From Cryobacterium glucosi (GTDB taxonomy: Bacteria > Actinomycetota > Actinomycetes > Actinomycetales > Microbacteriaceae), in the NCBI RefSeq assembly GCF_004402235.1, contig NZ_SOFS01000012.1, positions 124,001 through 188,000 on the forward strand: a stretch of DNA of 64,000 nt, read 5' to 3'. The notes under the pieces are model-generated. The model was not told the DNA's origin, made no database searches, and saw nothing but the letters and a program-made list of their open reading frames with translations. The translations under genes were made by a program, and so were the position numbers. The stretch's first letter is position 1, and the number at the start of each line of letters is the position of its first letter. Below, piece by piece: positions 1-64,000 of the stretch.

Positions 1-75
1 GACACCGGTACCGAGGAGGACGAGCATCGCGGTGCCCACGACCTCCGACAAAAATACGACTCCAATATTGTCCAC
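1..75 (-). CDS. glpF: MIP-family glycerol uptake facilitator (aquaporin), 5' end only
   Basis: Reading the minus strand from a GTG at 75 gives 25 open codons to the window edge, beginning MDNIGVVFLSEVVGTAMLVL, which is the typical first membrane helix of GlpF/aquaglyceroporins. An AGGAAGG Shine-Dalgarno sequence sits about 5 bases before the GTG. The gene diverges from dhaKLM, which fits: glycerol enters through the channel, is oxidised to dihydroxyacetone, and is phosphorylated by DhaKLM. Only the N-terminus is present, so the NPA motifs cannot be checked. The family call rests on 25 residues plus context. Confidence 0.7.
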   Translation of the reverse strand, partial: MDNIGVVFLSEVVGTAMLVLLGTGV

Positions 76-193
76 GTTGACCTTCCTAGGTAGGGCTCGA
101 GCGCTGAACAGTCTGGCCGCGGTGAGCGACTGGCAACACCATAGCGCGCTGGTATCCCGAGCGAAATGGGCAGGTCGAGGCGTGGTTCGTCCC

Positions 194-222
194 TTACTTC
201 CCCGGCTACCTGCGCGTAGGTT
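194..222 (+). promoter_or_regulatory. Candidate promoter of dhaKLM
   Basis: TTACTT (194-199), a 17-base spacer and TAGGTT (217-222) form a plausible -35/-10 pair about 70 bases before dhaK, in the 219-base gap between the divergent glpF and dhaK starts. It was found by eye. No clear operator palindrome was seen in this gap. Confidence 0.35.
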
Positions 223-294
223 AAGGACAGCTCCGTATCGAATCGCACGATGCGACGCCGACCGATCGTCACCATCCGACCCGAAGGAAGAGTC

Positions 295-1296
295 ATGAAA
301 AAGCTCGTCAATGATCCCAAGAACGTTGTCGATGAGGCCGTGGCCGGCTTTGCAGCCGCGCACGGCGACATCGTGCGCGTATCCAGCGACCCTACTTTCA
401 TCGTCCGCGCCGATGCCCCGGTGTCGGGCAAGGTCGGCCTGGTCAGCGGAGGCGGAAGCGGCCATGAGCCGTTGCACGGCGGATTCGTCGGCGTCGGCAT
501 GCTCGACGCCGCCGTGCCAGGCGCGGTCTTCACCTCGCCGACCCCCGATCCCATCCTCGCGGCGACGCAGGCGGTCAACGGCGGCGCAGGGGTGCTGCAC
601 ATCGTGAAGAACTACACCGGCGACGTCCTCAATTTCGAGACGGCTGCCGACCTGGCCCTCGCGGATGGGATCGAGGTCCGCACGGTCATCGTCAATGACG
701 ACGTCGCCGTGAAGGATTCGCTGTACACCGCCGGACGTCGCGGAGTCGCCGGAACGGTCCTCGTCGAGAAGATCGCCGGAGCTGCGGCCGAACGCGGCGA
801 TGACCTCGCCTCCGTTGCCGCCGTCGCGGAGAAGGTGATCGGGCAGGTGCGCACGATGGGTGTGGCGCTGACGCCGTGTATCGTCCCGCACGCGGGAGAA
901 CCGAGCTTCACCCTCGCAGAGGACGAGATCGAAATCGGCATCGGCATCCACGGCGAGCCGGGCCGGGAGCGGATCAAGCTCGAACCCGCAGACGCCATCG
1001 TCGACCGTCTCCTCGGACCGATTCTGGAGGACATCCCGTTCGTGAGCGGGGATTCGGTGCTCCTCCTCGTCAACGGCATGGGCGGCACTCCCCAGATCGA
1101 GCTCTATATCGTCTTCCGGAGGGCCGCCGAGGTCCTTGCTGCCAAGGGGATCACTGTCACGCGGACGCTGGTCGGGAATTTCACCACCTCCCTCGAAATG
1201 CAGGGCATGTCCATCACGGTTCTCAAGCTCGATGACGAGCTCACCGCGCTCTGGGATGCGCCGGTGCAGACTGCGGCGCTACGGTGGGGACGGTAG
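295..1296 (+). CDS. dhaK: Dihydroxyacetone kinase, substrate-binding subunit DhaK
   Basis: 333 residues. DhaK binds dihydroxyacetone covalently as a hemiaminal on a histidine and works with DhaL and DhaM in phosphoenolpyruvate-dependent phosphorylation to DHAP. The protein has the phosphate-binding GGGSGHEP motif near residues 60-65 and the substrate-binding histidine at residue 219 within GIGIHGEPG. The start at 295 is chosen over an in-frame upstream ATG at 250 because it begins [15 protein letters not shown], as in the family, and follows a GAAGGAAG ribosome-binding site. It is the first gene of dhaK-dhaL-dhaM and diverges from the facilitator gene. Cytosolic. Confidence 0.96.
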
Positions 1297-1307
1297 AAGG
1301 AGATTCG

Positions 1308-1955
1308 ATGAATCTGAGTGTCACCTGGGCTGAAGCCTGGATCCGGCAGTGTGTGGACGTTATCGCTGACCATCGTGTGGAGCTGATCACCCTCGACAGG
1401 GACATCGGCGACGGCGACCACGGCGAGAACATGGACCGTGGTTTCCAGGCGGTGCTGGGGAAACTCGACACGCTCCCGGCAGACGCCGTTCCCGGCGATG
1501 TCTTCAAACTCGTCGCGACGACACTCATTTCCACGGTGGGCGGCGCCGCGGGGCCGCTCTACGGAACGGCTTTCCTGAAGGCGGCCGTCGCCGTGGCGGG
1601 GAAGCCGGACCTGGACGGTGCCGCGGTCGTCGCACTCCTGACGGCGGCACGCGACGGAATCGTGCTCAGGGGCAAGGCGGAGAGCGGCGACAAGACCATG
1701 GTCGACGCCTGGACGCCCGCTGTGAACGCTGCAGCGGCCGCGGAACGCGCCGGAGCGACGCCCGTCGCCATCCTCGTCGAGGCCGCGGATGCTGCGGAGG
1801 CCGGCGCGGTTGCGACGGAGCCGCTCATCGCGCACAAGGGACGCGCGAGTTACCTCGGCGAACGCGCCATCGGGCATCGCGATCCGGGTGCCCAGTCCAG
1901 TGCCCTGCTTCTGCGTGCTGCCGCCGACACCGCCGAGCAGGTTGCGGATGAGTGA
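1308..1955 (+). CDS. dhaL: Dihydroxyacetone kinase, ADP-binding subunit DhaL
   Basis: 215 residues. DhaL carries a tightly bound ADP that is rephosphorylated by DhaM and passes phosphate to dihydroxyacetone on DhaK. The magnesium/ADP motif DRDIGDGDHGENM near residues 30-42 and the downstream GDKTMVDAW segment are both present. The ATG at 1308 is preferred to one at 1284 that overlaps dhaK, because AGAAGGAG lies just ahead of it. The dhaK stop is 11 bases upstream, and the dhaL stop overlaps the dhaM start by 8 bases, so the three genes form one operon. Confidence 0.95.
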   Translation: MNLSVTWAEAWIRQCVDVIADHRVELITLDRDIGDGDHGENMDRGFQAVLGKLDTLPADAVPGDVFKLVATTLISTVGGAAGPLYGTAFLKAAVAVAGKPDLDGAAVVALLTAARDGIVLRGKAESGDKTMVDAWTPAVNAAAAAERAGATPVAILVEAADAAEAGAVATEPLIAHKGRASYLGERAIGHRDPGAQSSALLLRAAADTAEQVADE

Positions 1956-2688
1956 TTCAGAACCCGCCGTCCCCGCCGTACTCGTCGGCCTTGTCTTTGT
2001 GTCGCACAGCTCGCTGATCGCGAGGGGCCTCGTCGATCTCGCCCGCCAGATGGCTCCGACCGTGCGGATGCTGCCGGCGGGCGGCACCGACGACGACCGG
2101 ATCGGAACGAGCTTCGCCAAGGTGGCGGCGGGCATCGAGGCCGCAGAAGCAGGCAGGGGAGTTGTCGTGCTTTGCGACCTCGGCTCCGCAATCCTGACGG
2201 CGGAATCAGCGCTCGATTTCCTCGATGACGACACTCGATCCCGGGTCGTCATCGTCGACGCACCCCTTGTCGAGGGCGCCGTCGCCGCCGCCGTCGCCGC
2301 ACAGATCGGTGGCGACCTGCCTGCCGTGGAGTCTGCGGCCCGGTCGGCTGGGGCAGCGTACTCGGGTGCGCCCTCGGCCCAGGCGCCGGTCCCGGCCGCA
2401 GATGCCGGGTCCGGTCAGTCGGGGGCCGACACGACGGTGATGAGGACGGTGACCCTGATCAACGCTGACGGCCTGCACGCCCGCCCCGCCGCGGAGTTCG
2501 TGACCCTCGCCGCGGCGCTCGGCGTTCCGGTCACGGTCAATGGCCGCGATGCCGCGAGCCTGCTGGCCATCATGGGCCTCGGGTTGACCCGGGGCGCACG
2601 GGTTGAACTCTCGGCAAGCGGTGCCGGCGCGGCCGCGGCGGTCGACGCCCTTGCCACACTCCTCGAATCGGGGTTCGGCGAGGCCTGA
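1948..2688 (+). CDS. dhaM: Phosphoryl donor DhaM, EIIA-HPr two-domain form
   Basis: 246 residues. The N-terminal half is the EIIA-Man-like DhaM domain with the phospho-accepting histidine at position 20 (VFVSHS). The C-terminal half is an HPr domain with histidine 177 in NADGLHARPAAEF. The EI-like third domain of the longer E. coli DhaM is absent, so a separate Enzyme I must supply phosphate. A low-complexity Ala/Pro linker separates the domains. The ATG lies inside the last codons of dhaL (ATGAGTGA overlap), which indicates translational coupling. The upstream ATG at 1789 is in dhaL and is not the start. Confidence 0.93.
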   Translation: MSDSEPAVPAVLVGLVFVSHSSLIARGLVDLARQMAPTVRMLPAGGTDDDRIGTSFAKVAAGIEAAEAGRGVVVLCDLGSAILTAESALDFLDDDTRSRVVIVDAPLVEGAVAAAVAAQIGGDLPAVESAARSAGAAYSGAPSAQAPVPAADAGSGQSGADTTVMRTVTLINADGLHARPAAEFVTLAAALGVPVTVNGRDAASLLAIMGLGLTRGARVELSASGAGAAAAVDALATLLESGFGEA

Positions 2689-2774
2689 GAGTCCCGGGGG
2701 AGCCAGCGGCATGGCGGAAGATCGCGCCGGGAAATTTCGGCTCATACCGACCCGATTGGTTCTATGCTGGCCGC

Positions 2775-2978
2775 ATGATCCAGGACACCACAGTGCCGTG
2801 CCCCGTGTGCGGCCATGCCATGAGTGAACACACGATCGTGCACGGCGTGCACGACACGATCCTGAACTGTCCGGTGCCCCATCCGGGCGCCTGGGACAGG
2901 GACGCATTCGAACCGGTGAACGAGTTCGGCATGGTCACCCACCAGCACCCTGCGGAGGACCCTCCCGTTCACGGCTGA
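2775..2978 (+). CDS. Small CPxCG zinc-ribbon-like protein of unknown function
   Basis: 67 residues, hypothetical. A CPVCG motif near residues 9-13 is followed by several histidines and one more cysteine (NCPVPHPG), which suggests metal binding, but only three cysteines are present. There is no signal peptide or membrane segment. There is no Shine-Dalgarno sequence. A TATGCT box at 2763-2768 lies six bases before the ATG, so the transcript may be leaderless. It stands alone between dhaM and the TelA cluster. Confidence 0.6.
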   Translation: MIQDTTVPCPVCGHAMSEHTIVHGVHDTILNCPVPHPGAWDRDAFEPVNEFGMVTHQHPAEDPPVHG

Positions 2979-3046
2979 ATTCTCCTGCTCCGCACCTGCA
3001 ACGGCTGGTCAGCGTACGAGTTCACCAAGAATTTCCCCGGATGCCC

Positions 3047-3064
3047 TATTGTCTGCAGTGCAGA
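3047..3064 (+). promoter_or_regulatory. Candidate promoter with palindromic operator before the TelA cluster
   Basis: A -10-like TATTGT (3047-3052) runs directly into a perfect 13-base palindrome, TCTGCAGTGCAGA (3052-3064), 46 bases before the first gene of the cluster. A repressor at this site would block the start region. No convincing -35 hexamer is visible and no regulator gene is adjacent. Confidence 0.4.
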
Positions 3065-3110
3065 TCTCCTGCACAACGTCGTCCCACCTAATCCAGACGG
3101 TATCCATCGA

Positions 3111-4271
3111 ATGAGCGCCACAGCCAAGCGTGTGATCGGGCTCGTCCTCGCGGGCGTGCTCGTCGTCGGCGTGGTCATCGTCGTGGTCGGCGGTCGCCTG
3201 TTCGGAGCACCGACAGGGACGGCTCCGGTGACCACGGACCTCGCTGTCGTCCACGGGGTCATCGGCTCGGAGAAGAAGCCGTTCTTCGACGACCCGGCCG
3301 TCCGGGCGGTCTTCGCCGAGAAGGGCCTCGACGTCGAGGTCGTGACGGCGGGATCACGCCAGATCGCCACATCCGTCGACCTCACCGGCGTCGATTTCGT
3401 GTTCCCGTCCTCCGCGCCCGCCGCCGAGAAGATCCGGCGCGAAGCCGGGGCGCGCAGCGTGTTCTCCCCGTTCTACTCGCCGCTCGCGATCGCGACCTTC
3501 ACGCCGATCGTGGCCCTCCTGCAGTCCGCGGGGATCGCGAACCAGGACGCCGCGGGCACCTGGCACCTGAACGTCGCGGAATACCTCAAGGCCGTCGCCG
3601 CGGGAACCCGCTGGAATCAGCTCCCCGGTGCGGCGGCGAGCTACAACAGCTCCCGTTCGATCCTGATCTCCAGCACGGACATCCGCCAGTCGAACTCAGC
3701 GGCCATGTACCTTGCGATCGCGTCCTACGTCGCCAACGGGAACAGCGTCATCAGCTCCGCCGACGCGGAGGCCGCCGTCATCGACCCGATGGCCGCGCTC
3801 TTCCTCGAGCAGGGCTTTTCGGCCTCCTCCTCCGAGGCACCATTCGAGGACTACCTCTCCCAGGGAATCGGCTCGAAACCGCTCGTGATGGTCTACGAGG
3901 CACAGTTCCTCGGCCGGCAGATGAGCGTCACCGGCCGCAGCGCCATCACCCCTGACATGGTCCTGATGTATCCGGACCCGACCGTGCTCTCCAAACACAC
4001 GGTGGTCCCGCTGTCCGAGCAGGGAACCCAGGTCGGCGAACTCCTCCAGTCCGACCCCCGCCTCGCCCGGCTCGCGGCGCAGTACGGGTTCCGGCCCGCC
4101 GACCCGGCCGTGTTCACGGCAGCCCTCGCCGGCAACGGCCTCGCGGCGCCCGCAAGCCCCGTCAACGTCATCGAACCGCCGAGCTACGAGACGCTCGAGG
4201 CGATGATCACGACCATCAGCGGGCGGTACGACACCCCTCTTGCCTCACCAGACGCCAACGTCGACAAATGA
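3111..4271 (+). CDS. Membrane-anchored solute-binding-like protein of the TelA cluster
   Basis: 386 residues. An N-terminal hydrophobic segment (about residues 7-30, no lipobox) is followed by an extracytoplasmic domain that reads like a periplasmic binding-protein fold (DFVFPSSAPAAEKIRREAGARS, FSPFYSPLAIATF). It was not assigned to a named family. No ABC permease or ATPase lies nearby; instead it is the first gene of a unit with a TelA protein, a binding-domain/VWA lipoprotein and an XpaC-like protein. A role as an outer-surface sensor or partner of the VWA lipoprotein is inference. The next gene starts 46 bases after its stop. Confidence 0.7.
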   Translation: MSATAKRVIGLVLAGVLVVGVVIVVVGGRLFGAPTGTAPVTTDLAVVHGVIGSEKKPFFDDPAVRAVFAEKGLDVEVVTAGSRQIATSVDLTGVDFVFPSSAPAAEKIRREAGARSVFSPFYSPLAIATFTPIVALLQSAGIANQDAAGTWHLNVAEYLKAVAAGTRWNQLPGAAASYNSSRSILISSTDIRQSNSAAMYLAIASYVANGNSVISSADAEAAVIDPMAALFLEQGFSASSSEAPFEDYLSQGIGSKPLVMVYEAQFLGRQMSVTGRSAITPDMVLMYPDPTVLSKHTVVPLSEQGTQVGELLQSDPRLARLAAQYGFRPADPAVFTAALAGNGLAAPASPVNVIEPPSYETLEAMITTISGRYDTPLASPDANVDK

Positions 4272-4317
4272 CCAGACGAACACCCGCCGAACGATCACCC
4301 GGAGACCAAGGAGCACC

Positions 4318-5559
4318 ATGGCAGACTCATCCCTCGATCTGAGCACTCCCACACCGGGCGAGAGGCCGGCCGCCGCTGCGACGACAGCACCGCGCGTCGA
4401 CACCGGACTTGTGCTCGTGCCGCCGAACGCTGTCCCGGACATCGGTGGCACCCAGGCCAGCGCGATGATGCCGATCGACGACGCCCGCACTGAGGAACTC
4501 GCCGGACGCGCCAGGGCCTTCGTCGCCGACCTCATCGACCGCGATCCCTCGGCCCCGGAATTCCAGAAGAAGATCTCGGACGTGGCCCAGATGGGCCGGG
4601 ACGAGATCCGGGCCGCGTCCGAGGTCAGCAACCGGATGCTCCAGCGCCCGGTCGCAGCGCTTGCCGCCGCGCGCGGAAAAGGCGACGAGGCCGACGCGCA
4701 ACGGCGCGTCGCCAGCACACTCGTCGAACTGCGCGGAACGATCGAAGACCTTGACCCGTCCAGGGCCGACGGCGGGGTCGCCCAGTTCCTCCTGAACCTG
4801 ATCCCGTTCCGGGACAAGCTCCGCAGCTATTTCGCCCGGTACGCCTCCGCACAGAGCCAGCTCAACAAGATCATCCACTCGCTTCAGAACGGCCAGGACG
4901 CCCTTCTCAAGGACAATGCGGCGGTCGAGGGGGAAAAGGTGCGGCTCTGGGAGACGATGAATCGCCTGCAGGAGTACGCCCTCCTCACGAGCGCCCTCGA
5001 CACCCAACTGGTGGAACAGATCGACACGGTCAGGACGACCGACCCGGCCAGGGCCGACGCGCTCACGAGCGATCTCCTCTTCACGATCCGACAGAAGCAC
5101 CAGGACCTGCTCACCCAGCTCGCCGTGAGCGCCCAGGGCTACCTCGCCCTCGACGTCGTGCGGAAGAACAACGTCGAACTCATCAAGGGCGTCGAACGGG
5201 CAACGACGACGACCATATCCGCCCTGCGCACGGCCGTGATCGTGGCACAGGCACTGGCCAACCAGAAGCTCGTCCTCGACCAGATCACCGCCCTCAACAC
5301 GACGACCTCGAACCTGATCGTCTCGACCTCGCAGATGCTCAAGACCCAGTCTGTCGCCATCAGCGAGCAGTCGGCATCCGCGACCATCAGCCTCGAATCG
5401 TTGGAAACGGCCTTCCAGAACATCTACGAGACCATGGACGCCCTGGACAGCTACAAGCTCAAGGCGGTCGCGACGATGGCCCAGACGGTCGACACCCTTC
5501 AGACCCGCCTGGCCGAGGCAACCGCATACCTCGAGCGAGCCCGGCCGGAAGCCCACTGA
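4318..5559 (+). CDS. Toxic-anion-resistance protein, TelA family
   Basis: 413 residues, close to the family's usual length of about 380. TelA/KlaA/YaaN proteins are cytosolic, mostly helical proteins linked to resistance to tellurite and other stresses; their mechanism is unresolved. Typical features are the N-terminal ELAGRARAFVADLIDRD region, helical NLIPFRDKLRSYFARY and the QNGQDALLKDNAAVEGEK region near the middle. The start at 4318 follows a strong AAGGAG site; an upstream in-frame ATG at 4240 overlaps the previous gene. Only two bases separate its stop from the next gene. Tellurite resistance in this organism is not shown by the sequence. Confidence 0.9.
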   Translation: MADSSLDLSTPTPGERPAAAATTAPRVDTGLVLVPPNAVPDIGGTQASAMMPIDDARTEELAGRARAFVADLIDRDPSAPEFQKKISDVAQMGRDEIRAASEVSNRMLQRPVAALAAARGKGDEADAQRRVASTLVELRGTIEDLDPSRADGGVAQFLLNLIPFRDKLRSYFARYASAQSQLNKIIHSLQNGQDALLKDNAAVEGEKVRLWETMNRLQEYALLTSALDTQLVEQIDTVRTTDPARADALTSDLLFTIRQKHQDLLTQLAVSAQGYLALDVVRKNNVELIKGVERATTTTISALRTAVIVAQALANQKLVLDQITALNTTTSNLIVSTSQMLKTQSVAISEQSASATISLESLETAFQNIYETMDALDSYKLKAVATMAQTVDTLQTRLAEATAYLERARPEAH

Positions 5560-5561
5560 GC

Positions 5562-7163
5562 ATGCTTCGCCTCCTGAGGAGCTTCGGCGTGGTCGCGGTC
5601 GCGGCGCTGCTGCTGGCGGGCTGCACCGTTGCGCAGCCGAACGAGCAGGACGGCCTGCCCAACGACGCCACGACTCTTCGGGTCCTTGCGGGCAGCGAGG
5701 TCAAGGATATGGCTCCGATCCTGGAGTCCGCGGCCGCAGACAAGGGAATCCGGGTGGTCTTCGACTACACCGGCACCCTCGCCGGCACGGAACTCGTCGC
5801 ATCCGGTCGTGCCGCCGGTCGCTACGACGCGACGTGGTTCCCGAACAACCGCTACCTGTCGCTGCTTCCCGGGGCGGCCAAGGCCGTCTCCTCGAGCGTC
5901 AAGATCATGAGCTCCCCGGTCGTCCTCGGGCTTCGGCCCGCAGTGGCGGCGCGGCTCGGCTGGGACTCCGCCCCGCCGACCTGGGCGGACCTCGCCACCG
6001 CCGCTGCCGACGGTGAATTCACATACGGCATGACCAATCCCGCGGCCTCGAACTCCGGGTTCAGCGCCCTCGTGGCGGTCGCGACGGCACTGTCCGGAAC
6101 GGGAACCGCGCTCACCGATGCGGACGTCACTGCGGTCGGTCCTGAGCTGACCCGGTTCTTCTCCGGGCAGAAACTGACCGCCGGGTCCTCCGGCTTCCTT
6201 GCTGACAAATTCGTCGCAGACCCCACCCTCGTCGACGGCGTCATCAACTACGAGTCCGTACTCCTCGGTCTCGCCGGCAAGGGTGCACCGCTCACGATCG
6301 TCCGGCCGACCGACGGAGTCGTCACGAGCGACTATCCGCTCACCCTGCTGGCCTCGGCCGACACGGGCAAGCGTCCACTCTTCGACACCCTGACGGCCTG
6401 GCTCACCACTGACGCCGTACAGAAGCGAATCGTGTCGGAGACCCACCGTCGGCCAGGCGTTCCCGGGATCGACACCGGGTCGGCCTTCCCGGCCGGCATC
6501 CTCTTCGAGACGCCGTTCCCGAACACGCTGGACGTCGCCAACACCCTGATCGCGACCTACCTCGACACGGTGCGGGCTCCCGCGCAGACGCTCTTCGTGC
6601 TCGATACCTCCGGGTCGATGGCGGGGGAGCGGCTCACCGCGCTCCAACAGGCGCTCAAGAACCTCGCCGGGGCAGATTCCTCGACGACGGGCGGTTTTGC
6701 CGCGTTCCGCAACCGTGAGCGCGTGACCCTGATCCCGTTCAGCACCGCCCCGGATACCCCGACGATCGTCGACGTGCCTGCGGCGGACAAGACCGAGGCC
6801 CTGCAACGGATTCGCGATGTCGCGGATGGACTCTCCGCAGACGGCGGCACGGCGATCTATGACTCGCTGGAACGGGCGTATGCCCTCGCGCGGCAGCAGA
6901 AGGCCGAGCGGCCGGATACCTTCGTCTCGATCGTGCTCATGACCGATGGTGAGAACACCGACGGTGCAACGGCGAAGGACTTCTCGGACTACTACGCGAC
7001 CCAGGGTGCGGATACCCGGTCCATCGCGACCTACGTCGTTCTCTTCGGCAATGGCAACGTCGATGAGCTCACGAGCGTGGCGAAGCTCACGGGCGGGCAG
7101 GCCTTCGACGCGCTGAACGGCGACCTGTCGAGCGCGTTCCAGGACATTCGTGGGTACCAGTAG
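5562..7163 (+). CDS. Solute-binding and von Willebrand factor A domain lipoprotein
   Basis: 533 residues. A lipoprotein signal with lipobox LLLAGC (cysteine about residue 21) is followed by an extracellular solute-binding-like region (RVLAGSEVKDM, then SPVVLGLRP and NPAASNSGFSAL; about residues 35-320) and a C-terminal VWA domain. The metal-ion-dependent adhesion site DTSGS begins at Asp348, and the later MTDGENTDG motif completes it. The protein is therefore surface-anchored with a metal-dependent protein-binding module. It is packed between the TelA gene (2-base gap) and the XpaC-like gene (14-base overlap). Its partner is unknown. Confidence 0.88.
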   Translation: MLRLLRSFGVVAVAALLLAGCTVAQPNEQDGLPNDATTLRVLAGSEVKDMAPILESAAADKGIRVVFDYTGTLAGTELVASGRAAGRYDATWFPNNRYLSLLPGAAKAVSSSVKIMSSPVVLGLRPAVAARLGWDSAPPTWADLATAAADGEFTYGMTNPAASNSGFSALVAVATALSGTGTALTDADVTAVGPELTRFFSGQKLTAGSSGFLADKFVADPTLVDGVINYESVLLGLAGKGAPLTIVRPTDGVVTSDYPLTLLASADTGKRPLFDTLTAWLTTDAVQKRIVSETHRRPGVPGIDTGSAFPAGILFETPFPNTLDVANTLIATYLDTVRAPAQTLFVLDTSGSMAGERLTALQQALKNLAGADSSTTGGFAAFRNRERVTLIPFSTAPDTPTIVDVPAADKTEALQRIRDVADGLSADGGTAIYDSLERAYALARQQKAERPDTFVSIVLMTDGENTDGATAKDFSDYYATQGADTRSIATYVVLFGNGNVDELTSVAKLTGGQAFDALNGDLSSAFQDIRGYQ

Positions 7164-7788
7164 CGTGTCGCGGTGGCTCGCCTCCACGAAGAACATCGTG
7201 GGCTCGGTAGTCGGCATCGCGACCCTCGGCGCGCACGTCGCCGTCGGCCTCGGTCCGCTGTGGCCCGTTGTCGTCGTCGCGATGTACGCGGTCGGCGCGC
7301 TCGTCGCACCGCGCGACAGGGTGGACCTGCGGCCGGGACCACTGCATGGAGAGGGGGGAGTGGCGTCAGCCGCGGACCTTGCTGCCCAGCTGGCCGTGCT
7401 GAGGAGATCGATGACGGCGGAGAACCGCCGCCTGCCGGACGAAGCGACCTCGAGGCTCGCCCGAATCCTGGATGCCCTCGATCAGGTCATCGCCCGCTGG
7501 ACGGACCTGACCGAAGCGGCCGATCAGGCTCACACGGTCGAGCAGATGATCCTCGACTACCTGCCCACGTCGATTCAGCGGTTCCTGAACCTGCCGCGGA
7601 GCTTTGCGATCGCAAGCCGGGTCGAAGGGAAGAAGACGGCTGAGGACGAACTGATCGAGCAGTTGGACATCCTCGAGACGGAGAGCGATCGCATCCGCAC
7701 CGCACTCTACGCGAAAGACCTCGCGGCGCTCGAAGACCAGAGTCGTTTCCTGCGTGAGAAATTCGGCCGATCCGAACTGGACCTCTGA
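7150..7788 (+). CDS. XpaC-like membrane protein paired with TelA
   Basis: 212 residues. Two hydrophobic stretches lie near the N-terminus (about residues 14-60), followed by a helical cytosolic domain ending in FLREKFGRSELDL. The arrangement matches the XpaC (5-bromo-4-chloroindolyl phosphate hydrolysis) family, which in Bacillus neighbours the TelA homologue yaaN. The start is a GTG inside the VWA gene; a second GTG at 7165 is also possible. The C-terminal domain (residues about 95-212) is visibly related to the C-terminus of the protein at 42146-42967. The stop is one base from the convergent DHFR-like gene. Confidence 0.72.
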   Translation: MGTSSVSRWLASTKNIVGSVVGIATLGAHVAVGLGPLWPVVVVAMYAVGALVAPRDRVDLRPGPLHGEGGVASAADLAAQLAVLRRSMTAENRRLPDEATSRLARILDALDQVIARWTDLTEAADQAHTVEQMILDYLPTSIQRFLNLPRSFAIASRVEGKKTAEDELIEQLDILETESDRIRTALYAKDLAALEDQSRFLREKFGRSELDL

Positions 7789-7789
7789 T

Positions 7790-8419
7790 TCAGGCGAGCC
7801 CGGGCAGGGGGACCGGCGGCGCCGGTGCGACGGGGGCCGCTGGGCGATAGGTCGCGATGATGACACCCGTGCTCGTCGTCGTGCTGTCGACGAGGTCGAG
7901 GGATGCCGAGGGGCCACCGTCCGGGAAGAGGCGTCGACCGGTGCCGAGCACCAGGGGGTGGATCAGGAGCGTGTACTGGTCGATCAGGCCCCAGCGCATC
8001 AGTGCACGCACGAGCTCGCCGCTGCCGAGGATCACGATGTCCTTGCCGGGCTGCTGGCGCAGTTCCGCGACGGTCGTCGTCGCCTCACCGCTCAGGAGGA
8101 TCGAGTTGTTCCAGGCCAGGGGGCCGGGGAGGGTCATCGACGTCACGTACTTCGGGATGTTGTTGATCACCTCGGTATACGGGTTCTCCAGGGTCATCGC
8201 CGGCCAGATCGAAGCGAAATCCGCGTACGTCTTGCGTCCGAAGAGCAGGGCGCCGGCATCGCCGATTCCCGCGGCCATGACGCTGCCCATCACCGAGTCG
8301 GCATAGGGCTGGGCCCAGCCGCCGAGGTCGAAGCCGTCCCGGCGATCCTCGTTCGCCCGGCCGGGCGCCTGCATCACGCCATCGAGGGTCACGCTGTTGG
8401 TGACCACGATTCTGCTCAT
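7790..8419 (-). CDS. Dihydrofolate reductase-like (RibD C-terminal) protein
   Basis: 209 residues. The protein has the RibD_C/DHFR-like fold: N-terminal MSRIVVTNSVTLDGVMQAPG, LLFGRKTYADF in the middle, and NADPH-site-like DIVILGSGELVRALM towards the C-terminus. These stand-alone proteins are probable NADPH-dependent reductases of unknown substrate, not the essential folate enzyme. The start at 8419 follows AAAGGA; an upstream in-frame start at 8443 lacks such a site. It diverges from an ArsR-type regulator across a gap with two inverted repeats. Confidence 0.88.
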   Translation of the reverse strand: MSRIVVTNSVTLDGVMQAPGRANEDRRDGFDLGGWAQPYADSVMGSVMAAGIGDAGALLFGRKTYADFASIWPAMTLENPYTEVINNIPKYVTSMTLPGPLAWNNSILLSGEATTTVAELRQQPGKDIVILGSGELVRALMRWGLIDQYTLLIHPLVLGTGRRLFPDGGPSASLDLVDSTTTSTGVIIATYRPAAPVAPAPPVPLPGLA

Positions 8420-8458
8420 CGAAATCCTTTCCTCCGTCTGCAAACTTACTGCCCGATG

Positions 8459-8476
8459 CCGAATCTCCTAATTCGG
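8459..8476. promoter_or_regulatory. Inverted repeat CCGAAT-N6-ATTCGG, candidate operator
   Basis: Perfect 6-base arms lie in the 134-base divergent gap between the DHFR-like gene and the HTH regulator gene. The location suits an autoregulatory operator for the ArsR-type protein. The function is inferred from position only. Confidence 0.35.
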
Positions 8477-8518
8477 GGGACAACAGATGACGCCTGCTCC
8501 AGACAGCCTTTCACCTTC

Positions 8519-8536
8519 TTGACAAAAAATATTGTC
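8519..8536 (+). promoter_or_regulatory. -35-like TTGACA overlapping a GACAA-N6-TTGTC inverted repeat
   Basis: TTGACA (8519-8524) is a consensus -35 hexamer 30 bases before the regulator start. It overlaps an AT-rich inverted repeat, GACAA-AAAATA-TTGTC (8521-8536). The matching -10 (AAGGCT, 17 bases on) is poor. The site could be a repressor site over the regulator's promoter. Confidence 0.35.
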
Positions 8537-8553
8537 GGTGGAAGGCTGGTTGC

Positions 8554-9174
8554 ATGCTCGAAGTCGCCGTCATCGACACCGCCGGAGCGGCGGCAGCGTC
8601 GCTCGAGCCCACACGGAGCCGGCTGCTCGCCGAGCTCGGCGAACCGGGTTCGGCCACGACCCTGGCGGCCAGGCTCGGCCTGCCGCGCCAGAAGGTCAAC
8701 TATCACTTGCGCGAACTGGAACGCCACGGTCTCATCGAACTCGTCGCCGAGCGTCGCAAGGGGAACATGACCGAGCGGGTGATGCGGGCGACGGCACAGT
8801 CATTCGTGATCTCGCCAACGGCGCTCGGGGGAGTGGCTCCCGATCCGCGGCGTGGCGTGAATGAATTCTCGGCGCGCTGGATGCTCGCGGTTGCCGCCCG
8901 GCTCGTCCAGGAGGTCGGAATCCTGCTCGACCGCGCGGGGCGCGCACACCGCCCGCTTGCCACATTCACAATCGACAGCGAGCTGCGCTTCGCTTCGGCG
9001 GCCGATCGTGCCGATTTCAGCGCGGAACTCGCTCTCACGGTCGCCACCCTCGTCACGCGCTACGACGCGCCGCAGTCCCCGGGCGGTCGCGCCCACCGGC
9101 TCGTCCTCGCGCTGCACCCGAGCATCACCCGACCTCCGGAAGAACCCGGTAACCCAGCAGGCAAGGAGAACTGA
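8554..9174 (+). CDS. ArsR-type winged-helix transcriptional regulator
   Basis: 206 residues. The N-terminal winged helix-turn-helix (about residues 15-75) includes SRLLAELGEPGSATTLAARL and a recognition helix LPRQKVNYHLRELERHGLIE. The remaining 120 residues are a helical domain of unknown ligand. No ArsR metal-binding cysteine pair is seen, so metal sensing is unlikely. The stop is one base from the start of an SRPBCC protein; such regulator/SRPBCC pairs are common in Actinobacteria. It probably controls this pair and perhaps the divergent DHFR-like gene. Confidence 0.87.
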   Translation: MLEVAVIDTAGAAAASLEPTRSRLLAELGEPGSATTLAARLGLPRQKVNYHLRELERHGLIELVAERRKGNMTERVMRATAQSFVISPTALGGVAPDPRRGVNEFSARWMLAVAARLVQEVGILLDRAGRAHRPLATFTIDSELRFASAADRADFSAELALTVATLVTRYDAPQSPGGRAHRLVLALHPSITRPPEEPGNPAGKEN

Positions 9175-9175
9175 C

Positions 9176-9862
9176 ATGAGCAAGGACTTCGAGATCGTCG
9201 TCGAGGGGGAGTTCCCCGGCGATCCTGAGCAGATGTGGGACGCCATCACCCAGAACACGGCGGCGTGGCTGTTCCCGACGGACGACATGCCCGGGGTTGA
9301 CCTGGTCTCGGAGCGCCCGACCCATCACGTGAATCGGATGGAGGGACCCGACGGCTGGTTCAACCAGCTCGAACAGGTCATCGAACCGCGTCCGGGTGGG
9401 CATTCGTTCCTCCGCTGGGTGCACAGCGGCGTCATCCAGGACGACTGGGACAACCAGTACGACAGCGCGAGCAAGCACACCGTGTTCTACCTGCACACCC
9501 TGTCCGAGTACCTCGAGCACTTCGCCGGCCGCAGTGCCGTCTACGCCGATGTCCAGGGACCGGAGGCCTCTTGCGGTCCCGAGGGATTCGAGACGCTCCG
9601 GAGCGCACTGGGTTTGACTCCCACGTCGGCCGTGGGGGAGACCGTCACCGTCGCCCTGCCCGGAGTCCCGGCGGGAACGACAAGCGTCGACTGGAACGCA
9701 GAGCACTTCATCGGCCTCCGCACGGCCGACGCTCTCTACCGATTCTTCGGTCGGAACGCCTTCGGTGCTGTCGTCGGGCTGACCGTGCACCGGTTCGGCG
9801 ACATCGGGAGCGCGGGACTTCCCGAGGACTGGAAGACCTGGCTCGACGCCCTGTATGGCTGA
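9176..9862 (+). CDS. SRPBCC (START/AHSA1-like) domain protein
   Basis: 228 residues. The opening EIVVEGEFPGDPEQMWDAIT followed by alternating strands with W and P residues is typical of the AHSA1/SRPBCC hydrophobic-pocket fold. A GGAG ribosome-binding site precedes the ATG, which lies one base after the regulator's stop, so the two are cotranscribed. Ligand and activity are unknown; cytosolic. Confidence 0.82.
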   Translation: MSKDFEIVVEGEFPGDPEQMWDAITQNTAAWLFPTDDMPGVDLVSERPTHHVNRMEGPDGWFNQLEQVIEPRPGGHSFLRWVHSGVIQDDWDNQYDSASKHTVFYLHTLSEYLEHFAGRSAVYADVQGPEASCGPEGFETLRSALGLTPTSAVGETVTVALPGVPAGTTSVDWNAEHFIGLRTADALYRFFGRNAFGAVVGLTVHRFGDIGSAGLPEDWKTWLDALYG

Positions 9863-9935
9863 CGCCGGTCGGGAAGCAACGTCCGGGCACGTCGGACCTC
9901 TGGAAACCGTGTGCCTCGCGCGCTACCGTGGCAGC

Positions 9936-10286
9936 ATGAGCGCAATGGATCTGGCCACCCTCCGCCGCCTGGCCGCGGAGGGCAACGAAGAGGCCGCGAA
10001 CCGGCTCGCCGAACTCGCGGCGACTCGCGGCGACCTGGCCGAACTGCGCGAGCTGGTAGATTCCGGCAACGAACTCGCCGGCGAGAAGCTCGCGCAGCTC
10101 GCGGGGGAGCGCGGCGACATCGACGAGTTGCGCCGTCTGGTCGGCGCGGGAAACGAACTGGCGGCAGACAAGCTGGCCCAGTTCGCCGCGGCGCGGGAGG
10201 ACATCGACGAACTCAGCCGTCTCGCCGACGAGGGCAACGAGGTTGCTGCGACACTCCTGACCCAGCTCATCCGTGGAACCGGGTAG
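9936..10286 (+). CDS. Protein made wholly of four 28-residue helical repeats
   Basis: 116 residues: a four-residue start (MSAM) followed by exactly four 28-residue units with no other sequence. The unit pattern is D(L/I)xxLxxLxxxGNExAxxxLxxL, with the GNE triplet at positions 12-14 of every unit, which suggests a two-helix solenoid of the Sel1/TPR-like or LRV kind. The ATG at 9936 is chosen because the upstream 27 codons break the repeat pattern and a TACCGT box lies six bases before it (leaderless-type start). Proteins with such repeats usually bind other proteins; the partner is unknown. Confidence 0.75.
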   Translation: MSAMDLATLRRLAAEGNEEAANRLAELAATRGDLAELRELVDSGNELAGEKLAQLAGERGDIDELRRLVGAGNELAADKLAQFAAAREDIDELSRLADEGNEVAATLLTQLIRGTG

Positions 10287-10297
10287 GGGAGCCGACC

Positions 10298-10651
10298 ATG
10301 GCAGTGACGGGTATCGGCGGGCTCTTCTTCCGCAGCAATGATCCGGACACCCGGGCGGCCTGGTACCGGGAGCACCTCGGTATCGAAGCGGGCCAGGCCG
10401 GCGTCTGGCAGCAGCAGGCAGGCCCGACCGTGTTCGCGCCGTTCCCCTCCGAAAGCGACTATTTCTCAGAAAAGCAATCGTTCATGCTCAACCTCCGTGT
10501 GACGGACCTCGACGCGCTCACCGCACGGCTCACGGCGGCGGGAGTCCACGTCGAGCGTCGCCCAGAGTGGGATACGACCGACTACGGCCACTTCGCCCGC
10601 ATCCACGATCCCGAGGGGCTTCCGATCGAGCTCTGGGAGCCTCCGGCCTGA
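10298..10651 (+). CDS. VOC-family (glyoxalase/bleomycin resistance-like) protein
   Basis: 117 residues, one vicinal-oxygen-chelate module pair. GIGGLFFRSNDPDTRAAWYR at the start, the NLRVTDLDALTARL segment and the terminal DPEGLPIELWEPP are classic for the fold, and the final glutamate of IELWE is the usual metal ligand. The ATG at 10298 follows AGGGGAG. It starts 11 bases after the repeat protein stops and may share its transcript. The substrate cannot be told from sequence. Confidence 0.85.
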   Translation: MAVTGIGGLFFRSNDPDTRAAWYREHLGIEAGQAGVWQQQAGPTVFAPFPSESDYFSEKQSFMLNLRVTDLDALTARLTAAGVHVERRPEWDTTDYGHFARIHDPEGLPIELWEPPA

Positions 10652-10696
10652 ACGGGCCGGATCGCATCAGCCGACCCATTCGCCCTGTAAACTGAC

Positions 10697-10710
10697 ATAA
10701 TGTGCATTAT
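10697..10710. repeat. AT-rich palindrome ATAATG-TG-CATTAT
   Basis: A perfect 6-base-arm palindrome lies in an unusually AT-rich patch (about 10685-10735) between the convergent VOC and UvrA-like genes. No gene in either direction needs a promoter here. It may be part of an old mobile-element end; see findings. Confidence 0.45.
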
Positions 10711-10747
10711 CGGTCATTACCGGGTTCCTGTAATCTGAGCCGTGTCG

Positions 10748-10775
10748 CCGTTGTTTCGTCGTCGTTGTTTCGTCG
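10748..10775. repeat. Two tandem 14-bp repeats in the convergent intergenic gap
   Basis: CCGTTGTTTCGTCG (10748-10761) is followed at once by TCGTTGTTTCGTCG (10762-10775); 13 of 14 bases are identical. They lie downstream of both flanking genes, so a promoter role is unlikely. Confidence 0.7.
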
Positions 10776-10812
10776 GATTCTGCTAGACGGCCCCCGGAGC
10801 CGTGCGGCCCGG

Positions 10813-13179
<2,367 letters not shown>

Positions 13180-13237
13180 GGCTCCATTCAACCAGCATCG
13201 CGCAATGCGCGAGCGGGGTGAACTCCCCCGGCGACCA

Positions 13238-13267
13238 TTGCGCGCCAGGGGCCCTCCTCGCTACAGT
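13238..13267 (+). promoter_or_regulatory. Candidate promoter of the HdeD-like gene
   Basis: TTGCGC (13238-13243), an 18-base spacer and TACAGT (13262-13267) lie about 65 bases before the HdeD start, in the gap between it and the divergent UvrA-like gene. Confidence 0.4.
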
Positions 13268-13330
13268 CTGGGTGACCGAACCAGACGCCCAGGCGTCCCC
13301 AGTGGTATTTCGAGTCCGAGGAGCGCAGTC

Positions 13331-13924
13331 ATGTCTCATCCCGTCACCGAATTCGATCTCACGGTGGACACGAGCCGCCTGAGCAAGCCCGAACTGACCA
13401 CGATGCGAACCGCCATGGCCGTCGGCGGGGTCGTCGCCATCGTGCTCGGCGTGATGATCCTGGTCTGGCCGGGAGCGACGCTCACCATCGTGGCCGTCCT
13501 CTTCGGCCTCTACTTCCTGATCGGCGGAATCGTCCGGATCGTGCGCGGCATCGTCATGGCCGGCGGCGGCGCAGGCGTCCGGGTGCTGAACATCCTGCTC
13601 GGTGTGCTGCTGCTCGTCGCCGGTGTCATCGCGATCCGCAATCCGATCGGGACGATCGCCGTGCTCGGCATGGTCATCGGGATCTCGTGGCTGATCGAGG
13701 GTGTTGCGGCGCTCGTCGAAACGGCCTCGGACTCGAGCAGGTGGTTCGGCATCCTCTTCGCTGTGATCAGCATCGTGGCCGGAATCGTGGTGCTGCTCTC
13801 CCCCGTGAACTCGCTCGGCGTGCTCGTCATCGTCGGCGGGGTGTTCCTGATCGTGTCCGGCCTGGTCCAGCTGGTTGTGTCGTTCACGCTCGGACGCGGC
13901 GCGCGCACCAGCGTCACAGACTGA
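13331..13924 (+). CDS. HdeD family (DUF308) membrane protein
   Basis: 197 residues with six hydrophobic segments arranged as three hairpin pairs, the DUF308/HdeD pattern (GVMILVWPGATLTIVAVLFGLY and the related GVIAIRNPIGTIAVLGMVIG and VLLSPVNSLGVLVIVGGVFL). HdeD in E. coli helps in acid resistance at high cell density; most homologues are uncharacterised. The start at 13331 follows GAGGAG; an open frame upstream from 13148 overlaps the divergent gene and is rejected. The stop lies 5 bases from the convergent SDR gene. Confidence 0.87.
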   Translation: MSHPVTEFDLTVDTSRLSKPELTTMRTAMAVGGVVAIVLGVMILVWPGATLTIVAVLFGLYFLIGGIVRIVRGIVMAGGGAGVRVLNILLGVLLLVAGVIAIRNPIGTIAVLGMVIGISWLIEGVAALVETASDSSRWFGILFAVISIVAGIVVLLSPVNSLGVLVIVGGVFLIVSGLVQLVVSFTLGRGARTSVTD

Positions 13925-13929
13925 CCTCG

Positions 13930-14694
13930 CTAGTCGGTGACCATGTCGGTGGTGTCGCCGACGTACCGGGTGTTGCCCGCGGGAACCGGCTCGACGGCGG
14001 CCAGGGCCACCTCTGCGGCGAATTCGCTCACGTTGTACAGGCGACCTGCGGCGACCTTGCGGGCGCTCATCGTTCCGGGGCTCGAACGCTCGAGGAGCGT
14101 CGCGGTGACGGTGCCCTCGATAATGTCTCCGGAGACCACGACGAAACCGATGCCTTCGGAGTCGAGTTCGGGGATGAGCGCGCGCAGCGCGTCCTCACCC
14201 GCACGCTTGCTCCGCGCGACCGGTACGTACTCCGGCATGGTCGGGGCTGTCTCGAAGAAGTGCGCCTGGTGGCTCGTGACGAACACGACCCTGGCGCCGG
14301 CGCCCAGCAGGGGGCGAGCGGCCGCGAGCAGGTTGAGCTGGGCATCCCGGTTGAGCTTCATCGCGTAGTCGGGGGCCATCCCGGTTTCCATGCCGCCTGA
14401 GGCATTCATCACGAGGATGTCGAGTCCGCCGTATTCCGCGCGGATCGTTTCGATCATGGCTGCGACCGAGGCCTCATCGGTGAGGTCGGCGCCCGCGGTG
14501 ATGGCCGTTCCGCCGGCCGCGCGGATGGCGTCGGCGACTTTGATCGCCCGCGCCTCCTTGTTGCGGAAGTTGATGACGACGCTCGCTCCGGCCTCCGCGA
14601 AGATTCCGACGGTCGCGGCTCCCACGCCCCGGGAAGAGCCGGTGACGAGGACACGCTGTCCGTTCAGTGAACCTGCGGCAAGTGGGTTGGTCAC
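13930..14694 (-). CDS. Short-chain dehydrogenase/reductase with displaced active-site Lys
   Basis: 254 residues. The Rossmann glycine motif TGSSRGVGAAT (residues 18-28), the NASGG strand (97-101) and Ser141 in VTSHQAH are as in SDRs. The canonical Tyr-x3-Lys pair is not seen: Tyr156 is followed by Lys163, seven residues on, with Ala at +4. I recall this lineage with the same spacing in other Actinobacteria, so it looks like a subfamily trait and not a local mutation. GTG start with GAGGAG five bases ahead. Cofactor NAD(P)(H) is expected; substrate unknown. Confidence 0.86.
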   Translation of the reverse strand: MTNPLAAGSLNGQRVLVTGSSRGVGAATVGIFAEAGASVVINFRNKEARAIKVADAIRAAGGTAITAGADLTDEASVAAMIETIRAEYGGLDILVMNASGGMETGMAPDYAMKLNRDAQLNLLAAARPLLGAGARVVFVTSHQAHFFETAPTMPEYVPVARSKRAGEDALRALIPELDSEGIGFVVVSGDIIEGTVTATLLERSSPGTMSARKVAAGRLYNVSEFAAEVALAAVEPVPAGNTRYVGDTTDMVTD

Positions 14695-14810
14695 ACGAAC
14701 TCCTCAAATAACGAACTGGGTCTAGCAGAAGACCTTACCAAGAACCCCGACCCCGCCCTTGTCGGCACACCTGCTAGTTTGAGAAGGGGAACACAATGGG
14801 GAGGGTCACT

Positions 14811-15281
14811 ATGGACGTATTCGCTGCGAATTACGCGTGGGTTGTCTGGCTGGTGCTCATATTGATCTTCATCACGATCGAGATGGTCACTCTTGACCTC
14901 ACGTTCCTGATGATCTCCCTTGGCAGCCTCGGCGGCCTGATTTCCGGCCTGTTCGGTGTGCCGTGGTGGGGCCAGCTCGTGATCGCGGCGCTCCTGTCCA
15001 TGGTGCTGCTGCTCGGCATCCGCCCGCCCCTGCTCCGGGTGCTCAAACGAGGTGGCGACCCGACCCTCAGCAACGTCGACGCCCTCCTCGGCCAGGACGG
15101 TCACATCGTGAGCTCGACCGGCGCCCTCGCCCAGGTGCGCCTCGCGAACGGTGAGACCTGGACCGCGCGCTTCTCCCCCCTCGTCGAGCCGGCCGTTTTT
15201 ACGCCGGGCGAACGCGTCATCGTCATCGCCATCGACGGGGCGACCGCAGTGGTCATCCCCGCAGAAAGGAACATTTCATGA
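14811..15281 (+). CDS. NfeD-like membrane protein, partner of SPFH protein
   Basis: 156 residues. Three membrane segments in the first 80 residues precede a C-terminal OB-fold NfeD domain (VDALLGQDGHIVSSTGALAQV to the end). NfeD proteins sit with stomatin/SPFH proteins and are thought to build membrane microdomains. The stop overlaps the SPFH start (ATGA). Start at 14811 has GGGGAGG ahead of it; an ATG five codons earlier at 14796, with AGAAGGGG ahead, is an equal alternative. Confidence 0.87.
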   Translation: MDVFAANYAWVVWLVLILIFITIEMVTLDLTFLMISLGSLGGLISGLFGVPWWGQLVIAALLSMVLLLGIRPPLLRVLKRGGDPTLSNVDALLGQDGHIVSSTGALAQVRLANGETWTARFSPLVEPAVFTPGERVIVIAIDGATAVVIPAERNIS

Positions 15282-16288
15282 ATGATCCGACCCAGGTCGT
15301 CGTGCAGGTGATCGTTGTGGCCTTCGTCGCGGCGCTGGTCATCTTCGTGATCGTCACCCTCGCGAAATCCATCCGCATCATTCCCCAGGCCAGGGCCGGG
15401 GTCGTGGAAAGGCTGGGCCGGTACCACAAGACGCTCATGCCCGGCCTCAACATCCTGATCCCGTTCGTCGACAGGCTGCGTCCCCTCATCGACCTGCGCG
15501 AGCAGGTCGTGTCCTTCCCGCCCCAGCCGGTGATCACCGAGGACAACCTCGTCGTGTCGATCGACACGGTCGTGTACTTCCAGGTGACGGATGCCCGGGC
15601 AGCGACCTATGAGATCGCCAACTACCTGGGCGCGGTCGAACTGCTCACGACGACGACCCTCCGTAACGTCGTCGGCGGGCTGAACCTCGAGGAAGCGCTT
15701 ACGAGCCGTGACAACATCAACGGCCAGCTCCGCATCGTTCTCGACGAAGCAACGGGCAAGTGGGGCATCCGGGTCGGCAGAGTCGAGCTCAAGGCCATCG
15801 ATCCGCCGCACTCCATCCAGGACTCGATGGAGAAGCAGATGCGCGCCGAGCGTGACCGTCGCGCGCTGATCCTGACCGCAGAGGGCACCAAGCAGTCCGC
15901 CATCCTCACGGCGGAGGGCGCCCGACAGGCGGCCATCCTCTCCGCGGAGGGCGACGCGAAGGCGGCTGTGCTGCGGGCCCAGGGTGAGGCCGAGGCCATC
16001 ACGACCGTGTTCCGGGCGATCCACGAAGGCGACCCCGACCCGAAACTCCTCGCCTACCAGTACCTGATGACCCTGCCGAAGCTCGCAGAGGGCAGTGCGA
16101 ACAAGCTGTGGATCGTGCCGAGCGAGCTCACCGAGGCGATGAAGGGCATCGGCCGCGCTTTCGGAGAGCGGCCCGTCGCCGGTTCCTCCACCTCCCCGGC
16201 CGCCGCTCCCCCGACTGCCGCGTCCGCCGGGCCGTCCGTGGAGATTCCCGCCGACGCGCCGGCCGGCTCACACGCCGCAGAGGGGTAG
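15278..16288 (+). CDS. SPFH/Band 7 (stomatin/prohibitin-like) protein
   Basis: 336 residues. One N-terminal membrane segment (about residues 6-28) is followed by the SPFH domain (IIPQARAGVVERLGRYHKTLMPG; FVDRLRPLIDLREQVV) and a long coiled coil rich in Ala/Glu (RALILTAEGTKQSAILTAEG and further copies). The C-terminal 40 residues are Pro/Ala rich and probably disordered. Such proteins form large membrane-bound oligomers. It is translationally coupled to the NfeD gene. Confidence 0.92.
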   Translation: MNDPTQVVVQVIVVAFVAALVIFVIVTLAKSIRIIPQARAGVVERLGRYHKTLMPGLNILIPFVDRLRPLIDLREQVVSFPPQPVITEDNLVVSIDTVVYFQVTDARAATYEIANYLGAVELLTTTTLRNVVGGLNLEEALTSRDNINGQLRIVLDEATGKWGIRVGRVELKAIDPPHSIQDSMEKQMRAERDRRALILTAEGTKQSAILTAEGARQAAILSAEGDAKAAVLRAQGEAEAITTVFRAIHEGDPDPKLLAYQYLMTLPKLAEGSANKLWIVPSELTEAMKGIGRAFGERPVAGSSTSPAAAPPTAASAGPSVEIPADAPAGSHAAEG

Positions 16289-16292
16289 CCCC

Positions 16293-17105
16293 GTGGTCTC
16301 GGGCGGCCCCCCTTCATTCCTGGCCGGGTCGCCCCCGCGCATTTTCGCGCACCGCGGCCTCGCACTGAACGCCCCCGAGAACACGGTCCTCGCCTTCCGG
16401 CACGCGCTCGAGCACGGCGCGACCCACCTGGAGACCGACGTGCGCGCCTCCCGTGACGGGGTCGCCGTGCTCAGTCATGACGCGAGTCTGGCACTGCCCG
16501 AGTTGGACATCCCGCTCGAGGAGCTGCGTATCGCCGAACTGCAGCGGATCGACCTCGGCTACGGCCAGTCCTTCTCCTCACTGACGGAAGCCCTCGAGGC
16601 CTTCCCGGAGGCGCTGTTCAACCTCGACGTGAAATCCGAGGGCGCCATTGCGGCGACGGCGGCCGCCGTTCTTGCGGCGGGAGCGACCGGGCGGGTCCTG
16701 GTCACCTCGTTCTCCGAGGAACGACGCAGGAAGACGCTCCGGCTCCTTCCCGGAGTCGCGTCGAGCGCGTCCGCGCCGGTTGTGGCTCAGTCCGTTGTCG
16801 CCGCGCGGCTCGGGAACAGGGCGCTGCTGCGACGCGTTCTCAACGGATGCGTTGCGGTCCAGGTTCCGGAGACGGCATCAGTGCTGCGAGTGGTGACACC
16901 CCACTTCGTAAGGGCCATCCACTCGGCGGGCGTCGAGGTTCACGTCTGGACGGTCAACGACCCCGCCGCCATGGAACGACTGCTGGACACCGGTGTCGAC
17001 GGCCTTGTCACCGACCGACCAGACCTCGCCGCCGCGCTCGTGGACCGCAGATCCGACCGTGGAACCGACCGCGGAACAGCCCGCGACACGCCCGGCATGC
17101 CATAA
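16293..17105 (+). CDS. Glycerophosphodiester phosphodiesterase
   Basis: 270 residues, GDPD TIM-barrel. The catalytic AHRG motif with APENT follows near residues 18-30, the metal ligands ETDVRASRDG and the SHDASL histidine come next, and VWTVNDPAAMERLLDTGVDGLVTDRP closes the barrel. It would hydrolyse glycerophosphodiesters to glycerol 3-phosphate. GTG start four bases after the SPFH stop, so it is probably in the same operon. No signal peptide, hence cytosolic. Confidence 0.92.
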   Translation: MVSGGPPSFLAGSPPRIFAHRGLALNAPENTVLAFRHALEHGATHLETDVRASRDGVAVLSHDASLALPELDIPLEELRIAELQRIDLGYGQSFSSLTEALEAFPEALFNLDVKSEGAIAATAAAVLAAGATGRVLVTSFSEERRRKTLRLLPGVASSASAPVVAQSVVAARLGNRALLRRVLNGCVAVQVPETASVLRVVTPHFVRAIHSAGVEVHVWTVNDPAAMERLLDTGVDGLVTDRPDLAAALVDRRSDRGTDRGTARDTPGMP

Positions 17106-17118
17106 ATCCCACTTCCGA

Positions 17119-17191
17119 AACTGAGAGTTATCACCGAGTAGGGGCATAACGGAAAGATAACGCCCAGCTTGACGGTTTATAACTGAGAGTT
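17119..17191. repeat. 11-bp direct repeat AACTGAGAGTT flanking the rbpA promoter region
   Basis: AACTGAGAGTT occurs at 17119-17129 and again at 17181-17191, 62 bases apart, on either side of the candidate rbpA promoter. This suggests a pair of binding sites for a regulator. Confidence 0.55.
17151..17177 (+). promoter_or_regulatory. Candidate SigR/SigH-type promoter of rbpA
   Basis: GGAAA (17151-17155), a 19-base spacer and GTT (17175-17177) resemble the GGAAT-N18/19-GTT pattern of thiol-stress ECF sigma factors, which are known to drive rbpA in Streptomyces. The fifth base is A where the consensus has T. A TATAAC at 17178-17183 could instead be a housekeeping -10 but has no good -35. Confidence 0.4.
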
Positions 17192-17214
17192 GCATCGCGA
17201 GAGGAGACCACACA

Positions 17215-17580
17215 ATGGCGGATCGCAGTTTGCGTGGCATGAGGTTGGGCGCACAAAGCCTTCAAAGCGAAGAGGGCGTAACCTTTTCACCACGAGTTAG
17301 TCACACATACCTGTGTGCAACGTGCTCACGAGAGACGGTGATGATCTTTTCGGCGGAGGCGGAAGCCCCCGACGAGTGGGAATGCCGGTTCTGTTCCCAG
17401 ACGGCCACCCGGCTCGTCGATTCCAAGCCCGTCATCGTCGATCACTCGGCCGAGAAGGTACCGCGCACACACTGGGACATGCTCCTGGAACGTCGCACCC
17501 GTCCCGAGCTCGAGGAACTGTTGCAGGAGCGCCTCGCGTTCCTCCGCGCACGTCGCGGCCAGCAGAAGATCGGCGCCTGA
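17215..17580 (+). CDS. rbpA: RNA polymerase-binding protein RbpA
   Basis: 121 residues, the usual length. RbpA is an essential actinobacterial transcription factor that binds the primary sigma factor and RNA polymerase and stabilises the open complex. The N-terminal basic tail with MADRSLRGMRLG, the zinc-ribbon-like core with CATC and CRFC cysteine pairs, and the C-terminal sigma-interaction helix (THWDMLLERRTRPELEELL) are all present. AGAGGAGA precedes the ATG. The 109-base leader holds an ECF-type promoter candidate and a direct repeat. It is transcribed toward lnt, with a terminator between or within. Confidence 0.97.
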   Translation: MADRSLRGMRLGAQSLQSEEGVTFSPRVSHTYLCATCSRETVMIFSAEAEAPDEWECRFCSQTATRLVDSKPVIVDHSAEKVPRTHWDMLLERRTRPELEELLQERLAFLRARRGQQKIGA

Positions 17581-17593
17581 CACCGAGCAGACA

Positions 17594-19297
17594 CTACGCA
17601 CGCACCCGATTCCGTCGGGTGCGTTCTGCGTTAACCGGCCGGATCGATGCCACCTCTGCACGCCGGCGCGCATCGCTCCGGGCGGACGGCGCGAAGAACA
17701 GGCAGAAGACGAGCCCCGCGAGTCCGAGCCCGGAGACAAGCCACTCGATGCCCCGACCGGCAACCATCGCGGGGGTCAGCGTCGTGCTGAGCGGAACGGT
17801 CTGCACCATGGCCCCTGGCACCCACGTCGGCAGGCTGTCCATCGTGTGGCCGTCGGGCGCGATGATGGCGCTCGACCCGACCGTCGAAATATTGACGACG
17901 GTCCGCCCGGCCTCGATTGCGCGCAGACGGGCGATCGCGAGCTGCTGGACGCTCTCGTCCGTGTGCCCGAAGTCGGCGTTGTTGGTCTGCGCCAGGATGA
18001 CCGTGGCCCCGGAGTCGATCATCTGGTGAACCAGCTGGTCGTCTGCGATGTCGAAGCAGATCGCGATGCCGGCCAGGATCCCGTTGACGTCGAAGACGTT
18101 CGGCTGGGTGCCGAGCTGGTAGTCCCGCGAGATCAGGTCGATCAACTCCGGGGCAAAGGGGCGCCAAAATGCCCGATCAGGCATGTATTCTGCGAACGGT
18201 ACCGGGTGGACCTTGTCGTAGAGCGCTGTGACGCCCTCCCCCGCCTTCCAGAGCAGGCTCGTGTTGTAGTACTTGCCGTCCCGGTACGTGATCGTTCCCG
18301 TGATGAGCGGGGCCACCATCGCGCGGCTGACGTAGTCGAGGACGTCGGCGGCGTCCTGCGACCGGGTCGGGTCGATGTCACTGCCGTTCTCCGGCCACAC
18401 GACGAAGTCGACCGGCTGCCCGACGAGCGGGAGGGTGGCTGAGGTGTGGTCGGCGAGGATCTGCCCCGGCGAATACCGCGCAAAGAGCCCGGCATCGGAA
18501 GCGCCCTGGACGGCGGCGATCCTGGCCTCCCCCGACTGGGCGATGGACACCGCCGGCACGAGGAGGAGCAGGGCGACGGATGCCGTGAGCACGGTCCACC
18601 TGGCCAGCACGCCCCAGCCGACCTCACGCAGCAGCTGCAGCGCGAGCGCACTCAGCCAGACCATCAGGAAGCTGAGCCCGGACATCCCGACCCAGGCGAC
18701 GAGGCCGGCAAACGGACTCTCCGACTGCGAGATCGCCACGCGGCCCCAGGCGAAGCCGCCGTACGGCCAGACCGCGGAAATCGCCTCACGCGCCGTCCAG
18801 AGGCCGGCCACGACCAGCGGAACCATGCCCAGGCGTCCCCATCGGGTCGGCCAGGCCAGCGGTCCGCGGTTGAGGACCACGGCGATGAGCCACAGCCCGA
18901 CGCCGAAGAAGATCGCCTCGAGTCCGCCGAGGGCGAGCCAGGGCACCGGGCCGAGGTAGAGGGTGATCCAGCTGATGTGGATCAGCCAGAAGGACAGTCC
19001 GGCGACCATGCCGACCAGAAGCGCCGGTCCCGGCCGGCGGCCGAGCAGGGCGAGGAACATCAGCAGTACGCCGACCGGAGCGAGGATCCACCAGGAGCGG
19101 TCGGGGAACCCGCCGTCGAGGATGGCGCCCGCGCCCGCGGCCAGCACCAGGGCGGCCGGGAGCGGCAGGCGGAAGTCCCCGCGGTCCGCGGACCTCCCGA
19201 CGCGGTTCACCTGTACGTCGACACGGTTCACCGGGGCGACACTCACCGGCACGACACTCACCGGCACGACACCCGCCTGCACGACACTCATCTGCAC
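17594..19297 (-). CDS. lnt: Apolipoprotein N-acyltransferase
   Basis: 567 residues. Lnt adds the third acyl chain to lipoproteins. Six or more membrane helices in the N-terminal half are followed by a nitrilase domain with the catalytic Glu in VVWPENGSDID, Lys in ALYDKVHPVPFAEYMP and Cys in GIAICFDIADD, and a final membrane helix. The GTG at 19297 lies three bases after the helY stop with no visible ribosome-binding site; an ATG follows two codons later. The first 25 codons include a 15-base tandem repeat giving a Val-Pro-Val-Ser repeat. Last gene of the paf-tat-helY block. Confidence 0.92.
   Translation of the reverse strand: MQMSVVQAGVVPVSVVPVSVAPVNRVDVQVNRVGRSADRGDFRLPLPAALVLAAGAGAILDGGFPDRSWWILAPVGVLLMFLALLGRRPGPALLVGMVAGLSFWLIHISWITLYLGPVPWLALGGLEAIFFGVGLWLIAVVLNRGPLAWPTRWGRLGMVPLVVAGLWTAREAISAVWPYGGFAWGRVAISQSESPFAGLVAWVGMSGLSFLMVWLSALALQLLREVGWGVLARWTVLTASVALLLLVPAVSIAQSGEARIAAVQGASDAGLFARYSPGQILADHTSATLPLVGQPVDFVVWPENGSDIDPTRSQDAADVLDYVSRAMVAPLITGTITYRDGKYYNTSLLWKAGEGVTALYDKVHPVPFAEYMPDRAFWRPFAPELIDLISRDYQLGTQPNVFDVNGILAGIAICFDIADDQLVHQMIDSGATVILAQTNNADFGHTDESVQQLAIARLRAIEAGRTVVNISTVGSSAIIAPDGHTMDSLPTWVPGAMVQTVPLSTTLTPAMVAGRGIEWLVSGLGLAGLVFCLFFAPSARSDARRRAEVASIRPVNAERTRRNRVRA
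17600..17624 (+). terminator. Hairpin terminator after rbpA, inside the lnt 3' end
   Basis: ACGCACCCGA, loop TTCCG and TCGGGTGCGT form a perfect 10-base-pair stem 20 bases after the rbpA stop. It lies within the last codons of the convergent lnt gene and has only a weak T-rich tail (TTCTGCGTT). Confidence 0.65.
19231..19290. repeat. Four tandem 15-bp repeats in the 5' end of lnt
   Basis: Units CCGGGGCGACACTCA, CCGGCACGACACTCA, CCGGCACGACACCCG and CCTGCACGACACTCA follow each other without gaps. Being a multiple of three, they encode a Val/Pro/Ser-rich pentapeptide repeat at the start of Lnt. Copy number may vary between strains. Confidence 0.75.
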
Positions 19298-19300
19298 GGC

Positions 19301-21760
19301 CTAGGCGAACGACGAGTATGCGACGATGCCGCGTCGAATGGCATCGAGCGCGATCCGGGCTGTCGCGCCGACCGGGGCATCGGCGACGACGGACAGCTGA
19401 TCAAGGAGGTCGATGGTCTGCTTGGTCCAGCGCACGAAGTCCCCCGCGGCCATTTCGGCCTCGTCGAGGACGTCGATGAGCGAGCCCTCACGGGCCCATT
19501 TCCACATGGCAAGGCTGAGCCCGACCGCGAGCGGGTTACTGCCAGGCAGCTGGTGGTCCCGTTCGAGGTCGTCGAGGCGGCTCCAGAGCTCCTGGGTGTC
19601 GTGCAGGGCTGCGCGGAACGGGCCCCGCGGCAGGTAGCGCTCGTCGATCAGTCCCTCTTCGCGTCTCGGTTCGAAGACGAGGGCGCAGGCCATCGCCGCG
19701 AGTCCGGCCGGGTCGAGGTCGTTCCACAAGCCGCGGCGCAGGGACTCGGCGACGAGCAGGTCCCTGTCGGCATAGATCCGCCGGAGGATGAGGCCGCTCT
19801 CGCTCAGGGTCACCGCACCGTCCCGGTCTTCGAGCAGGTAGCCGTAACCGAGGAGGACCTCGGTGACGCGGTCGAAGACGCGGGCGACGGCTCCCGTGCG
19901 GGTCGTGATCTGCTTGGTGAGGGCATCCGTTTCCCGACGCAGTTTCCACCACCGCTGCGCCCAGCGGGCGTGCGACTCGCGCTCGGGGCAGTTGTGGCAC
20001 GGATGCGCGCGCAGCCGCTTCCGGAGGCTCGCGAGCTCGCGCTGGCGGCGTTCCTTCGCCGCGCGGGCGCCGGTCTCCCCCGTGAGCGTCTCGCGTTCGA
20101 CCTCGGTGAGGCGGCGGCGGATCGCCGAGTACTCGGTGAAGTCTCCGAGGTGGCAGACCATCGAGGCGGCGAAGCCCGTGAGGGATTCCTCCTGCTGGCG
20201 GACGGCCCTGGCCATGTCGACGACGGCCCTGTCGGCCTGGAACTGGGCGAATGAGGATTCCAGGACCGTGCGTGTGCGGTCACGGCCGAACTGGTCGATC
20301 AGGTTCACGGCCATGTTGTAGGTCGGCTTGAAGCTCGAATTGAGCGGGTACGTGCGCCGGGAGGCGAGCGATGCGACGGTCTGCGGGTCGAGTCCTGAGG
20401 CCCACTGGATGACCGAGTGGCCTTCGACGTCGATGCCGCGGCGGCCGGCGCGGCCGGTGAGCTGGGTGTACTCCCCCGGCGTGATCGGGACCCGGGCCTC
20501 GCCGTTGAACTTCTCGAGCTTGTCGAGGACGACGGTTCGCGCGGGCATGTTGATCCCGAGGGCGAGGGTCTCCGTCGCGAAGACCGCTTTGACGAGCTTC
20601 TTCTGGAAGAGTTCCTCGACGACCTCCTTGAAGGCGGGGAGCATGCCGGCATGGTGGGCGGCGACGCCGCGTTCGAGACCGTCGAGCCATTCGAAGTAGC
20701 CGAGCACGCCGAGGTCCTCGTCGAGCAGGGTGCGGCAGCGTTCGTCGACGATCGCACGGATCTCGGCCCGTTCCGCGGCATCGGTCAGGCGGACGCCTGC
20801 CCGCAGGACCTGGTTGACCGCCTGGTCGCAGCCGACCCTGCTGAAGATGAAGAAGATGGCGGGGAGCAGATGCTTGCCGCCGAGGAGCCGGACGATCTCG
20901 GCTCGGTCCATCCTGCCCGGTTCGAAGGTCGAACGCGGGGGCTGCGCGCGGCCGCGGTTGCCCCCGTGCCTGCCGTCCTGGCGGACGGAGACCCCGCGGC
21001 CCGCGCCCTGGGCCAGACGGACCAGTTCCGGGTTCACCCGGTGCGTTCCCGCGGCGCCCGCAGCGTCGAACAGGTCGAGCATCTTGCTCTTGACGAGCAC
21101 ATGCTGCTCGAGCGGCACCGGCCGTTCCTCGGAGACGATCACGTCGGTCTCGCCGCGAACGGCCTGCAGCCAGTCGCCGAACTCCTCCGCGTTGGACACG
21201 GTCGCACTCAGCGACACCATCCGCACGTTCTGGGGCAGGTGGATGATGACCTCTTCCCAGACGGCGCCGCGGAACCGGTCGGCGAGGAAGTGCACTTCGT
21301 CGAGCACCACGAAGGCGAGGTTGGTGAGCAGGTCAGAGTCCGCGTAGAGCATGTTGCGCAGCACCTCGGTCGTCATGACGACGATCCGGGCCTGCGGGTT
21401 CACGTTGGTGTCGCCGGTGAGGAGGCCGACTTCGTCCGCCCCGTACTCGGCGACGAGCTCCTGGAACTTCTGGTTGCTGAGCGCCTTCATCGGGGCGGTG
21501 TAGAAGACCTTTTTGGTCGACTGCTTCATCGCCAGGTAGATCGCGAACTCCGCGATCAGGGTCTTGCCCGCTCCGGTCGGTGCCGCCACGAGGACGCTGT
21601 TGCCGTCCTCGAGGGAGGCGCAGGCGGCGATCTGGAACGGGTCGAGGTCGAACCGGAGGCCGGCTCGGAAAGCTGAGAGCCTGGGGCGGCTCGCCCGGTC
21701 GCGGGCCGCTGCGAAGCGCTCGGCCGGCGTCGGCTCGGCCGGGGTCTGGAGAGAGGTCAT
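19301..21760 (-). CDS. helY: SKI2-like DEAD/DEVH-box RNA helicase
   Basis: 819 residues. Walker A APTGAGKT, motif Ia APMKALSNQK, motif II DEVHF, motif III SLSATVSNAEE, and motifs V-VI with TETLALGINMPART and QLTGRAGRRGID place it in the Ski2/Mtr4-like superfamily 2 group known in Actinobacteria as HelY. A C-terminal DSHCT-like domain follows, with a Cys-rich segment CHNCPERESHARW. A Gly/Arg-rich insertion near residues 240-270 is probably disordered. The product probably unwinds structured RNA. It lies 9 bases downstream of tatC in the same operon. Confidence 0.92.
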   Translation of the reverse strand: MTSLQTPAEPTPAERFAAARDRASRPRLSAFRAGLRFDLDPFQIAACASLEDGNSVLVAAPTGAGKTLIAEFAIYLAMKQSTKKVFYTAPMKALSNQKFQELVAEYGADEVGLLTGDTNVNPQARIVVMTTEVLRNMLYADSDLLTNLAFVVLDEVHFLADRFRGAVWEEVIIHLPQNVRMVSLSATVSNAEEFGDWLQAVRGETDVIVSEERPVPLEQHVLVKSKMLDLFDAAGAAGTHRVNPELVRLAQGAGRGVSVRQDGRHGGNRGRAQPPRSTFEPGRMDRAEIVRLLGGKHLLPAIFFIFSRVGCDQAVNQVLRAGVRLTDAAERAEIRAIVDERCRTLLDEDLGVLGYFEWLDGLERGVAAHHAGMLPAFKEVVEELFQKKLVKAVFATETLALGINMPARTVVLDKLEKFNGEARVPITPGEYTQLTGRAGRRGIDVEGHSVIQWASGLDPQTVASLASRRTYPLNSSFKPTYNMAVNLIDQFGRDRTRTVLESSFAQFQADRAVVDMARAVRQQEESLTGFAASMVCHLGDFTEYSAIRRRLTEVERETLTGETGARAAKERRQRELASLRKRLRAHPCHNCPERESHARWAQRWWKLRRETDALTKQITTRTGAVARVFDRVTEVLLGYGYLLEDRDGAVTLSESGLILRRIYADRDLLVAESLRRGLWNDLDPAGLAAMACALVFEPRREEGLIDERYLPRGPFRAALHDTQELWSRLDDLERDHQLPGSNPLAVGLSLAMWKWAREGSLIDVLDEAEMAAGDFVRWTKQTIDLLDQLSVVADAPVGATARIALDAIRRGIVAYSSFA

Positions 21761-21769
21761 GGTCGACGC

Positions 21770-22564
21770 CTAGAGCGCCAGCTCCTGTTCGAATGCGAGG
21801 GCGCGCCGGGCGGCACGCCGGTCGTGCAGCACGGCCACCCCGTACGCGGCGAAGTACAGCACCACCATGGGGATGGCGAGGAGGAACATCGACACGACGT
21901 CAGCGGCGGGGGTCGCGATCGCGGTGAAAAGGATGATCACGAGGATGGCGACCCGCCAGGACTTGATGATCGACTGCGCACTGATCACCCCGGCGAAGTT
22001 CAGCAGCACGATGAAGACGGGCAGCACAAATGCGATCCCGATCGCGACGACGAGTTTCAGCACGAAATCGAAATAGCTCTGAGCGGTGATGAGCGCGGCG
22101 TCCTGCGACGGTGCGAAGCCGGTCATGAGTTCAACGACGTGCGGGAGGACATAGAAGCCGGCGGCACAGCCCGCCAGGAACAGCGGCACCGCGGTGAAGA
22201 AGAAGCCGAAGGTATAGCGCTTTTCCGTGCGGGTCAGGCCGGGCATCAGGAACGCGAAGACCTGGTACAGCCACATCGGGCTCGAGATGACGATTCCGAC
22301 GTAGACGGAGATCTTGAGCTTGAGGTCAAAGGCGCTCGTGATGTCCGGGTAGTTCAGCTGCGCGCTGCGCCCCTGTGCCGACGCGATCGTGTAAATCGGC
22401 TCCCTGAGGGCGTTCCACACGAAGTCGGACAGGAAATAGCCGATCACGGCGCCGACGAGTATTCCGGCTGCCGCGAGGAAGAGGCGTTTCCGCAGCTCGA
22501 GCAGATGCTGTCCGAGGGACATCTTCCCGTCGGAGTTCGTGCGCCGAGGAGTGCGCCCAGGCAC
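21770..22564 (-). CDS. tatC: Sec-independent protein translocase TatC
   Basis: 264 residues with six membrane helices. The N-terminal signature MSLGQHLLELRKRLF and the SPMWLYQVFAFLMPGLTRTEKR segment are hallmarks of TatC, the receptor for twin-arginine signal peptides. GTG start at 22564, five bases after the tatA stop; an internal ATG at 22522 just before SLGQHL is a possible alternative. Together with TatA it suggests a two-component (TatAC) system, though a TatB may lie elsewhere. Confidence 0.96.
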   Translation of the reverse strand: MPGRTPRRTNSDGKMSLGQHLLELRKRLFLAAAGILVGAVIGYFLSDFVWNALREPIYTIASAQGRSAQLNYPDITSAFDLKLKISVYVGIVISSPMWLYQVFAFLMPGLTRTEKRYTFGFFFTAVPLFLAGCAAGFYVLPHVVELMTGFAPSQDAALITAQSYFDFVLKLVVAIGIAFVLPVFIVLLNFAGVISAQSIIKSWRVAILVIILFTAIATPAADVVSMFLLAIPMVVLYFAAYGVAVLHDRRAARRALAFEQELAL

Positions 22565-22569
22565 GGAGG

Positions 22570-22791
22570 TTACGGCTTTGTCGTCGGATCGGGCGCGTCG
22601 ACTCCCGGGGCGGAGTCCGTCCCCGGTGCGCTCTTCGTCTCAGCGGGCTCATCGCTGCGGATCTCGCTCTTGAAGATCTTCATCGACTGGCCGAGGCTGC
22701 GCGCGAGTGCGGGAAGCTTGGGCGCACCGAAGAGCAGCAGAACGATGACAAGGATGATCAGGAAGTGCCATCCGGTCAGGTTGTTAAGCAT
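22570..22791 (-). CDS. tatA: Twin-arginine translocase TatA
   Basis: 73 residues. One N-terminal membrane helix, the FGAPKLPALARSLGQSMKIFK amphipathic helix typical of TatA, and an acidic Pro-rich tail. It forms the oligomeric translocation pore with TatC. The start codon overlaps the end of the upstream small membrane-protein gene by 8 bases, so translation is coupled. Confidence 0.95.
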   Translation of the reverse strand: MLNNLTGWHFLIILVIVLLLFGAPKLPALARSLGQSMKIFKSEIRSDEPAETKSAPGTDSAPGVDAPDPTTKP

Positions 22792-23146
22792 GAGGGCGTG
22801 TCCTCTTCATCGGTGGGTCTGGTCTAACGATCGGGCCGTGTTGCAACAGCTTACCTCTGGCGATCCGACGATCGCGCCGTTCCTGCCTGGAGCGTTCACG
22901 CGCGGTGCGGTGCAGGTCGACGGTCAGGGCGAGTTCGTTCACGTCCGCGAAGATCGCAGGACGCCGCGGCGGCCGTGTCTCCTCGGCCGGGTCCGTGTCG
23001 AGTTCCCCGACGAGGTCACCGAGCGCGCCGACTGCATCCGCGAGCGCCATCAGCTTCCGGAAGAGCATGACGGCGAACCAGGCCAGCATGCCGAGGAGGA
23101 CGAGCACCAGGCCGGTCCAGATCAGGAGCCAACTCCACCACGGCAT
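22784..23146 (-). CDS. Small membrane protein between pafC and tatA
   Basis: 120 residues, hypothetical. One strong N-terminal membrane helix (WLLIWTGLVLVLLGMLAWFAVML) is followed by a cytosolic basic/charged tail (RTARERSRQERRDRR). A protein of this size and topology commonly lies at this place in the actinobacterial pafBC-tatAC block. Three bases after the pafC stop and overlapping the tatA start. No function can be assigned. Confidence 0.75.
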   Translation of the reverse strand: MPWWSWLLIWTGLVLVLLGMLAWFAVMLFRKLMALADAVGALGDLVGELDTDPAEETRPPRRPAIFADVNELALTVDLHRTARERSRQERRDRRIARGKLLQHGPIVRPDPPMKRTRPHA

Positions 23147-23149
23147 CGG

Positions 23150-24160
23150 CTACTCCCCCGGCCCTGCCGGTGCACTGGGTGCCGCAGGCTCCGAATACCG
23201 TGCCGCGCCGGCATCCGCCCACGCGCGCACGATCTCGCGAGCGGCGGCGGGCTCGACGACGGTCACGACCCCGGAGAGACCCGCGACGAGGCGTTTGAGT
23301 GCGTGGTAGTGCGAGACACGCAGGGTCGCCCTGACCAGGTCACCCGCGAGGTGCTGGACCGGGCGGCCGGAGAGGTAGTCGCCCAGGAGCGGCAGCGCAC
23401 CGGCAGCGAGCTCCACGACGACGTCCAGGTCGGATTCGGAGCCCTGGAACAGGGTCTCCGGCAGCACGAGTTCCTCTGTGCGGCTCGTCACGGGGCGATC
23501 GGTGACGGTGAGGGCGCTCATCCGGTCGAGCCGGAACGTCCGGACGGCTCCGCGCAGGTGGCACCAGCCGCGCAGGTACCAGTCCCGGTCGACGGATTCG
23601 ACGCGGAGCGGGTCGACGTAGCGTTCTTCCTGCCCGCCGCGGGCGTTCAGGTAGTCGAACCTGACCTGGACGCCGGAGCGCAGTGCGGACTGGATGAGGG
23701 AGATGGCGTCTCCCGAGGTACGAGCGGATACGGCGAGCTGGCTCGGCGCGGCGGTGGCGCTCCGGCTGAGCTTGGCCATCAGGGATGCGATCGCATCCCG
23801 GTCGGCGTTCTCGGGAAGCGAGGAGAGGTATTGCAGTCCTGCGATGAGCGCGGCGGCCTCGCGGGCGGAGAACCGTGGCGAGTCCTCGATCGCCACGAGG
23901 TGGGTCAGCACGATCGTGTCGTCGGCCTCGAACTGGCCCCACTCGATGTCGAAGAGATCCCCTGGCAGGTACTGGCTCGTGTCTCCGGGCACCCCGGAAA
24001 CGGCGATGAGGGTGACCGCGTCGCGCACCCGCTCTGGCGCGACGCCGAAGTGAGCGGCGACGTCCGTGACGCTGATGCCGTCGTGGTCGATGAGATAGGG
24101 AACGAGCGAGAGCAGGAACGTGAGCTTGTCGGGGGCGCCGAGGGGCACGCGGGGGGTCAT
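23150..24160 (-). CDS. pafC: WYL-domain transcriptional regulator PafC
   Basis: 336 residues. An N-terminal winged helix (LLSLVPYLIDHDGISVTDVAAHFGV) is followed by the WYL domain (RSGVQVRFDYLNARGGQEERYVDPLRVESVDRDWYLRGWCHLRG) and a C-terminal WCX extension. PafB and PafC form a heterodimer that activates DNA-damage genes in mycobacteria independently of LexA, relevant here because the window also holds a LexA-type mutasome. The start overlaps the pafB stop (ATGA). Confidence 0.92.
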   Translation of the reverse strand: MTPRVPLGAPDKLTFLLSLVPYLIDHDGISVTDVAAHFGVAPERVRDAVTLIAVSGVPGDTSQYLPGDLFDIEWGQFEADDTIVLTHLVAIEDSPRFSAREAAALIAGLQYLSSLPENADRDAIASLMAKLSRSATAAPSQLAVSARTSGDAISLIQSALRSGVQVRFDYLNARGGQEERYVDPLRVESVDRDWYLRGWCHLRGAVRTFRLDRMSALTVTDRPVTSRTEELVLPETLFQGSESDLDVVVELAAGALPLLGDYLSGRPVQHLAGDLVRATLRVSHYHALKRLVAGLSGVVTVVEPAAAREIVRAWADAGAARYSEPAAPSAPAGPGE

Positions 24161-25185
24161 GAACGCACCTCGAGCGGCTCATGGGCGTCGCGGACGCGGA
24201 GCAGCCGGTCGAGCACGGCGTCCCGGAGGGCCGGCGGGGAGAGCACGAGGACCTCGGGCCCGAACCCGGAAAGCTCGTCCGCGAGGATGTTGAGGTCCGT
24301 GTAGTGCAGGACGAGTGCCGCGATCGGCTGGGCGCCGCCGGAGGCATCCGCCGCCCGTTTGCCGAGACGCACCGCGGCATCGCTGCCCGGGAGGACCTCG
24401 ATCTCAGCGACGTTGGCCGCGGAGAGCGCATCGAGTTCGGCGAGGGCGGTCTGGCCGGCGTCCGGCCCGGATTCGGGTGCGACCAGGTCGGGGACGACCA
24501 CGACCGGTCCGACGATGCGGGACAGCAGGAACGTGCGGGTCGCCCCGGCGTCGAGGTCGGTACCGAACAGGTGCCAACGGCTTTCGTGCTGGACGACGGC
24601 GCGCGGCGCCACCTGACGGCGCCGGGGCGCCGCCTCGCCGGGCTTGAGGTAGAGGAAGGAGACCACGTGCGCGCGGTCCATGGCCTTGCTGAGCGGTTCG
24701 AAGGACGCGTCGCGGACCCGGAGGGTCGGGGCGTACCCGAGCACGGGGTCGCCGTCCGCTCCGCCGAGCGCGTTGAGCTTGGTGAGGGCGCGCCGGGACT
24801 CCGCCGAGAGCGATCCCTCGCGCCACACGGTCGCGGCGAGCTTGAGCAGCATCAGTTCGTCACCGGAGAAGGACACGTCGGTCGGAAGTTCGTAGAGCCC
24901 CTTGGGGATCCGGTAGCGCAGGTACCGGTTATTGCCGGGATCGTCGGGCTGTTCGACGGTCTCGAGCGGGATTCCGAGTTCGCGGATGTCGTCCTTGTCC
25001 CGCTCGAACTGCCGTTCCAGGCTCGCATTGTCGCCGCTGTGCACGTAGCGCTGCCGGTAGCCCTGAACGGTCGAGAGGATGTCGGCCTTCGTGAGGCCGA
25101 TCTCGGTCGCTATCAGGGCCAGCACGAGGCTGAACAGGCGTTCTTCAACCGTGACGCGGTTGATCGGTTCGGGGGTCGTCGACAC
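24157..25185 (-). CDS. pafB: WYL-domain transcriptional regulator PafB
   Basis: 342 residues. Same layout as PafC: winged helix (ERLFSLVLALIATEIGLTK), then WYL domain (AHVVSFLYLKPGEAAPRRRQVAPRAVV, WHLFGTDLDAGATRTFLLSRI) and WCX. GTG start at 25185. It heads the run pafB-pafC-membrane protein-tatA-tatC-helY-lnt, all on the minus strand with overlaps or gaps under 10 bases. No proteasome genes are in this window. Confidence 0.92.
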   Translation of the reverse strand: MSTTPEPINRVTVEERLFSLVLALIATEIGLTKADILSTVQGYRQRYVHSGDNASLERQFERDKDDIRELGIPLETVEQPDDPGNNRYLRYRIPKGLYELPTDVSFSGDELMLLKLAATVWREGSLSAESRRALTKLNALGGADGDPVLGYAPTLRVRDASFEPLSKAMDRAHVVSFLYLKPGEAAPRRRQVAPRAVVQHESRWHLFGTDLDAGATRTFLLSRIVGPVVVVPDLVAPESGPDAGQTALAELDALSAANVAEIEVLPGSDAAVRLGKRAADASGGAQPIAALVLHYTDLNILADELSGFGPEVLVLSPPALRDAVLDRLLRVRDAHEPLEVRS

Positions 25186-25266
25186 CCCGTGAGTCTAACC
25201 GAGCGCCGGCACACCGCCCGTGTCGCGGAGCGAGAAGCGGAGGCGACTCGTTGCCCGGGTCACTGG

Positions 25267-26937
25267 TCATGCACGGTTGGGCGGTCCGGTGAGGACTTGG
25301 TGGGCGCGGTGCCTGTTCGGTGGCCGCCAGAGCCGTTGCGGGTCGATGAGTCCGGGGGCCCGCACCTGGGGTGAGCCCTTCACCATCCGGATCTCCCACC
25401 CGGAGGTGTCGATGGTGTGGTGATGGAACCAGCACAGTAGGACACCGTTGTCGACGTTGGTCGGTCCGTCCTGCGCCCAGGGCTTCACGTGGTGTACTTC
25501 GGCCCAGTGAGCCGGGGCTTTGCACCCGGGGATGATGCAGCCGCCGTCCCGGGCGGTGATCGCCCGGCGTTGCGCCCGGTTGAAGTACCGCCGCTCCGGA
25601 CCGAGCTTGAGGACTTCGTTGTTTTCCCCGAAGAGGACCCCTTGGAAGCCGCCGTCGCAGATGCGCTGGTGCACTGTCTTGAGCGATACCGGGGCCTCGA
25701 CCCCGTCGATCCACCCCACCCCGACCCCGGAGGCGAGGTCGGCCGCGTTCACGTGCACCATCACGGTCGGGGCGGATCCGCCCATGCTGGGCGTGTCCTC
25801 GTCGCGGGCCGCGTGTTCGAACAACGCCCGGAGGATGTCCGCGCGTTTCTCCCCGCCCGTGCGGGTGTCCGCGCGGCGCTCCCGCAGCTCCGCCTCGATC
25901 ACGTCCAGATCCGGGCCCGCGTCGGCGTCGGTACCCGCGGTCTCGGCGCCGGGGATCATCTGCCCCGAATCCATCAGGGCCTGCTCCTCGGCGGTGGGGA
26001 ACGCCGGGCGGGAATGGAAGCTGAGGAAGGCGTCGAAGAGGGTGTTCATCACGCCGAACAGTTCCGGTGTCACTCCACCCTTCACCGGGTACAACCCGTT
26101 CTTCAACTGGCCGAAGCCGATGTTGGACTTCGCCTCGAACAGGTCCTCGGTTGGGAGGACCCCGTCGGGGTCCAGGGCCGCCTGCCATTGCGCGACCATG
26201 CCCCGGATCAGGTCCGTCGTCACCGGGACACCGGCCCCGGCCAGGTCCTCGGTCTCCGGGGTGATCAGCCCCGCCGCCGTGGCGACCAGGGCCCGCTCCG
26301 CCGTCAACAGGTCATCCGGCGCCACCCGGTGACTGATCACCTGTAGCCGGGCCACGATCAACTCCGCCGTCTCCACCCCGATCTGCCCCGCCGTCAGCGC
26401 TGCCCCGACGGTCGGGAACAAGGGCGGCAACCAGCTGCTCCCGCCGCACGGCCGCGGCAACACCGCATCGCCGAGCTTGACGCGCCGCTTCACCTCCCGG
26501 GCCGAGACCCGTGTCACCCGGGTGAGGACATCCCACGGGCCCGTGCAGCCCATCCGCCAGGCCAGGCCCTCGCGGCCGAGGACCCGGGCCCTCCGGTCCA
26601 CATCCGTCGCCGTGCTCACCCTGGCCGCGTCCACCGTGCGCCCGATCGCCTCCACGGTGCTCAGCGCCGTGACCGCTTCTGTGTCGCTGAGCAGCCCCAC
26701 CGGGATCGCCGCCAGGGCGTCTGCGAGAACCGCCTGCGCCTCGGCGAGCCGGGCGACAGCATCCGCATGAACCGATGGCACCGACGGAACCGAACCGGCC
26801 AACCCCTCAGCGCCCTCGAACCCCTCGGCAACCGCGACCGGATGGGCCGACTTGACGCCTGCGGTGGGCTGGTCACCCGCGGCCCCGGAACCGGGTGTCT
26901 GCGGGGTGTGTGACTGGGGATCTGAAGCTCCTGCCAT
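25267..26937 (-). CDS. DUF222/13E12-family HNH endonuclease-like protein
   Basis: 556 residues. DUF222 helical region (about residues 60-350) is followed by a C-terminal HNH nuclease motif: RDGGCIIPGCKAPAHWAEVHH, then NVDNGVLLCWFHHHTID, with the zinc Cys and His residues in place. This family (13E12 repeat) is multi-copy in Microbacteriaceae and mycobacteria, and its function is not settled. ATG at 26937; a GTG nine codons upstream (26964) is possible. It is isolated by a 376-base gap upstream. The gene is full length with no frameshift. Confidence 0.87.
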   Translation of the reverse strand: MAGASDPQSHTPQTPGSGAAGDQPTAGVKSAHPVAVAEGFEGAEGLAGSVPSVPSVHADAVARLAEAQAVLADALAAIPVGLLSDTEAVTALSTVEAIGRTVDAARVSTATDVDRRARVLGREGLAWRMGCTGPWDVLTRVTRVSAREVKRRVKLGDAVLPRPCGGSSWLPPLFPTVGAALTAGQIGVETAELIVARLQVISHRVAPDDLLTAERALVATAAGLITPETEDLAGAGVPVTTDLIRGMVAQWQAALDPDGVLPTEDLFEAKSNIGFGQLKNGLYPVKGGVTPELFGVMNTLFDAFLSFHSRPAFPTAEEQALMDSGQMIPGAETAGTDADAGPDLDVIEAELRERRADTRTGGEKRADILRALFEHAARDEDTPSMGGSAPTVMVHVNAADLASGVGVGWIDGVEAPVSLKTVHQRICDGGFQGVLFGENNEVLKLGPERRYFNRAQRRAITARDGGCIIPGCKAPAHWAEVHHVKPWAQDGPTNVDNGVLLCWFHHHTIDTSGWEIRMVKGSPQVRAPGLIDPQRLWRPPNRHRAHQVLTGPPNRA

Positions 26938-27048
26938 ACCCCGATTCAACCCCGAATCGAACACGAATACGAGACTTACTCACATAATTTTAGGCTTCTC
27001 ATCTTGAGTTACACACCTGAAGACGGTTGATTCTCCTGCCCATGGTTC

Positions 27049-27137
27049 CGAATTCAGGAGATCCGCCCGGGCGGGCAACTCGGGTCCGCGGACAAGTGCA
27101 GCCGATCCCACCCGGCCGCACGGAACTCCTGAATTCG
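27049..27137. repeat. 17-bp inverted repeat with 55-base spacer
   Basis: CGAATTCAGGAGATCCG (27049-27065) and CGGAACTCCTGAATTCG (27121-27137) are inverted copies with one mismatch. They lie in the 376-base gap between the HNH gene and the FKBP gene, upstream of the HNH start. They could form a cruciform or a long-stem RNA. No coding potential is seen in the gap. Confidence 0.7.
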
Positions 27138-27153
27138 ACACACTCAGGCGACC

Positions 27154-27179
27154 CCACGCGGCCCCAGGCGGCCGCGTGG
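27154..27179. terminator. GC-rich hairpin, 10-bp stem
   Basis: CCACGCGGCC, loop CCAGGC and GGCCGCGTGG form a perfect stem-loop without a T tract. It may be a second-line terminator for the FKBP gene, or a partner of the nearby inverted repeat. Confidence 0.4.
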
Positions 27180-27252
27180 TCCTGACCAGAGATTCGTGGG
27201 GCATCCATGAAGACCCGGCTCACCGGCGAAAGCACGGGCCGGTCGCCCGAAA

Positions 27253-27295
27253 GCACGCGGCACCCTCGCTCTCGTGAACGGAGGGTGACGCGTGC
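27253..27295 (-). terminator. Terminator of the FKBP gene
   Basis: 15-base arms (27253-27267 and 27281-27295) with one mismatch and a 13-base loop lie 18 bases after the FKBP stop on the minus strand. A short TTT follows in the direction of transcription, typical of actinobacterial GC-rich terminators. Confidence 0.65.
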
Positions 27296-27313
27296 GGCAG
27301 TGGAGCGGTGGGG

Positions 27314-28282
27314 CTAGCCGATGCCGAGGATGTCGATGACGAAGACGAGGGTGGAGCCGGCCGGGATGGTTCCCTGCGCTGCGTCTCCGTAGCCCTTCGC
27401 GGGCGGGACAACGGTGAGGATCTGCGAGCCCACGGTCTGTCCGATGATCGCGGTCGCGAAGCCGGGGACGACGCCGCCCTGCGTCTTCGAGCCGTCGACG
27501 GCGAGGAGCTGTGCCGGCGCGCCCTTCGTCCAGCTGGAGTCGAAGACCTTCTTCTCCGCCCAGAGGACGCCGGTGTAGTGCACGGTGACCGTGTCGCCCT
27601 CCTTCACGGTGTCGCCGGTGCCCTTCTTCAGGACGGCGACCTGAAGGTCGGCCGGCGGCGTGCCGCCCGGGATCGTGATCCCGGGGGTGCCGTTGGCGTC
27701 GAGCACGACGGCGGGAAGGCCGTTGATCGGAGTCTGGTCGGCACCGTTCGCCCGGAGCAGGTAGGTCTTCACAACGTCGATCACGAAGACCAGGGAGTCC
27801 GTTGCGGCGATCCCGAGGGTGGAGTTGCCGCCCTGGGGTCCGAACGCGTCGTCCGGGGAGACGACGACGGCGATGCGCGAGCCGGCCTGCGCGCAGGCGA
27901 GCCCGTCGGTGATGCCCTTGATGGTCTGGTCGTTGAGGGTGAGCACGTTCGCGCTCGTGCTGTCGTACTTGCTGACCTGGATCGGTGAGCCCGTCGTCCC
28001 GTTGTAGACGTTCAGTTCGATCTTCGCCTGCTGGCCGGTGACGAGCCTGTCACCGGAGCCGGGGACGATGACCCTGCCCTGGGTCGTCCCCGTCATGAGC
28101 GGGGTCGGGAAGTCGACCTTCGGAACGGCGCCGAGGTTGTCGCTGACCGTGACGAGCTTCGAGGCGGCGCCATCGCTGATCGGTGCGACGCAGCTCGACG
28201 CGGCATCCGCACTGCTGCTGCACCCGGTGAGGGCGGCAAGCAGCAGGCCGGCAGTCGCAATGAGGGCAGAAGCTCTACGCAC
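27314..28282 (-). CDS. FKBP-type peptidyl-prolyl isomerase lipoprotein, two FKBP domains
   Basis: 322 residues. Lipoprotein signal with lipobox LTGCSSS (cysteine near residue 20). Two FKBP-like units follow: a diverged one (about residues 75-180, ending DSLVFVIDVVKTYLL) and a canonical C-terminal one (about 210-322) with GDTVTVHYTGVLW, FDSSW, VVPGFATAIIGQTVGSQ and PAGSTLVFVIDILGIG. It acts outside the membrane as a folding catalyst for secreted proteins. GTG start. It is transcribed away from trmI, the next gene upstream at an 86-base distance. Confidence 0.92.
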   Translation of the reverse strand: MRRASALIATAGLLLAALTGCSSSADAASSCVAPISDGAASKLVTVSDNLGAVPKVDFPTPLMTGTTQGRVIVPGSGDRLVTGQQAKIELNVYNGTTGSPIQVSKYDSTSANVLTLNDQTIKGITDGLACAQAGSRIAVVVSPDDAFGPQGGNSTLGIAATDSLVFVIDVVKTYLLRANGADQTPINGLPAVVLDANGTPGITIPGGTPPADLQVAVLKKGTGDTVKEGDTVTVHYTGVLWAEKKVFDSSWTKGAPAQLLAVDGSKTQGGVVPGFATAIIGQTVGSQILTVVPPAKGYGDAAQGTIPAGSTLVFVIDILGIG

Positions 28283-28367
28283 AGGATCTCATTTCAGTGT
28301 GGGACGTTCAGCGTGCGGCGCCCTCTGGCGCCCACAGTCGGGAGGCCGAACACGGCCGGAGCCTATC

Positions 28368-29537
28368 CTAACCGGCGTCGGCTGCGGTGTCGGTCGCGGC
28401 GTCGGCTGCGGTGTCGGCCGTGGTCTCGGTCGTTCGGGGCAGGTCGAGGGGCGCAGCGACGATGGCCGGGCCCCGACCGTCGAGGCCTCTGGCCTTGGAG
28501 GTGGCTGCGCCGGCCTCCGCGATCCGGACCCGCTTGCGCATGACCTTTCCGCTCACACTGCGTTCGCCGAGTGCGCCAGGGGTCCAAGCCTCGACATCCG
28601 CATCCGAGAAGTCGGTCTTGGAGGGCCGGCGCTTGAGCTCGGGCAGGATCGTGTCGGGGGCGAGACGCCGTGCCGTGATCAGGAACCCGGTGTGCCCGAT
28701 CATGCGGTGGTCCGGGCGGACCGCGAGACCCTCGACGTGCCAGCCGCGCACCATGGTCTCGTTCGAATCCGGGTTCGTGTAGAACCCGGTTCCACGGATG
28801 GCCTCGGCCACCCGGGAGAGCTGGGTCACGGTCGCGACGTAGCAGAGGAGCACGCCGCCGGGCTTGAGGGCGGCGGAGACGGCCTCGAGGCATTCCCAGG
28901 GGGCGAGCATGTCGAGCACAACCCGGTCGGCCGTCTGATCCGGGACCGCGGACGGCAGTGCGTCCGCAAGGTCGCCGAGGGTGATCGTCCAGTTCGTGGG
29001 GTCGGCACCGAGGAACGTGGCGACGTTGTCCCTCGCGACGTCGGCGAACTCGGCCCGGCGTTCGAAGGATGCGAGGTGGCCGGCCGGCCCGATCGCGCGG
29101 AGCAGCCAGAGGGACAGCGCTCCGGAGCCCACCCCGGCTTCGACGACCGTCGCACCGGGGAAGATGTCCGCCTGGGCGAGGATCTGGGCCGCGTCCTTGG
29201 GGTAGATGATCGCGGCTCCCCGCGGCATCGACATGACGAAGTCGTTGAGCAGCGGGCGCAGGGCGAGGTGCTCGACCCCGACGTTGTTCACGACGACGGA
29301 TGCATCGGGCAGGCCGATGATGTCGTCGTGCGCGAGGATTCCCCTGTGGGTGTGGAAGACCTTGCCCGGCTCGAGCGTGATGGTGTTGAGCTTGTTCTTG
29401 GGGCCGGTGAGCTGCACGCGATCGCCAACCCGGAAGGGCCCGCTGCTCTGGATGACCTGGGTGTATTCGCCGTTCGGGGTGATGCCGTTGCCGGCGCTCA
29501 TGGTGCCGGTTTCGCTCATGTTGTCGGTGTCGCTCAT
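28368..29537 (-). CDS. trmI: tRNA (adenine-58-N1)-methyltransferase
   Basis: 389 residues. TrmI-type enzyme: N-terminal beta domain (GPFRVGDRVQLTGPKNK), then Rossmann methyltransferase with SAM motif VVEAGVGSGALSLWLL and DMLAPWECLEAVS (motif IV region). It makes m1A58 in the T loop of tRNA. The protein is longer than most TrmI because of a C-terminal extension of about 60 residues that ends in an Ala/Asp/Thr repeat encoded by a 24-base tandem repeat. The start overlaps the stop of the HAD phosphatase gene (ATGA). Confidence 0.92.
   Translation of the reverse strand: MSDTDNMSETGTMSAGNGITPNGEYTQVIQSSGPFRVGDRVQLTGPKNKLNTITLEPGKVFHTHRGILAHDDIIGLPDASVVVNNVGVEHLALRPLLNDFVMSMPRGAAIIYPKDAAQILAQADIFPGATVVEAGVGSGALSLWLLRAIGPAGHLASFERRAEFADVARDNVATFLGADPTNWTITLGDLADALPSAVPDQTADRVVLDMLAPWECLEAVSAALKPGGVLLCYVATVTQLSRVAEAIRGTGFYTNPDSNETMVRGWHVEGLAVRPDHRMIGHTGFLITARRLAPDTILPELKRRPSKTDFSDADVEAWTPGALGERSVSGKVMRKRVRIAEAGAATSKARGLDGRGPAIVAAPLDLPRTTETTADTAADAATDTAADAG
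28374..28421. repeat. Two tandem 24-bp repeats at the 3' end of trmI
   Basis: Copies at 28374-28397 and 28398-28421 differ only in the last few bases. They encode the Ala/Asp/Thr octapeptide repeat at the C-terminus of TrmI. Confidence 0.7.
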
Positions 29538-30283
29538 GCGTGGATGTCGTCCTCGGTCGGATGCGGGCCGGAACCGGGCCGCGCGGGTACCTCGGCGACG
29601 GCAGCGCGCCGCTCGGCAAAGACAGTGTGGACGCCGGCCAGCGTGCGTCCATGCAGGGTCGGCCACAGTTCGTACCGGGCGCTCGCCTCGATCTCGACCA
29701 TGTGCGGGACCGCGATGACAACGGCGCCGGAGGCGACGGCCGCCGCAATGCCGGGCAGCGAGTCCTCGACGGCAACACAGTCGGCGGGGGTGACACCCAG
29801 CAACCGGGCGGCCGAGAGATAGGCCTCAGGGTGCGGTTTGCTCTGGAGGACCATGTCACCGGCGACGATCGCATCGAATGCGGCGAATCCGACCTGGTCG
29901 GACACCTGCTGCGCCATCCGGTGTTCCGACATGGTCACGAGGGCCATCGGGATGCCCGCGGCCTTGACCTCCGTCATCAGCTCGAGGGCGCCGGGGCGCC
30001 AGGGCGCACCGAACTCACTGAGGAGGCCCTGGACCCGCGTGGTCAGACGGTCGACGATCACTTCGGCGTCGAGGCGGACACCGCGATCCTGCAGGATGGC
30101 CGCGGAGCCCAGCAGGCCGCTTCCGACCAGAAGCATGCAATCACTGTGCGTCCAGACACCGCCGAAGCTCTCGACGAGCTCGGTTTCGGCACGCATCCAG
30201 TACGGTTCCGAGTCGACGATCGTGCCGTCCATATCCCACAGCACGGCCGCGGGCAGGGGCGAAAGAGGACGGAACGGGTTCAC
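29534..30283 (-). CDS. HAD-superfamily phosphatase (beta-phosphoglucomutase-like)
   Basis: 249 residues. Motif I LWDMDGTIVDSE near the start, motif II ALVTMSEHRM, motif III Lys in VLQSKPHPEAYLSAA and motif IV VAVEDSLPGIAAA make a complete HAD hydrolase with a cap-1 domain. Substrate unknown. GTG start at 30283 is preferred; a TTG three codons upstream is also possible. It is operonic with trmI (4-base overlap) and diverges from the PAC2 gene. Confidence 0.88.
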   Translation of the reverse strand: MNPFRPLSPLPAAVLWDMDGTIVDSEPYWMRAETELVESFGGVWTHSDCMLLVGSGLLGSAAILQDRGVRLDAEVIVDRLTTRVQGLLSEFGAPWRPGALELMTEVKAAGIPMALVTMSEHRMAQQVSDQVGFAAFDAIVAGDMVLQSKPHPEAYLSAARLLGVTPADCVAVEDSLPGIAAAVASGAVVIAVPHMVEIEASARYELWPTLHGRTLAGVHTVFAERRAAVAEVPARPGSGPHPTEDDIHA

Positions 30284-30364
30284 AGGGTCCAAGTGTAAGG
30301 GGCACCGCTTATCCTTGACTGACGGTGCTTTTCCGGGCGCCCCGGCAGATCGAGGTTTCACGCA

Positions 30365-31315
30365 GTGACAGATGGCAATGGATTCCTGGGCGGACGCCTC
30401 CTCGTGGTGGCGTTTGCAGGCTGGAACGACGCGGGTGAGGCCGCGACCGGTGCCGTTGGCATCCTCAGGGACCTCCTCGACGTGTCCTCCCTCTTCGAGG
30501 TGGACCCCGAGGTCTACTTCGACTACCAGTTCAACCGGCCGACGATCTCCACGGATGACGAGGGTCACCGCCAGCTCGAATGGCCCGGCGCGACCCTGTT
30601 CGGTCCTGCAGAGCCTGGCGTCGTCGGGGAGCCCCTCGCCGACGACGCACAGCTGCGCGTGAGCGGCAGCAATGCGGGCAACATCTACCTCCTGCTCGGC
30701 ACAGAGCCGAGCCGCAGCTGGAAGGGATTCACCGCAGAGGTGCTCGACGCGGCCCTCGCTGCGGACATCGGCGGAATCGTCTTCCTCGGCGCCATGCTCG
30801 CGGACGTTCCGCACACGCGCCCCATCTCCATTTTTGTCTCGAGCGAGAACCCCGAGGTGCGCAGCGAGCTGCAGATCGAGCGCAGCAGCTACGAGGGTCC
30901 CGTCGGGATCCTGAGCGTGCTCTCTCACGCGGCAGAGCTCGTCGGCATCCCGACCCTCTCGATCTGGGCGTCCGTCCCCCACTACGTGCACAACGCGCCG
31001 TCGCCGAAGGCGATGCTCGCCCTGATCGACAAGCTCGAGGAAATCATCGACGTGGTCATCCCGCGCGGCGACCTCGTCACCGAGGCCGAGGAATGGCAGA
31101 CCGGCATCGACACCCTCGCGGCAGACGACGAGGAGATGGCGGCGTACATCAACCAGCTCGAGCAGGCCAGGGACACGGTCGACTCGCCGGAGGCGAGCGG
31201 CGAGGCGATCGCCCAGGAGTTTGAGAAGTACCTCCGTAAGCGCGGCGACGGCCGCGACGGCCAGTCCGGGCGCGCGGACGGGCGTCCGGGTCCTGACGTG
31301 CCGCGTCAGCCGTAG
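30365..31315 (+). CDS. PAC2-family protein (proteasome assembly chaperone-like)
   Basis: 316 residues. PAC2 signature: LLVVAFAGWNDAGEAATGAV at the start, then LLGTEPSRSWKGFTAEVLD and LGAMLADVPHTRPISIFVSS, and GILSVLSHAAELVGIPTLSIWASVPHY. Actinobacterial PAC2 proteins form large assemblies; whether they act on the proteasome is unclear. GTG start. It diverges from the HAD gene and converges on mshC. Confidence 0.9.
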   Translation: MTDGNGFLGGRLLVVAFAGWNDAGEAATGAVGILRDLLDVSSLFEVDPEVYFDYQFNRPTISTDDEGHRQLEWPGATLFGPAEPGVVGEPLADDAQLRVSGSNAGNIYLLLGTEPSRSWKGFTAEVLDAALAADIGGIVFLGAMLADVPHTRPISIFVSSENPEVRSELQIERSSYEGPVGILSVLSHAAELVGIPTLSIWASVPHYVHNAPSPKAMLALIDKLEEIIDVVIPRGDLVTEAEEWQTGIDTLAADDEEMAAYINQLEQARDTVDSPEASGEAIAQEFEKYLRKRGDGRDGQSGRADGRPGPDVPRQP

Positions 31316-31327
31316 CCCTCGGCCGAC

Positions 31328-32662
31328 CTAGAGGGTGATGCCCAGCAGGGCGTCGATGGCCCGGGCCACCAGTTCCGGCGCAGCCGTGCCCGCTTCTGCG
31401 GCGGCGTCCAGGATCCGCAGCGCGGCCGGGGTGTCGAGGTCGTTGACGAGCGCTGCGCGCAGCGCGACGATGACCTCGTCCGCGTTCGCGACGGCATCCG
31501 TGTTGACGTCGTCGACCAGGTCTTCGTCCACCGTGCCATCGGCGGCGGTCGTGTCTCCGGTGGCACGACCGAAGGCGTTCGTCCAGGCCTCGAGGCGCGC
31601 CTCGGCGGCGGAGAGCGAGTCGGTGGTCCATTCCCAGTCGCTGCGATAGTGCTGCGCGAGCAGGGCCAGGCGGATGGCCCGGGGGTCGGTGCCCCCGGCG
31701 CGTAGCGCCGAAACGAGCACGAGGTTGCCGAGCGACTTGCTCATCTTCTCGCCCTGGTATGCGACCATGCCGGTGTGGCTGTACACGCCGGCGAGCGGAT
31801 GCCCCGAGAGGGCGGCCGCATGGCCGGCGCTCATGTCGTGGTGCGGGAAGATCAGGTCCGAGCCGCCGCCCTGAACGGTGAAGTCCGTGCCGAGTTCGGT
31901 GAGGGCGATCACGGAACATTCGATGTGCCAGCCGGGACGGCCGGCGCCGACGCGCGAGTCCCAGGCCGGTTCGCCTACCCGGGCGGCACGCCAGAGCAGC
32001 GGGTCGAGGGCGTCGCGCTTTCCTTCGCGGTCGGGGTCGCCGCCACGCTGGGCGAACAGGGTCAGCATCTGCTCGCGGTCGAGGTTGCTCTCGTCGCCGA
32101 GCTGCCAGGGCGCCACCCGCTCTGCGGCGGCGATATCGAAGTAGATGTCGGAGCCCGCAGCCTCCGCCGGACCTGCGGTGTCCGAGAGCTCGGCGGCATC
32201 GACGGCAACGGCGTATGCGAGGCCGTCGTCCCAGAGCTGGGCGACCGCGTCGGCGACCTCTTCGATGACCTCGGTCACGGCGACGTAGTTGTCCGGAGGG
32301 ATGATGCCGAGGGCTTCCATGTCCGTGCGGAACAGGTCGACCTGGGACGCAGCGAGGTCGCGCCAGTCGACGCCGGTGGCCGTCGCCCGCTCCAGGAGCG
32401 GGTCGTCGACATCCGTCACGTTCTGTGCGTAGTGCACGCGGTAGCCGGCATCGAGCCACACCCGCTGGAGGGTGTCGAAGGCGAGGTAGGTGTTCGCGTG
32501 GCCGATATGCGTCGCGTCATACGGCGTGATCCCGCAGACGTAGAGCCGGGCGACGTCGACCGGTTCCGCGAGCACGAGTGCTTCCGTCGCCGTGTCGTAC
32601 AGGTGCGGTGCTTCGGAGTTTCCGGGGAGGACGGGGATGTCGGGGTGTCGCCAGGCGCGCAT
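31328..32662 (-). CDS. mshC: Cysteine:glucosaminyl inositol ligase MshC (mycothiol synthesis)
   Basis: 444 residues. A cysteinyl-tRNA synthetase paralogue that joins cysteine to GlcN-inositol, the penultimate step of mycothiol synthesis. The class I motifs are present: [20 protein letters not shown] (HIGH and zinc Cys), [11 protein letters not shown] and the [17 protein letters not shown] loop. The N-terminal [14 protein letters not shown] is specific to MshC as against CysS. ATG start. Just downstream of uppP (10-base gap) on the minus strand. This marks the organism as a mycothiol-making actinobacterium. Confidence 0.96.
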
Positions 32663-32672
32663 TCCAGGGCCC

Positions 32673-33527
32673 CTAAGCCGCGATGGTGTTGGTCGCGAGC
32701 AGGGCCATCAGAGCGAAGCCGAGCACGATGCGGTAGATGACGAAGGGCAGGAAGCTGCGCTTGGAGATGTAGTTCATGAAGAATCCGATGACGAACAAGG
32801 CGACGACGAAGGCGACGACGGTCGCGACCGCGGTCTCGGCCGGGCCGAAGATCTCCGGGGTGCAGTTGGTGGCGCCCTCGAGGCAGGGGTGCGCGATGGC
32901 CTTGTACATCTCGTAGAAGCCGCTGCCGAGCACAGCCGGGATGGCGAGGAGGAATGCGTAACGGGCGGCGGCGCGGCGCTCGTAGCCCATGAACAGGCCG
33001 GCCGTGATCGTTCCGCCGGAACGGGAGACGCCAGGGATCAGCGCGAGCGCCTGGGCGAAGCCGTAGATGACGCCGTGCGTGACCGTGATGTCCTTCAGGC
33101 GGCGCCGGTGGGCCCCGACCGCATCGGCGACACCGAGCAGCACGCCGAAGACGATGAGCACGGTCGCCGTGATCCACAGGTTGCGGAGGGTGGACTCGAT
33201 CTGGTTCTGGAAGACCAGGCCGAGCACGATGATCGGGAGCGATCCGAAGATGATGAGCCAGCCCATCCGCGCGTCGGGATCACTGCGCGGGATCTTGCCG
33301 AACAGGGACTTGACCCAGTGCGTCACGATGCGCGAGATGTCCCGCCAGAAGAACAGCACGACGGCCGCCTCCGTGCCGATCTGGATGATCGCGGTGAACC
33401 GGGCGCCCGGGTCCCCGCCCATGCCGAGGAGTTCGCCGACGATGCGGATGTGGGCGCTGGACGAAACCGGGAGGAACTCGGTCAGACCCTGCACGAGTCC
33501 CAGGATGATGGCGTTGAGGAAGTTCAC
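32673..33527 (-). CDS. uppP: Undecaprenyl-diphosphatase UppP/BacA
   Basis: 284 residues with about eight membrane helices. Active-site motifs [16 protein letters not shown] (residues 14-29) and [20 protein letters not shown] are intact. It recycles undecaprenyl pyrophosphate for cell-wall synthesis and can give bacitracin resistance. GTG start. Between the M20 peptidase gene (14 bases upstream) and mshC. Confidence 0.96.
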
Positions 33528-33541
33528 CGGAGCTCGCTTTG

Positions 33542-34867
33542 CTAGTAGGTCGACAACAGGTCGGTAAGGACCCGCCTGCCAAAGACTAGCGCGTCGAGCG
33601 GAACCCGCTCGTCGACCCCGTGGAACATTCCGGGGAAGTCCAGCTCAGCCGGAAGGCGCAGCGGGGCGAACCCGTACCCGCGGATTCCAAGCTTGGACAG
33701 GGCTTTGTTGTCGGTGCCCGCTGACAGGAGATAGGGAAGCACGGGGGCGCCCGGGTCGTGCCGGTGCAGGCTGCCGACCACGGCGTCGACGAGCGGGCCG
33801 CCGAAGTCGGTCTCCAGGCCGATGTCGCGGTGCATCACGACGATCTCGATGTCCGGGCCGACGAGGCTCGCAACTTCGGCGAGCACCGCGTCCTCCTCGC
33901 CGGGCAGAGTGCGGATGTCGATGAGCGCCTCGGCGAGGTCGGGGATCACGTTGTGCTTGTACCCGGCCTTGAGCAGCGTCGGGTTGGTCGTGGTGCGGAG
34001 GCTGGCCTGGATGAACCCGGACGCTGTTCCCGTCGCGAGCGCGAGTTCGTCCGGGCCGACGCGCTGCGGATCGACGTCGAGGATCCGGGCGATCTCGGCG
34101 AGCAGCTGGGTCGTGGTGTCGGTCAGCCGGATCGGCCACTCCCGGCGGCCGATCGCCGCGACGGCCGTTGCGAGCTTGGTGACGGCGTTGTTCCGGATGA
34201 GCCTCGAGCCGTGGGCGGCGTCGCCGCGGGCGACGAGCTTGATCCAGATCAGGGCCTTCTCCCCCGTCTGCAGCAGGTAGGCGCGCTGGCCGCCGAGCGT
34301 GATCGAGTACCCGCCGACCTCGCTGATCGCCTCGGTGGCGCCTGCGAAGAGCTCCGGGCGGGTGTCGACGAGGTAGTGCGAGCCGAGCACTCCCCCGGCC
34401 TCTTCGTCGGCGAAGAACGCCACGATGAGGTCACGGGCCGGTGCCTCGCCCGCGCCGAGGATGTCGCCCAGTGCCGCGAGGATCATCGCATCCATGTTCT
34501 TCATGTCGACGGCACCCCGGCCCCAGAGCAGGCCGTCCTTGATGACACCGGCGAAAGGGTCGACCGACCAGGTCTCCGGGTCGGCGGGGACGACGTCGAG
34601 GTGGCCGTGCACGACCAGGGCGCCCGCGTCGCGGTTCCGGCCGGGCACGCGCACGACGACACTCGTGCGCCCCGGCTCCGAGTCGAAGAGCTCCGGCGCG
34701 AGGCCGAGGCCCCTGAGGTGCTCGGCGACGTACTCCGCGGCATCCGTTTCACCGTTGGAACGGCCCTCGCCGTAGTTCGTGGTGTCGAACCGGATCAGGT
34801 CGCGGGCGAGTTCCGCGGTCAGATCGAGGGGTGTTGCCGGATCGGTGTCGTCTGCCCAGGAAGCCAT
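33542..34867 (-). CDS. M20-family metallopeptidase (dipeptidase-like)
   Basis: 441 residues. Zinc ligands His in [14 protein letters not shown], Asp in [12 protein letters not shown], catalytic/ligand Glu pair in [10 protein letters not shown] and the dimerisation domain in the middle are all present. No signal peptide, so it acts in the cytosol on peptides or N-acyl amino acids. ATG start. First gene of the minus-strand run M20-uppP-mshC and divergent from tRNA-Leu. Confidence 0.92.
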
Positions 34868-34971
34868 GACTTCACGCTATCGGTTGTCGCTGCGGGGAGC
34901 TGTCCCGGGGGTTCACGGACTGTCATGTGCGGGTGTGCGGTCGGGTTGTGCGGGAAGGCCTCGAAATCCGT

Positions 34972-34979
34972 GCTAGATT
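34972..34979 (+). promoter_or_regulatory. Extended -10 promoter candidate for tRNA-Leu
   Basis: GCTAGATT (34972-34979) gives a TAGATT -10, and with the preceding T it is an extended -10 (TGC-TAGATT), 37 bases before the tRNA. No good -35 is visible. Confidence 0.45.
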
Positions 34980-35016
34980 ATTGACTCGTCAGCCGGTCAC
35001 CGGCTGGCCAGCACCA

Positions 35017-35099
35017 GCCCGGGTGGCGGAATGGCAGACGCGCTAGCTTGAGGTGCTAGTGCCCTTATGGGCGTGGGGGTTCAAGTCCCCCCTCGGGCA
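35017..35099 (+). tRNA. tRNA-Leu (anticodon GAG)
   Basis: 83 bases. Acceptor arms GCCCGGG and CTCGGGC pair fully (one G-T), followed by discriminator A. The anticodon stem CTAGC/GCTAG closes the loop TTGAGGT with anticodon GAG. A variable arm (TGCCC TTAT GGGCG) as expected for class II tRNA-Leu and a T arm GGGGG-TTCAAGT-CCCCC follow. CCA is not encoded. It reads CUC/CUU leucine codons. Confidence 0.96.
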
Positions 35100-35141
35100 C
35101 AGAATGAAGATCCGGTAGTCCAGGTTCTTCGCTGTGAGAAG

Positions 35142-35183
35142 AAATAGGTCGAGACATCCAACGGATGTCCGGCCTATTTTTTT
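35142..35183 (+). terminator. Strong intrinsic terminator after tRNA-Leu
   Basis: A long stem (AAATAGG..GACATCC / GGATGTC..CCTATTT, loop AAC) ends in a run of seven T. It lies 43 bases after the tRNA. This is the only terminator in the window with a classical T tract of this length. Confidence 0.9.
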
Positions 35184-35359
35184 GCCCGGATCGGATACTC
35201 AGCGCTCCTTGCGATATGTGCAGCCTGCAGTTTGCTGACAGTGGCCCAAGGATTCGTTCCGATACGTTCCTGATCGTGCCGCCCGAGTCCTGAAGAACGG
35301 CTGACGTGCCTGCCCACCCGCTGTGCCCCGGGAACGGGAATGGTCGCGCCATGCGGCGG

Positions 35360-36862
35360 TCATTGGACGGTTGCAGTGAGCCTGCTGAGGTTGTCCAGGA
35401 CCTGCGTGCCAAGCGGACGTTGCAGCCACTCGTCGAGCAGAACCTCCCGGGAGTGGCTCCGGTAGTCGTCCTGAATCCTGCGCAGCGCGTCGACGAAACG
35501 TCTCCCCCGGACCAGCAGCGAGATTTCGAAGTTGAGGCTGAACGAGCGCATGTCCATATTGCTCGACCCGATCACCGCGACTTCATCGTCGACGGTGAAA
35601 TGCTTGGCATGCAGGACGACCGGTTTCTCGTACAGGAAGATGCGCACTCCCGCCCGCAACAGGGTCTCGTAGTACGAGCGTTGTGCGTGGTATACGAGGG
35701 CCTGGTCGGCGACTTCGCAGGCGTACAGGTGCACCGTTACTCCCCGTTCCGCGGCCGTCGTGATCGCGTAGAGCATGGAGTCGTCGGGGACGAAGTAGGG
35801 GCTGGCGATGACGAGTCGTTCCTGGGCCGAGTAGAGCAGGGCGTTGAAGACCCGCAGGTTGTTCTCGCCTTCGAACCCGGGCCCACTCCGAACGACCTGG
35901 CAGTCGAGGGTGTCCTCGGTGGTCACGGAATAGATCGGGTCTGCCTCACGGGTGAGGAGATCTTCCGTCTCGGAGTACCAGTCGGTGATGAAGATCGCGT
36001 TGACGCCCGCGACGACGGGGCCTTCCAGTCGCACCATCAGATCCTTCCACCGCAGGTTCCGTTTGATGTTTCCCCTGGTGTTGTAGCTGGGGTCGACCAT
36101 GTTCTGCGAGCCCATGAATCCGACGATTCCGTCGATCACGAGCACCTTGCGGTGGTTTCGCAGGTCCGGGCGCCGCCATTGCGTTCTGAAAGGATGGAAG
36201 GGGAGCATTTCGTGGGAATCGATGCCGACGTTCCTCAGCCAACGGCGGGTCGCCCGGCCCTGCGGGCTCCGGATCGTCGAGATGTGGTCGTACAGAACCC
36301 TGACGATCACACCCCGTTCATGGGCTGCGAGGAGGGCGTCGAAAAACGGCATCGTCGTCCGGTCTCGGCTGAGAATGTAGAACTCCACGTGCACGTACCG
36401 TTCGGCCCGCATCACTTCCTCGGTCATCGCGGCGATCGACTCCTCGTAGTCGGGCAGAAGCACAGCGTCGTTTCCGCCGACGAGCGGCATGGCGCCCAAC
36501 GTGTGGTTCAGTTCGACGACGGATTCGAACCATTGGGGCCAGGTCTCCGTCTTGGAGACCTGGTCGAGGCCGGCGGTCGTACCGAGGATGTAGTCGTTGA
36601 TGTCCTGTTGCTTCTCGCGCCGTGCCTTCGGGAGCCTGCTGCTGCCGAAGATGCTGAAGAGCACCGCTCCCGGGATCGGCGCAATGAAGATCGCCATCAG
36701 CCAGGCCATCGCCGCCGTGGGACGGCGGTTCGGCGGAATCCTGATGACCGCCCCGACGCGGATGGCCATCTCGAGGACGAGGACCGCGATCGGCAGGGCC
36801 TTGGGCAGTTTTCGCAGGTTCACTCTGGAAGTCCGATCTGACGTGCGGCCGCGCGGATTCAC
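35360..36862 (-). CDS. cls: Cardiolipin synthase (phospholipase D family)
   Basis: 500 residues. Two N-terminal membrane helices are followed by two PLD domains, each with an HKD motif: HRKVLVIDGIVGFMGSQN and HAKHFTVDDEVAVIGSSNMDMRS. It makes cardiolipin from phosphatidylglycerol. The GTG at 36862 is chosen because AAGGTGGGGA lies ahead; the open frame extends upstream to 36916. It diverges from two PAP2 phosphatase genes, giving a small phospholipid gene group. Confidence 0.92.
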   Translation of the reverse strand: MNPRGRTSDRTSRVNLRKLPKALPIAVLVLEMAIRVGAVIRIPPNRRPTAAMAWLMAIFIAPIPGAVLFSIFGSSRLPKARREKQQDINDYILGTTAGLDQVSKTETWPQWFESVVELNHTLGAMPLVGGNDAVLLPDYEESIAAMTEEVMRAERYVHVEFYILSRDRTTMPFFDALLAAHERGVIVRVLYDHISTIRSPQGRATRRWLRNVGIDSHEMLPFHPFRTQWRRPDLRNHRKVLVIDGIVGFMGSQNMVDPSYNTRGNIKRNLRWKDLMVRLEGPVVAGVNAIFITDWYSETEDLLTREADPIYSVTTEDTLDCQVVRSGPGFEGENNLRVFNALLYSAQERLVIASPYFVPDDSMLYAITTAAERGVTVHLYACEVADQALVYHAQRSYYETLLRAGVRIFLYEKPVVLHAKHFTVDDEVAVIGSSNMDMRSFSLNFEISLLVRGRRFVDALRRIQDDYRSHSREVLLDEWLQRPLGTQVLDNLSRLTATVQ

Positions 36863-36980
36863 GTGTCCCCACCTTAGTTGGGCCGCCGGTACCCCGGGAG
36901 GTAAGCTCGCCTTCACCCACGATCACCGCATGAGCATGGTGACCGGTCGGTGCCCATCAAACGATCCTTTGGCTGGAGTC

Positions 36981-37718
36981 ATGGCCGGTAGTTCAACCGA
37001 ACGCTCGGATGCAGCGCCCGGCGCGCGTCCTGAACGTGCGGCAACGTCGGGTGCACGCCGCGTCTCCCGCCGGTGGCCGCTGATCAGTGGCCTCGCAGCC
37101 GTCGCCCTGGCGTGTGCGCTGGGCGCTCTGATCGCAACGCGTGATCATGGGCTGCCGTTGCCCATCGATGTGGAATGGATGCGGGAACTGGTTGAGAATC
37201 GCGAACCCCTCTGGCAGGTCCTTGCACTGACGATGGACTTCCTCGGAGGAGGCGTGGTGGCGACCCTCGTCGTGCCGGCCCTCGTCGCCGTCGCGCTGCT
37301 TGTGGCACGACGTCCCTGGGCGGCGGCTTACTACCTGGTCGCGACCATCGTCACCGGAGCAGCCGTCCAACTCCTGAAACAATTCTTCGGGCGCGCACGC
37401 CCGGAAAATTTCCTGACGAACCTCGATTTCGGATCTTTCCCATCTGGCCACGTTGCGAATGCCGCGACGATGGCCGCAGTCATTGCGATTCTCCTGCCAC
37501 GGATCTGGGTTGTGGTCGCCGGGACCGTTTACACGGCCCTCATGATGATCAGTCGCACCTATCTCGGTGCACACTGGCTCACCGATACCCTGGGCGCCCT
37601 GCTGCTCGGAATCGGCGTCGCGATTGTCACGTGGGCGCCGCTCGCCGCCAAGCTCGACGGTGAACGCGCACTCGCCAAGGAACGCAGGTCACGATCAGCG
37701 AAAGGAATTGCCCCGTGA
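36981..37718 (+). CDS. PAP2-family phosphatase
   Basis: 245 residues with about five to six membrane helices. The three phosphatase motifs are complete: KQFFGRARPEN, SFPSGHV and SRTYLGAHWLTD. Likely substrates are phosphatidic acid, phosphatidylglycerophosphate or undecaprenyl pyrophosphate. ATG at 36981 follows GGAG; ATGs further upstream are less well placed. Its stop overlaps the next PAP2 gene. Confidence 0.9.
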   Translation: MAGSSTERSDAAPGARPERAATSGARRVSRRWPLISGLAAVALACALGALIATRDHGLPLPIDVEWMRELVENREPLWQVLALTMDFLGGGVVATLVVPALVAVALLVARRPWAAAYYLVATIVTGAAVQLLKQFFGRARPENFLTNLDFGSFPSGHVANAATMAAVIAILLPRIWVVVAGTVYTALMMISRTYLGAHWLTDTLGALLLGIGVAIVTWAPLAAKLDGERALAKERRSRSAKGIAP

Positions 37719-38485
37719 ATCCTCCCCGCACCAACGGCCAGCGGCCTTCCCTGCACGGCATGCGCACCAGATTCATCGCAGAGGAACGCGTGCTGGAGCC
37801 CGCCTCTCGCCGGCGATTCTATGTGACGTCGATTGTTCTGGTCGGCTTCGGCGTCGTCTGTTTCACGGCAATCCTCGCCTCCGTCCTGCAGCACAACGGA
37901 CTCACCGTGGTGGACGCGCCTGTGCAGGACTGGCTCTTCGGTATGCGCTCGCCAACCCTGACCGCGATCATGATCGGACTGGCGATCGTTTTCGGGCCCG
38001 TCGCACTTCCCATCCTTCTTCTCGTCGTGTGCGTGGTCTGGGGCATCATAGGTAAGCACGGCCGACGTCCACTCATCCTGGCATCGGCCATGTTGGTCGG
38101 AGTCCTCTTGGGGCAGGTGATCGGACATGCGGTGGACCGCCATCGACCGCCGACCGATCTCATGCTCTTCGGCCCCGATCCCTCCTTCTCCTTCCCGTCC
38201 GGACACGTCCTGGGCGCATCAGACTTCGTCCTGTTGACCGCGTACCTCGTGTTCTCACGTCGTCGAAGCATCCGTGGAGCAATGGCAGGCTTCGGCTTCG
38301 CGCTCCTGTGCATCGTCGCCGCGGCGGTCAGTCGCGTTTATCTGGGCTACCACTGGGCAACGGATGTCATGGCATCCGTATCACTTTCCCTGGTCATTCT
38401 GGGCAGCGTGATCGCCTACGACACGTGGCGAAGCCTTCGGGCTTCCGGGGAGCTCCAGATCACGATCCCGCACTCTGCGGAATGA
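37715..38485 (+). CDS. Second PAP2-family phosphatase
   Basis: 256 residues with about six membrane helices. Motifs HAVDRHRPPTD, FSFPSGHV and SRVYLGYHWATD are complete. GTG start within GTGA, overlapping the stop of the first PAP2 gene, so the two are coupled. The two proteins share only the motifs, so this is not a recent duplication. Base composition here is a little less GC rich than in the flanking blocks. Confidence 0.9.
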   Translation: MNPPRTNGQRPSLHGMRTRFIAEERVLEPASRRRFYVTSIVLVGFGVVCFTAILASVLQHNGLTVVDAPVQDWLFGMRSPTLTAIMIGLAIVFGPVALPILLLVVCVVWGIIGKHGRRPLILASAMLVGVLLGQVIGHAVDRHRPPTDLMLFGPDPSFSFPSGHVLGASDFVLLTAYLVFSRRRSIRGAMAGFGFALLCIVAAAVSRVYLGYHWATDVMASVSLSLVILGSVIAYDTWRSLRASGELQITIPHSAE

Positions 38486-38510
38486 CCTGAACCCGCGTGA
38501 ACCTCAGATG

Positions 38511-39341
38511 TCAGAGCCGGGCGCGCCAGGCCCTGACGAAGCAGTACAGCCCATAGGCGATCAGACCCGCACCAAGAGCAGACAAGATAGGCCCGCCGTA
38601 CGGAAGAGCGACGAGGGACCTCAGCGCCCCGTCCAGGCCGGTCGACTGGCTCGGGTCCACGGTGATGGCCGCAACCACGATGAGGACCGCCACGACGGCC
38701 AACACGATTCCCTTGGCGACGTAGCCGACGATTCCCAAAGCGAGGACAACCTTTCCAGCCGACCCGCTCGGCACCGAGATATCTGCCGTGAACTTCTGCA
38801 ACGCACCCTTGCGCACGAAGTAGACCCCGATGGCCAGCACGAGAAGACCCCCGGCCAGGAGGACGATCACGCCTCCTGGCGCCGCAAGAAGCGATGCGCT
38901 GGCATCACGGGTACTGCCGGCGGAACTCGTCGCTCCCCCCTGCGCAAAGGTGAAAGCGGTCCCCGCAAGAAGGAAGTAGACAACCGCCTTGCCGACTTCA
39001 GTGACGCGCCGGGACCACTGACGTTTGGGGTCTGCGCCGCGCATCAGGAACGCTCCCAGAAGCAGCCAGAGCCCGAGGGCAGCCAGTCCCGCGACCACAA
39101 CCCACAGAACGAATACTCCGCCCGGGCTCGTCGCGAGCTGCCCGAGAGCACCGGACTGATCTGCACTACCGCTTCCGGCACCAACCGCGATGGCGATGGC
39201 TATCGCGGCGATGAGGATGTGCAACAAGCCGTTGACGGCGAAGCCCAGGCGGGCAAGCATCTGCAAAGTGCGGCTGTTCTTTGCTGTGCTGGCAACGCTG
39301 GCCGCTGAGTTACTGATCACGGCCTCAGCATAGGACGACAT
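38511..39341 (-). CDS. DUF1206 membrane protein
   Basis: 276 residues with six membrane helices in three related pairs, each ending in a short basic loop; the final GAGLIAYGLYCFVRAWRARL is typical of DUF1206. Function unknown. It converges with the PAP2 pair (25-base gap). Confidence 0.87.
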   Translation of the reverse strand: MSSYAEAVISNSAASVASTAKNSRTLQMLARLGFAVNGLLHILIAAIAIAIAVGAGSGSADQSGALGQLATSPGGVFVLWVVVAGLAALGLWLLLGAFLMRGADPKRQWSRRVTEVGKAVVYFLLAGTAFTFAQGGATSSAGSTRDASASLLAAPGGVIVLLAGGLLVLAIGVYFVRKGALQKFTADISVPSGSAGKVVLALGIVGYVAKGIVLAVVAVLIVVAAITVDPSQSTGLDGALRSLVALPYGGPILSALGAGLIAYGLYCFVRAWRARL

Positions 39342-39387
39342 CGGTGGTCCGGACTATCCTTCTTCCCTAACGAACTTCCCCAACGAA

Positions 39388-40725
39388 TCAGGGAGTCCAC
39401 CAGGGCCGCAGGGGCAGGCTCCCGAGGCCATCACCGTCCGACGGCTTCACCGCAAGGACCTGGTGCAGCTGGATTCCCCCGGTCTCGAAGGCGAGCCGTG
39501 AGCCGGCCATGTACAGGCCCCAGACCTTCGCGGTCTGCAGTCCGACGTCGGCGACGGCCTCATCCCAGTGCTCGACGAGGTTGGTGCACCAGTCGCGCAG
39601 GGTCAGGGCATAGTGCTGCCGCAGGTTCTCCTCGTGAAGCACCTCCAGGCCGGTGTCCTGTGCGGCGCTGATGATGCGGCCGGAGCCGGTGAGCTCGCCG
39701 TCGGGGAAGACATACCGGTCGATGAACCCGCGGGTGGACGCTTCGGAATGGTTGTCCGGGCGGGTGATGCAGTGGTTGAGCAGGAGCCCGCCCTGGCGCA
39801 GGCGGGACTGCAGGAACTCGAAGTACGCGGGATAGTTGCGCACGCCGATGTGCTCGAGCAGCCCGATCGACGACACGGCGTCGAAGCCGGTCTCGGCGAT
39901 GTCGCGGTAGTCGCCGAACCGGACTTCGGCCAGACCGGCGAGGCCTTCCTCGGCGATCGCACGCTGCGCCCAGCCGGCCTGCTGTTCCGACAGGGTCACT
40001 CCGGTGGCCCTCACGCCGCGGCGGGCCGCGTAACGCACCATGCCGCCCCAGCCGCAGCCGACGTCGAGCAGCCGGTCGCCCGGCTTCAGCCGCAGCTTCT
40101 CGAACACCAGCCGGTACTTGTTCTCCTGAGCCTCGTCGAGGGAGGCGTCCGGGCGCGGGTAGCACGCGCACGTGTAGGTCATCGACGGCCCGAGCACCCA
40201 CTCGTAGAAGGTGTTCGACACGTCGTAGTGGTGGTGGATCGCCTCGGCGTCCCTGCTCTTGCTGTGCCGGAGTCCCCCGGCGATCCGGCGCCAGCGCGGC
40301 GGTGCTTCCAGTTCCGGCGGTTTGATCGGGCGCAGGTGGCCGACTCCGATCGAGCGGATGATGGTGGCCATCACCCGGGGCGACGGCAGCGTGAAGACCA
40401 GGTCGCCGGTGAGCGCTCTGAGGAGCTCGTACGGGTCGCCGGGGTGCACCCCGTGGATCTCGAGGTCACCGGCGATATAGGCGCGGGCCAGGCCCAGGTC
40501 GCCGCGGCCGGTCGCCAGGTAGGTCGTGCCCCGCGGCGTTCTCAGCTCCAGCCCGAGCGGTGCCTCCGGCGGGCCGGCCGAACTCCCGTCGTAGGCGGTG
40601 AAACGGAGCGGGAGCCGACCGCCGGCCAGGATTTCGAGGATCCCGGCGAGGGCGAGCTTCCCCTCCGGCTCCGACGTGCGAGCCCCTTCCGTGGCTTCCG
40701 AGGATCGCTGCTGGAATGTGGTCAT
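39388..40725 (-). CDS. tmsB: Cyclopropane synthase-like methyltransferase, 10-methylene fatty acid synthesis
   Basis: 445 residues. SAM-binding motif LLDVGCGWGGMVRYAARRG, the mycolic/cyclopropane synthase signature TYTCACYPRPDASLDEAQENKY and an N-terminal lipid-associated domain. Together with an FAD reductase (TmsA) this type makes 10-methyl-branched (tuberculostearic) fatty acids from oleoyl lipids. Placing it in TmsB and not in plain Cfa rests on the partner gene, whose stop overlaps this start (ATGA). Confidence 0.85.
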   Translation of the reverse strand: MTTFQQRSSEATEGARTSEPEGKLALAGILEILAGGRLPLRFTAYDGSSAGPPEAPLGLELRTPRGTTYLATGRGDLGLARAYIAGDLEIHGVHPGDPYELLRALTGDLVFTLPSPRVMATIIRSIGVGHLRPIKPPELEAPPRWRRIAGGLRHSKSRDAEAIHHHYDVSNTFYEWVLGPSMTYTCACYPRPDASLDEAQENKYRLVFEKLRLKPGDRLLDVGCGWGGMVRYAARRGVRATGVTLSEQQAGWAQRAIAEEGLAGLAEVRFGDYRDIAETGFDAVSSIGLLEHIGVRNYPAYFEFLQSRLRQGGLLLNHCITRPDNHSEASTRGFIDRYVFPDGELTGSGRIISAAQDTGLEVLHEENLRQHYALTLRDWCTNLVEHWDEAVADVGLQTAKVWGLYMAGSRLAFETGGIQLHQVLAVKPSDGDGLGSLPLRPWWTP

Positions 40726-42101
40726 CGTCGTAACACCGCCTTTGCGTAGAGATCGAGGAGACGCGAATCGGGGTCGTATCGGTCCTTGACGCTCCGATAG
40801 ACGTCTCCGCCATAGAGTCCGTCGAACTTCTCCGGAGAGTAGTACGAGTCCGAGTACAGCGACTTGTGCCCGTCGAACTCGCCGACCGCATCCTCGATCC
40901 GACGGTTCGTCTCCCCCTCGGTCGACCCCACCGGCACCGTCGACCAGAACCCGACGTTGACATACGTCTGTCGCGGCCGGATCGGGTACAGCGGCCAGCC
41001 GCCGTCGTCACGCAGCCGCAGCGGGCAGAGCCAGATCGGTTCGATCGGCACAGTGGCCAGAAACCACTCCAGGAACTCCGCACAGCGCTCGATCGGTATC
41101 TCGACGTCCTGCACGACACGTTCCCGGCGTGGACGATTCCGCAGCCACTCGAGGCGATCCCCGATCTGGAATCGCTGTTCGTAGCGCATCAGCTTCCCGT
41201 AGAAGCTGCTGCGCCGAAGCGTTCGGGGCCAGAGCCTGCGGACGAGCGGACGCTGTGCGCCGAATGCCGCCGAGCACCAGAACCAGTCCGTGTCCCACCG
41301 CCACAGGTAGTCGTGGATCGTGAGCCGGTCGACCGTGGTGCCGGCGTCGTGCTGGATGGACCGGTAGTAGATCTTCTGCCCGGTGTAATCGCTCACCGGG
41401 CCGGACGCGGCGGTCTGGGCGCCCACGCAGAGGTAGCCTTCGTCGGCGCTGAACACCACGCCGTCGAGGTAGTCGACGCGGTCGCCGTCCAGGTCACCGG
41501 TCGCGACGATGCGGTCCATCGCCGCGATGAGGTCGGGGAGCGAGTGGAACCGCAGGTGCCGGATCTCGACGAAGGGGTCAACCTGCTCCAGCTCAATGCG
41601 GAGGCGCACCGCGTACCCGAGCGTGCCGTAGGAGTTCGGGAAAGCGCGGAAGAGGTCCTCGTGCTCAGCCGGCGACGCCGTGATGACGTCGCCCGTTCCG
41701 GTGAGAATGTCCAGCTCCAGCACCGACTCGTGCGGAAGGCCGTTGCGGAAGGACGTCGATTCGATGCCGAGGCCCGTGACCGCACCGCCGAGGGTGATCG
41801 TCTTCAGCTGTGGGACCACGAGCGGAGCCAACCCGAGCGGCAAGGTCGCGGCGAGGAGGTCCTCATAGGTGCACATGCCGGCCACGTCGGCCGTCCGCGC
41901 TTCGGTATCGACCGCGATGACGCCCGTCAATCCCGACGTGTCGAGGCCCGGGGCGTCCGACTTCGCGCGTGACCGGAACAGGTTCGAGGTGTGCTTCGCG
42001 AGCCGGACGGAGGCCGTCGGCGGGACCGCCCGATAGCTCGCGAGCAGCCGCTCGACGCCGGCGGCGTGAATGGTGTGTGCGTCGATCGAGGGAGTGGACA
42101 C
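40722..42101 (-). CDS. tmsA: FAD-linked reductase, partner of the methyltransferase
   Basis: 459 residues. The FAD-binding PCMH domain (TSNLFRSRAK, VPQLKTITLGGAVTGLGIEST, SYGTLGYAVRLRIEL) belongs to the DHCR24/BfaA-like branch. Known TmsA/BfaA enzymes reduce the 10-methylene group to 10-methyl with NADPH. GTG start. It lies upstream of tmsB with a 4-base overlap; the DUF1365 gene found between the pair in mycobacteria is absent. Confidence 0.83.
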   Translation of the reverse strand: MSTPSIDAHTIHAAGVERLLASYRAVPPTASVRLAKHTSNLFRSRAKSDAPGLDTSGLTGVIAVDTEARTADVAGMCTYEDLLAATLPLGLAPLVVPQLKTITLGGAVTGLGIESTSFRNGLPHESVLELDILTGTGDVITASPAEHEDLFRAFPNSYGTLGYAVRLRIELEQVDPFVEIRHLRFHSLPDLIAAMDRIVATGDLDGDRVDYLDGVVFSADEGYLCVGAQTAASGPVSDYTGQKIYYRSIQHDAGTTVDRLTIHDYLWRWDTDWFWCSAAFGAQRPLVRRLWPRTLRRSSFYGKLMRYEQRFQIGDRLEWLRNRPRRERVVQDVEIPIERCAEFLEWFLATVPIEPIWLCPLRLRDDGGWPLYPIRPRQTYVNVGFWSTVPVGSTEGETNRRIEDAVGEFDGHKSLYSDSYYSPEKFDGLYGGDVYRSVKDRYDPDSRLLDLYAKAVLRR

Positions 42102-42145
42102 CCACCCAAGCTAGTCCTCGATCGCCCAGCCCGCACGCATCGCCG

Positions 42146-42967
42146 TTACGAGAGATCGAGACTGGACCTGGCGAAACGAGCGGAGAGGAACCGGCCGTTG
42201 ATCAGGAGACCTTCGGCATCATCACGGACGGCCGCGTCGTACATCTCGGTGACGGCCGTCTCGAGAACGGTCAACTGAGCGGCCAGTGCCGTGTCAGGCG
42301 TGGTGCCGTCGGCCAAGACGTGATTGTGCGCCCACTCGGCAGGGAGCGCAAGATACGTGCGCAGAGTCTCGGGGAGATACGAGGTCGCCGTTCGCCTGGC
42401 CGTCATCTCGGCTTCCAGGTTGCCCGCCAGCCTCGGCAGTGTCTCCAGCAGCAGCCCGGTGATCCGACGGACGGCCGTCACGGCTTCCGGCGGGAGACGG
42501 GACTCCACCCGCGCCGGAAGGCTTCTCAGATCGACGTCGAGGGTCGCATCGGCAACCCGTACGTCCGACCCTGTCGACTCGATGCCGAGGGTGTGGAGTG
42601 CGTGCGCCGCCGCGGAAGCCTCGCCCGCGGCATCCCCCGCCACGGCGGCGATACGGCCGGCGAAGACGCTGAGCCATTCGCCGAGGGTCAGGGTCCGCCG
42701 TGAGATCACGACGCCGCCGGAAACCTTCTGGGCCTGGGCGAGGAACCGGGGTCCCGCGAGGTGAGTGAGGGTCAGGGTCTCACTGTTCGCCCCAAGTCGA
42801 ATCTCACGGATGGACCCGGGCTTGCCGGCCAGGCGGTCTGCCAGCGAGCGGTTCCGTTCCACCGTCAGGACACTCGCGGCCACCGGTGCGGACAGCGCAC
42901 GTATGGCTCCGTCGGCGAGGCCGGCCAGAAACGCCTGGGGGTCGGCCGTGGCTTGCTCGAGGGTCAC
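42146..42967 (-). CDS. Cytosolic protein with XpaC-like C-terminal domain
   Basis: 273 residues with no membrane segment. The first 140 residues are unassigned. The last 125 align by eye with the C-terminus of the XpaC-like protein at 7150-7788: both have LP-EA...., YLP..L..YLxLP, a QL..LET stretch, and end RFL..(K/R)F.RSxLDL. GTG start within GTGA, overlapping the stop of the upstream YbjQ-like gene, so it is the third gene of a three-gene operon. Function unknown. Confidence 0.75.
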   Translation of the reverse strand: MTLEQATADPQAFLAGLADGAIRALSAPVAASVLTVERNRSLADRLAGKPGSIREIRLGANSETLTLTHLAGPRFLAQAQKVSGGVVISRRTLTLGEWLSVFAGRIAAVAGDAAGEASAAAHALHTLGIESTGSDVRVADATLDVDLRSLPARVESRLPPEAVTAVRRITGLLLETLPRLAGNLEAEMTARRTATSYLPETLRTYLALPAEWAHNHVLADGTTPDTALAAQLTVLETAVTEMYDAAVRDDAEGLLINGRFLSARFARSSLDLS

Positions 42968-43788
42968 CAGCGGCCACCGTCCGTCAGGGGAAGCACGAGG
43001 CTCGGAGTGGCGATGACGTGATCCTCGCGCAGTTCGCGGACCGCGCTTCCGATCGCGAAGAATTCCGTGGTGTGCCCGCCCCACCGGTGCGGCAGCGACA
43101 GGAGTTGCACTCCGACGATGCCGTCAGCCGCGAGGGTTTCGGCCTCCGTCTGCATTCTCCCCATGGCCAGTTCGCGAGCGTCGTACAGCGCCTCCGTGAA
43201 TTGGGTGATCTCGACGTTCGCTCCCAGGCTGCTGAGGGCGGCTATCGTTCCCCGGTGGGCGATGTGATAGACGCAGGTTCCCATCACGAGGCCGAGCGGT
43301 GCGTAGCCCGACTGGATCAGGGTCCAGAAGTCCTGGCCGGAGAGGTCCGAGGTGAACGGAAGACCCTTGTTGTTGCGCCAGGTACCGCTCGCCGGGGCGT
43401 GGTCTGCCACGACGGCTGTTCCGATGGCCACGAATTCGGCAAGGTTGTTGCCGTAGTCCTTGAACTCGATCTCGAGCCGAACGCCCACGATGCCGTCTGC
43501 GCCCAGGGCGTCGGCCTCCGCCTCCATGCGCGTCATCGCGAGTTCCCGAGCGTGGTACATCGCGGCACTGAGCTTGTCGAGCTCCATGTTCTGGCCCCAG
43601 CGTCGCGTCTGGATCCCGACGTGGTAGACGCTCGAACCGAGCACGAGTCCCACCGGGCGGAATCCGGCTTGCCGCACCAGGAGGAACTCGTTGACGGACA
43701 GGTCGGACGTGAACAGATGCTTCTTGCCGTCGGCCAGGCGCGCCCGGGCGCTCGCCGAGAGGGAGACGCCGGAGAATGGGTCCGTCAT
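42964..43788 (-). CDS. Protein with two YbjQ-type (heavy-metal-binding, PF01906-like) domains
   Basis: 274 residues. Two related units (about residues 22-130 and 143-262) each carry FTSDLS, GLVxGxxVYH, YxARELAMxRMxxEAxxLxADGIVGV and EF(V/F)AIG(T/S)AV. YbjQ proteins form pentameric rings; the heavy-metal label is historical and no metal-ligand cluster is seen here. It starts 40 bases after the stop of another double-YbjQ gene. Role unknown. Confidence 0.82.
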   Translation of the reverse strand: MTDPFSGVSLSASARARLADGKKHLFTSDLSVNEFLLVRQAGFRPVGLVLGSSVYHVGIQTRRWGQNMELDKLSAAMYHARELAMTRMEAEADALGADGIVGVRLEIEFKDYGNNLAEFVAIGTAVVADHAPASGTWRNNKGLPFTSDLSGQDFWTLIQSGYAPLGLVMGTCVYHIAHRGTIAALSSLGANVEITQFTEALYDARELAMGRMQTEAETLAADGIVGVQLLSLPHRWGGHTTEFFAIGSAVRELREDHVIATPSLVLPLTDGGRW

Positions 43789-43828
43789 GGGGTGGTCGTC
43801 CGTTCGCTCGTCGTGGGTGCTGGGGAGA

Positions 43829-44767
43829 TCATCGTTCAGGCGTTCGTGGGCGTTGCGGGGAATCGCGCAGGGGCATCACGGTCAGGGGCGGAGGAACGGC
43901 CGACCGGTTCCGCGCGCGCGGCAACGCCATCAGGGTGGTGCCGACGACGACGAATTCGGCGTGCAGGTCTCGCGCATCCGAGCCGCCGCACGCGGTGTCG
44001 AACTCGGACAGCGTGGTGTCGGTCACGACGAGATCTGCCGCACCCGTGTGCGTGACCCGGCGCGCGAGCCGCTCCCTGGCTTCGCGCCGCGCCGCCTGGA
44101 CCAGCCTGGTCATCCCGGTCACTTCGCCGTTGATCCAACTGGTGCGCTGCTGCTGAAGCTGCCAATCCTCATGCTTCGTCGACACGGACATCCCGAGCAC
44201 GACACTGTGCGGGAGATATCCGGCCAGGAGAGCCGCGGCGCAGTCTTCTCCGCTCAGGTTGGTGTACCAGGGGTCGGCCGCGGATCCGGGAGAAGGCACG
44301 AGAGAGGAATCCGTGGAGCGCACGGCCGTACCGAGGGCGCTGAATTCCCAGGCCGTGCCCTCGACGCGGGTGCGACGGATGCGAATGTCAACGACTCCGT
44401 GCGCCCCGAGTGCCTGCGCTTCGACGCGCATCCGCTTGAGTGCGCCATACCAGCCGCGTTCGTATGCGCCGACGTAGGGGGCGAAGCTGCCCCAGGTGGA
44501 CCCGCCGCCTGAGGTCGTCACGGGCGAAACCTGGCCTATCGACGATCTCCCCATCTTCGCCCCCGACGTCCACCAGGCACAACCGCTGCCCTTCCACCCG
44601 AGGTTCATGACGGCGCAGCCGAAGACTTCGCCGACGGCGGTCAGCCCGACGCTCTGGATGCTCGCCGCCGCGGCGACCGAGAGCAGCGACCCCGCTGTTC
44701 GACTGGCCTTTTGTCCAGCGATGCGGGCATGCGCAGCAGGCGGCAGTCCCCCCGTCCATTCATCCAC
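43829..44767 (-). CDS. Second double YbjQ-like protein, more diverged
   Basis: 312 residues. Unit one (about residues 15-170) has a YGALKRMRVEAQALGAHGVVDIRI core and a Gly/Ser-rich insertion; unit two (about 180-290) starts YTNLSGEDCAAALLAGYLPHSVVLGMSV and ends HAEFVVVGTTLMAL. It heads the operon with the other YbjQ-like gene and the XpaC-domain gene. GTG at 44767 is taken as the start; another GTG at 44806 is possible, and neither has a clear ribosome-binding site. Confidence 0.75.
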   Translation of the reverse strand: MDEWTGGLPPAAHARIAGQKASRTAGSLLSVAAAASIQSVGLTAVGEVFGCAVMNLGWKGSGCAWWTSGAKMGRSSIGQVSPVTTSGGGSTWGSFAPYVGAYERGWYGALKRMRVEAQALGAHGVVDIRIRRTRVEGTAWEFSALGTAVRSTDSSLVPSPGSAADPWYTNLSGEDCAAALLAGYLPHSVVLGMSVSTKHEDWQLQQQRTSWINGEVTGMTRLVQAARREARERLARRVTHTGAADLVVTDTTLSEFDTACGGSDARDLHAEFVVVGTTLMALPRARNRSAVPPPLTVMPLRDSPQRPRTPER

Positions 44768-44846
44768 GTGCTCATATAAGCACCCCGGACCCGGATAGCC
44801 AGGCACGTCCGCGGTCGGACACGGTTTATTTCCCGGTGACGCAGAA

Positions 44847-44885
44847 CGCCCGGTGCGCCGGAGACTCTCTCGGGCGCACCGGGCG
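44847..44885 (-). terminator. Terminator of the cellobiose phosphorylase gene
   Basis: CGCCCGGTGCGCC and GGCGCACCGGGCG form a perfect 13-base-pair stem with a 13-base loop, 17 bases after the phosphorylase stop. No T tract. It also separates the gene from the YbjQ operon. Confidence 0.75.
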
Positions 44886-44902
44886 AATGCCGGCCGGGGT
44901 GA

Positions 44903-47374
44903 CTACAGGGTGGCGCGCACCTGCACGACGGCGCCGTCAGGGGCGTACGGCACGGTGCGGCCTTGGATGGCCACTCCGTCGACCTCGAGGCTCGCGCGCG
45001 ACCCCTCCCTGCCCGAGTTGGCAACGGTGATGACGTAGGTCGCACCGCGGGCCCGGCGAGTGACGGTGAATTCAGCGACGTCCGGTCCGAGCTGCGGGTC
45101 GACGACGAGGCCGTCGTAGTCGGTGCGCACGCCCAGGAGGTACTGGGAGACCGTCACGAAGTTCCACGCGGCTGTGCCGGTGAGCCAGGAGTTCTTGGCC
45201 TCGCCGTGCCGGGAGGCCTCCTTGCCGGCGATCATCTGCGCGTACACGTACGGTTCGAGGCGGTGCACCTCGGAGATCTCCTCACGGTAGGCCGGCGTGA
45301 TCTTGCGGTAGTGGTCGAAGGCCTTGGCGCCGCGGCCGAGAACCGTCTCGCCGATGATGACCCACGGGTTGTTGTGGCAGAAGATTCCGCCGTTCTCCTT
45401 GTAGCCCGGCGGGTACGTCGAGACCTCGCCGAGTTCGATGCGGTAGCTCTTGTACGCCGGGTATTGCAGTACGAGTCCGTGTGCGGAGCCGAGCAGGCGG
45501 TCCACGGAGTCGAGGGCTCGGAACGCGGGGCTTGTAGCGGACGGGGTTCCGTCCGCGTTGTGCTCGACGCCGACGCCGGCGAGGACCGCGAAGCCCTGCG
45601 GCTCGATCCAGATCTGGCCCTCGGTGTCTTCGTGGGTGCCGACCTTGTTGCCGTAGAAGTCGTAAGCGCGCAGGAACCACTCGCCGTCCCAGCCGTCGGA
45701 GAGCAGCACCTGGCTCATGGTCGCAGCGGCCTTGCGGGCGCGGTCGGCCTGCTGGGTGTCGCCGCCGCGCTCGGCGATGGTCGCGTACTGTCCGGCAGCG
45801 AGCACGAACTGGGCCGCGATGAATGTCGACTCCGCGACGCCGCCTGCCTGGTTCTCCGTGGTCTGGAAAGACTCGCCCGGCGTCGTCGAGAAGCAGTTCA
45901 GGTTCAGGCAGTCGTTCCAGTCGGCGCGCCCGATCAGGGGCAGGCCGTGCGGGCCGAGGTTGTTGAGGGTGAACTCGAAGGAGCGCGTGAGGTGGGTGTA
46001 GAGCGTCTGCGCGAGCGCGTCGTTGTTGTCGAACGGCACGACCTCGTCGAGGATGCTGAAGTCCCCGGTCTCCTTGAGGTAGGCATCCACCCCGATGATC
46101 AGCCAGGCCGGGTCGTCGTTGAAGCCGCTCCCGAGCTCGTTGTTGCCGCGCTTGGTGAGCGGCTGGTACTGGTGGTAGGCCGAGCCGTCCGGAAGCTGGG
46201 TGGCGGCGATGTCGAGGATGCGTTCGCGGGCGCGGTCGGGGATCAGGTGTACGAAGCCGAGCAGGTCCTGGGTCGAGTCTCGGAAGCCCATCCCGCGCCC
46301 GATTCCGGTCTCGAAGTAGGAGGCCGAGCGGGACATGTTGAATGTGACCATGCACTGGTACTGGTTCCAGATGTTGACCATCCGGTTGAGCTTGTCGTCC
46401 GGCGAGGTCACGGTGTACGCGGAGAGCAGGGTGGTCCAGTACTCCCCCAGGGCCTCGAACGCGGCATCCGCCTTCTCGGTCGTGTCGAGCCGGGCGAGAA
46501 GTTCGTGCGCCCGTGTCTTGTTGATGACCTGCTTGGCATCGTCGGCCCACTTGCCCTGGCCGTTCTCCTCCGTGTTCTCGACATAGCCGACGACGAACAC
46601 GAGCTCGCGGGTCTCGCCGGGCTGCAGGGTCGAGTCGACCTGGTGCGAACCGATCGGGTACCAGCCGGACGCCATCGAGTTCTGCGCCGTGCCGGCGTTC
46701 GGGACCTTCGCCTCGGCCAGGGTCTCATAGAGCCCGACGAAGGTCTCCCTGTCGGTGTCGAACCCGGCGATCTCGGCGTTCACCGAGTACACGGCGTAGT
46801 GGTCGCGACGCTCGCGGTATTCGGTCTTGTGGTAGATCGTGCTGCCCTCGACCTCGACCTCGGCGAGGGAGAGGTTGCGCTGGTAGTTGGTCTGGTCGTC
46901 CTGGGCGTTCCAGAGGCAGAACTCGAGGTACGAGAAGAGGGAGAAGGTCTTGACGTGGTCCGAGGTGTTGGTGATCGTCACCTTCTGCACCTCGGACGTC
47001 TCGCCGAGGGGTACGAAGTACAGGGTGGAGACGCGCAGGCCGCCGCGCTCGCCGGTGATCCGGGTGTACCCCATGCCGTGGCGGGTCTCGAAGAAGTCGA
47101 GGTCCTTCTTCATCGGCAGCCAGCTCGGCGTCCAGACGTCGCCGCCGTCGTTGATGAAGAAATATCGTCCGCCGGAGTCGGTGGGAATGTCGTTGTAGCG
47201 ATACCGCGTCAGGCGACGCATCTTCGCGTCCTTATAGAACGTGTACCCGCCGGCCGTGTGAGAAATCAGGGAAAAGAAATCTTCGCTGCCCAGGTAGTTG
47301 ATCCACGGGTATGGCGTGAGCGGGGTCTCGATCACGTATTCCCTGGCCTCGTCGTCGAAATGACCGAACCTCAT
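44903..47374 (-). CDS. Cellobiose phosphorylase, glycoside hydrolase family 94
   Basis: 823 residues, the usual length. N-terminal [15 protein letters not shown] and [20 protein letters not shown] are closely conserved in cellobiose phosphorylases. The (alpha/alpha)6 barrel carries [17 protein letters not shown] and the catalytic Asp488 in [11 protein letters not shown]. It splits cellobiose with phosphate into glucose 1-phosphate and glucose in the cytosol. The ATG at 47374 follows AAAGGTG; the frame extends 27 codons upstream. A perfect LacI-type operator lies 89 bases ahead. No cellobiose transporter or LacI gene is in the window. Confidence 0.93.
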
Positions 47375-47462
47375 GTGTGCACCTTTGCGATATGCGGAGG
47401 ACCGGATAGCGACGGGATCCGAAAATATCGGAATCCATCGATGCACCAGACCCAAACCTGTG

Positions 47463-47476
47463 TGAGAGCGCTCTCA
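47463..47476. promoter_or_regulatory. Perfect LacI-family operator TGAGAGCGCTCTCA
   Basis: A 14-base perfect palindrome with the central GCGC typical of LacI/GalR-family sites of actinobacterial sugar regulators such as CebR. It lies just downstream of the proposed phosphorylase -10 (47492-47497), where a bound repressor would block transcription; sugar would relieve it. Confidence 0.85.
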
Positions 47477-47491
47477 TTGGCGCCCACGGCT

Positions 47492-47497
47492 ACCCTA
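47492..47497 (-). promoter_or_regulatory. -10 box candidate of the phosphorylase gene
   Basis: On the minus strand TAGGGT (preceded by TTTGC) is a TANNNT-type -10 whose start point would fall just before the palindromic operator. The -35 is not convincing. Confidence 0.4.
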
Positions 47498-47582
47498 GCA
47501 AAGGTAGACCCCGGGGTGCCACACCGCACGCCCACCGGATGCATACCCCGCCGGCTCCACTCTGCTGTGGCACGCTGGGACC

Positions 47583-48005
47583 ATGGATCTGGAGGTGTCA
47601 CCCGCGCTCACGATTCCCGCATCGGAACTCGGCTGGCGGTTCTCGCGGTCGCCGGGGCCTGGCGGGCAGCACGTGAACACCTCGGATAGCCGCGTCGAAC
47701 TGTCCTGGAGCGTCGCCCTGTCGCCGTCCCTGTCCGACGACCAGCGGGCAAGGCTCCTGGCGCGACTCGACCGGCGACTCGTCGGCGGGGTGATCACGGT
47801 CGCAGCGTCGGAGCAGCGCTCCCAGCTCCGGAACCGCGAGATCGCCCTGGCCAAGCTCGCCGAACTCGTGTCCGCGGCCCTGGCCCCGGATGCCGCTCGC
47901 CGCCGGGCGACCAAACCGACCAGGGGTTCGAACCGTCGGCGCCTCGCGGCCAAGGAACAGCGTTCGGCGACGAAACAGCAGCGCCGGAGGCCGTCGGAGG
48001 ACTAG
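47583..48005 (+). CDS. arfB: Peptidyl-tRNA hydrolase ArfB (ribosome rescue)
   Basis: 140 residues. The GGQ motif (residues 27-29, in RSPGPGGQHVN) and the basic C-terminal tail (RRRLAAKEQRSATKQQRRR) that enters the empty mRNA channel are both present. ArfB frees stalled ribosomes on non-stop mRNAs. ATG start. It is divergent from the phosphorylase and 34 bases upstream of a GNAT gene. Confidence 0.94.
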   Translation: MDLEVSPALTIPASELGWRFSRSPGPGGQHVNTSDSRVELSWSVALSPSLSDDQRARLLARLDRRLVGGVITVAASEQRSQLRNREIALAKLAELVSAALAPDAARRRATKPTRGSNRRRLAAKEQRSATKQQRRRPSED

Positions 48006-48039
48006 CGCCGGCCAGCGGGAGGTCCCGTACGCTGGTCGG

Positions 48040-48513
48040 ATGAAGCCGATCCGTCCCGCCGTGCCCGCCGATGTTCCCGAGATCCTTCGGCTGGTCGTCG
48101 AACTCGCCGAATACGAACGCGAACCCGACGCGGTCGCGGCGACGGAGGAGGGATTCCTCGCCGCCCTCTTCGGCGACGAGCCCGCGGTCCACGCGTTCGT
48201 CATCGACGGCGAGGAGGCCGGTACCCTGGCCGGGATGGCCGTGTGGTTCCTGACCTTCTCGACCTGGGAGGGCGTGCACGGCATCCATCTCGAGGACCTG
48301 TACGTACGGCCGGCCCACCGGGGCGGCGGGTATGGAACCGCACTCCTCACCAGCCTCGCGGCACTGTGCGTCGAGCGCGGGTACGCGCGCCTGGAATGGG
48401 ATGTCCTCGACTGGAACGCGCCCGCGATCGGCTTCTACGAGTCTCTCGCCGCCCGGCCCCTCGACGGCTGGACGACGTACCGTCTCGACGGCGCAGCGTT
48501 GCGGCGCGCCTGA
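48040..48513 (+). CDS. GNAT-family N-acetyltransferase
   Basis: 157 residues. N-terminal IRPAVPADVPEILRLVVELAEYE, acetyl-CoA motif A LEDLYVRPAHRGGGYGTALL and motif B LEWDVLDWNAPAIGFYESL resemble diamine/thialysine acetyltransferases. Substrate not proven. A TACGCT box lies six bases before the ATG and there is no Shine-Dalgarno sequence, so a leaderless start is likely. Confidence 0.9.
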   Translation: MKPIRPAVPADVPEILRLVVELAEYEREPDAVAATEEGFLAALFGDEPAVHAFVIDGEEAGTLAGMAVWFLTFSTWEGVHGIHLEDLYVRPAHRGGGYGTALLTSLAALCVERGYARLEWDVLDWNAPAIGFYESLAARPLDGWTTYRLDGAALRRA

Positions 48514-48566
48514 GCCCGCGCATCCGCTTCACCGGCCCGGTCCCGGACGTCGACTAGACTCGGTCC

Positions 48567-48660
48567 AGACTTCCGGTCGCTGATAACTTCAGCGAACGGA
48601 CGAGCGCTGGTTGAGACAGTGCAGGAAGGCCCCCGGATTCGTCCGGGGGCCTTCTCTTTT
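48567..48660 (+). ncRNA. Structured RNA, small RNA or transcription attenuator before the MFS gene
   Basis: Three hairpins follow each other closely: CGCTGA-TAACT-TCAGCG (48578-48594), GCGCTG-N7-CAGTGC (48604-48622, one G-U pair) and AAGGCCCCCGGA-TTCG-TCCGGGGGCCTT (48626-48653), the last a perfect 12-pair stem with a UUCG tetraloop and a T-rich tail. A TAGACT -10 box at 48555-48560 would start an RNA of about 94 bases. It lies 91 bases before the MFS start and is either a free small RNA or a leader that terminates before the exporter gene. The limits are inferred. Confidence 0.5.
48626..48660 (+). terminator. Intrinsic terminator with UUCG tetraloop
   Basis: A perfect 12-base-pair stem closed by TTCG and followed by TTCTCTTTT. 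It ends transcription after the GNAT gene or forms the 3' end of the structured RNA described at this site. Confidence 0.88.
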
Positions 48661-48750
48661 GCCTCGGCTCGGACTTCTTATTCTGGAATGGGAATGCGGA
48701 ACCGTCGGCGCCGATTACATCCCTCGTACCGAAATGACGACGGAGGCCGC

Positions 48751-50151
48751 ATGAGCACGACTGAAGTAGGTTTCCGATCCGCGCGCGGCCCGATCCTGAT
48801 CGCCCTGATGCTGACGACGGGGCTCGTGGCGATCGACGCGACGATCCTCGCCACAGCGGTGCCGACGATCGTCGGCGACCTCGGCGGATTCGCCCAGTTT
48901 CCGTGGCTGTTCTCGATCTACCTGCTCGCGCAGGCCGTCTCCGTGCCGGTCTACGCGAAACTCTCGGACACGCTCGGCCGGAAACCGATCGTGATGATCG
49001 GCATCGGACTGTTCCTTCTCGGGTCCGTGCTCTGCGGCCTGGCCTGGAGCATGCCTGCGCTGATCGCATTCCGGGCGATCCAGGGCCTCGGCGCCGGCGC
49101 CGTGCAGCCGATGGCGATCACGATCGCCGGGGACATCTACACCGTCGTCGAACGGGCCAAGGTGCAGGGCTACCTCGCAAGCGTTTGGGCGATCTCCTCG
49201 GTGGTGGGACCGAGCCTCGGCGGGATCTTCTCGCAGTTCCTGTCCTGGCGCTGGATCTTCTTCGTGAACATCCCGCTGTGCCTCATCGCTGCCTGGATGC
49301 TGCAACGCACCTTCCACGAGACCGTGACGGCCCGCCGGCACCGCGTCGACTACCTCGGCGCCGTCCTCCTGACGACGGCACTCACTCTTCTGATCCTCGC
49401 GGTCCTCGAGGGTGGTCAGGCCTGGGCCTGGGATTCCGTGCCGAGCATCGCGGCCTTCGCGACCGGGGCCGTGCTCCTCGTCCTGTTCGGGTTGGCGGAG
49501 CGTCGTGCCGCAGAACCGGTGCTGCCGCTCTGGGCGTTCAGCAGGCGCCTGCTGCTCAGTACCGCGTTGATCTCGGTCGGCGTCGGCGCGATCCTGATCG
49601 GGCTGACCTCCTTCGTTCCGACCTACCTCGAAGGCGTGCTCGGCACGCCGCCGCTCGTCGCCGGACTCGCTCTCGCCGCCCTCACGGTCGGCTGGCCCAT
49701 CTCCGCGGCGCTGTCCGGCCGGTTCTACCTCAGGATCGGCTTCCGGAACACGGCGCTGATCGGCGTGTCCATCGTCCTGTTCGGCGCCCTGCTCCTCGCG
49801 GGGACGGCCGGCACTCCGATGGTGGTGGTGACCGCGCTGAGCTGCTTCGTCGTGGGCCTCGGCCTCGGCCTCGTCGCAACACCCACGCTCATCGCGGCGC
49901 AGTCGAGCGTCGAATGGGACGAGCGCGGCGTCGTGACCGGCGCGAACCTGTTCTCCCGGTCCATCGGCAGTGCCGTCGGTGTCGCGATCTTCGGCGCAGT
50001 GGCGAACGGGATCATCGGCTCGTCGGCATCGGGCGTGCGGGATGCCGCGAGCGTTCAGGCGGCATCCGTCGCCGTCTTCGTCGCGGTCGCCATCACCGCC
50101 GCGCTGACCGTGGTCGCCGCGGTGTCGATGCCCCGGCGCGCCCGGGCCTGA
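48751..50151 (+). CDS. MFS multidrug efflux transporter (DHA2/EmrB-QacA type)
   Basis: 466 residues with 13-14 membrane helices. DHA2 motifs: LDATI-like GLVAIDATILATAVPTIVGDLGG in helix 1 and LSDTLGRKPIVMIGIGLF (motif A). It would expel drugs with protons. The ATG at 48751 follows GGAGG. The transcript must pass a strong terminator at 48626-48660 unless a promoter lies in the 90 bases between. It converges with the following small gene. Confidence 0.9.
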   Translation: MSTTEVGFRSARGPILIALMLTTGLVAIDATILATAVPTIVGDLGGFAQFPWLFSIYLLAQAVSVPVYAKLSDTLGRKPIVMIGIGLFLLGSVLCGLAWSMPALIAFRAIQGLGAGAVQPMAITIAGDIYTVVERAKVQGYLASVWAISSVVGPSLGGIFSQFLSWRWIFFVNIPLCLIAAWMLQRTFHETVTARRHRVDYLGAVLLTTALTLLILAVLEGGQAWAWDSVPSIAAFATGAVLLVLFGLAERRAAEPVLPLWAFSRRLLLSTALISVGVGAILIGLTSFVPTYLEGVLGTPPLVAGLALAALTVGWPISAALSGRFYLRIGFRNTALIGVSIVLFGALLLAGTAGTPMVVVTALSCFVVGLGLGLVATPTLIAAQSSVEWDERGVVTGANLFSRSIGSAVGVAIFGAVANGIIGSSASGVRDAASVQAASVAVFVAVAITAALTVVAAVSMPRRARA

Positions 50152-50162
50152 GGCCGATCCGG

Positions 50163-50525
50163 TCAGGGGGTCTCGTCGACGATTCCGATGAACCGGGTGC
50201 CGACACCGTCGACCTCTGTACGGCTGAGACCGGCGGCAGGCTCCGGCAGTTCGTCTGCGCCATGGTCGTCACACGTGAGGTACGTGAAGGCCGGCCACCA
50301 CTTCTTCGGGCGGGCCGCCTCCGAGAAACCGCAGACGTCGCAGCGGAGCTCGACCCAGACCGGTTTCTTGCCCGTGCGGTTGGCCCGCGACTGCACCAGC
50401 CAGTCCGGCGGGTTGTTCTCAATCTCGGCCAGTTCCGCTTCGGTCAGGCGCGAGGGAAGGTCGTGTCGCTGCGCCATCTCGAGCGGAATATCCAGTCGCA
50501 AGGCGGCCATTCGTCTCGTAGTCAT
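50163..50525 (-). CDS. Hypothetical protein with CxxC and C-x2-H motifs
   Basis: 120 residues. An N-terminal SRLTEAELAEIENNPPDWL segment precedes a likely zinc site (CDVCGF, then CDDHG). No known family recognised. The ATG at 50525 is chosen; the frame also offers a TTG three codons earlier. A TATCCT box eight bases upstream suggests a leaderless start. It converges with the MFS gene and diverges from the APC permease. Confidence 0.72.
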   Translation of the reverse strand: MTTRRMAALRLDIPLEMAQRHDLPSRLTEAELAEIENNPPDWLVQSRANRTGKKPVWVELRCDVCGFSEAARPKKWWPAFTYLTCDDHGADELPEPAAGLSRTEVDGVGTRFIGIVDETP

Positions 50526-50718
50526 CGTGTTCAAGGATAGTCGCCGCCGGCCGGGTCTGGTCCGCCGACATCACCCGGGACGGTACCCCGGACGACATCC
50601 CCGACACCACCGCGGTATCCGGCGTCAATTCGGTGCTGAGGAACGTGCCAGCAGGCCTTTCGTGCGCGTAGGCTGATCCCTGCACTACGCGACCTCCAGA
50701 CCAGTAAGGGCCCCTCGT

Positions 50719-52689
50719 ATGCCTCACTCCTCGACGGAGGCCGGCTCCACCGCGGTTCCCCGACCCGTCACCACCCGGCGGGACCGTCTTTCGCACTGGC
50801 TCCTTCAGGACAGTGAGCGCCCGCACCAGGGTCCGCACGCCCGCACAGCGGAGAAGACGCACAGCTGGTGGCGCGTCATGTGCCTCACCGGCGTCGACTA
50901 CTTCTCCACGCTCGGCTACCAGCCGGCCATCGCCGCGCTCGCGGCCGGCCTGCTCTCCCCCTTTGCAACGATCGTCCTCGTCCTGCTGACCCTGCTCGGC
51001 GCGCTCCCCGTGTATCGCAGGGTCGCCCGCGAGAGCTTCAACGGCTCCGGGTCCATCCACATGCTCGAACACCTCCTGCCCTGGTGGGCGGGCAAGCTCT
51101 TCGTCCTGGCCCTGCTCGGCTTTGCGGCCACCGACTTCATGATCACGATCACCCTCTCCGCGGCGGATGCCACGGCACACGCCATCGAGAATCCCTTCGC
51201 CCCCGAATGGTTCCACGGCAACGAGATCGGCATCACCCTCGCCCTGATCTCGCTCCTCGCGATCGTGTTCCTCAAGGGTTTCAAGGAAGCGATCGGCATC
51301 GCCGTCGTGCTCGTCGGCGTCTACCTCGCGCTCAACCTCGTGGTCGTGTTCGTCTCCCTGGCGCAGATCGCGAGCCGGCCGGTGATGATCACCGACTGGT
51401 GGAGCGCGCTCAACGCCCAGCACGGTGATCCGCTGATCATGGTCGGGATCGCCCTCATCGTCTTCCCGAAGCTCGCCCTCGGCCTCTCCGGCTTCGAGAC
51501 CGGCGTCGCCGTGATGCCGCAGATCACCGGCGACCCGACGGACACACCCGAGCGTCCCGCAGGGCGCATCCGCGGCGCCGGCCGCCTGCTGACGACGGCC
51601 GCCGTGATCATGAGCGGCTTCCTGATCCTGACGAGCTTCATGACGACGTTCCTGATCCCCCAGGCCGAATTCCAGCCGGGCGGGCAGGCCAATGGGCGCG
51701 CGCTCGCGTACCTCGCACACGAGTTCCTCGGCCCGGTGTTCGGAACCGTGTACGACGTCAGCACGATCTGCATCCTCTGGTTCGCCGGGGCGTCCGCCAT
51801 GGCCGGACTCCTCAACCTCGTGCCCCGGTACCTGCCGCGCTACGGCATGGCACCGCAGTGGGCTCGCGCCGTGCGGCCGCTCGTTCTCGTCTTCACCGCG
51901 ATCGCGTTCATCATCACCGTCGTCTTCCAGGCCAGCGTCGACGCCCAGGGCGGCGCATACGCGACAGGCGTTCTCGTGCTGATCACTTCGGCGTCCGCCG
52001 CTGTGACCCTGTCCGCCCGCAGGCAGGGCCAGCGCAAGCGGACGATCGGCTTCGGAGCCATTTCCCTCGTCTTCGCGTACACGACCGTCCTCAACGTCAT
52101 CGAACGCCCGGACGGCCTGCGCATCGCCGGGCTGTTCATCGCCGGGATCCTGCTCATCTCGCTGATCTCCCGGGTACGCCGGTCCTTCCAGCTTCGGGCG
52201 ACATCCGTGGCCCTCGACGAGAGGGCCCTCGCTTTCGTGAAAGCGGATGCCGCCGACGGCGCAGTCCGGGTCATCGCGAACGAACCGGACGACGGCAGCG
52301 AACACGAGTACCGGCACAAGGACCGCGACGAGCGCCGGTACTCGCACATTCCCCGCGACTCGCAGACCATCTTCCTCGAGGTGCACGGCACCGACTCCTC
52401 CGAGTTCGAGGAGGACCTCCTCGTTCGCGGCGTCGTCAAGCACGGCTACCGGGTCCTCGAGGTCTACAGCGGCAACATCCCCAACACCCTGGCTTCCGTG
52501 CTCCTCGAAATTCGCGACGTGACCGGCATCGTCCCCACGATCTACTTCGAGTGGACAGAGGGCAGCCCGATCTCCAACATGGCCAGGTTCCTGTTCTTCG
52601 GAAACGGCGAGGTCGCCCCGGTGACCCGCGAGGTGCTCCGCGTCGCCGAGCGCGACGTCAAGCGCCGTCCGGCGGTGCACGTCAGCTGA
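50719..52689 (+). CDS. APC-superfamily permease with C-terminal cytosolic domain
   Basis: 656 residues. About twelve membrane helices (residues 60-480) start with [20 protein letters not shown], the APC helix 1 pattern, and include the [20 protein letters not shown] stretch. A C-terminal soluble domain of about 150 residues ([34 protein letters not shown]) follows. The layout resembles KimA-type potassium importers but also amino acid permeases; the substrate cannot be decided. No riboswitch was recognised in the 190-base leader. Confidence 0.82.
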
Positions 52690-52746
52690 CCGCTGCCCAG
52701 GCCTCGCTCCGTACCGGGAGGGCAGGACACGGGTATGGTCTGCTGC

Positions 52747-53613
52747 ATGAACGCGAGCGCAATGCCGCCGGAACGTCCACCGGTCCAGCCCCGAACGCCG
52801 GTGCCGCCCCAGCCGGCCGTGCCCCCGCAGCCGGATCGGCGCCGCGGAGGGCGGGCAGGCCTCATCGTCGCCGTCGTTGTGCTCGGCGTCGTCATCCTGG
52901 CCGGGGCCGCACTGCTCATCCTTCTTCTGACCGGCGGCGCGGTCGGCACGCCCGTCCATCTCGCAGCGGATGCCGAGGCCGGGTCGAGCGTGGCTGTCCG
53001 GGTTCCGAACTCCGCCATCCGCTTCGAACCCAGCCCCGATTCGCAGGTGCATGTGCGGGCAGACGGCAGTTCGCTCGGCGCCACGCCGACGCTGGCGATC
53101 ACAACGGCGAACGGCGTGACCGAGGTCACCGGCGGGTGCCCGAGCCAGTGGCTCGGCTTCTGCTCCCTGAACATGACGGTGGCCCTCCCTGCTGCACTCT
53201 CCCTCACCGCGGACGGGGTGAACGGGCAGATCGAGGCGTCGGCACTCACCGGCGCGCTGAGGCTGACGACCACGAACGGAGCCGTCGAGACGACGGGTAC
53301 GCTCGGCCGGGTGGAGGTCCACACCACCAACGGCGCGATCAGGGTGCGCGATGCCGGTTCCCGCCGCGTGGTCGCCACGACCACGAACGGAGCCGTCGAG
53401 GTCGATTTCCGGGATGCCCCTGAGGCCGTCGAGGCCCGCAGCACCAACGGTTCGATCACGGTGCGCATGCCGGCAGCCGGACTCTCCTACCTCGTCGACG
53501 CGCGGACGACGAACGGGAACGTCGACACAGGCTCCGTCCCGAGCGATCCCTCCGCACGGCGCACGATCATCGCCCAGACCACCAACGGTGATGTGCGCGT
53601 CACGACCGGCTGA
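52747..53613 (+). CDS. DUF4097-like beta-repeat protein with one membrane anchor
   Basis: 288 residues. A Pro-rich cytosolic start (PPVQPRTPVPPQPAVPPQP), one membrane helix (about residues 36-62) and an outer domain of short beta repeats, many containing TTNG or STNG (TTANGV, TTTNGAVE, HTTNGAIR, RSTNGSIT, RTTNGNVD, QTTNGDVR). This is the DUF4097 parallel beta-helix pattern. Function unknown. ATG 52747 is chosen because TATGGT lies seven bases ahead; an ATG at 52735 is the alternative. Confidence 0.82.
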   Translation: MNASAMPPERPPVQPRTPVPPQPAVPPQPDRRRGGRAGLIVAVVVLGVVILAGAALLILLLTGGAVGTPVHLAADAEAGSSVAVRVPNSAIRFEPSPDSQVHVRADGSSLGATPTLAITTANGVTEVTGGCPSQWLGFCSLNMTVALPAALSLTADGVNGQIEASALTGALRLTTTNGAVETTGTLGRVEVHTTNGAIRVRDAGSRRVVATTTNGAVEVDFRDAPEAVEARSTNGSITVRMPAAGLSYLVDARTTNGNVDTGSVPSDPSARRTIIAQTTNGDVRVTTG

Positions 53614-53629
53614 CGCCCGTCGACGGGCG
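53614..53629. terminator. Perfect 16-bp palindrome after the DUF4097 stop
   Basis: CGCCCGTCGACGGGCG begins directly after the stop codon and could act as a short-loop terminator. It has no T tract. Confidence 0.45.
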
Positions 53630-53631
53630 GC

Positions 53632-53679
53632 CGCGCACCGGGCGGGCCGTGCACCGGGTTGGCCGTGCACCGGGCGGCC
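53632..53679. repeat. Three tandem 16-bp repeats before the HAD gene
   Basis: Units CGCGCACCGGGCGGGC, CGTGCACCGGGTTGGC and CGTGCACCGGGCGGCC follow without gaps and end 17 bases before the HAD start. They could affect its promoter. Confidence 0.75.
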
Positions 53680-53696
53680 CATGAAACAATGGAGCC

Positions 53697-54572
53697 ATGC
53701 CAGACAGCCTCCCTCCCCTCGGCCTCCTCCTCGACGTCGACGGGCCGATCGCCAGTCCGGTCACCCGAACGATCCGGCGCGACAGCATCATCGCCGACCT
53801 GATCACGCTCGCGGCCGCGAACGTGCCGATCGCCTTCATCACCGGCCGGTCGGCGCTCTTCATTCGCGAGCAGGTCATCACGCCCCTCCTCGCGGCCGGC
53901 CTCCCGGAGACCATGCGCATGTACGGTGTCTGCGAGAAGGGCGCCGTCTGGTTCCCGATCACCGCAGCGGGAATGGGCGACGTTGTCGTCGACCCGAGCG
54001 TCGCACTGCCTGCGGCCGCCGTCGACGCGATCCGTTCGCTCGTGCACGACCGTTTCGCCGACACCATGTTCTTCGATGAGACCAAGCAGGCCATGGTCTC
54101 GGTCGAACAACGCACGGATGCCGCAGACTCCGACTACGCGGCGGCCGCTGCCGACTTCAACGAGGCCTCATTCGCGATCCTCACGGGCCTCGGGCTCGGG
54201 GTCCGCTTCGGTGACCGGGTCTCCCCGGACGCGTCGGGTGCTGTGCCGTTCCGGATCGATCCCACGATCATCTCGACGGACATCGAATCCGTCACCCTCG
54301 ACAAAGACCACGGCGCCGAACGCGCCCTCGCCTTCTTCGCCGAGACCGGCCCGCTCCCCCGGGTGTGGCGCTCCGTCGGCGACTCACGCAGCGACTACCT
54401 GATGGCCGACCACCTGCACACCGCCGGGTACGAGGTCGCCCACGTGGATGTGCGCCCGTCCGACGGGGTCCTCGAGCGACCGTACCCCGTGATCATCGAG
54501 GGTGACCTGATCCACGACGCCGCCGGCGCGAACTTCCTGGCCTACTGGGTCGACACACTCGGCCTGCGCTAG
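53697..54572 (+). CDS. HAD-superfamily hydrolase (sugar-phosphatase-like)
   Basis: 291 residues. Motif I LLLDVDGPIASP, motif II FITGRSALF and motif IV VGDSRSDYLMADHL with a large type-2 cap give a Cof/trehalose-phosphatase-like layout. Substrate unknown. ATG at 53697, with GGAG too close for normal spacing. It is preceded by a palindrome and a 16-bp tandem repeat and converges with the J-domain gene. Confidence 0.84.
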   Translation: MPDSLPPLGLLLDVDGPIASPVTRTIRRDSIIADLITLAAANVPIAFITGRSALFIREQVITPLLAAGLPETMRMYGVCEKGAVWFPITAAGMGDVVVDPSVALPAAAVDAIRSLVHDRFADTMFFDETKQAMVSVEQRTDAADSDYAAAAADFNEASFAILTGLGLGVRFGDRVSPDASGAVPFRIDPTIISTDIESVTLDKDHGAERALAFFAETGPLPRVWRSVGDSRSDYLMADHLHTAGYEVAHVDVRPSDGVLERPYPVIIEGDLIHDAAGANFLAYWVDTLGLR

Positions 54573-54596
54573 ACCCGGGCCGAGTGGCGCGGGCCG

Positions 54597-55559
54597 CTAG
54601 TCGGTGACGAAGCGGATGCCGTCCTGCAGGCGGCTGCGCAGGTCGAACACCTTCTCGAAGCTGCCCCGATCCATCCCCGGCAGCCCCTCGCGCAACAGGC
54701 CGACGAGCCGCGACCGCGGAATGATGACGACCGTGGGACGCCGGCCGCGGCCGGGTACCGCAAGCGGGTCGGACAGGGCGTCGTCGGGGAGCACGACGAC
54801 GAGGGCGGTGAAGCGCACGCCAAGGGCGCGCGAGAGCGCCCGCGCGGCATCCTCGAATTCATGAACGGGACGGTCCTCCGGCCGGAGGGTCTCCGCGAGG
54901 AGCTCGCCGCGCCGGAGTTCGACGGAGGCGCCCCAGTCCTCGGAGAGGATTGCGAACAGCCCGGCGGGGCCGAGGACGACATGGTCGATCGGGTCGGGGT
55001 GGGAGCCCGCGAGCACGTCGTGCCAGGCCGTGTAGCCGATGCCGAGCAGGGACACGAGGTGTGCCGTCGATTCCTGGGCGAGGGCGCGGGCCAGGCAGTG
55101 CCGGATCTCGCGGGGCGCGGAGCGGACGAGCTGGGGCGCGTACGGATCGTCGATGACGGTCCCGCGGCCGACCCACTCGCGCAGGAGCTCGAGGTACCGT
55201 TGCCGGGCGTGGCCCCCCGGGTGTCCGTACATCCGCGCACGCGGACCTGTCGCCGCCGACGAAGCGCGCGCCGAGCCTGCGGACGAACCGGAACCGGACG
55301 AACCGGAGGCGGAGCCGGTGTGCACGGTCCCGTGCTCGTTGTCCGGGTACCGGCGCCTGTCGTAATCGGCCCGGCTCTCGGGATTGCCGATCCGTTCCCA
55401 CGCCACCTGGACGGCCTGGAAGTCGGCGGCGCGACCCCCGACATCCGGGTGGGTGAGACGCAGCCTCTTGCGGTAGGCGCGTCGCAATTCCTCGCTGGTC
55501 GCCTCAGGGCTCACGCCCAGCACCTCATAGGGTGATGCCGCCGCCGGGCTCTCTGACAT
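54597..55559 (-). CDS. J-domain and NERD-like fusion protein
   Basis: 320 residues. An N-terminal J domain (residues 9-70) has the HPD motif in RLTHPDVGG and YEVLGVSPEATSEELRRAYRK, so it can stimulate a DnaK. A Ser/Gly linker follows (about 80-105). The C-terminal part contains PIDHVVLGPAGLFAILSED, the core of the nuclease-related NERD domain, though the catalytic residues cannot be confirmed. No Zn-finger or G/F region, so it is a class III J protein. Start ATG 55559. Confidence 0.78.
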   Translation of the reverse strand: MSESPAAASPYEVLGVSPEATSEELRRAYRKRLRLTHPDVGGRAADFQAVQVAWERIGNPESRADYDRRRYPDNEHGTVHTGSASGSSGSGSSAGSARASSAATGPRARMYGHPGGHARQRYLELLREWVGRGTVIDDPYAPQLVRSAPREIRHCLARALAQESTAHLVSLLGIGYTAWHDVLAGSHPDPIDHVVLGPAGLFAILSEDWGASVELRRGELLAETLRPEDRPVHEFEDAARALSRALGVRFTALVVVLPDDALSDPLAVPGRGRRPTVVIIPRSRLVGLLREGLPGMDRGSFEKVFDLRSRLQDGIRFVTD

Positions 55560-55713
55560 CCTCGCGGTCTCTTTCGTTCGATCGTGTGCGGCAAGCCGCC
55601 GTCCGGGGTCTGACCTGTGTCAGACGTTCTCTTCACCTTATCGACCGTTTCTGTCATCTCGCCCCACCCGAGCCGCTCACGGGATCCTGACGGATCTGTG
55701 GGACGATCGGCCC

Positions 55714-56364
55714 ATGAAGACCTGGGAACGCCTGACGGTGCGTCGCTCGAGCACCCGCCTGATCGTGATGGCCGTGATCGGCCTTGCCGCCGGGGTGGTG
55801 GCGTCGATCGGGGGCGACTGGGTGCTCGCCCCGATCGTGGGCTGGGCAGCGGCCTGCGTGACGTTCATCGCCTGGGTCTGGATCGTGATCGGGCCGATGG
55901 ACGCCGCGACGACCGCGACGCATGCGACCCGTGAGGACCCGTCCCGGGGCGTGTCCGACCTGCTCGTGCTCCTGATCAGCCTCGCGAGCCTCGGCGCGCT
56001 CGGCCTTCTGCTCGTCGAAACGCATTCCACGACGGGAGCAGCGCAGGTCGTGCTGGCCCTGTTGTCCGTGCTGAGCGTCGTGCTGTCCTGGACGCTTCTG
56101 CACACCTTGTTCACCCTCCGCTATGCCCGGCTCTACTACGAGGGGGCGGATGGCGGGATCGAATTCAACCAGACAGCGCCGCCGAGCTACGGGGACTTCG
56201 CCTATCTCGCATTCACCCTCGGCATGACGTTCCAGGTGTCGGACACCAACCTGAAGACACACATCATCCGGATGACGGCGCTGCGCCACGGCCTGCTGTC
56301 CTACCTCTTCGGATCCGTGATCCTTGCGACGATGATCAACCTCGTCGCCGGGCTGCTGCACTGA
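55714..56364 (+). CDS. DUF1345 membrane protein
   Basis: 216 residues with about five membrane helices. The stretch SLASLGALGLLLVETHS, the SWTLLHTLFTLRYARLYY segment and the YGDFAYLAFTLGMTFQVSDTN stretch are typical of DUF1345. Function unknown. ATG at 55714 without clear Shine-Dalgarno sequence. A small hairpin (GCCCG-GCTT-CGGGC, 56365-56378) follows the stop. Confidence 0.88.
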   Translation: MKTWERLTVRRSSTRLIVMAVIGLAAGVVASIGGDWVLAPIVGWAAACVTFIAWVWIVIGPMDAATTATHATREDPSRGVSDLLVLLISLASLGALGLLLVETHSTTGAAQVVLALLSVLSVVLSWTLLHTLFTLRYARLYYEGADGGIEFNQTAPPSYGDFAYLAFTLGMTFQVSDTNLKTHIIRMTALRHGLLSYLFGSVILATMINLVAGLLH

Positions 56365-56397
56365 GCCCGGCTTCGGGCCAGGCGCTGGGCCGGACGT

Positions 56398-57243
56398 TCA
56401 GCCGGCGAACGCGCGCACGGGCAGGCCGGTGACCCCGGCATCCACCCGGAACAACGATCCGGCGAGTGCCTCTTCCCCGTCGTCGAGGCCTTCCCGTGAC
56501 GTCGTGATGAAAAGCTCGTCCAGGTTCGGTCCGCCGAAGGTGCACGCGGTGACGCGGCTTGCGGCGACCTCGACGACCTCGTCCAGGCGGCCATCCTGCG
56601 TGTAGCGATGCACGGCGCTGCCGCCGTAGAGTGCCACCCAGACCCCGCCGTCGCTGTCGACGGTGAGACCGTCGGGAAAGCCGGACTCCGCCGGGATCTC
56701 GACAAAACTGCGCAGGCCCGTCAGGCCCGTCTCTGCACTGTAGTCGAACACCGCGACCCGGCCCGTCGCGGTGTCGTTGTAGTAGGCGAGGGAGCCGTCC
56801 GGGCTCCAGTCCAGCCCGTTGGAGATGGTGAGGCCGGTCAGGACGACCTCGACCGAGCCGTCCGGGTCGAGGCGGCGGAGGGAACCGGCGCCCGGGTACT
56901 GGTCGAACGCCATCGAACCGCAGTAGAACCGGCCGTCCGGGTCGCAGCCGCCCTCGTTGAGTCTCAGGAGCGGATCGCTCCAGAGCTCCCCGAGTTCGGT
57001 GATCGTCCCTTCGGCATCCTCGAGGGCGAAACCGCGCTGCAGGGCCAGGACGGCGCCGCCCGCGCGGCGCGGCCGCACGGTCACGACCATGCTGCCGACG
57101 TGCCTGCGATGCACGGTGTCACCGTCCAGCGAGAGGATGTCTCCCGCGAACATGTCGAGCCAGCGCAGGCCGCCCCAGGACGGGGACCATACGGGGCCCT
57201 CACCGTGGAAGGCGAGGGGATCGGTACGCTGTTCGGCCTGCAC
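56398..57243 (-). CDS. SMP-30/gluconolactonase family protein
   Basis: 281 residues, six-bladed beta-propeller. Metal ligands: Glu in HGEGPVW near residue 14, Asn in LNEGGCDPDGRFYCG, Asn/Asp in ISNGLDWSPDG and Asp in FPDGLTVDSDGG. It probably hydrolyses a sugar lactone in the cytosol. The GTG at 57243 is chosen as it starts nine bases after the upstream small gene; the frame is open far upstream only as a GC-rich shadow. Confidence 0.88.
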   Translation of the reverse strand: MQAEQRTDPLAFHGEGPVWSPSWGGLRWLDMFAGDILSLDGDTVHRRHVGSMVVTVRPRRAGGAVLALQRGFALEDAEGTITELGELWSDPLLRLNEGGCDPDGRFYCGSMAFDQYPGAGSLRRLDPDGSVEVVLTGLTISNGLDWSPDGSLAYYNDTATGRVAVFDYSAETGLTGLRSFVEIPAESGFPDGLTVDSDGGVWVALYGGSAVHRYTQDGRLDEVVEVAASRVTACTFGGPNLDELFITTSREGLDDGEEALAGSLFRVDAGVTGLPVRAFAG

Positions 57244-57251
57244 GGGGTTGC

Positions 57252-57416
57252 TCAGTCGCGCAGGATCTGGACGGGAATCGCCACGGCGAGGGCCACGCAG
57301 AGGATCCCGCCGAAGAAGATGGGCAACTGGCCCGCGGTGACCGTGAAGGCGAACCCGAAGAGCCACAGTCCGAAGACGAACACGGCCATCGCGACGATGA
57401 AGGCGACAATTTTCAT
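57252..57416 (-). CDS. Small two-helix membrane protein
   Basis: 54 residues. Two membrane helices (IVAFIVAMAVFVFGLWLFGFAF and FFGGILCVALAVAIPVQIL) and almost no soluble part. ATG with AAAGGA seven bases ahead; the frame extends 13 codons upstream without a ribosome-binding site. It lies between the YedK gene and the SMP-30 gene. Function unknown. Confidence 0.72.
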   Translation of the reverse strand: MKIVAFIVAMAVFVFGLWLFGFAFTVTAGQLPIFFGGILCVALAVAIPVQILRD

Positions 57417-57470
57417 AGGGGTCCTTTCGACACCGGCCCGGCCGTTCCGTGCCATGACGAGCGTAGCCGC

Positions 57471-58169
57471 TCAGGCGACCGGTTCGATGAGTTCGGGCCC
57501 GTCGCCGATGAGGGGCGCAACCTCGTGGAACCGCAAACCCTCCACGGATTCCGCGGAGGCGGCCACGGCCGCGTCCACGAACTCCTGGTCGCCGACCGTG
57601 TGCGGGTCGAGCCACTGGTCCCAGGTCTCCTCCGGGAGCACGACGGGCATCCGCTCGTGAAGGCCCCGGAGACGGCCACTCGACTCCTGGGTGAGGATCG
57701 TGGCGCTCAGCACCCATCGCGCCGGGTCGTCTTCCGTGAGGGCAGGGTTGCGCCACCACGCGTAGAGACCGGCGAGGGCCAGGGGCAGCCCATCGTCCGA
57801 GTGAACGAAGTACGGGGTCTTGACGGTGCCTTCGGTGTGCCATTCGTAGTAACCGGTGGCGGGCACGAGAGCACGCCGCGATGCGAGGGAGGGCTGGAAG
57901 GTGGGCTTCTCCCCCACCGTCTCCGACCGGGCGTTGAACGTCGGGAACTTCGACACGAGCGCCGACGCGAAGGACGGAACGAGCGACCAGCGCGCAGACT
58001 CGATCCTGCGCACGACGGCGCCTGATTTCGCCGACTCGAGCACGATCGGAATCCGCTCGGTTGGCTTGATGTTCCACGACGGTTCCGGGAGGTCCTCGCC
58101 CTCATGCTCGACGTCGAACATCGCGGCGAGGTCCGGCGCCGTGTCCGTGATGATGAATCGACCACACAT
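57471..58169 (-). CDS. SOS response-associated peptidase YedK/HMCES
   Basis: 232 residues. Catalytic Cys2 in MCGRF, Asn in FNARSET, Glu in PATGYYEWH and His in LHERMPVVL complete the SRAP active site. It cross-links to abasic sites in single-stranded DNA and protects them. It diverges from the SOS-controlled imuA'-imuB-dnaE2 operon across a gap of 110 bases; the SOS box lies nearer to imuA', so shared control is possible but unproven. Confidence 0.95.
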   Translation of the reverse strand: MCGRFIITDTAPDLAAMFDVEHEGEDLPEPSWNIKPTERIPIVLESAKSGAVVRRIESARWSLVPSFASALVSKFPTFNARSETVGEKPTFQPSLASRRALVPATGYYEWHTEGTVKTPYFVHSDDGLPLALAGLYAWWRNPALTEDDPARWVLSATILTQESSGRLRGLHERMPVVLPEETWDQWLDPHTVGDQEFVDAAVAASAESVEGLRFHEVAPLIGDGPELIEPVA

Positions 58170-58244
58170 GGTCTCAGGCTAGCGCGGCCCACCGACAACC
58201 CTCTCCCCGGGCATCGGCCGTGCATCCGCCCGCCCCGGATCGTC

Positions 58245-58273
58245 TTGACTTAATCGAATGTCTGTTCGAATAT
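58245..58273 (+). promoter_or_regulatory. SOS (LexA) box within the promoter of the mutasome operon
   Basis: TTGACT (-35, 58245-58250), a 17-base spacer and GAATAT (-10, 58268-58273) enclose TCGAATGTCTGTTCGA (58254-58269), whose TCGAA/TTCGA arms are perfect and match the Gram-positive/actinobacterial SOS box CGAAC-N4-GTTCG with one change. LexA there would block RNA polymerase. The -10 ends six bases before the GTG of imuA'. Confidence 0.88.
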
Positions 58274-58279
58274 GGTGGG

Positions 58280-58990
58280 GTGTCCAGTTTCCCCGTCCCC
58301 CGCAGCGGACCCGACCCGCGAGAACTCGCGGCCGGGTTGCAGGCGCGCATCCGCGGGATGGAATCCACTCGGGCGGGACTCGAAAGCCGCCAGGCGGCAA
58401 CGGGATTCGCCGGCCTCCTGCCGGGCGGCGCGCTCAGGCCCGGGTCGGTCTACACCGTGGACGGCTCCGTCTCCCTCATTCTCGCGCTCCTCGCCGGGCC
58501 GTCCCAGGCCGGGTCCTGGTGCGGGATCATCGGGCTGCCCGACCTCAGTCCCGAAGCGGCGACGAGCCTCGGCATCGACCTCACGCGCCTCGTCCTGGTC
58601 CCTGCGCCGGGCGACCAGTGGCTCACCGTCACGGCGGCCCTCGCGGACGTTCTCCCCGTCGTCGCGGTGCGACCGACGCGGCGGGTCTCGGAGGCGGAGG
58701 CCTCCCGGCTCGCCGCCCGGCTCCGGCAACGCGGGTGCACACTCCTCGTCGCCGGCGATTGGCCGCAGGCCGAGGCGAGGCTCTCCGTGCGCTCAAGCAC
58801 CTGGACCGGGCTCGGCGACGGTCACGGTCACCTCACGGGACGCGAGGTGACCGTCGCGGCGTCCGCGCGCTCCGGCGCACCCCGCACCGCACGGATGTCG
58901 CTCGCCGGCGGCCCGGCGGAGGCAGAGTCCGTCGACCCGCCCCGCCTCGGTATCCCCTTCGGCGCGCACCGGTACAGCGAGGCGGTCTGA
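58280..58990 (+). CDS. imuA: ImuA'-type mutasome accessory protein
   Basis: 236 residues. RecA-like in layout (GFAGLLPGGALRPGSVYTVDGSV near residues 45-65, where RecA has its Walker A, though here the P-loop is lost) and always next to imuB in Actinobacteria. It helps the ImuB/DnaE2 translesion complex. The GTG at 58280 starts six bases after the -10 box, so the mRNA is leaderless; an open frame from 58220 would start before the promoter and is rejected. It is two bases from imuB. Confidence 0.85.
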   Translation: MSSFPVPRSGPDPRELAAGLQARIRGMESTRAGLESRQAATGFAGLLPGGALRPGSVYTVDGSVSLILALLAGPSQAGSWCGIIGLPDLSPEAATSLGIDLTRLVLVPAPGDQWLTVTAALADVLPVVAVRPTRRVSEAEASRLAARLRQRGCTLLVAGDWPQAEARLSVRSSTWTGLGDGHGHLTGREVTVAASARSGAPRTARMSLAGGPAEAESVDPPRLGIPFGAHRYSEAV

Positions 58991-58992
58991 CA

Positions 58993-60630
58993 ATGACAGC
59001 ACTCACCGGTACGACAGTGGGGCACCCGCACGGACCCGAGCGCACCCTGGTGCTCTGGTGCCCCGACTGGCCCGTGACGGCGGCCAGGGTGCGCGCCGGG
59101 CTCCCGGAGGACGTGCCCCTCGTGCTCGTCGACCGCGGCATCGTATTTGCCTGCTCGCCGGCGGCCCGCACGACGGGCGTGCGGAGAGGACTCGCCGCCC
59201 GCGAGGCCCAGTTCCGCTGCCCGGAGCTCGTCGTGCTCGGCTACGACCGCGTACTCGACGACCGGGCCTTCGAACCCGTCATCGAGCGGCTCGAGGACAC
59301 GACACCCGGCGTGCAGGTCCTGCGTCCCGGACTCTGCGCCATCCGCTCCCGCGGGCCTGCCCGGTTCTACGGCAGCGAAGAGGCGGCCGCGGACGCCCTC
59401 GTCGCGTGCGTCGCGGGGCTCGGGATCCCCGGCGCCCGGGTCGGCATCGCGGACGGCGCCTTCGCCGCGGAACAGGTCGCCAGGGACCAGGCCCCCACCC
59501 CGGTCAGGGTGGTTCTCCCCGGGGGGTCAGCGGCCTTTCTCGCCGTCCGCCCGGTCACGACCCTCGTCGACGCCGGGCTCATCGACAGGGACCTCGCGAC
59601 CCTGCTGCGCCGCCTGGGCGTGCACACGCTGAGGGACTTCGCGGCGCTCCCCGCCGACCGGGTGCGGCACCGGTTCGGAGCGGCAGCGGCCCGCGCCCAC
59701 CGGATCGCAGGGGCGGCGGACGATGGCCGAGTCGTTCCCCGGGTCCCTCCCCGCCACCGGGAGGTGGCCTTCGACTGGGAACCTCCCCTCGACAGGGTCG
59801 ACCAGGTCACCTTCGCCATCCGGGCGGGACTCGACGCCTTCGTCGGCGACCTCGCCGCCTCGCGCCTGGTCTGCACCGAAGTCACGATCGAGGTGTGCAC
59901 CGAGGCCGCGGCGGGGGCAGGAGCCGTGCACACGCGTTCGTGGCGGCATCCGCGTTGGTTCACCGGCGCGGACATCGCCGACCGGGTGCGGTGGCAACTG
60001 CAGGGGGCCGGCCCCGGTGCGAGCGAGCTCGAAGCCGCCATCACCCGGGTGCGGATCATCCCCGAACGCGTGGACTCGACAGCCGATCACGAGCAGGGTC
60101 TCTGGGACTCCGGGCCAGACGAGCGGATCCACCACGCGCTCACCCGGGTCCAGGGCCTGCTCGGGCACGACGGGGTGCTCACCGCAATCAGTGCGGGCGG
60201 CCGGCTACTCAGGGACCGCCGGGTGCTCGTTCCCTGGGGCGACGCCGTCCCCGTCGTCCCCGCCCAGCCGGCCTCGGCACGCGAACGCACGGCCACGGCG
60301 CCCTGGCCTGGCAGCCTCCCCGGGCTCTCCCCCGCGACCGTTTTCCTGGAATCGCCGTCGGTCCTGCTCCACGCCACGGACGGCGCTGCCGTCGGCGTCG
60401 ACGAGCGGGGCATCCTCTCCGGGACTCCTGCCGCCTTCTCTCAAACCGGGCGAACCGACGACCTGTCCCCTGTCACGGCCTGGGCCGGACCCTGGCCGCT
60501 CGTCGAACGCTGGTGGGATCTCGCCAGGGCGCACCACGGCCATCGCCTCCAGCTCGTGGACGGATCGGGCGCGGCCTGGCTGCTCCTGCTCGAGTCCGCC
60601 CGCTGGGTTGCGGAGGCCCGGTATGACTGA
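58993..60630 (+). CDS. imuB: ImuB, catalytically inactive Y-family polymerase adaptor
   Basis: 545 residues. Y-family fold (LVLWCPDWPVTAARV, VVLGYDRVLDDRAFEPVIERLED) with the palm acidic residues partly missing: the usual YxxVDxxx-type SxDE catalytic cluster is not found, as in other ImuB. It links DnaE2 to the sliding clamp; a candidate clamp-binding motif could not be fixed by eye. ATG two bases after the imuA' stop. The end overlaps a 27-codon repeat frame that leads into dnaE2. Confidence 0.92.
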   Translation: MTALTGTTVGHPHGPERTLVLWCPDWPVTAARVRAGLPEDVPLVLVDRGIVFACSPAARTTGVRRGLAAREAQFRCPELVVLGYDRVLDDRAFEPVIERLEDTTPGVQVLRPGLCAIRSRGPARFYGSEEAAADALVACVAGLGIPGARVGIADGAFAAEQVARDQAPTPVRVVLPGGSAAFLAVRPVTTLVDAGLIDRDLATLLRRLGVHTLRDFAALPADRVRHRFGAAAARAHRIAGAADDGRVVPRVPPRHREVAFDWEPPLDRVDQVTFAIRAGLDAFVGDLAASRLVCTEVTIEVCTEAAAGAGAVHTRSWRHPRWFTGADIADRVRWQLQGAGPGASELEAAITRVRIIPERVDSTADHEQGLWDSGPDERIHHALTRVQGLLGHDGVLTAISAGGRLLRDRRVLVPWGDAVPVVPAQPASARERTATAPWPGSLPGLSPATVFLESPSVLLHATDGAAVGVDERGILSGTPAAFSQTGRTDDLSPVTAWAGPWPLVERWWDLARAHHGHRLQLVDGSGAAWLLLLESARWVAEARYD

Positions 60631-60706
60631 CGACGGAACCACTGGGAACGGTATGGCTGAGAACGGTATGGCTGACAACGGTATGACTCAGAACGGAACC
60701 GACTGA
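60623..60706 (+). CDS. 27-residue repeat frame bridging imuB and dnaE2
   Basis: An ATG eight bases inside the imuB end opens a 27-codon frame (MTDDGTTGNGMAENG.. with three NGM units) whose TGA shares its A with the dnaE2 ATG (TGATG). It is built on a 15-base tandem repeat. Both overlaps suggest stop-start translational coupling from imuB through this frame to dnaE2. Whether the peptide has its own role is unknown; the frame may serve only as a ribosome bridge. Confidence 0.45.
   Translation: MTDDGTTGNGMAENGMADNGMTQNGTD
60645..60689. repeat. Three tandem 15-bp repeats between imuB and dnaE2
   Basis: GAACGGTATGGCTGA-like units (GGAACGGTATGGCTG, AGAACGGTATGGCTG, ACAACGGTATGACTC in register) encode the NGM pentapeptide repeat. 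A further partial copy (GAACGGAACCGACTGA) reaches the dnaE2 start. Confidence 0.7.
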
Positions 60707-63700
60707 TGGGCTGGAGCAATCCCCCGATCCCGTGGTCCGAACTCGAGCGCGCCCTCTCCGACCGGCGCCGCCCCGGCGGTCCGCCCGCGGGAGCCGACGG
60801 CGGCGACAGCCCGGCGTGGTCGGGCAGGCGCAGGCCATACCGCCCGGCGGAGCCCGCCGTTCCGGCCGGCTCAACCACGCGGGCTGCCCTCGTGCCGTAC
60901 GCCGAACTGCACGCGCACTCCAACTTCAGCTTCCTCGACGGCGCGAGTTCGCCGGAGGCCCTGCTCGAGGAGGCCTCGAGGCTCGGACTCTCCGCTCTCG
61001 CCCTGGCCGACCATGACGGGCTCTACGGCGCCGTGCGCCTCGCCGAGACGGCCGAGAGCTTTCCCAACCTGGCCACCATCTTCGGAGCAGAGCTGTCCCT
61101 CGGCCTCGGCGAGCCGCAGGCCGGCGTTCCCGACCCGGTCGGCTCCCACCTGCTCGTTCTCGCCCGCGGCCAGGCCGGCTACCATCGGCTCGCCGCCGCC
61201 CTCACGAGCGCCCATCTCGCGGGAGGCGAGAAGGGCCGTCCGGTCTACGACATCGAGGATCTCGCAGCCCAGGCCGACGGCACCTGGGCCGTGCTGACCG
61301 GATGCCGCAAGGGCGCCGTGCGCCGGGCTCTCGTCACAGGGGGGCCTGCTGCTGCGGCGAGGGAACTGGCCGGACTCGTGCGCCTCTTCGGCAGGGACAA
61401 CGTCTTCGTGGAACTGTACGACCACGGCTACCCCGCGGACAGCGCCGGCAACGACGCCCTCGCGGGCCTCGCCGCTGACGCGGGCCTGCCGGTGCTCGCC
61501 ACGAACGCCGTGCATTACGCAACGCCGGCAGGTTCCCGGCTCGCCTCCGCGCTCGCCGCCGTGCGCGCCCGGCGCAGCCTCGACCAGATGGACGGCTGGC
61601 TCCCCGGCTCCGACGGAGCGCACCTGCGCGGCGGCGCCGAAATGGCCGCCCGGTTCGCGCGCTATCCCGGCGCGGTCGCGAACACCGTTCCGCTCGCCGC
61701 CGAACTCGCCTTCTCGCTACGCCGGGCGCGCCCCCGCCTTCCCCGCCAGGATGTCCCTGCGGGGCACACACCGATGACCTGGTTGCGGTCCCTGGTCACG
61801 GACGGCGTCGCCGAGAAGTACCCGGGAGCTTCTCCGTCGGTGCTCGAACGCATCGAGAAGGAACTCGCGGTCATCGAGGCCAAGGACTTCCCCGGCTACT
61901 TCCTGATCGTGCACGACATCGTCCGGTTCGCGCGCAGCCGCGGCATCCTCTGTCAGGGCCGCGGCTCTGCGGCGAACTCGGCCGTCTGCTTCGTGCTCGG
62001 CATCACCGCGGTCGACTCCATCTTCTACCGGCTCCCCTTCGAACGCTTCCTGTCGAGCCTTCGCGACGAGGAGCCGGACATCGACGTCGACTTCGACTCC
62101 GACCGGCGCGAGGAGGTCATCCAGTACGTCTACGGCCGTTACGGCAGGCTCAACGCGGCCCAGGTAGCGAACGTCATCACCTACCGGCCGAAGGTCGCCG
62201 TGCGCGACATGTCCAAGGCGCTCGGCTTCAGCACGGGCCAGCAGGACGCCTGGTCCAAGCAGGTCGAGCGCTGGAGCGAATCCGTCTCGAGTCCGGAACA
62301 CGACATCCCCCCGCTCGTGACCGACCTCGCCGAGCAGCTGCTCGGCTCCCCCAGGCACCTCGGCATCCACTCCGGCGGCATGGTCCTGACCGACCGCCCC
62401 GTCGGCGAGGTCTGCCCGATCGAGCCGGCCAGGATGGACAACCGGACAGTGCTGCAGTGGGACAAGGACGACTGCGCCTGGATGGGCCTGGTGAAGTTCG
62501 ACCTGCTCGGACTCGGCATGCTCGCGGCCATCCAGTACACCTTCGACCTCACCGCAGAACACCTCGGCGAGACCTGGACCCTCGCGACCATCCCCCGCGA
62601 GGAAGCCGGCGTCTACGACCAGCTCTGCCGGGCGGACTCCGTCGGAGTCTTCCAGGTCGAGAGCCGCGCCCAGATGGGCACCCTGCCCCGCCTCCAGCCG
62701 CGCCGCTTCTACGACCTCGTCGTCGAGATCGCCCTGATCCGGCCGGGGCCCATCCAGGGCGGCGCCGTGCATCCCTACATCCGGCGCAAGCTCGGCCAGG
62801 AACCGGTGACGTACCTGCACCCGAAACTCGAGCCCGTGCTCGAACGCACACTCGGCATCCCGCTCTTCCAGGAGCAACTCATGCAGATGGCCATGGCCGT
62901 CGGCGGGTGCTCCGGCGAGGACGCCGACCTGCTCCGTCGCGCGATGGGATCCAAGCGCGGCATCGAGAAGATCTCCACCCTCCGCGACCGGCTCTACGCC
63001 GGGATGGCGTCGAACGGCATCACCGGGGACGTGGCCGACACGATCTACGCTAAGATCGAGGCCTTCGCCAACTTCGGCTTCGCGGAGAGCCACTCGATCA
63101 GCTTCGCCCTGCTCGTGTACGCGAGCGCCTGGTTGCGCCTGCACTACCCCGGCGCCTTCCTGGCCGCCCTCCTCCGCGCCCAGCCGATGGGCTTCTACTC
63201 TCCGCAGTCGCTCGTCGCGGACGCCCGCCGCCACGGCGTCACCGTGCTCCGTCCGGACATCCTCCGATCGGGCGCCGACGCGGGCCTCGAAACCACCGAC
63301 GGTCCCCCGACAGTTCGCCGTTCGGTGTGCCTGTGCCCAGAGCAGCCTCCGGTGCCGCCCTTCGACCGAGCTGTTCCGCCGGACTGGGCAGACCACCGCA
63401 GGGACGGCGACTTCGCGGTGCGCCTCGGCCTGGCCGAGGTCTCCGGCATCGGCGGCGACCTGGCGGGCCGCATCGTCGCAGAGCGCGGCCTCAACGGGCC
63501 GTACCTGTCGATGGCGGATGCCGCGGGGCGGGTCGGCCTGAACACGGAACAGCTCGAGGCGCTCGCCGCCGCCGGTGCTTTCTCCGGTCTCGGGCTCGAA
63601 CCGCGGACCGCGCTGTGGACGGCCGGAGAGGCGGCGACCGAACGACCGAACCACCTCAGCGGAACCGCCGTCACCGTGCAGCCGCCTCTGCTCGACCTGC

Positions 63701-64000
63701 TCAGCCCCGTCGAACAGGTCGTCTATGATCTCTGGGCAACCGGCATCTCCCCGGACGACCATCCGATCAGCCACGCGCGCGCGGGCCTGGCCGCACGCGG
63801 TGCCCTTCCGATCGACCGGCTTCCCGCCGCCGAGTCCGGACGCCGGATCCAGGTCGGCGGCGTCGTCACCCACCGGCAGCGCCCGTCGACCGCCGGCGGG
63901 GTGACCTTCCTCAATATCGAGGATGAAACCGGGACTCTCAACGTCATCGCCGGAATCGGCGTCTGGAACCGCTACCGAAGAATCGCGAGGGAATCGCCCG
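60706..64000 (+). CDS. dnaE2: Error-prone DNA polymerase III alpha subunit DnaE2 (ImuC), 3' end outside
   Basis: 1098 codons are present and the frame is open to the window edge. The PHP domain (YAELHAHSNFSFLDGASSPEALLEE, ALADHDGLYG; residues about 65-330), the C-family palm with catalytic PDIDVDFDSDRREEV near residues 456-470 and QGRGSAANSAVCFVLGI, the fingers (LGIHSGGMVLTDRP, GVFQVESRAQMGTLPRLQP), the FANFGFAESHSISFALLVYASAW region and the start of the OB domain (GRRIQVGGVVTHRQRPSTAGG) appear in order. It is the polymerase of the SOS mutasome. ATG at 60706 is preceded by the repeat frame; no Shine-Dalgarno sequence. Confidence 0.95.
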   Translation, partial: MGWSNPPIPWSELERALSDRRRPGGPPAGADGGDSPAWSGRRRPYRPAEPAVPAGSTTRAALVPYAELHAHSNFSFLDGASSPEALLEEASRLGLSALALADHDGLYGAVRLAETAESFPNLATIFGAELSLGLGEPQAGVPDPVGSHLLVLARGQAGYHRLAAALTSAHLAGGEKGRPVYDIEDLAAQADGTWAVLTGCRKGAVRRALVTGGPAAAARELAGLVRLFGRDNVFVELYDHGYPADSAGNDALAGLAADAGLPVLATNAVHYATPAGSRLASALAAVRARRSLDQMDGWLPGSDGAHLRGGAEMAARFARYPGAVANTVPLAAELAFSLRRARPRLPRQDVPAGHTPMTWLRSLVTDGVAEKYPGASPSVLERIEKELAVIEAKDFPGYFLIVHDIVRFARSRGILCQGRGSAANSAVCFVLGITAVDSIFYRLPFERFLSSLRDEEPDIDVDFDSDRREEVIQYVYGRYGRLNAAQVANVITYRPKVAVRDMSKALGFSTGQQDAWSKQVERWSESVSSPEHDIPPLVTDLAEQLLGSPRHLGIHSGGMVLTDRPVGEVCPIEPARMDNRTVLQWDKDDCAWMGLVKFDLLGLGMLAAIQYTFDLTAEHLGETWTLATIPREEAGVYDQLCRADSVGVFQVESRAQMGTLPRLQPRRFYDLVVEIALIRPGPIQGGAVHPYIRRKLGQEPVTYLHPKLEPVLERTLGIPLFQEQLMQMAMAVGGCSGEDADLLRRAMGSKRGIEKISTLRDRLYAGMASNGITGDVADTIYAKIEAFANFGFAESHSISFALLVYASAWLRLHYPGAFLAALLRAQPMGFYSPQSLVADARRHGVTVLRPDILRSGADAGLETTDGPPTVRRSVCLCPEQPPVPPFDRAVPPDWADHRRDGDFAVRLGLAEVSGIGGDLAGRIVAERGLNGPYLSMADAAGRVGLNTEQLEALAAAGAFSGLGLEPRTALWTAGEAATERPNHLSGTAVTVQPPLLDLLSPVEQVVYDLWATGISPDDHPISHARAGLAARGALPIDRLPAAESGRRIQVGGVVTHRQRPSTAGGVTFLNIEDETGTLNVIAGIGVWNRYRRIARESP

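Follow-up and report, generated by a model that had tools for sequence, protein, structure and literature searches.

The YbjQ operon and the TelA cluster of the window

Two loci of the window, the 64,000-nucleotide stretch of Cryobacterium glucosi DNA that was analysed, encode proteins ending in the same domain, referred to here as XC, and their features are collected in Table 1. One of the loci is a compact minus-strand operon of three genes with a 40-nt gap between P0004 and P0003 and a 4-nt overlap between P0003 and P0001. The original prediction had described it as an operon with four YbjQ-like domains and this is borne out by the Pfam scans, in which P0003 (76.1 bits) and P0004 (52.9 bits) both score over the PF01906 cut-off of 23 bits, each with two matching stretches. 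The other locus is a plus-strand cluster of four genes that contains the only TelA gene of the genome.

Table 1. Genes and domains of the two XC-encoding loci (positions in the window)
Feature	Position	Strand	Description	Family match
P0007	3111..4271	+	TelA cluster gene 1, hydrophobic N-terminus	none over cut-off
P0006 (TelA)	4318..5559	+		PF05816, 5.8e-86, 289 bits (over the 30-bit cut-off)
P0005	5562..7163	+	von Willebrand A domain at residues 345-515, hydrophobic N-terminus	PF00092, 2.4e-12
P0002	7150..7788	+	XC protein with hydrophobic N-terminal part; called XpaC-like in the original prediction
P0001, whole gene	42146..42967	-	third gene of the YbjQ operon
P0001, C-terminal XC domain	42146..42547	-	residues 141-273, helical; coordinates include the stop codon
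P0001, N-terminal domain	42533..42967	-	residues ∼1-145, alpha/beta
P0003	42964..43788	-	YbjQ operon gene 2, 274 aa, two YbjQ_1 domains	PF01906, 3.8e-21, two stretches
P0004	43829..44767	-	YbjQ operon gene 1, 312 aa, two YbjQ_1 domains	PF01906, 6.4e-14, two stretches

Solved structures of the YbjQ/UPF0145 family (1vr4, 2gtc, 1y2i) are given as pentamers, with metal binding predicted, in the accessible portion of a published account (PMC4092069) and their sequences match the operon proteins weakly. What distinguishes the present locus from those family members is that the domains occur as two-domain pairs, encoded in one operon together with a third subunit for which there is no Pfam model. Since a search for related loci with P0001 alone gave nothing, a genome collection was scanned with aligned P0003-type proteins, yielding 505 relatives of which the best 80 were kept; a second YbjQ frame is present in 79 of these 80 loci. 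Identity between P0003 and its relatives is 71-91% for the best 80 of the 505 named ones and 80-88% for 11 from the family draw (249 genomes of the window's family). P0001, at 46-59% in the same draw, is far less conserved, as expected if P0003 belongs to the core of a complex and P0001 is an adaptor that changes faster.

The neighbourhoods of the 80 loci, surveyed for a gene that would reveal the function of the phylum-wide YbjQ operon, held no family present in more than 10 of them. The largest recurrent neighbours are an SDR dehydrogenase (10 loci, mixed orientations) and two genes of the same block that occur in the same nine loci; TelA recurs at 8 of the 80, always downstream and convergent. 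Because the simple gene caller used in this survey overlooked two of the three operon genes, locus counts were taken from stop-bounded reading frames and profile searches.

At the TelA cluster, a P0007-type gene occupies the opening position also in L081, L105, L106, L198, L200, L208, L209 and L228. Three TerD queries found no match in the window, so that TelA has no TerD gene beside it here; TerD adjoins TelA in two congeners, G698 and G702 (L227, L229). XC of any kind is present in 4 of the 27 genomes of the genus, and in the window no TelA gene lies beside the YbjQ operon.

A shared helical domain and a gene fusion

The last ∼130 residues of P0001 and P0002 are one homologous helical domain, as had been proposed from motifs. 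Residues 141-272 of P0001 and 79-212 of P0002 align over 135 columns with 33% identity (BLASTP, E = 4e-12); the local alignment scores 145, whereas none of 2000 shuffles exceeded 72. Profile-profile comparison of 20 relatives of each protein gave a significant match (probability 99.4, E = 4.5e-22), and a control comparison of the P0002-type set with a profile of solo N-domain genes, which are described below, gave an E value of 0.35. The predicted structures point the same way. The long helices of the P0001 model (140-154, 160-179, 184-206, 210-215 and 224-265; AlphaFold2 mean pLDDT of 93.7 for the full-length protein) and those of the P0002 model (74-94, 97-115, 124-146, 150-155 and 164-205) appear to correspond one-to-one in number and order when the helix listings, rather than superposed models, are compared. 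The P0001 model was computed from an alignment with zero P0002-type rows; that of P0002 is not independent because its alignment included P0001-type rows. Hydropathy fits the further proposal that P0002 is membrane-anchored and P0001 soluble, with strongly hydrophobic values (>1.6) in 15 hydropathy windows of P0002, in its N-terminal part, and in none of P0001.

XC lies outside Pfam coverage in scans of P0001, P0002 and 20 relatives of each, and neither P0001 nor P0002 gave a family above cut-off with Pfam, NCBIfam, PADLOC or PHROGs. A sub-threshold PspAA match, which we regard as a lead, was found in 2 of the 20 P0002-type relatives; its one later occurrence was on L087, where it covers residues 12-63 and hence precedes XC. 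Foldseek matched neither model at E <= 0.001, VIA matches for XC were helical-bundle resemblances with Z under 10, and a sequence comparison of the P0002-type set with solved structures returned six hits (E 0.0018-0.96) to unrelated proteins. Judged from the predicted models, XC resembles solved structures in the way that any ordinary helical bundle would.

The third gene of the YbjQ operon differs between taxa. Among the best 80 of 505 loci, the gene after P0003 contains both the N-terminal domain (N domain) and XC in 15/15 loci of Microbacteriaceae type (L111-L125). Outside the Microbacteriaceae, at 65 loci that belong to other Actinomycetota by record except for one in a Melainabacteria bin (L190), the third gene consists of the N domain alone in 60 and gave no N-domain match in the remaining five, and XC was found in none (0/65). 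The solo N-domain genes are 124-190 codons long (median 138.5, with starts set by script), and a profile of 40 of them matches the fused N domain at 3.8e-25. The P0001 gene is, then, a fusion of the third gene of the YbjQ operon with the XC gene that neighbours TelA, as documented in the next section. Fused genes also occur outside the window's family, in the group f15 (L191 and L192). In a tree of 69 XC rows, which is built on few columns and whose bootstrap has not fully settled, the 34 fused rows make up one side of a single branch (support 100/98), and because of this the fusion looks to be of single origin.

A second sample, the phylum draw of 256 genomes, adds nine genomes that have a P0003-type gene. 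A solo N gene was recognised in 6 of these, there preceding the YbjQ genes, and was not recognised in the other 3; a second YbjQ gene together with an N-domain gene was seen in 6/9.

The N domain and XC make two domains without a Pfam model. Pfam and NCBIfam scans of the 40 solo N-domain genes gave no consistent family (at best 2/40 at E 0.026 and 1/40 at E 6.4e-4), sequence comparison with solved structures gave no match to the N domain at E 1, and VIA with the N-domain part of the P0001 model gave UvrB rows with Z about 5, too weak for use. The N-domain profile matched neither XC nor YbjQ, and the latter result led us to reject the notion that the N domain arose as a decayed YbjQ domain.

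Gene company of XC, TelA and the fused operon

TelA is represented in the family draw by 39 genes from 37 genomes, and an XC gene adjoins 31 of the 39, with matched stretches no more than 258 nt apart. In 23 of these 31 cases XC follows immediately at the 3' side of TelA in the same orientation; the other 8 TelA genes stand tail-to-tail with fused ones. In the window and in G219, XC is the second gene after TelA in a four-gene run, and a profile search located XC in the TelA clusters of G136 and G020 (L198, L200) as well. Four TelA genes remain, the second copies in G055 and G178 and those of G226 and G234; in G234 no XC was found by a pairwise search of the genome or by profile in 12 kb around TelA. 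With XC defined by pairwise similarity to P0001 or P0002 at 1e-3, the 249 genomes include 39 with XC, 37 with TelA and 34 with both, and removal of three weak, partial XC matches (G029, G046, G141) changes these numbers to 36, 37 and 34.

TelA sequences also sort by the kind of XC setting in which they occur. Mapping the settings onto the TelA tree required 9 changes, whereas shuffling gave a mean of 25.3. The TelA rows that are convergent with a fused gene, 15 in all, need one change, on a branch that has no support, and the additional TelA copies of G055 and G178, with no XC beside them, fall next to this convergent group.

The short-XC setting resembles the Ter systems, with TerC, TerD and TelA, in which TelA is described as part of sub-membrane structures in the available excerpt of PMC7824862. 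At 14 of the 18 short-XC TelA loci that were fetched (of 23), TerD genes lie on both sides of the TelA-XC pair, so that the short XC is flanked by TelA and a TerD gene and further TerD genes precede TelA; 9 of those 14 loci also gave a match to a TerC-like gene, a name assigned by eye. The queries for both TerD and TerC came from L227, where they were chosen by eye, and those for TerD also matched genes annotated TerD in L108. Unlike Ter systems, YbjQ operons and the four-gene VWA clusters carry XC with no TerD within the fetched stretches, the exception being L070, where a fused gene that has no YbjQ neighbours stands tail-to-tail beside a TerD gene. In the f15 genomes three tandem XC genes and TerD genes come after TelA. 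One tandem XC protein (L213:7433-8323), among ten proteins scanned, matches the Rv2743c family (PF25587) at E 5e-4 and 20.2 bits, a lead that stays below the cut-off of 27.7 bits; P0001 and P0002 are unmatched by this model at E 1. Rv2743c is PspM, the partner of PspA in mycobacteria.

The fusion brings the YbjQ operon into this company. A full-length P0003-type gene is present in 12 genomes of the family draw and in 12/12 a fused gene comes after it; three more genomes have distant, partial P0003 matches only. Among 21 places with a fused gene in this draw, 5 have both YbjQ and TelA genes adjoining, 7 YbjQ only, 3 TelA only and 6 neither. The fused gene is tail-to-tail with TelA at 8 of the 21, and likewise at 8 of the 15 named loci, the two sets overlapping, with five contigs of equal length in both. 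This convergence, together with the role of XC as the usual TelA neighbour, upholds that part of the original prediction in which the shared domain links YbjQ operons with TelA. The tail-to-tail adjacency could itself be a relic of the way in which the fusion arose.

Genome content follows the same pattern. TelA is present in 17 of the 19 genomes of the family draw that have a fused gene and in 2/2 of those in f15, 19/21 altogether; G016 and G209 have the fused operon and no TelA anywhere. In the phylum draw 10 genomes have a P0003-type gene and 12 have TelA, with both only in the genome of the window, and in the nine other P0003-type genomes searches found neither XC nor TelA (0/9 each). The comparison of 19/21 fused with 0/9 unfused P0003-type genomes gives a Fisher p-value of 3.8e-6, or 9.5e-5 when the latter are restricted to genomes with a recognised N gene (TelA in 0/6), both calculated with kinship ignored and too small, since genomes of the same family are kin. 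The contrast indicates that TelA tracks the fusion rather than the YbjQ genes as such, and because most P0003-type genes outside the family occur without TelA, the latter is excluded as the basic output of these operons.

Proposed role of the fusion protein

Known module families (YbjQ, TelA and Ter) are thus joined by a pair of domains that Pfam does not model. Given that the third gene encodes the N domain only in other genomes and that XC is a companion of TelA, P0001 most likely couples a YbjQ complex to TelA, and we think it probable that it is a two-headed adaptor made by fusion, with the N domain directed to the YbjQ complex and XC, putatively, to TelA. The N domain would be the normal third subunit of a YbjQ complex widespread in actinomycetes and XC, elsewhere encoded beside TelA, a helical bundle that docks to TelA. 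The fusion would then tether TelA, thought to form sub-membrane structures, to the YbjQ complex, so that a signal sensed by the YbjQ subunits, perhaps envelope damage or a metal, could be passed on to TelA. The data themselves show the shared domain, the fusion, the single branch of fused XC copies, and the adjacency and co-occurrence of the genes; binding of XC to TelA and of the N domain to YbjQ proteins, along with the signal and the output, is what we infer, and that XC binds TelA is, in our estimate, most likely.

A more general form of this proposal, to which we give slightly less than an even chance, is that XC is a previously undescribed, dedicated TelA-docking domain and that one TelA platform has been rewired by swapping what XC is attached to, including one fusion to YbjQ. 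On both forms of the proposal XC ties TelA to varied settings, TerD operons through the short XC, the VWA cluster through the XC with a hydrophobic anchor and YbjQ through the N-domain fusion, and on the more general one TelA would be a common output hub for several sensor modules.

It is conceivable, though we consider it doubtful, that XC makes no contact with TelA at all, being a self-associating or membrane-surface bundle whose gene travels with TelA merely because both belong to envelope-stress islands; the fusion would then have added a generic oligomerisation module to the third YbjQ subunit. Fold searches that return only common helical-bundle resemblances are in keeping with such a domain, as are the fused XC genes of G016 and G209, which have no TelA, and a Deinococcus locus (L107) in which a run of a gene-1 type, a VWA and an XC gene has no adjoining TelA on that replicon. 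Against this stand the company that XC keeps with TelA across several gene settings and the clustering of TelA rows by XC setting.

A shade more doubtful again is that XC is a divergent XpaC, in which case the known XpaC-YaaN pair would be seen in a new setting. The operon of Bacillota is similar in pairing a small gene with one of TelA type, just as XC lies beside 31/39 TelA genes. In B. subtilis the TelA-type yaaN, a member of the sigma-W regulon, shares one operon with xpaC according to the accessible text of PMC3498285, and like pairs are reported from Listeria and Lactococcus in the corresponding portions of PMC12791056 and PMC3139573, the first of which also describes raised nisin and tellurite sensitivity in a Listeria lmo1967 (TelA) mutant. 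The name XpaC-like, given to P0002 in the original prediction, is nevertheless not sustained by Pfam: PF10112 (cut-off 29.8 bits) matched neither P0001 nor P0002 at E 1, none of 20 relatives of each type at E 0.1 and none of three tandem-type and three four-gene-type XC proteins at E 0.05, with three sub-cut-off places elsewhere in the genome. The Bacillota operon differs further in that short-XC loci here have the order TelA then XC, and in that XC is also found fused to a subunit of the YbjQ operon.

Of the two ways in which the original prediction had explained the shared domain, a common partner or a single multi-locus system, the former has fared better, with TelA as that partner the best reading, and a single system comprising both loci of the window is unlikely. 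In a congener, G692, the same four-gene TelA cluster occurs with a single XC match and no fused gene was found. In a quick TelA tree the TelA of the window pairs with that of L081 and is remote from the group containing the TelA neighbours of fused genes. These two observations imply that the two loci can be inherited separately, and the absence of XC and TelA from the nine P0003-type genomes of the phylum draw counts in the same direction. One system in which the TelA at 4.3 kb is the partner of both proteins, P0001 being the soluble and P0002 the membrane form, would agree with the presence of both XC copies, the only ones that the XC profile finds in the genome, and of its one TelA gene within 40 kb on one contig, and is nonetheless quite improbable in view of G692 and of the supported branches that separate P0001 from P0002 in the XC tree. 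Returning to the adaptor reading, P0001 may still work with the window's TelA, in which case it would borrow that of the 3.1-7.8 kb cluster, or else it would be an orphan.

In the literature searched we found no paper treating TelA, XpaC and YbjQ together, and a 2012 analysis of Ter systems may contain part of the picture; the fusion is not described in the accessible portions of PMC3498285, PMC12791056, PMC4092069, PMC7824862, PMC3139573 and PMC7159879. The fusion offers a concrete and testable physical link between TelA and YbjQ proteins, two widespread kinds whose mechanisms have yet to be established, and suggests a connection between stress systems that have until now been regarded as distinct. 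With the N domain and XC now named, small soluble constructs of these two domains lend themselves to binding tests.

The TelA cluster and tandem XC genes

The run of P7, TelA, VWA (a von Willebrand A protein) and XC, the helical C-terminal domain, is also found in distant bacteria, on a Sphaerotilus plasmid (L105) and in Nonomuraea (L106), as well as in two genomes from another family (L208 and L209). Its genes are rearranged at L198 and L200, where TelA comes last, and a Deinococcus plasmid (L107) carries the run without TelA. At L213 and L214 TelA is followed directly by three XC genes in tandem and then by TerD-type genes, and in the YbjQ operon that both genomes also have, the third gene is a fused one.

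Coordinates of the features described
Feature	Location	Position
Four-gene run P7-TelA-VWA-XC	window	3111-7788
P0004, first gene of the YbjQ operon	window	43829-44767
Three tandem XC genes	L213 and L214	about 7400-10100
Second fused N-XC gene	L113	12033-12830
TerD gene and fused N-XC gene	L070	7089-8578
Gene with three YbjQ-like stretches	L193	6497-7633
Gene with three YbjQ-like stretches	L194	5335-6471

Fused N-XC genes beside TelA and TerD genes

Two fused genes are present at L113, one on each side of TelA, the second on its far side. At L070 a fused gene lies tail-to-tail with a TerD gene and YbjQ neighbors are absent, an arrangement that may represent a second link of XC to the Ter genes.

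YbjQ genes in other settings

In relatives of P0004 cysteines and a C-G...DLHAE-like stretch, read by eye, are kept and are possible metal ligands. In genus g8 (L193 and L194) three YbjQ-like stretches occur within one separate gene, near which we recognized, by eye, glutamine synthetase-like genes. Similarly read, a GAF-domain histidine kinase-like gene comes next after the YbjQ genes at L136, L149 and L153, which belong to the five loci where no N-domain match was found, and could be an alternative partner there.
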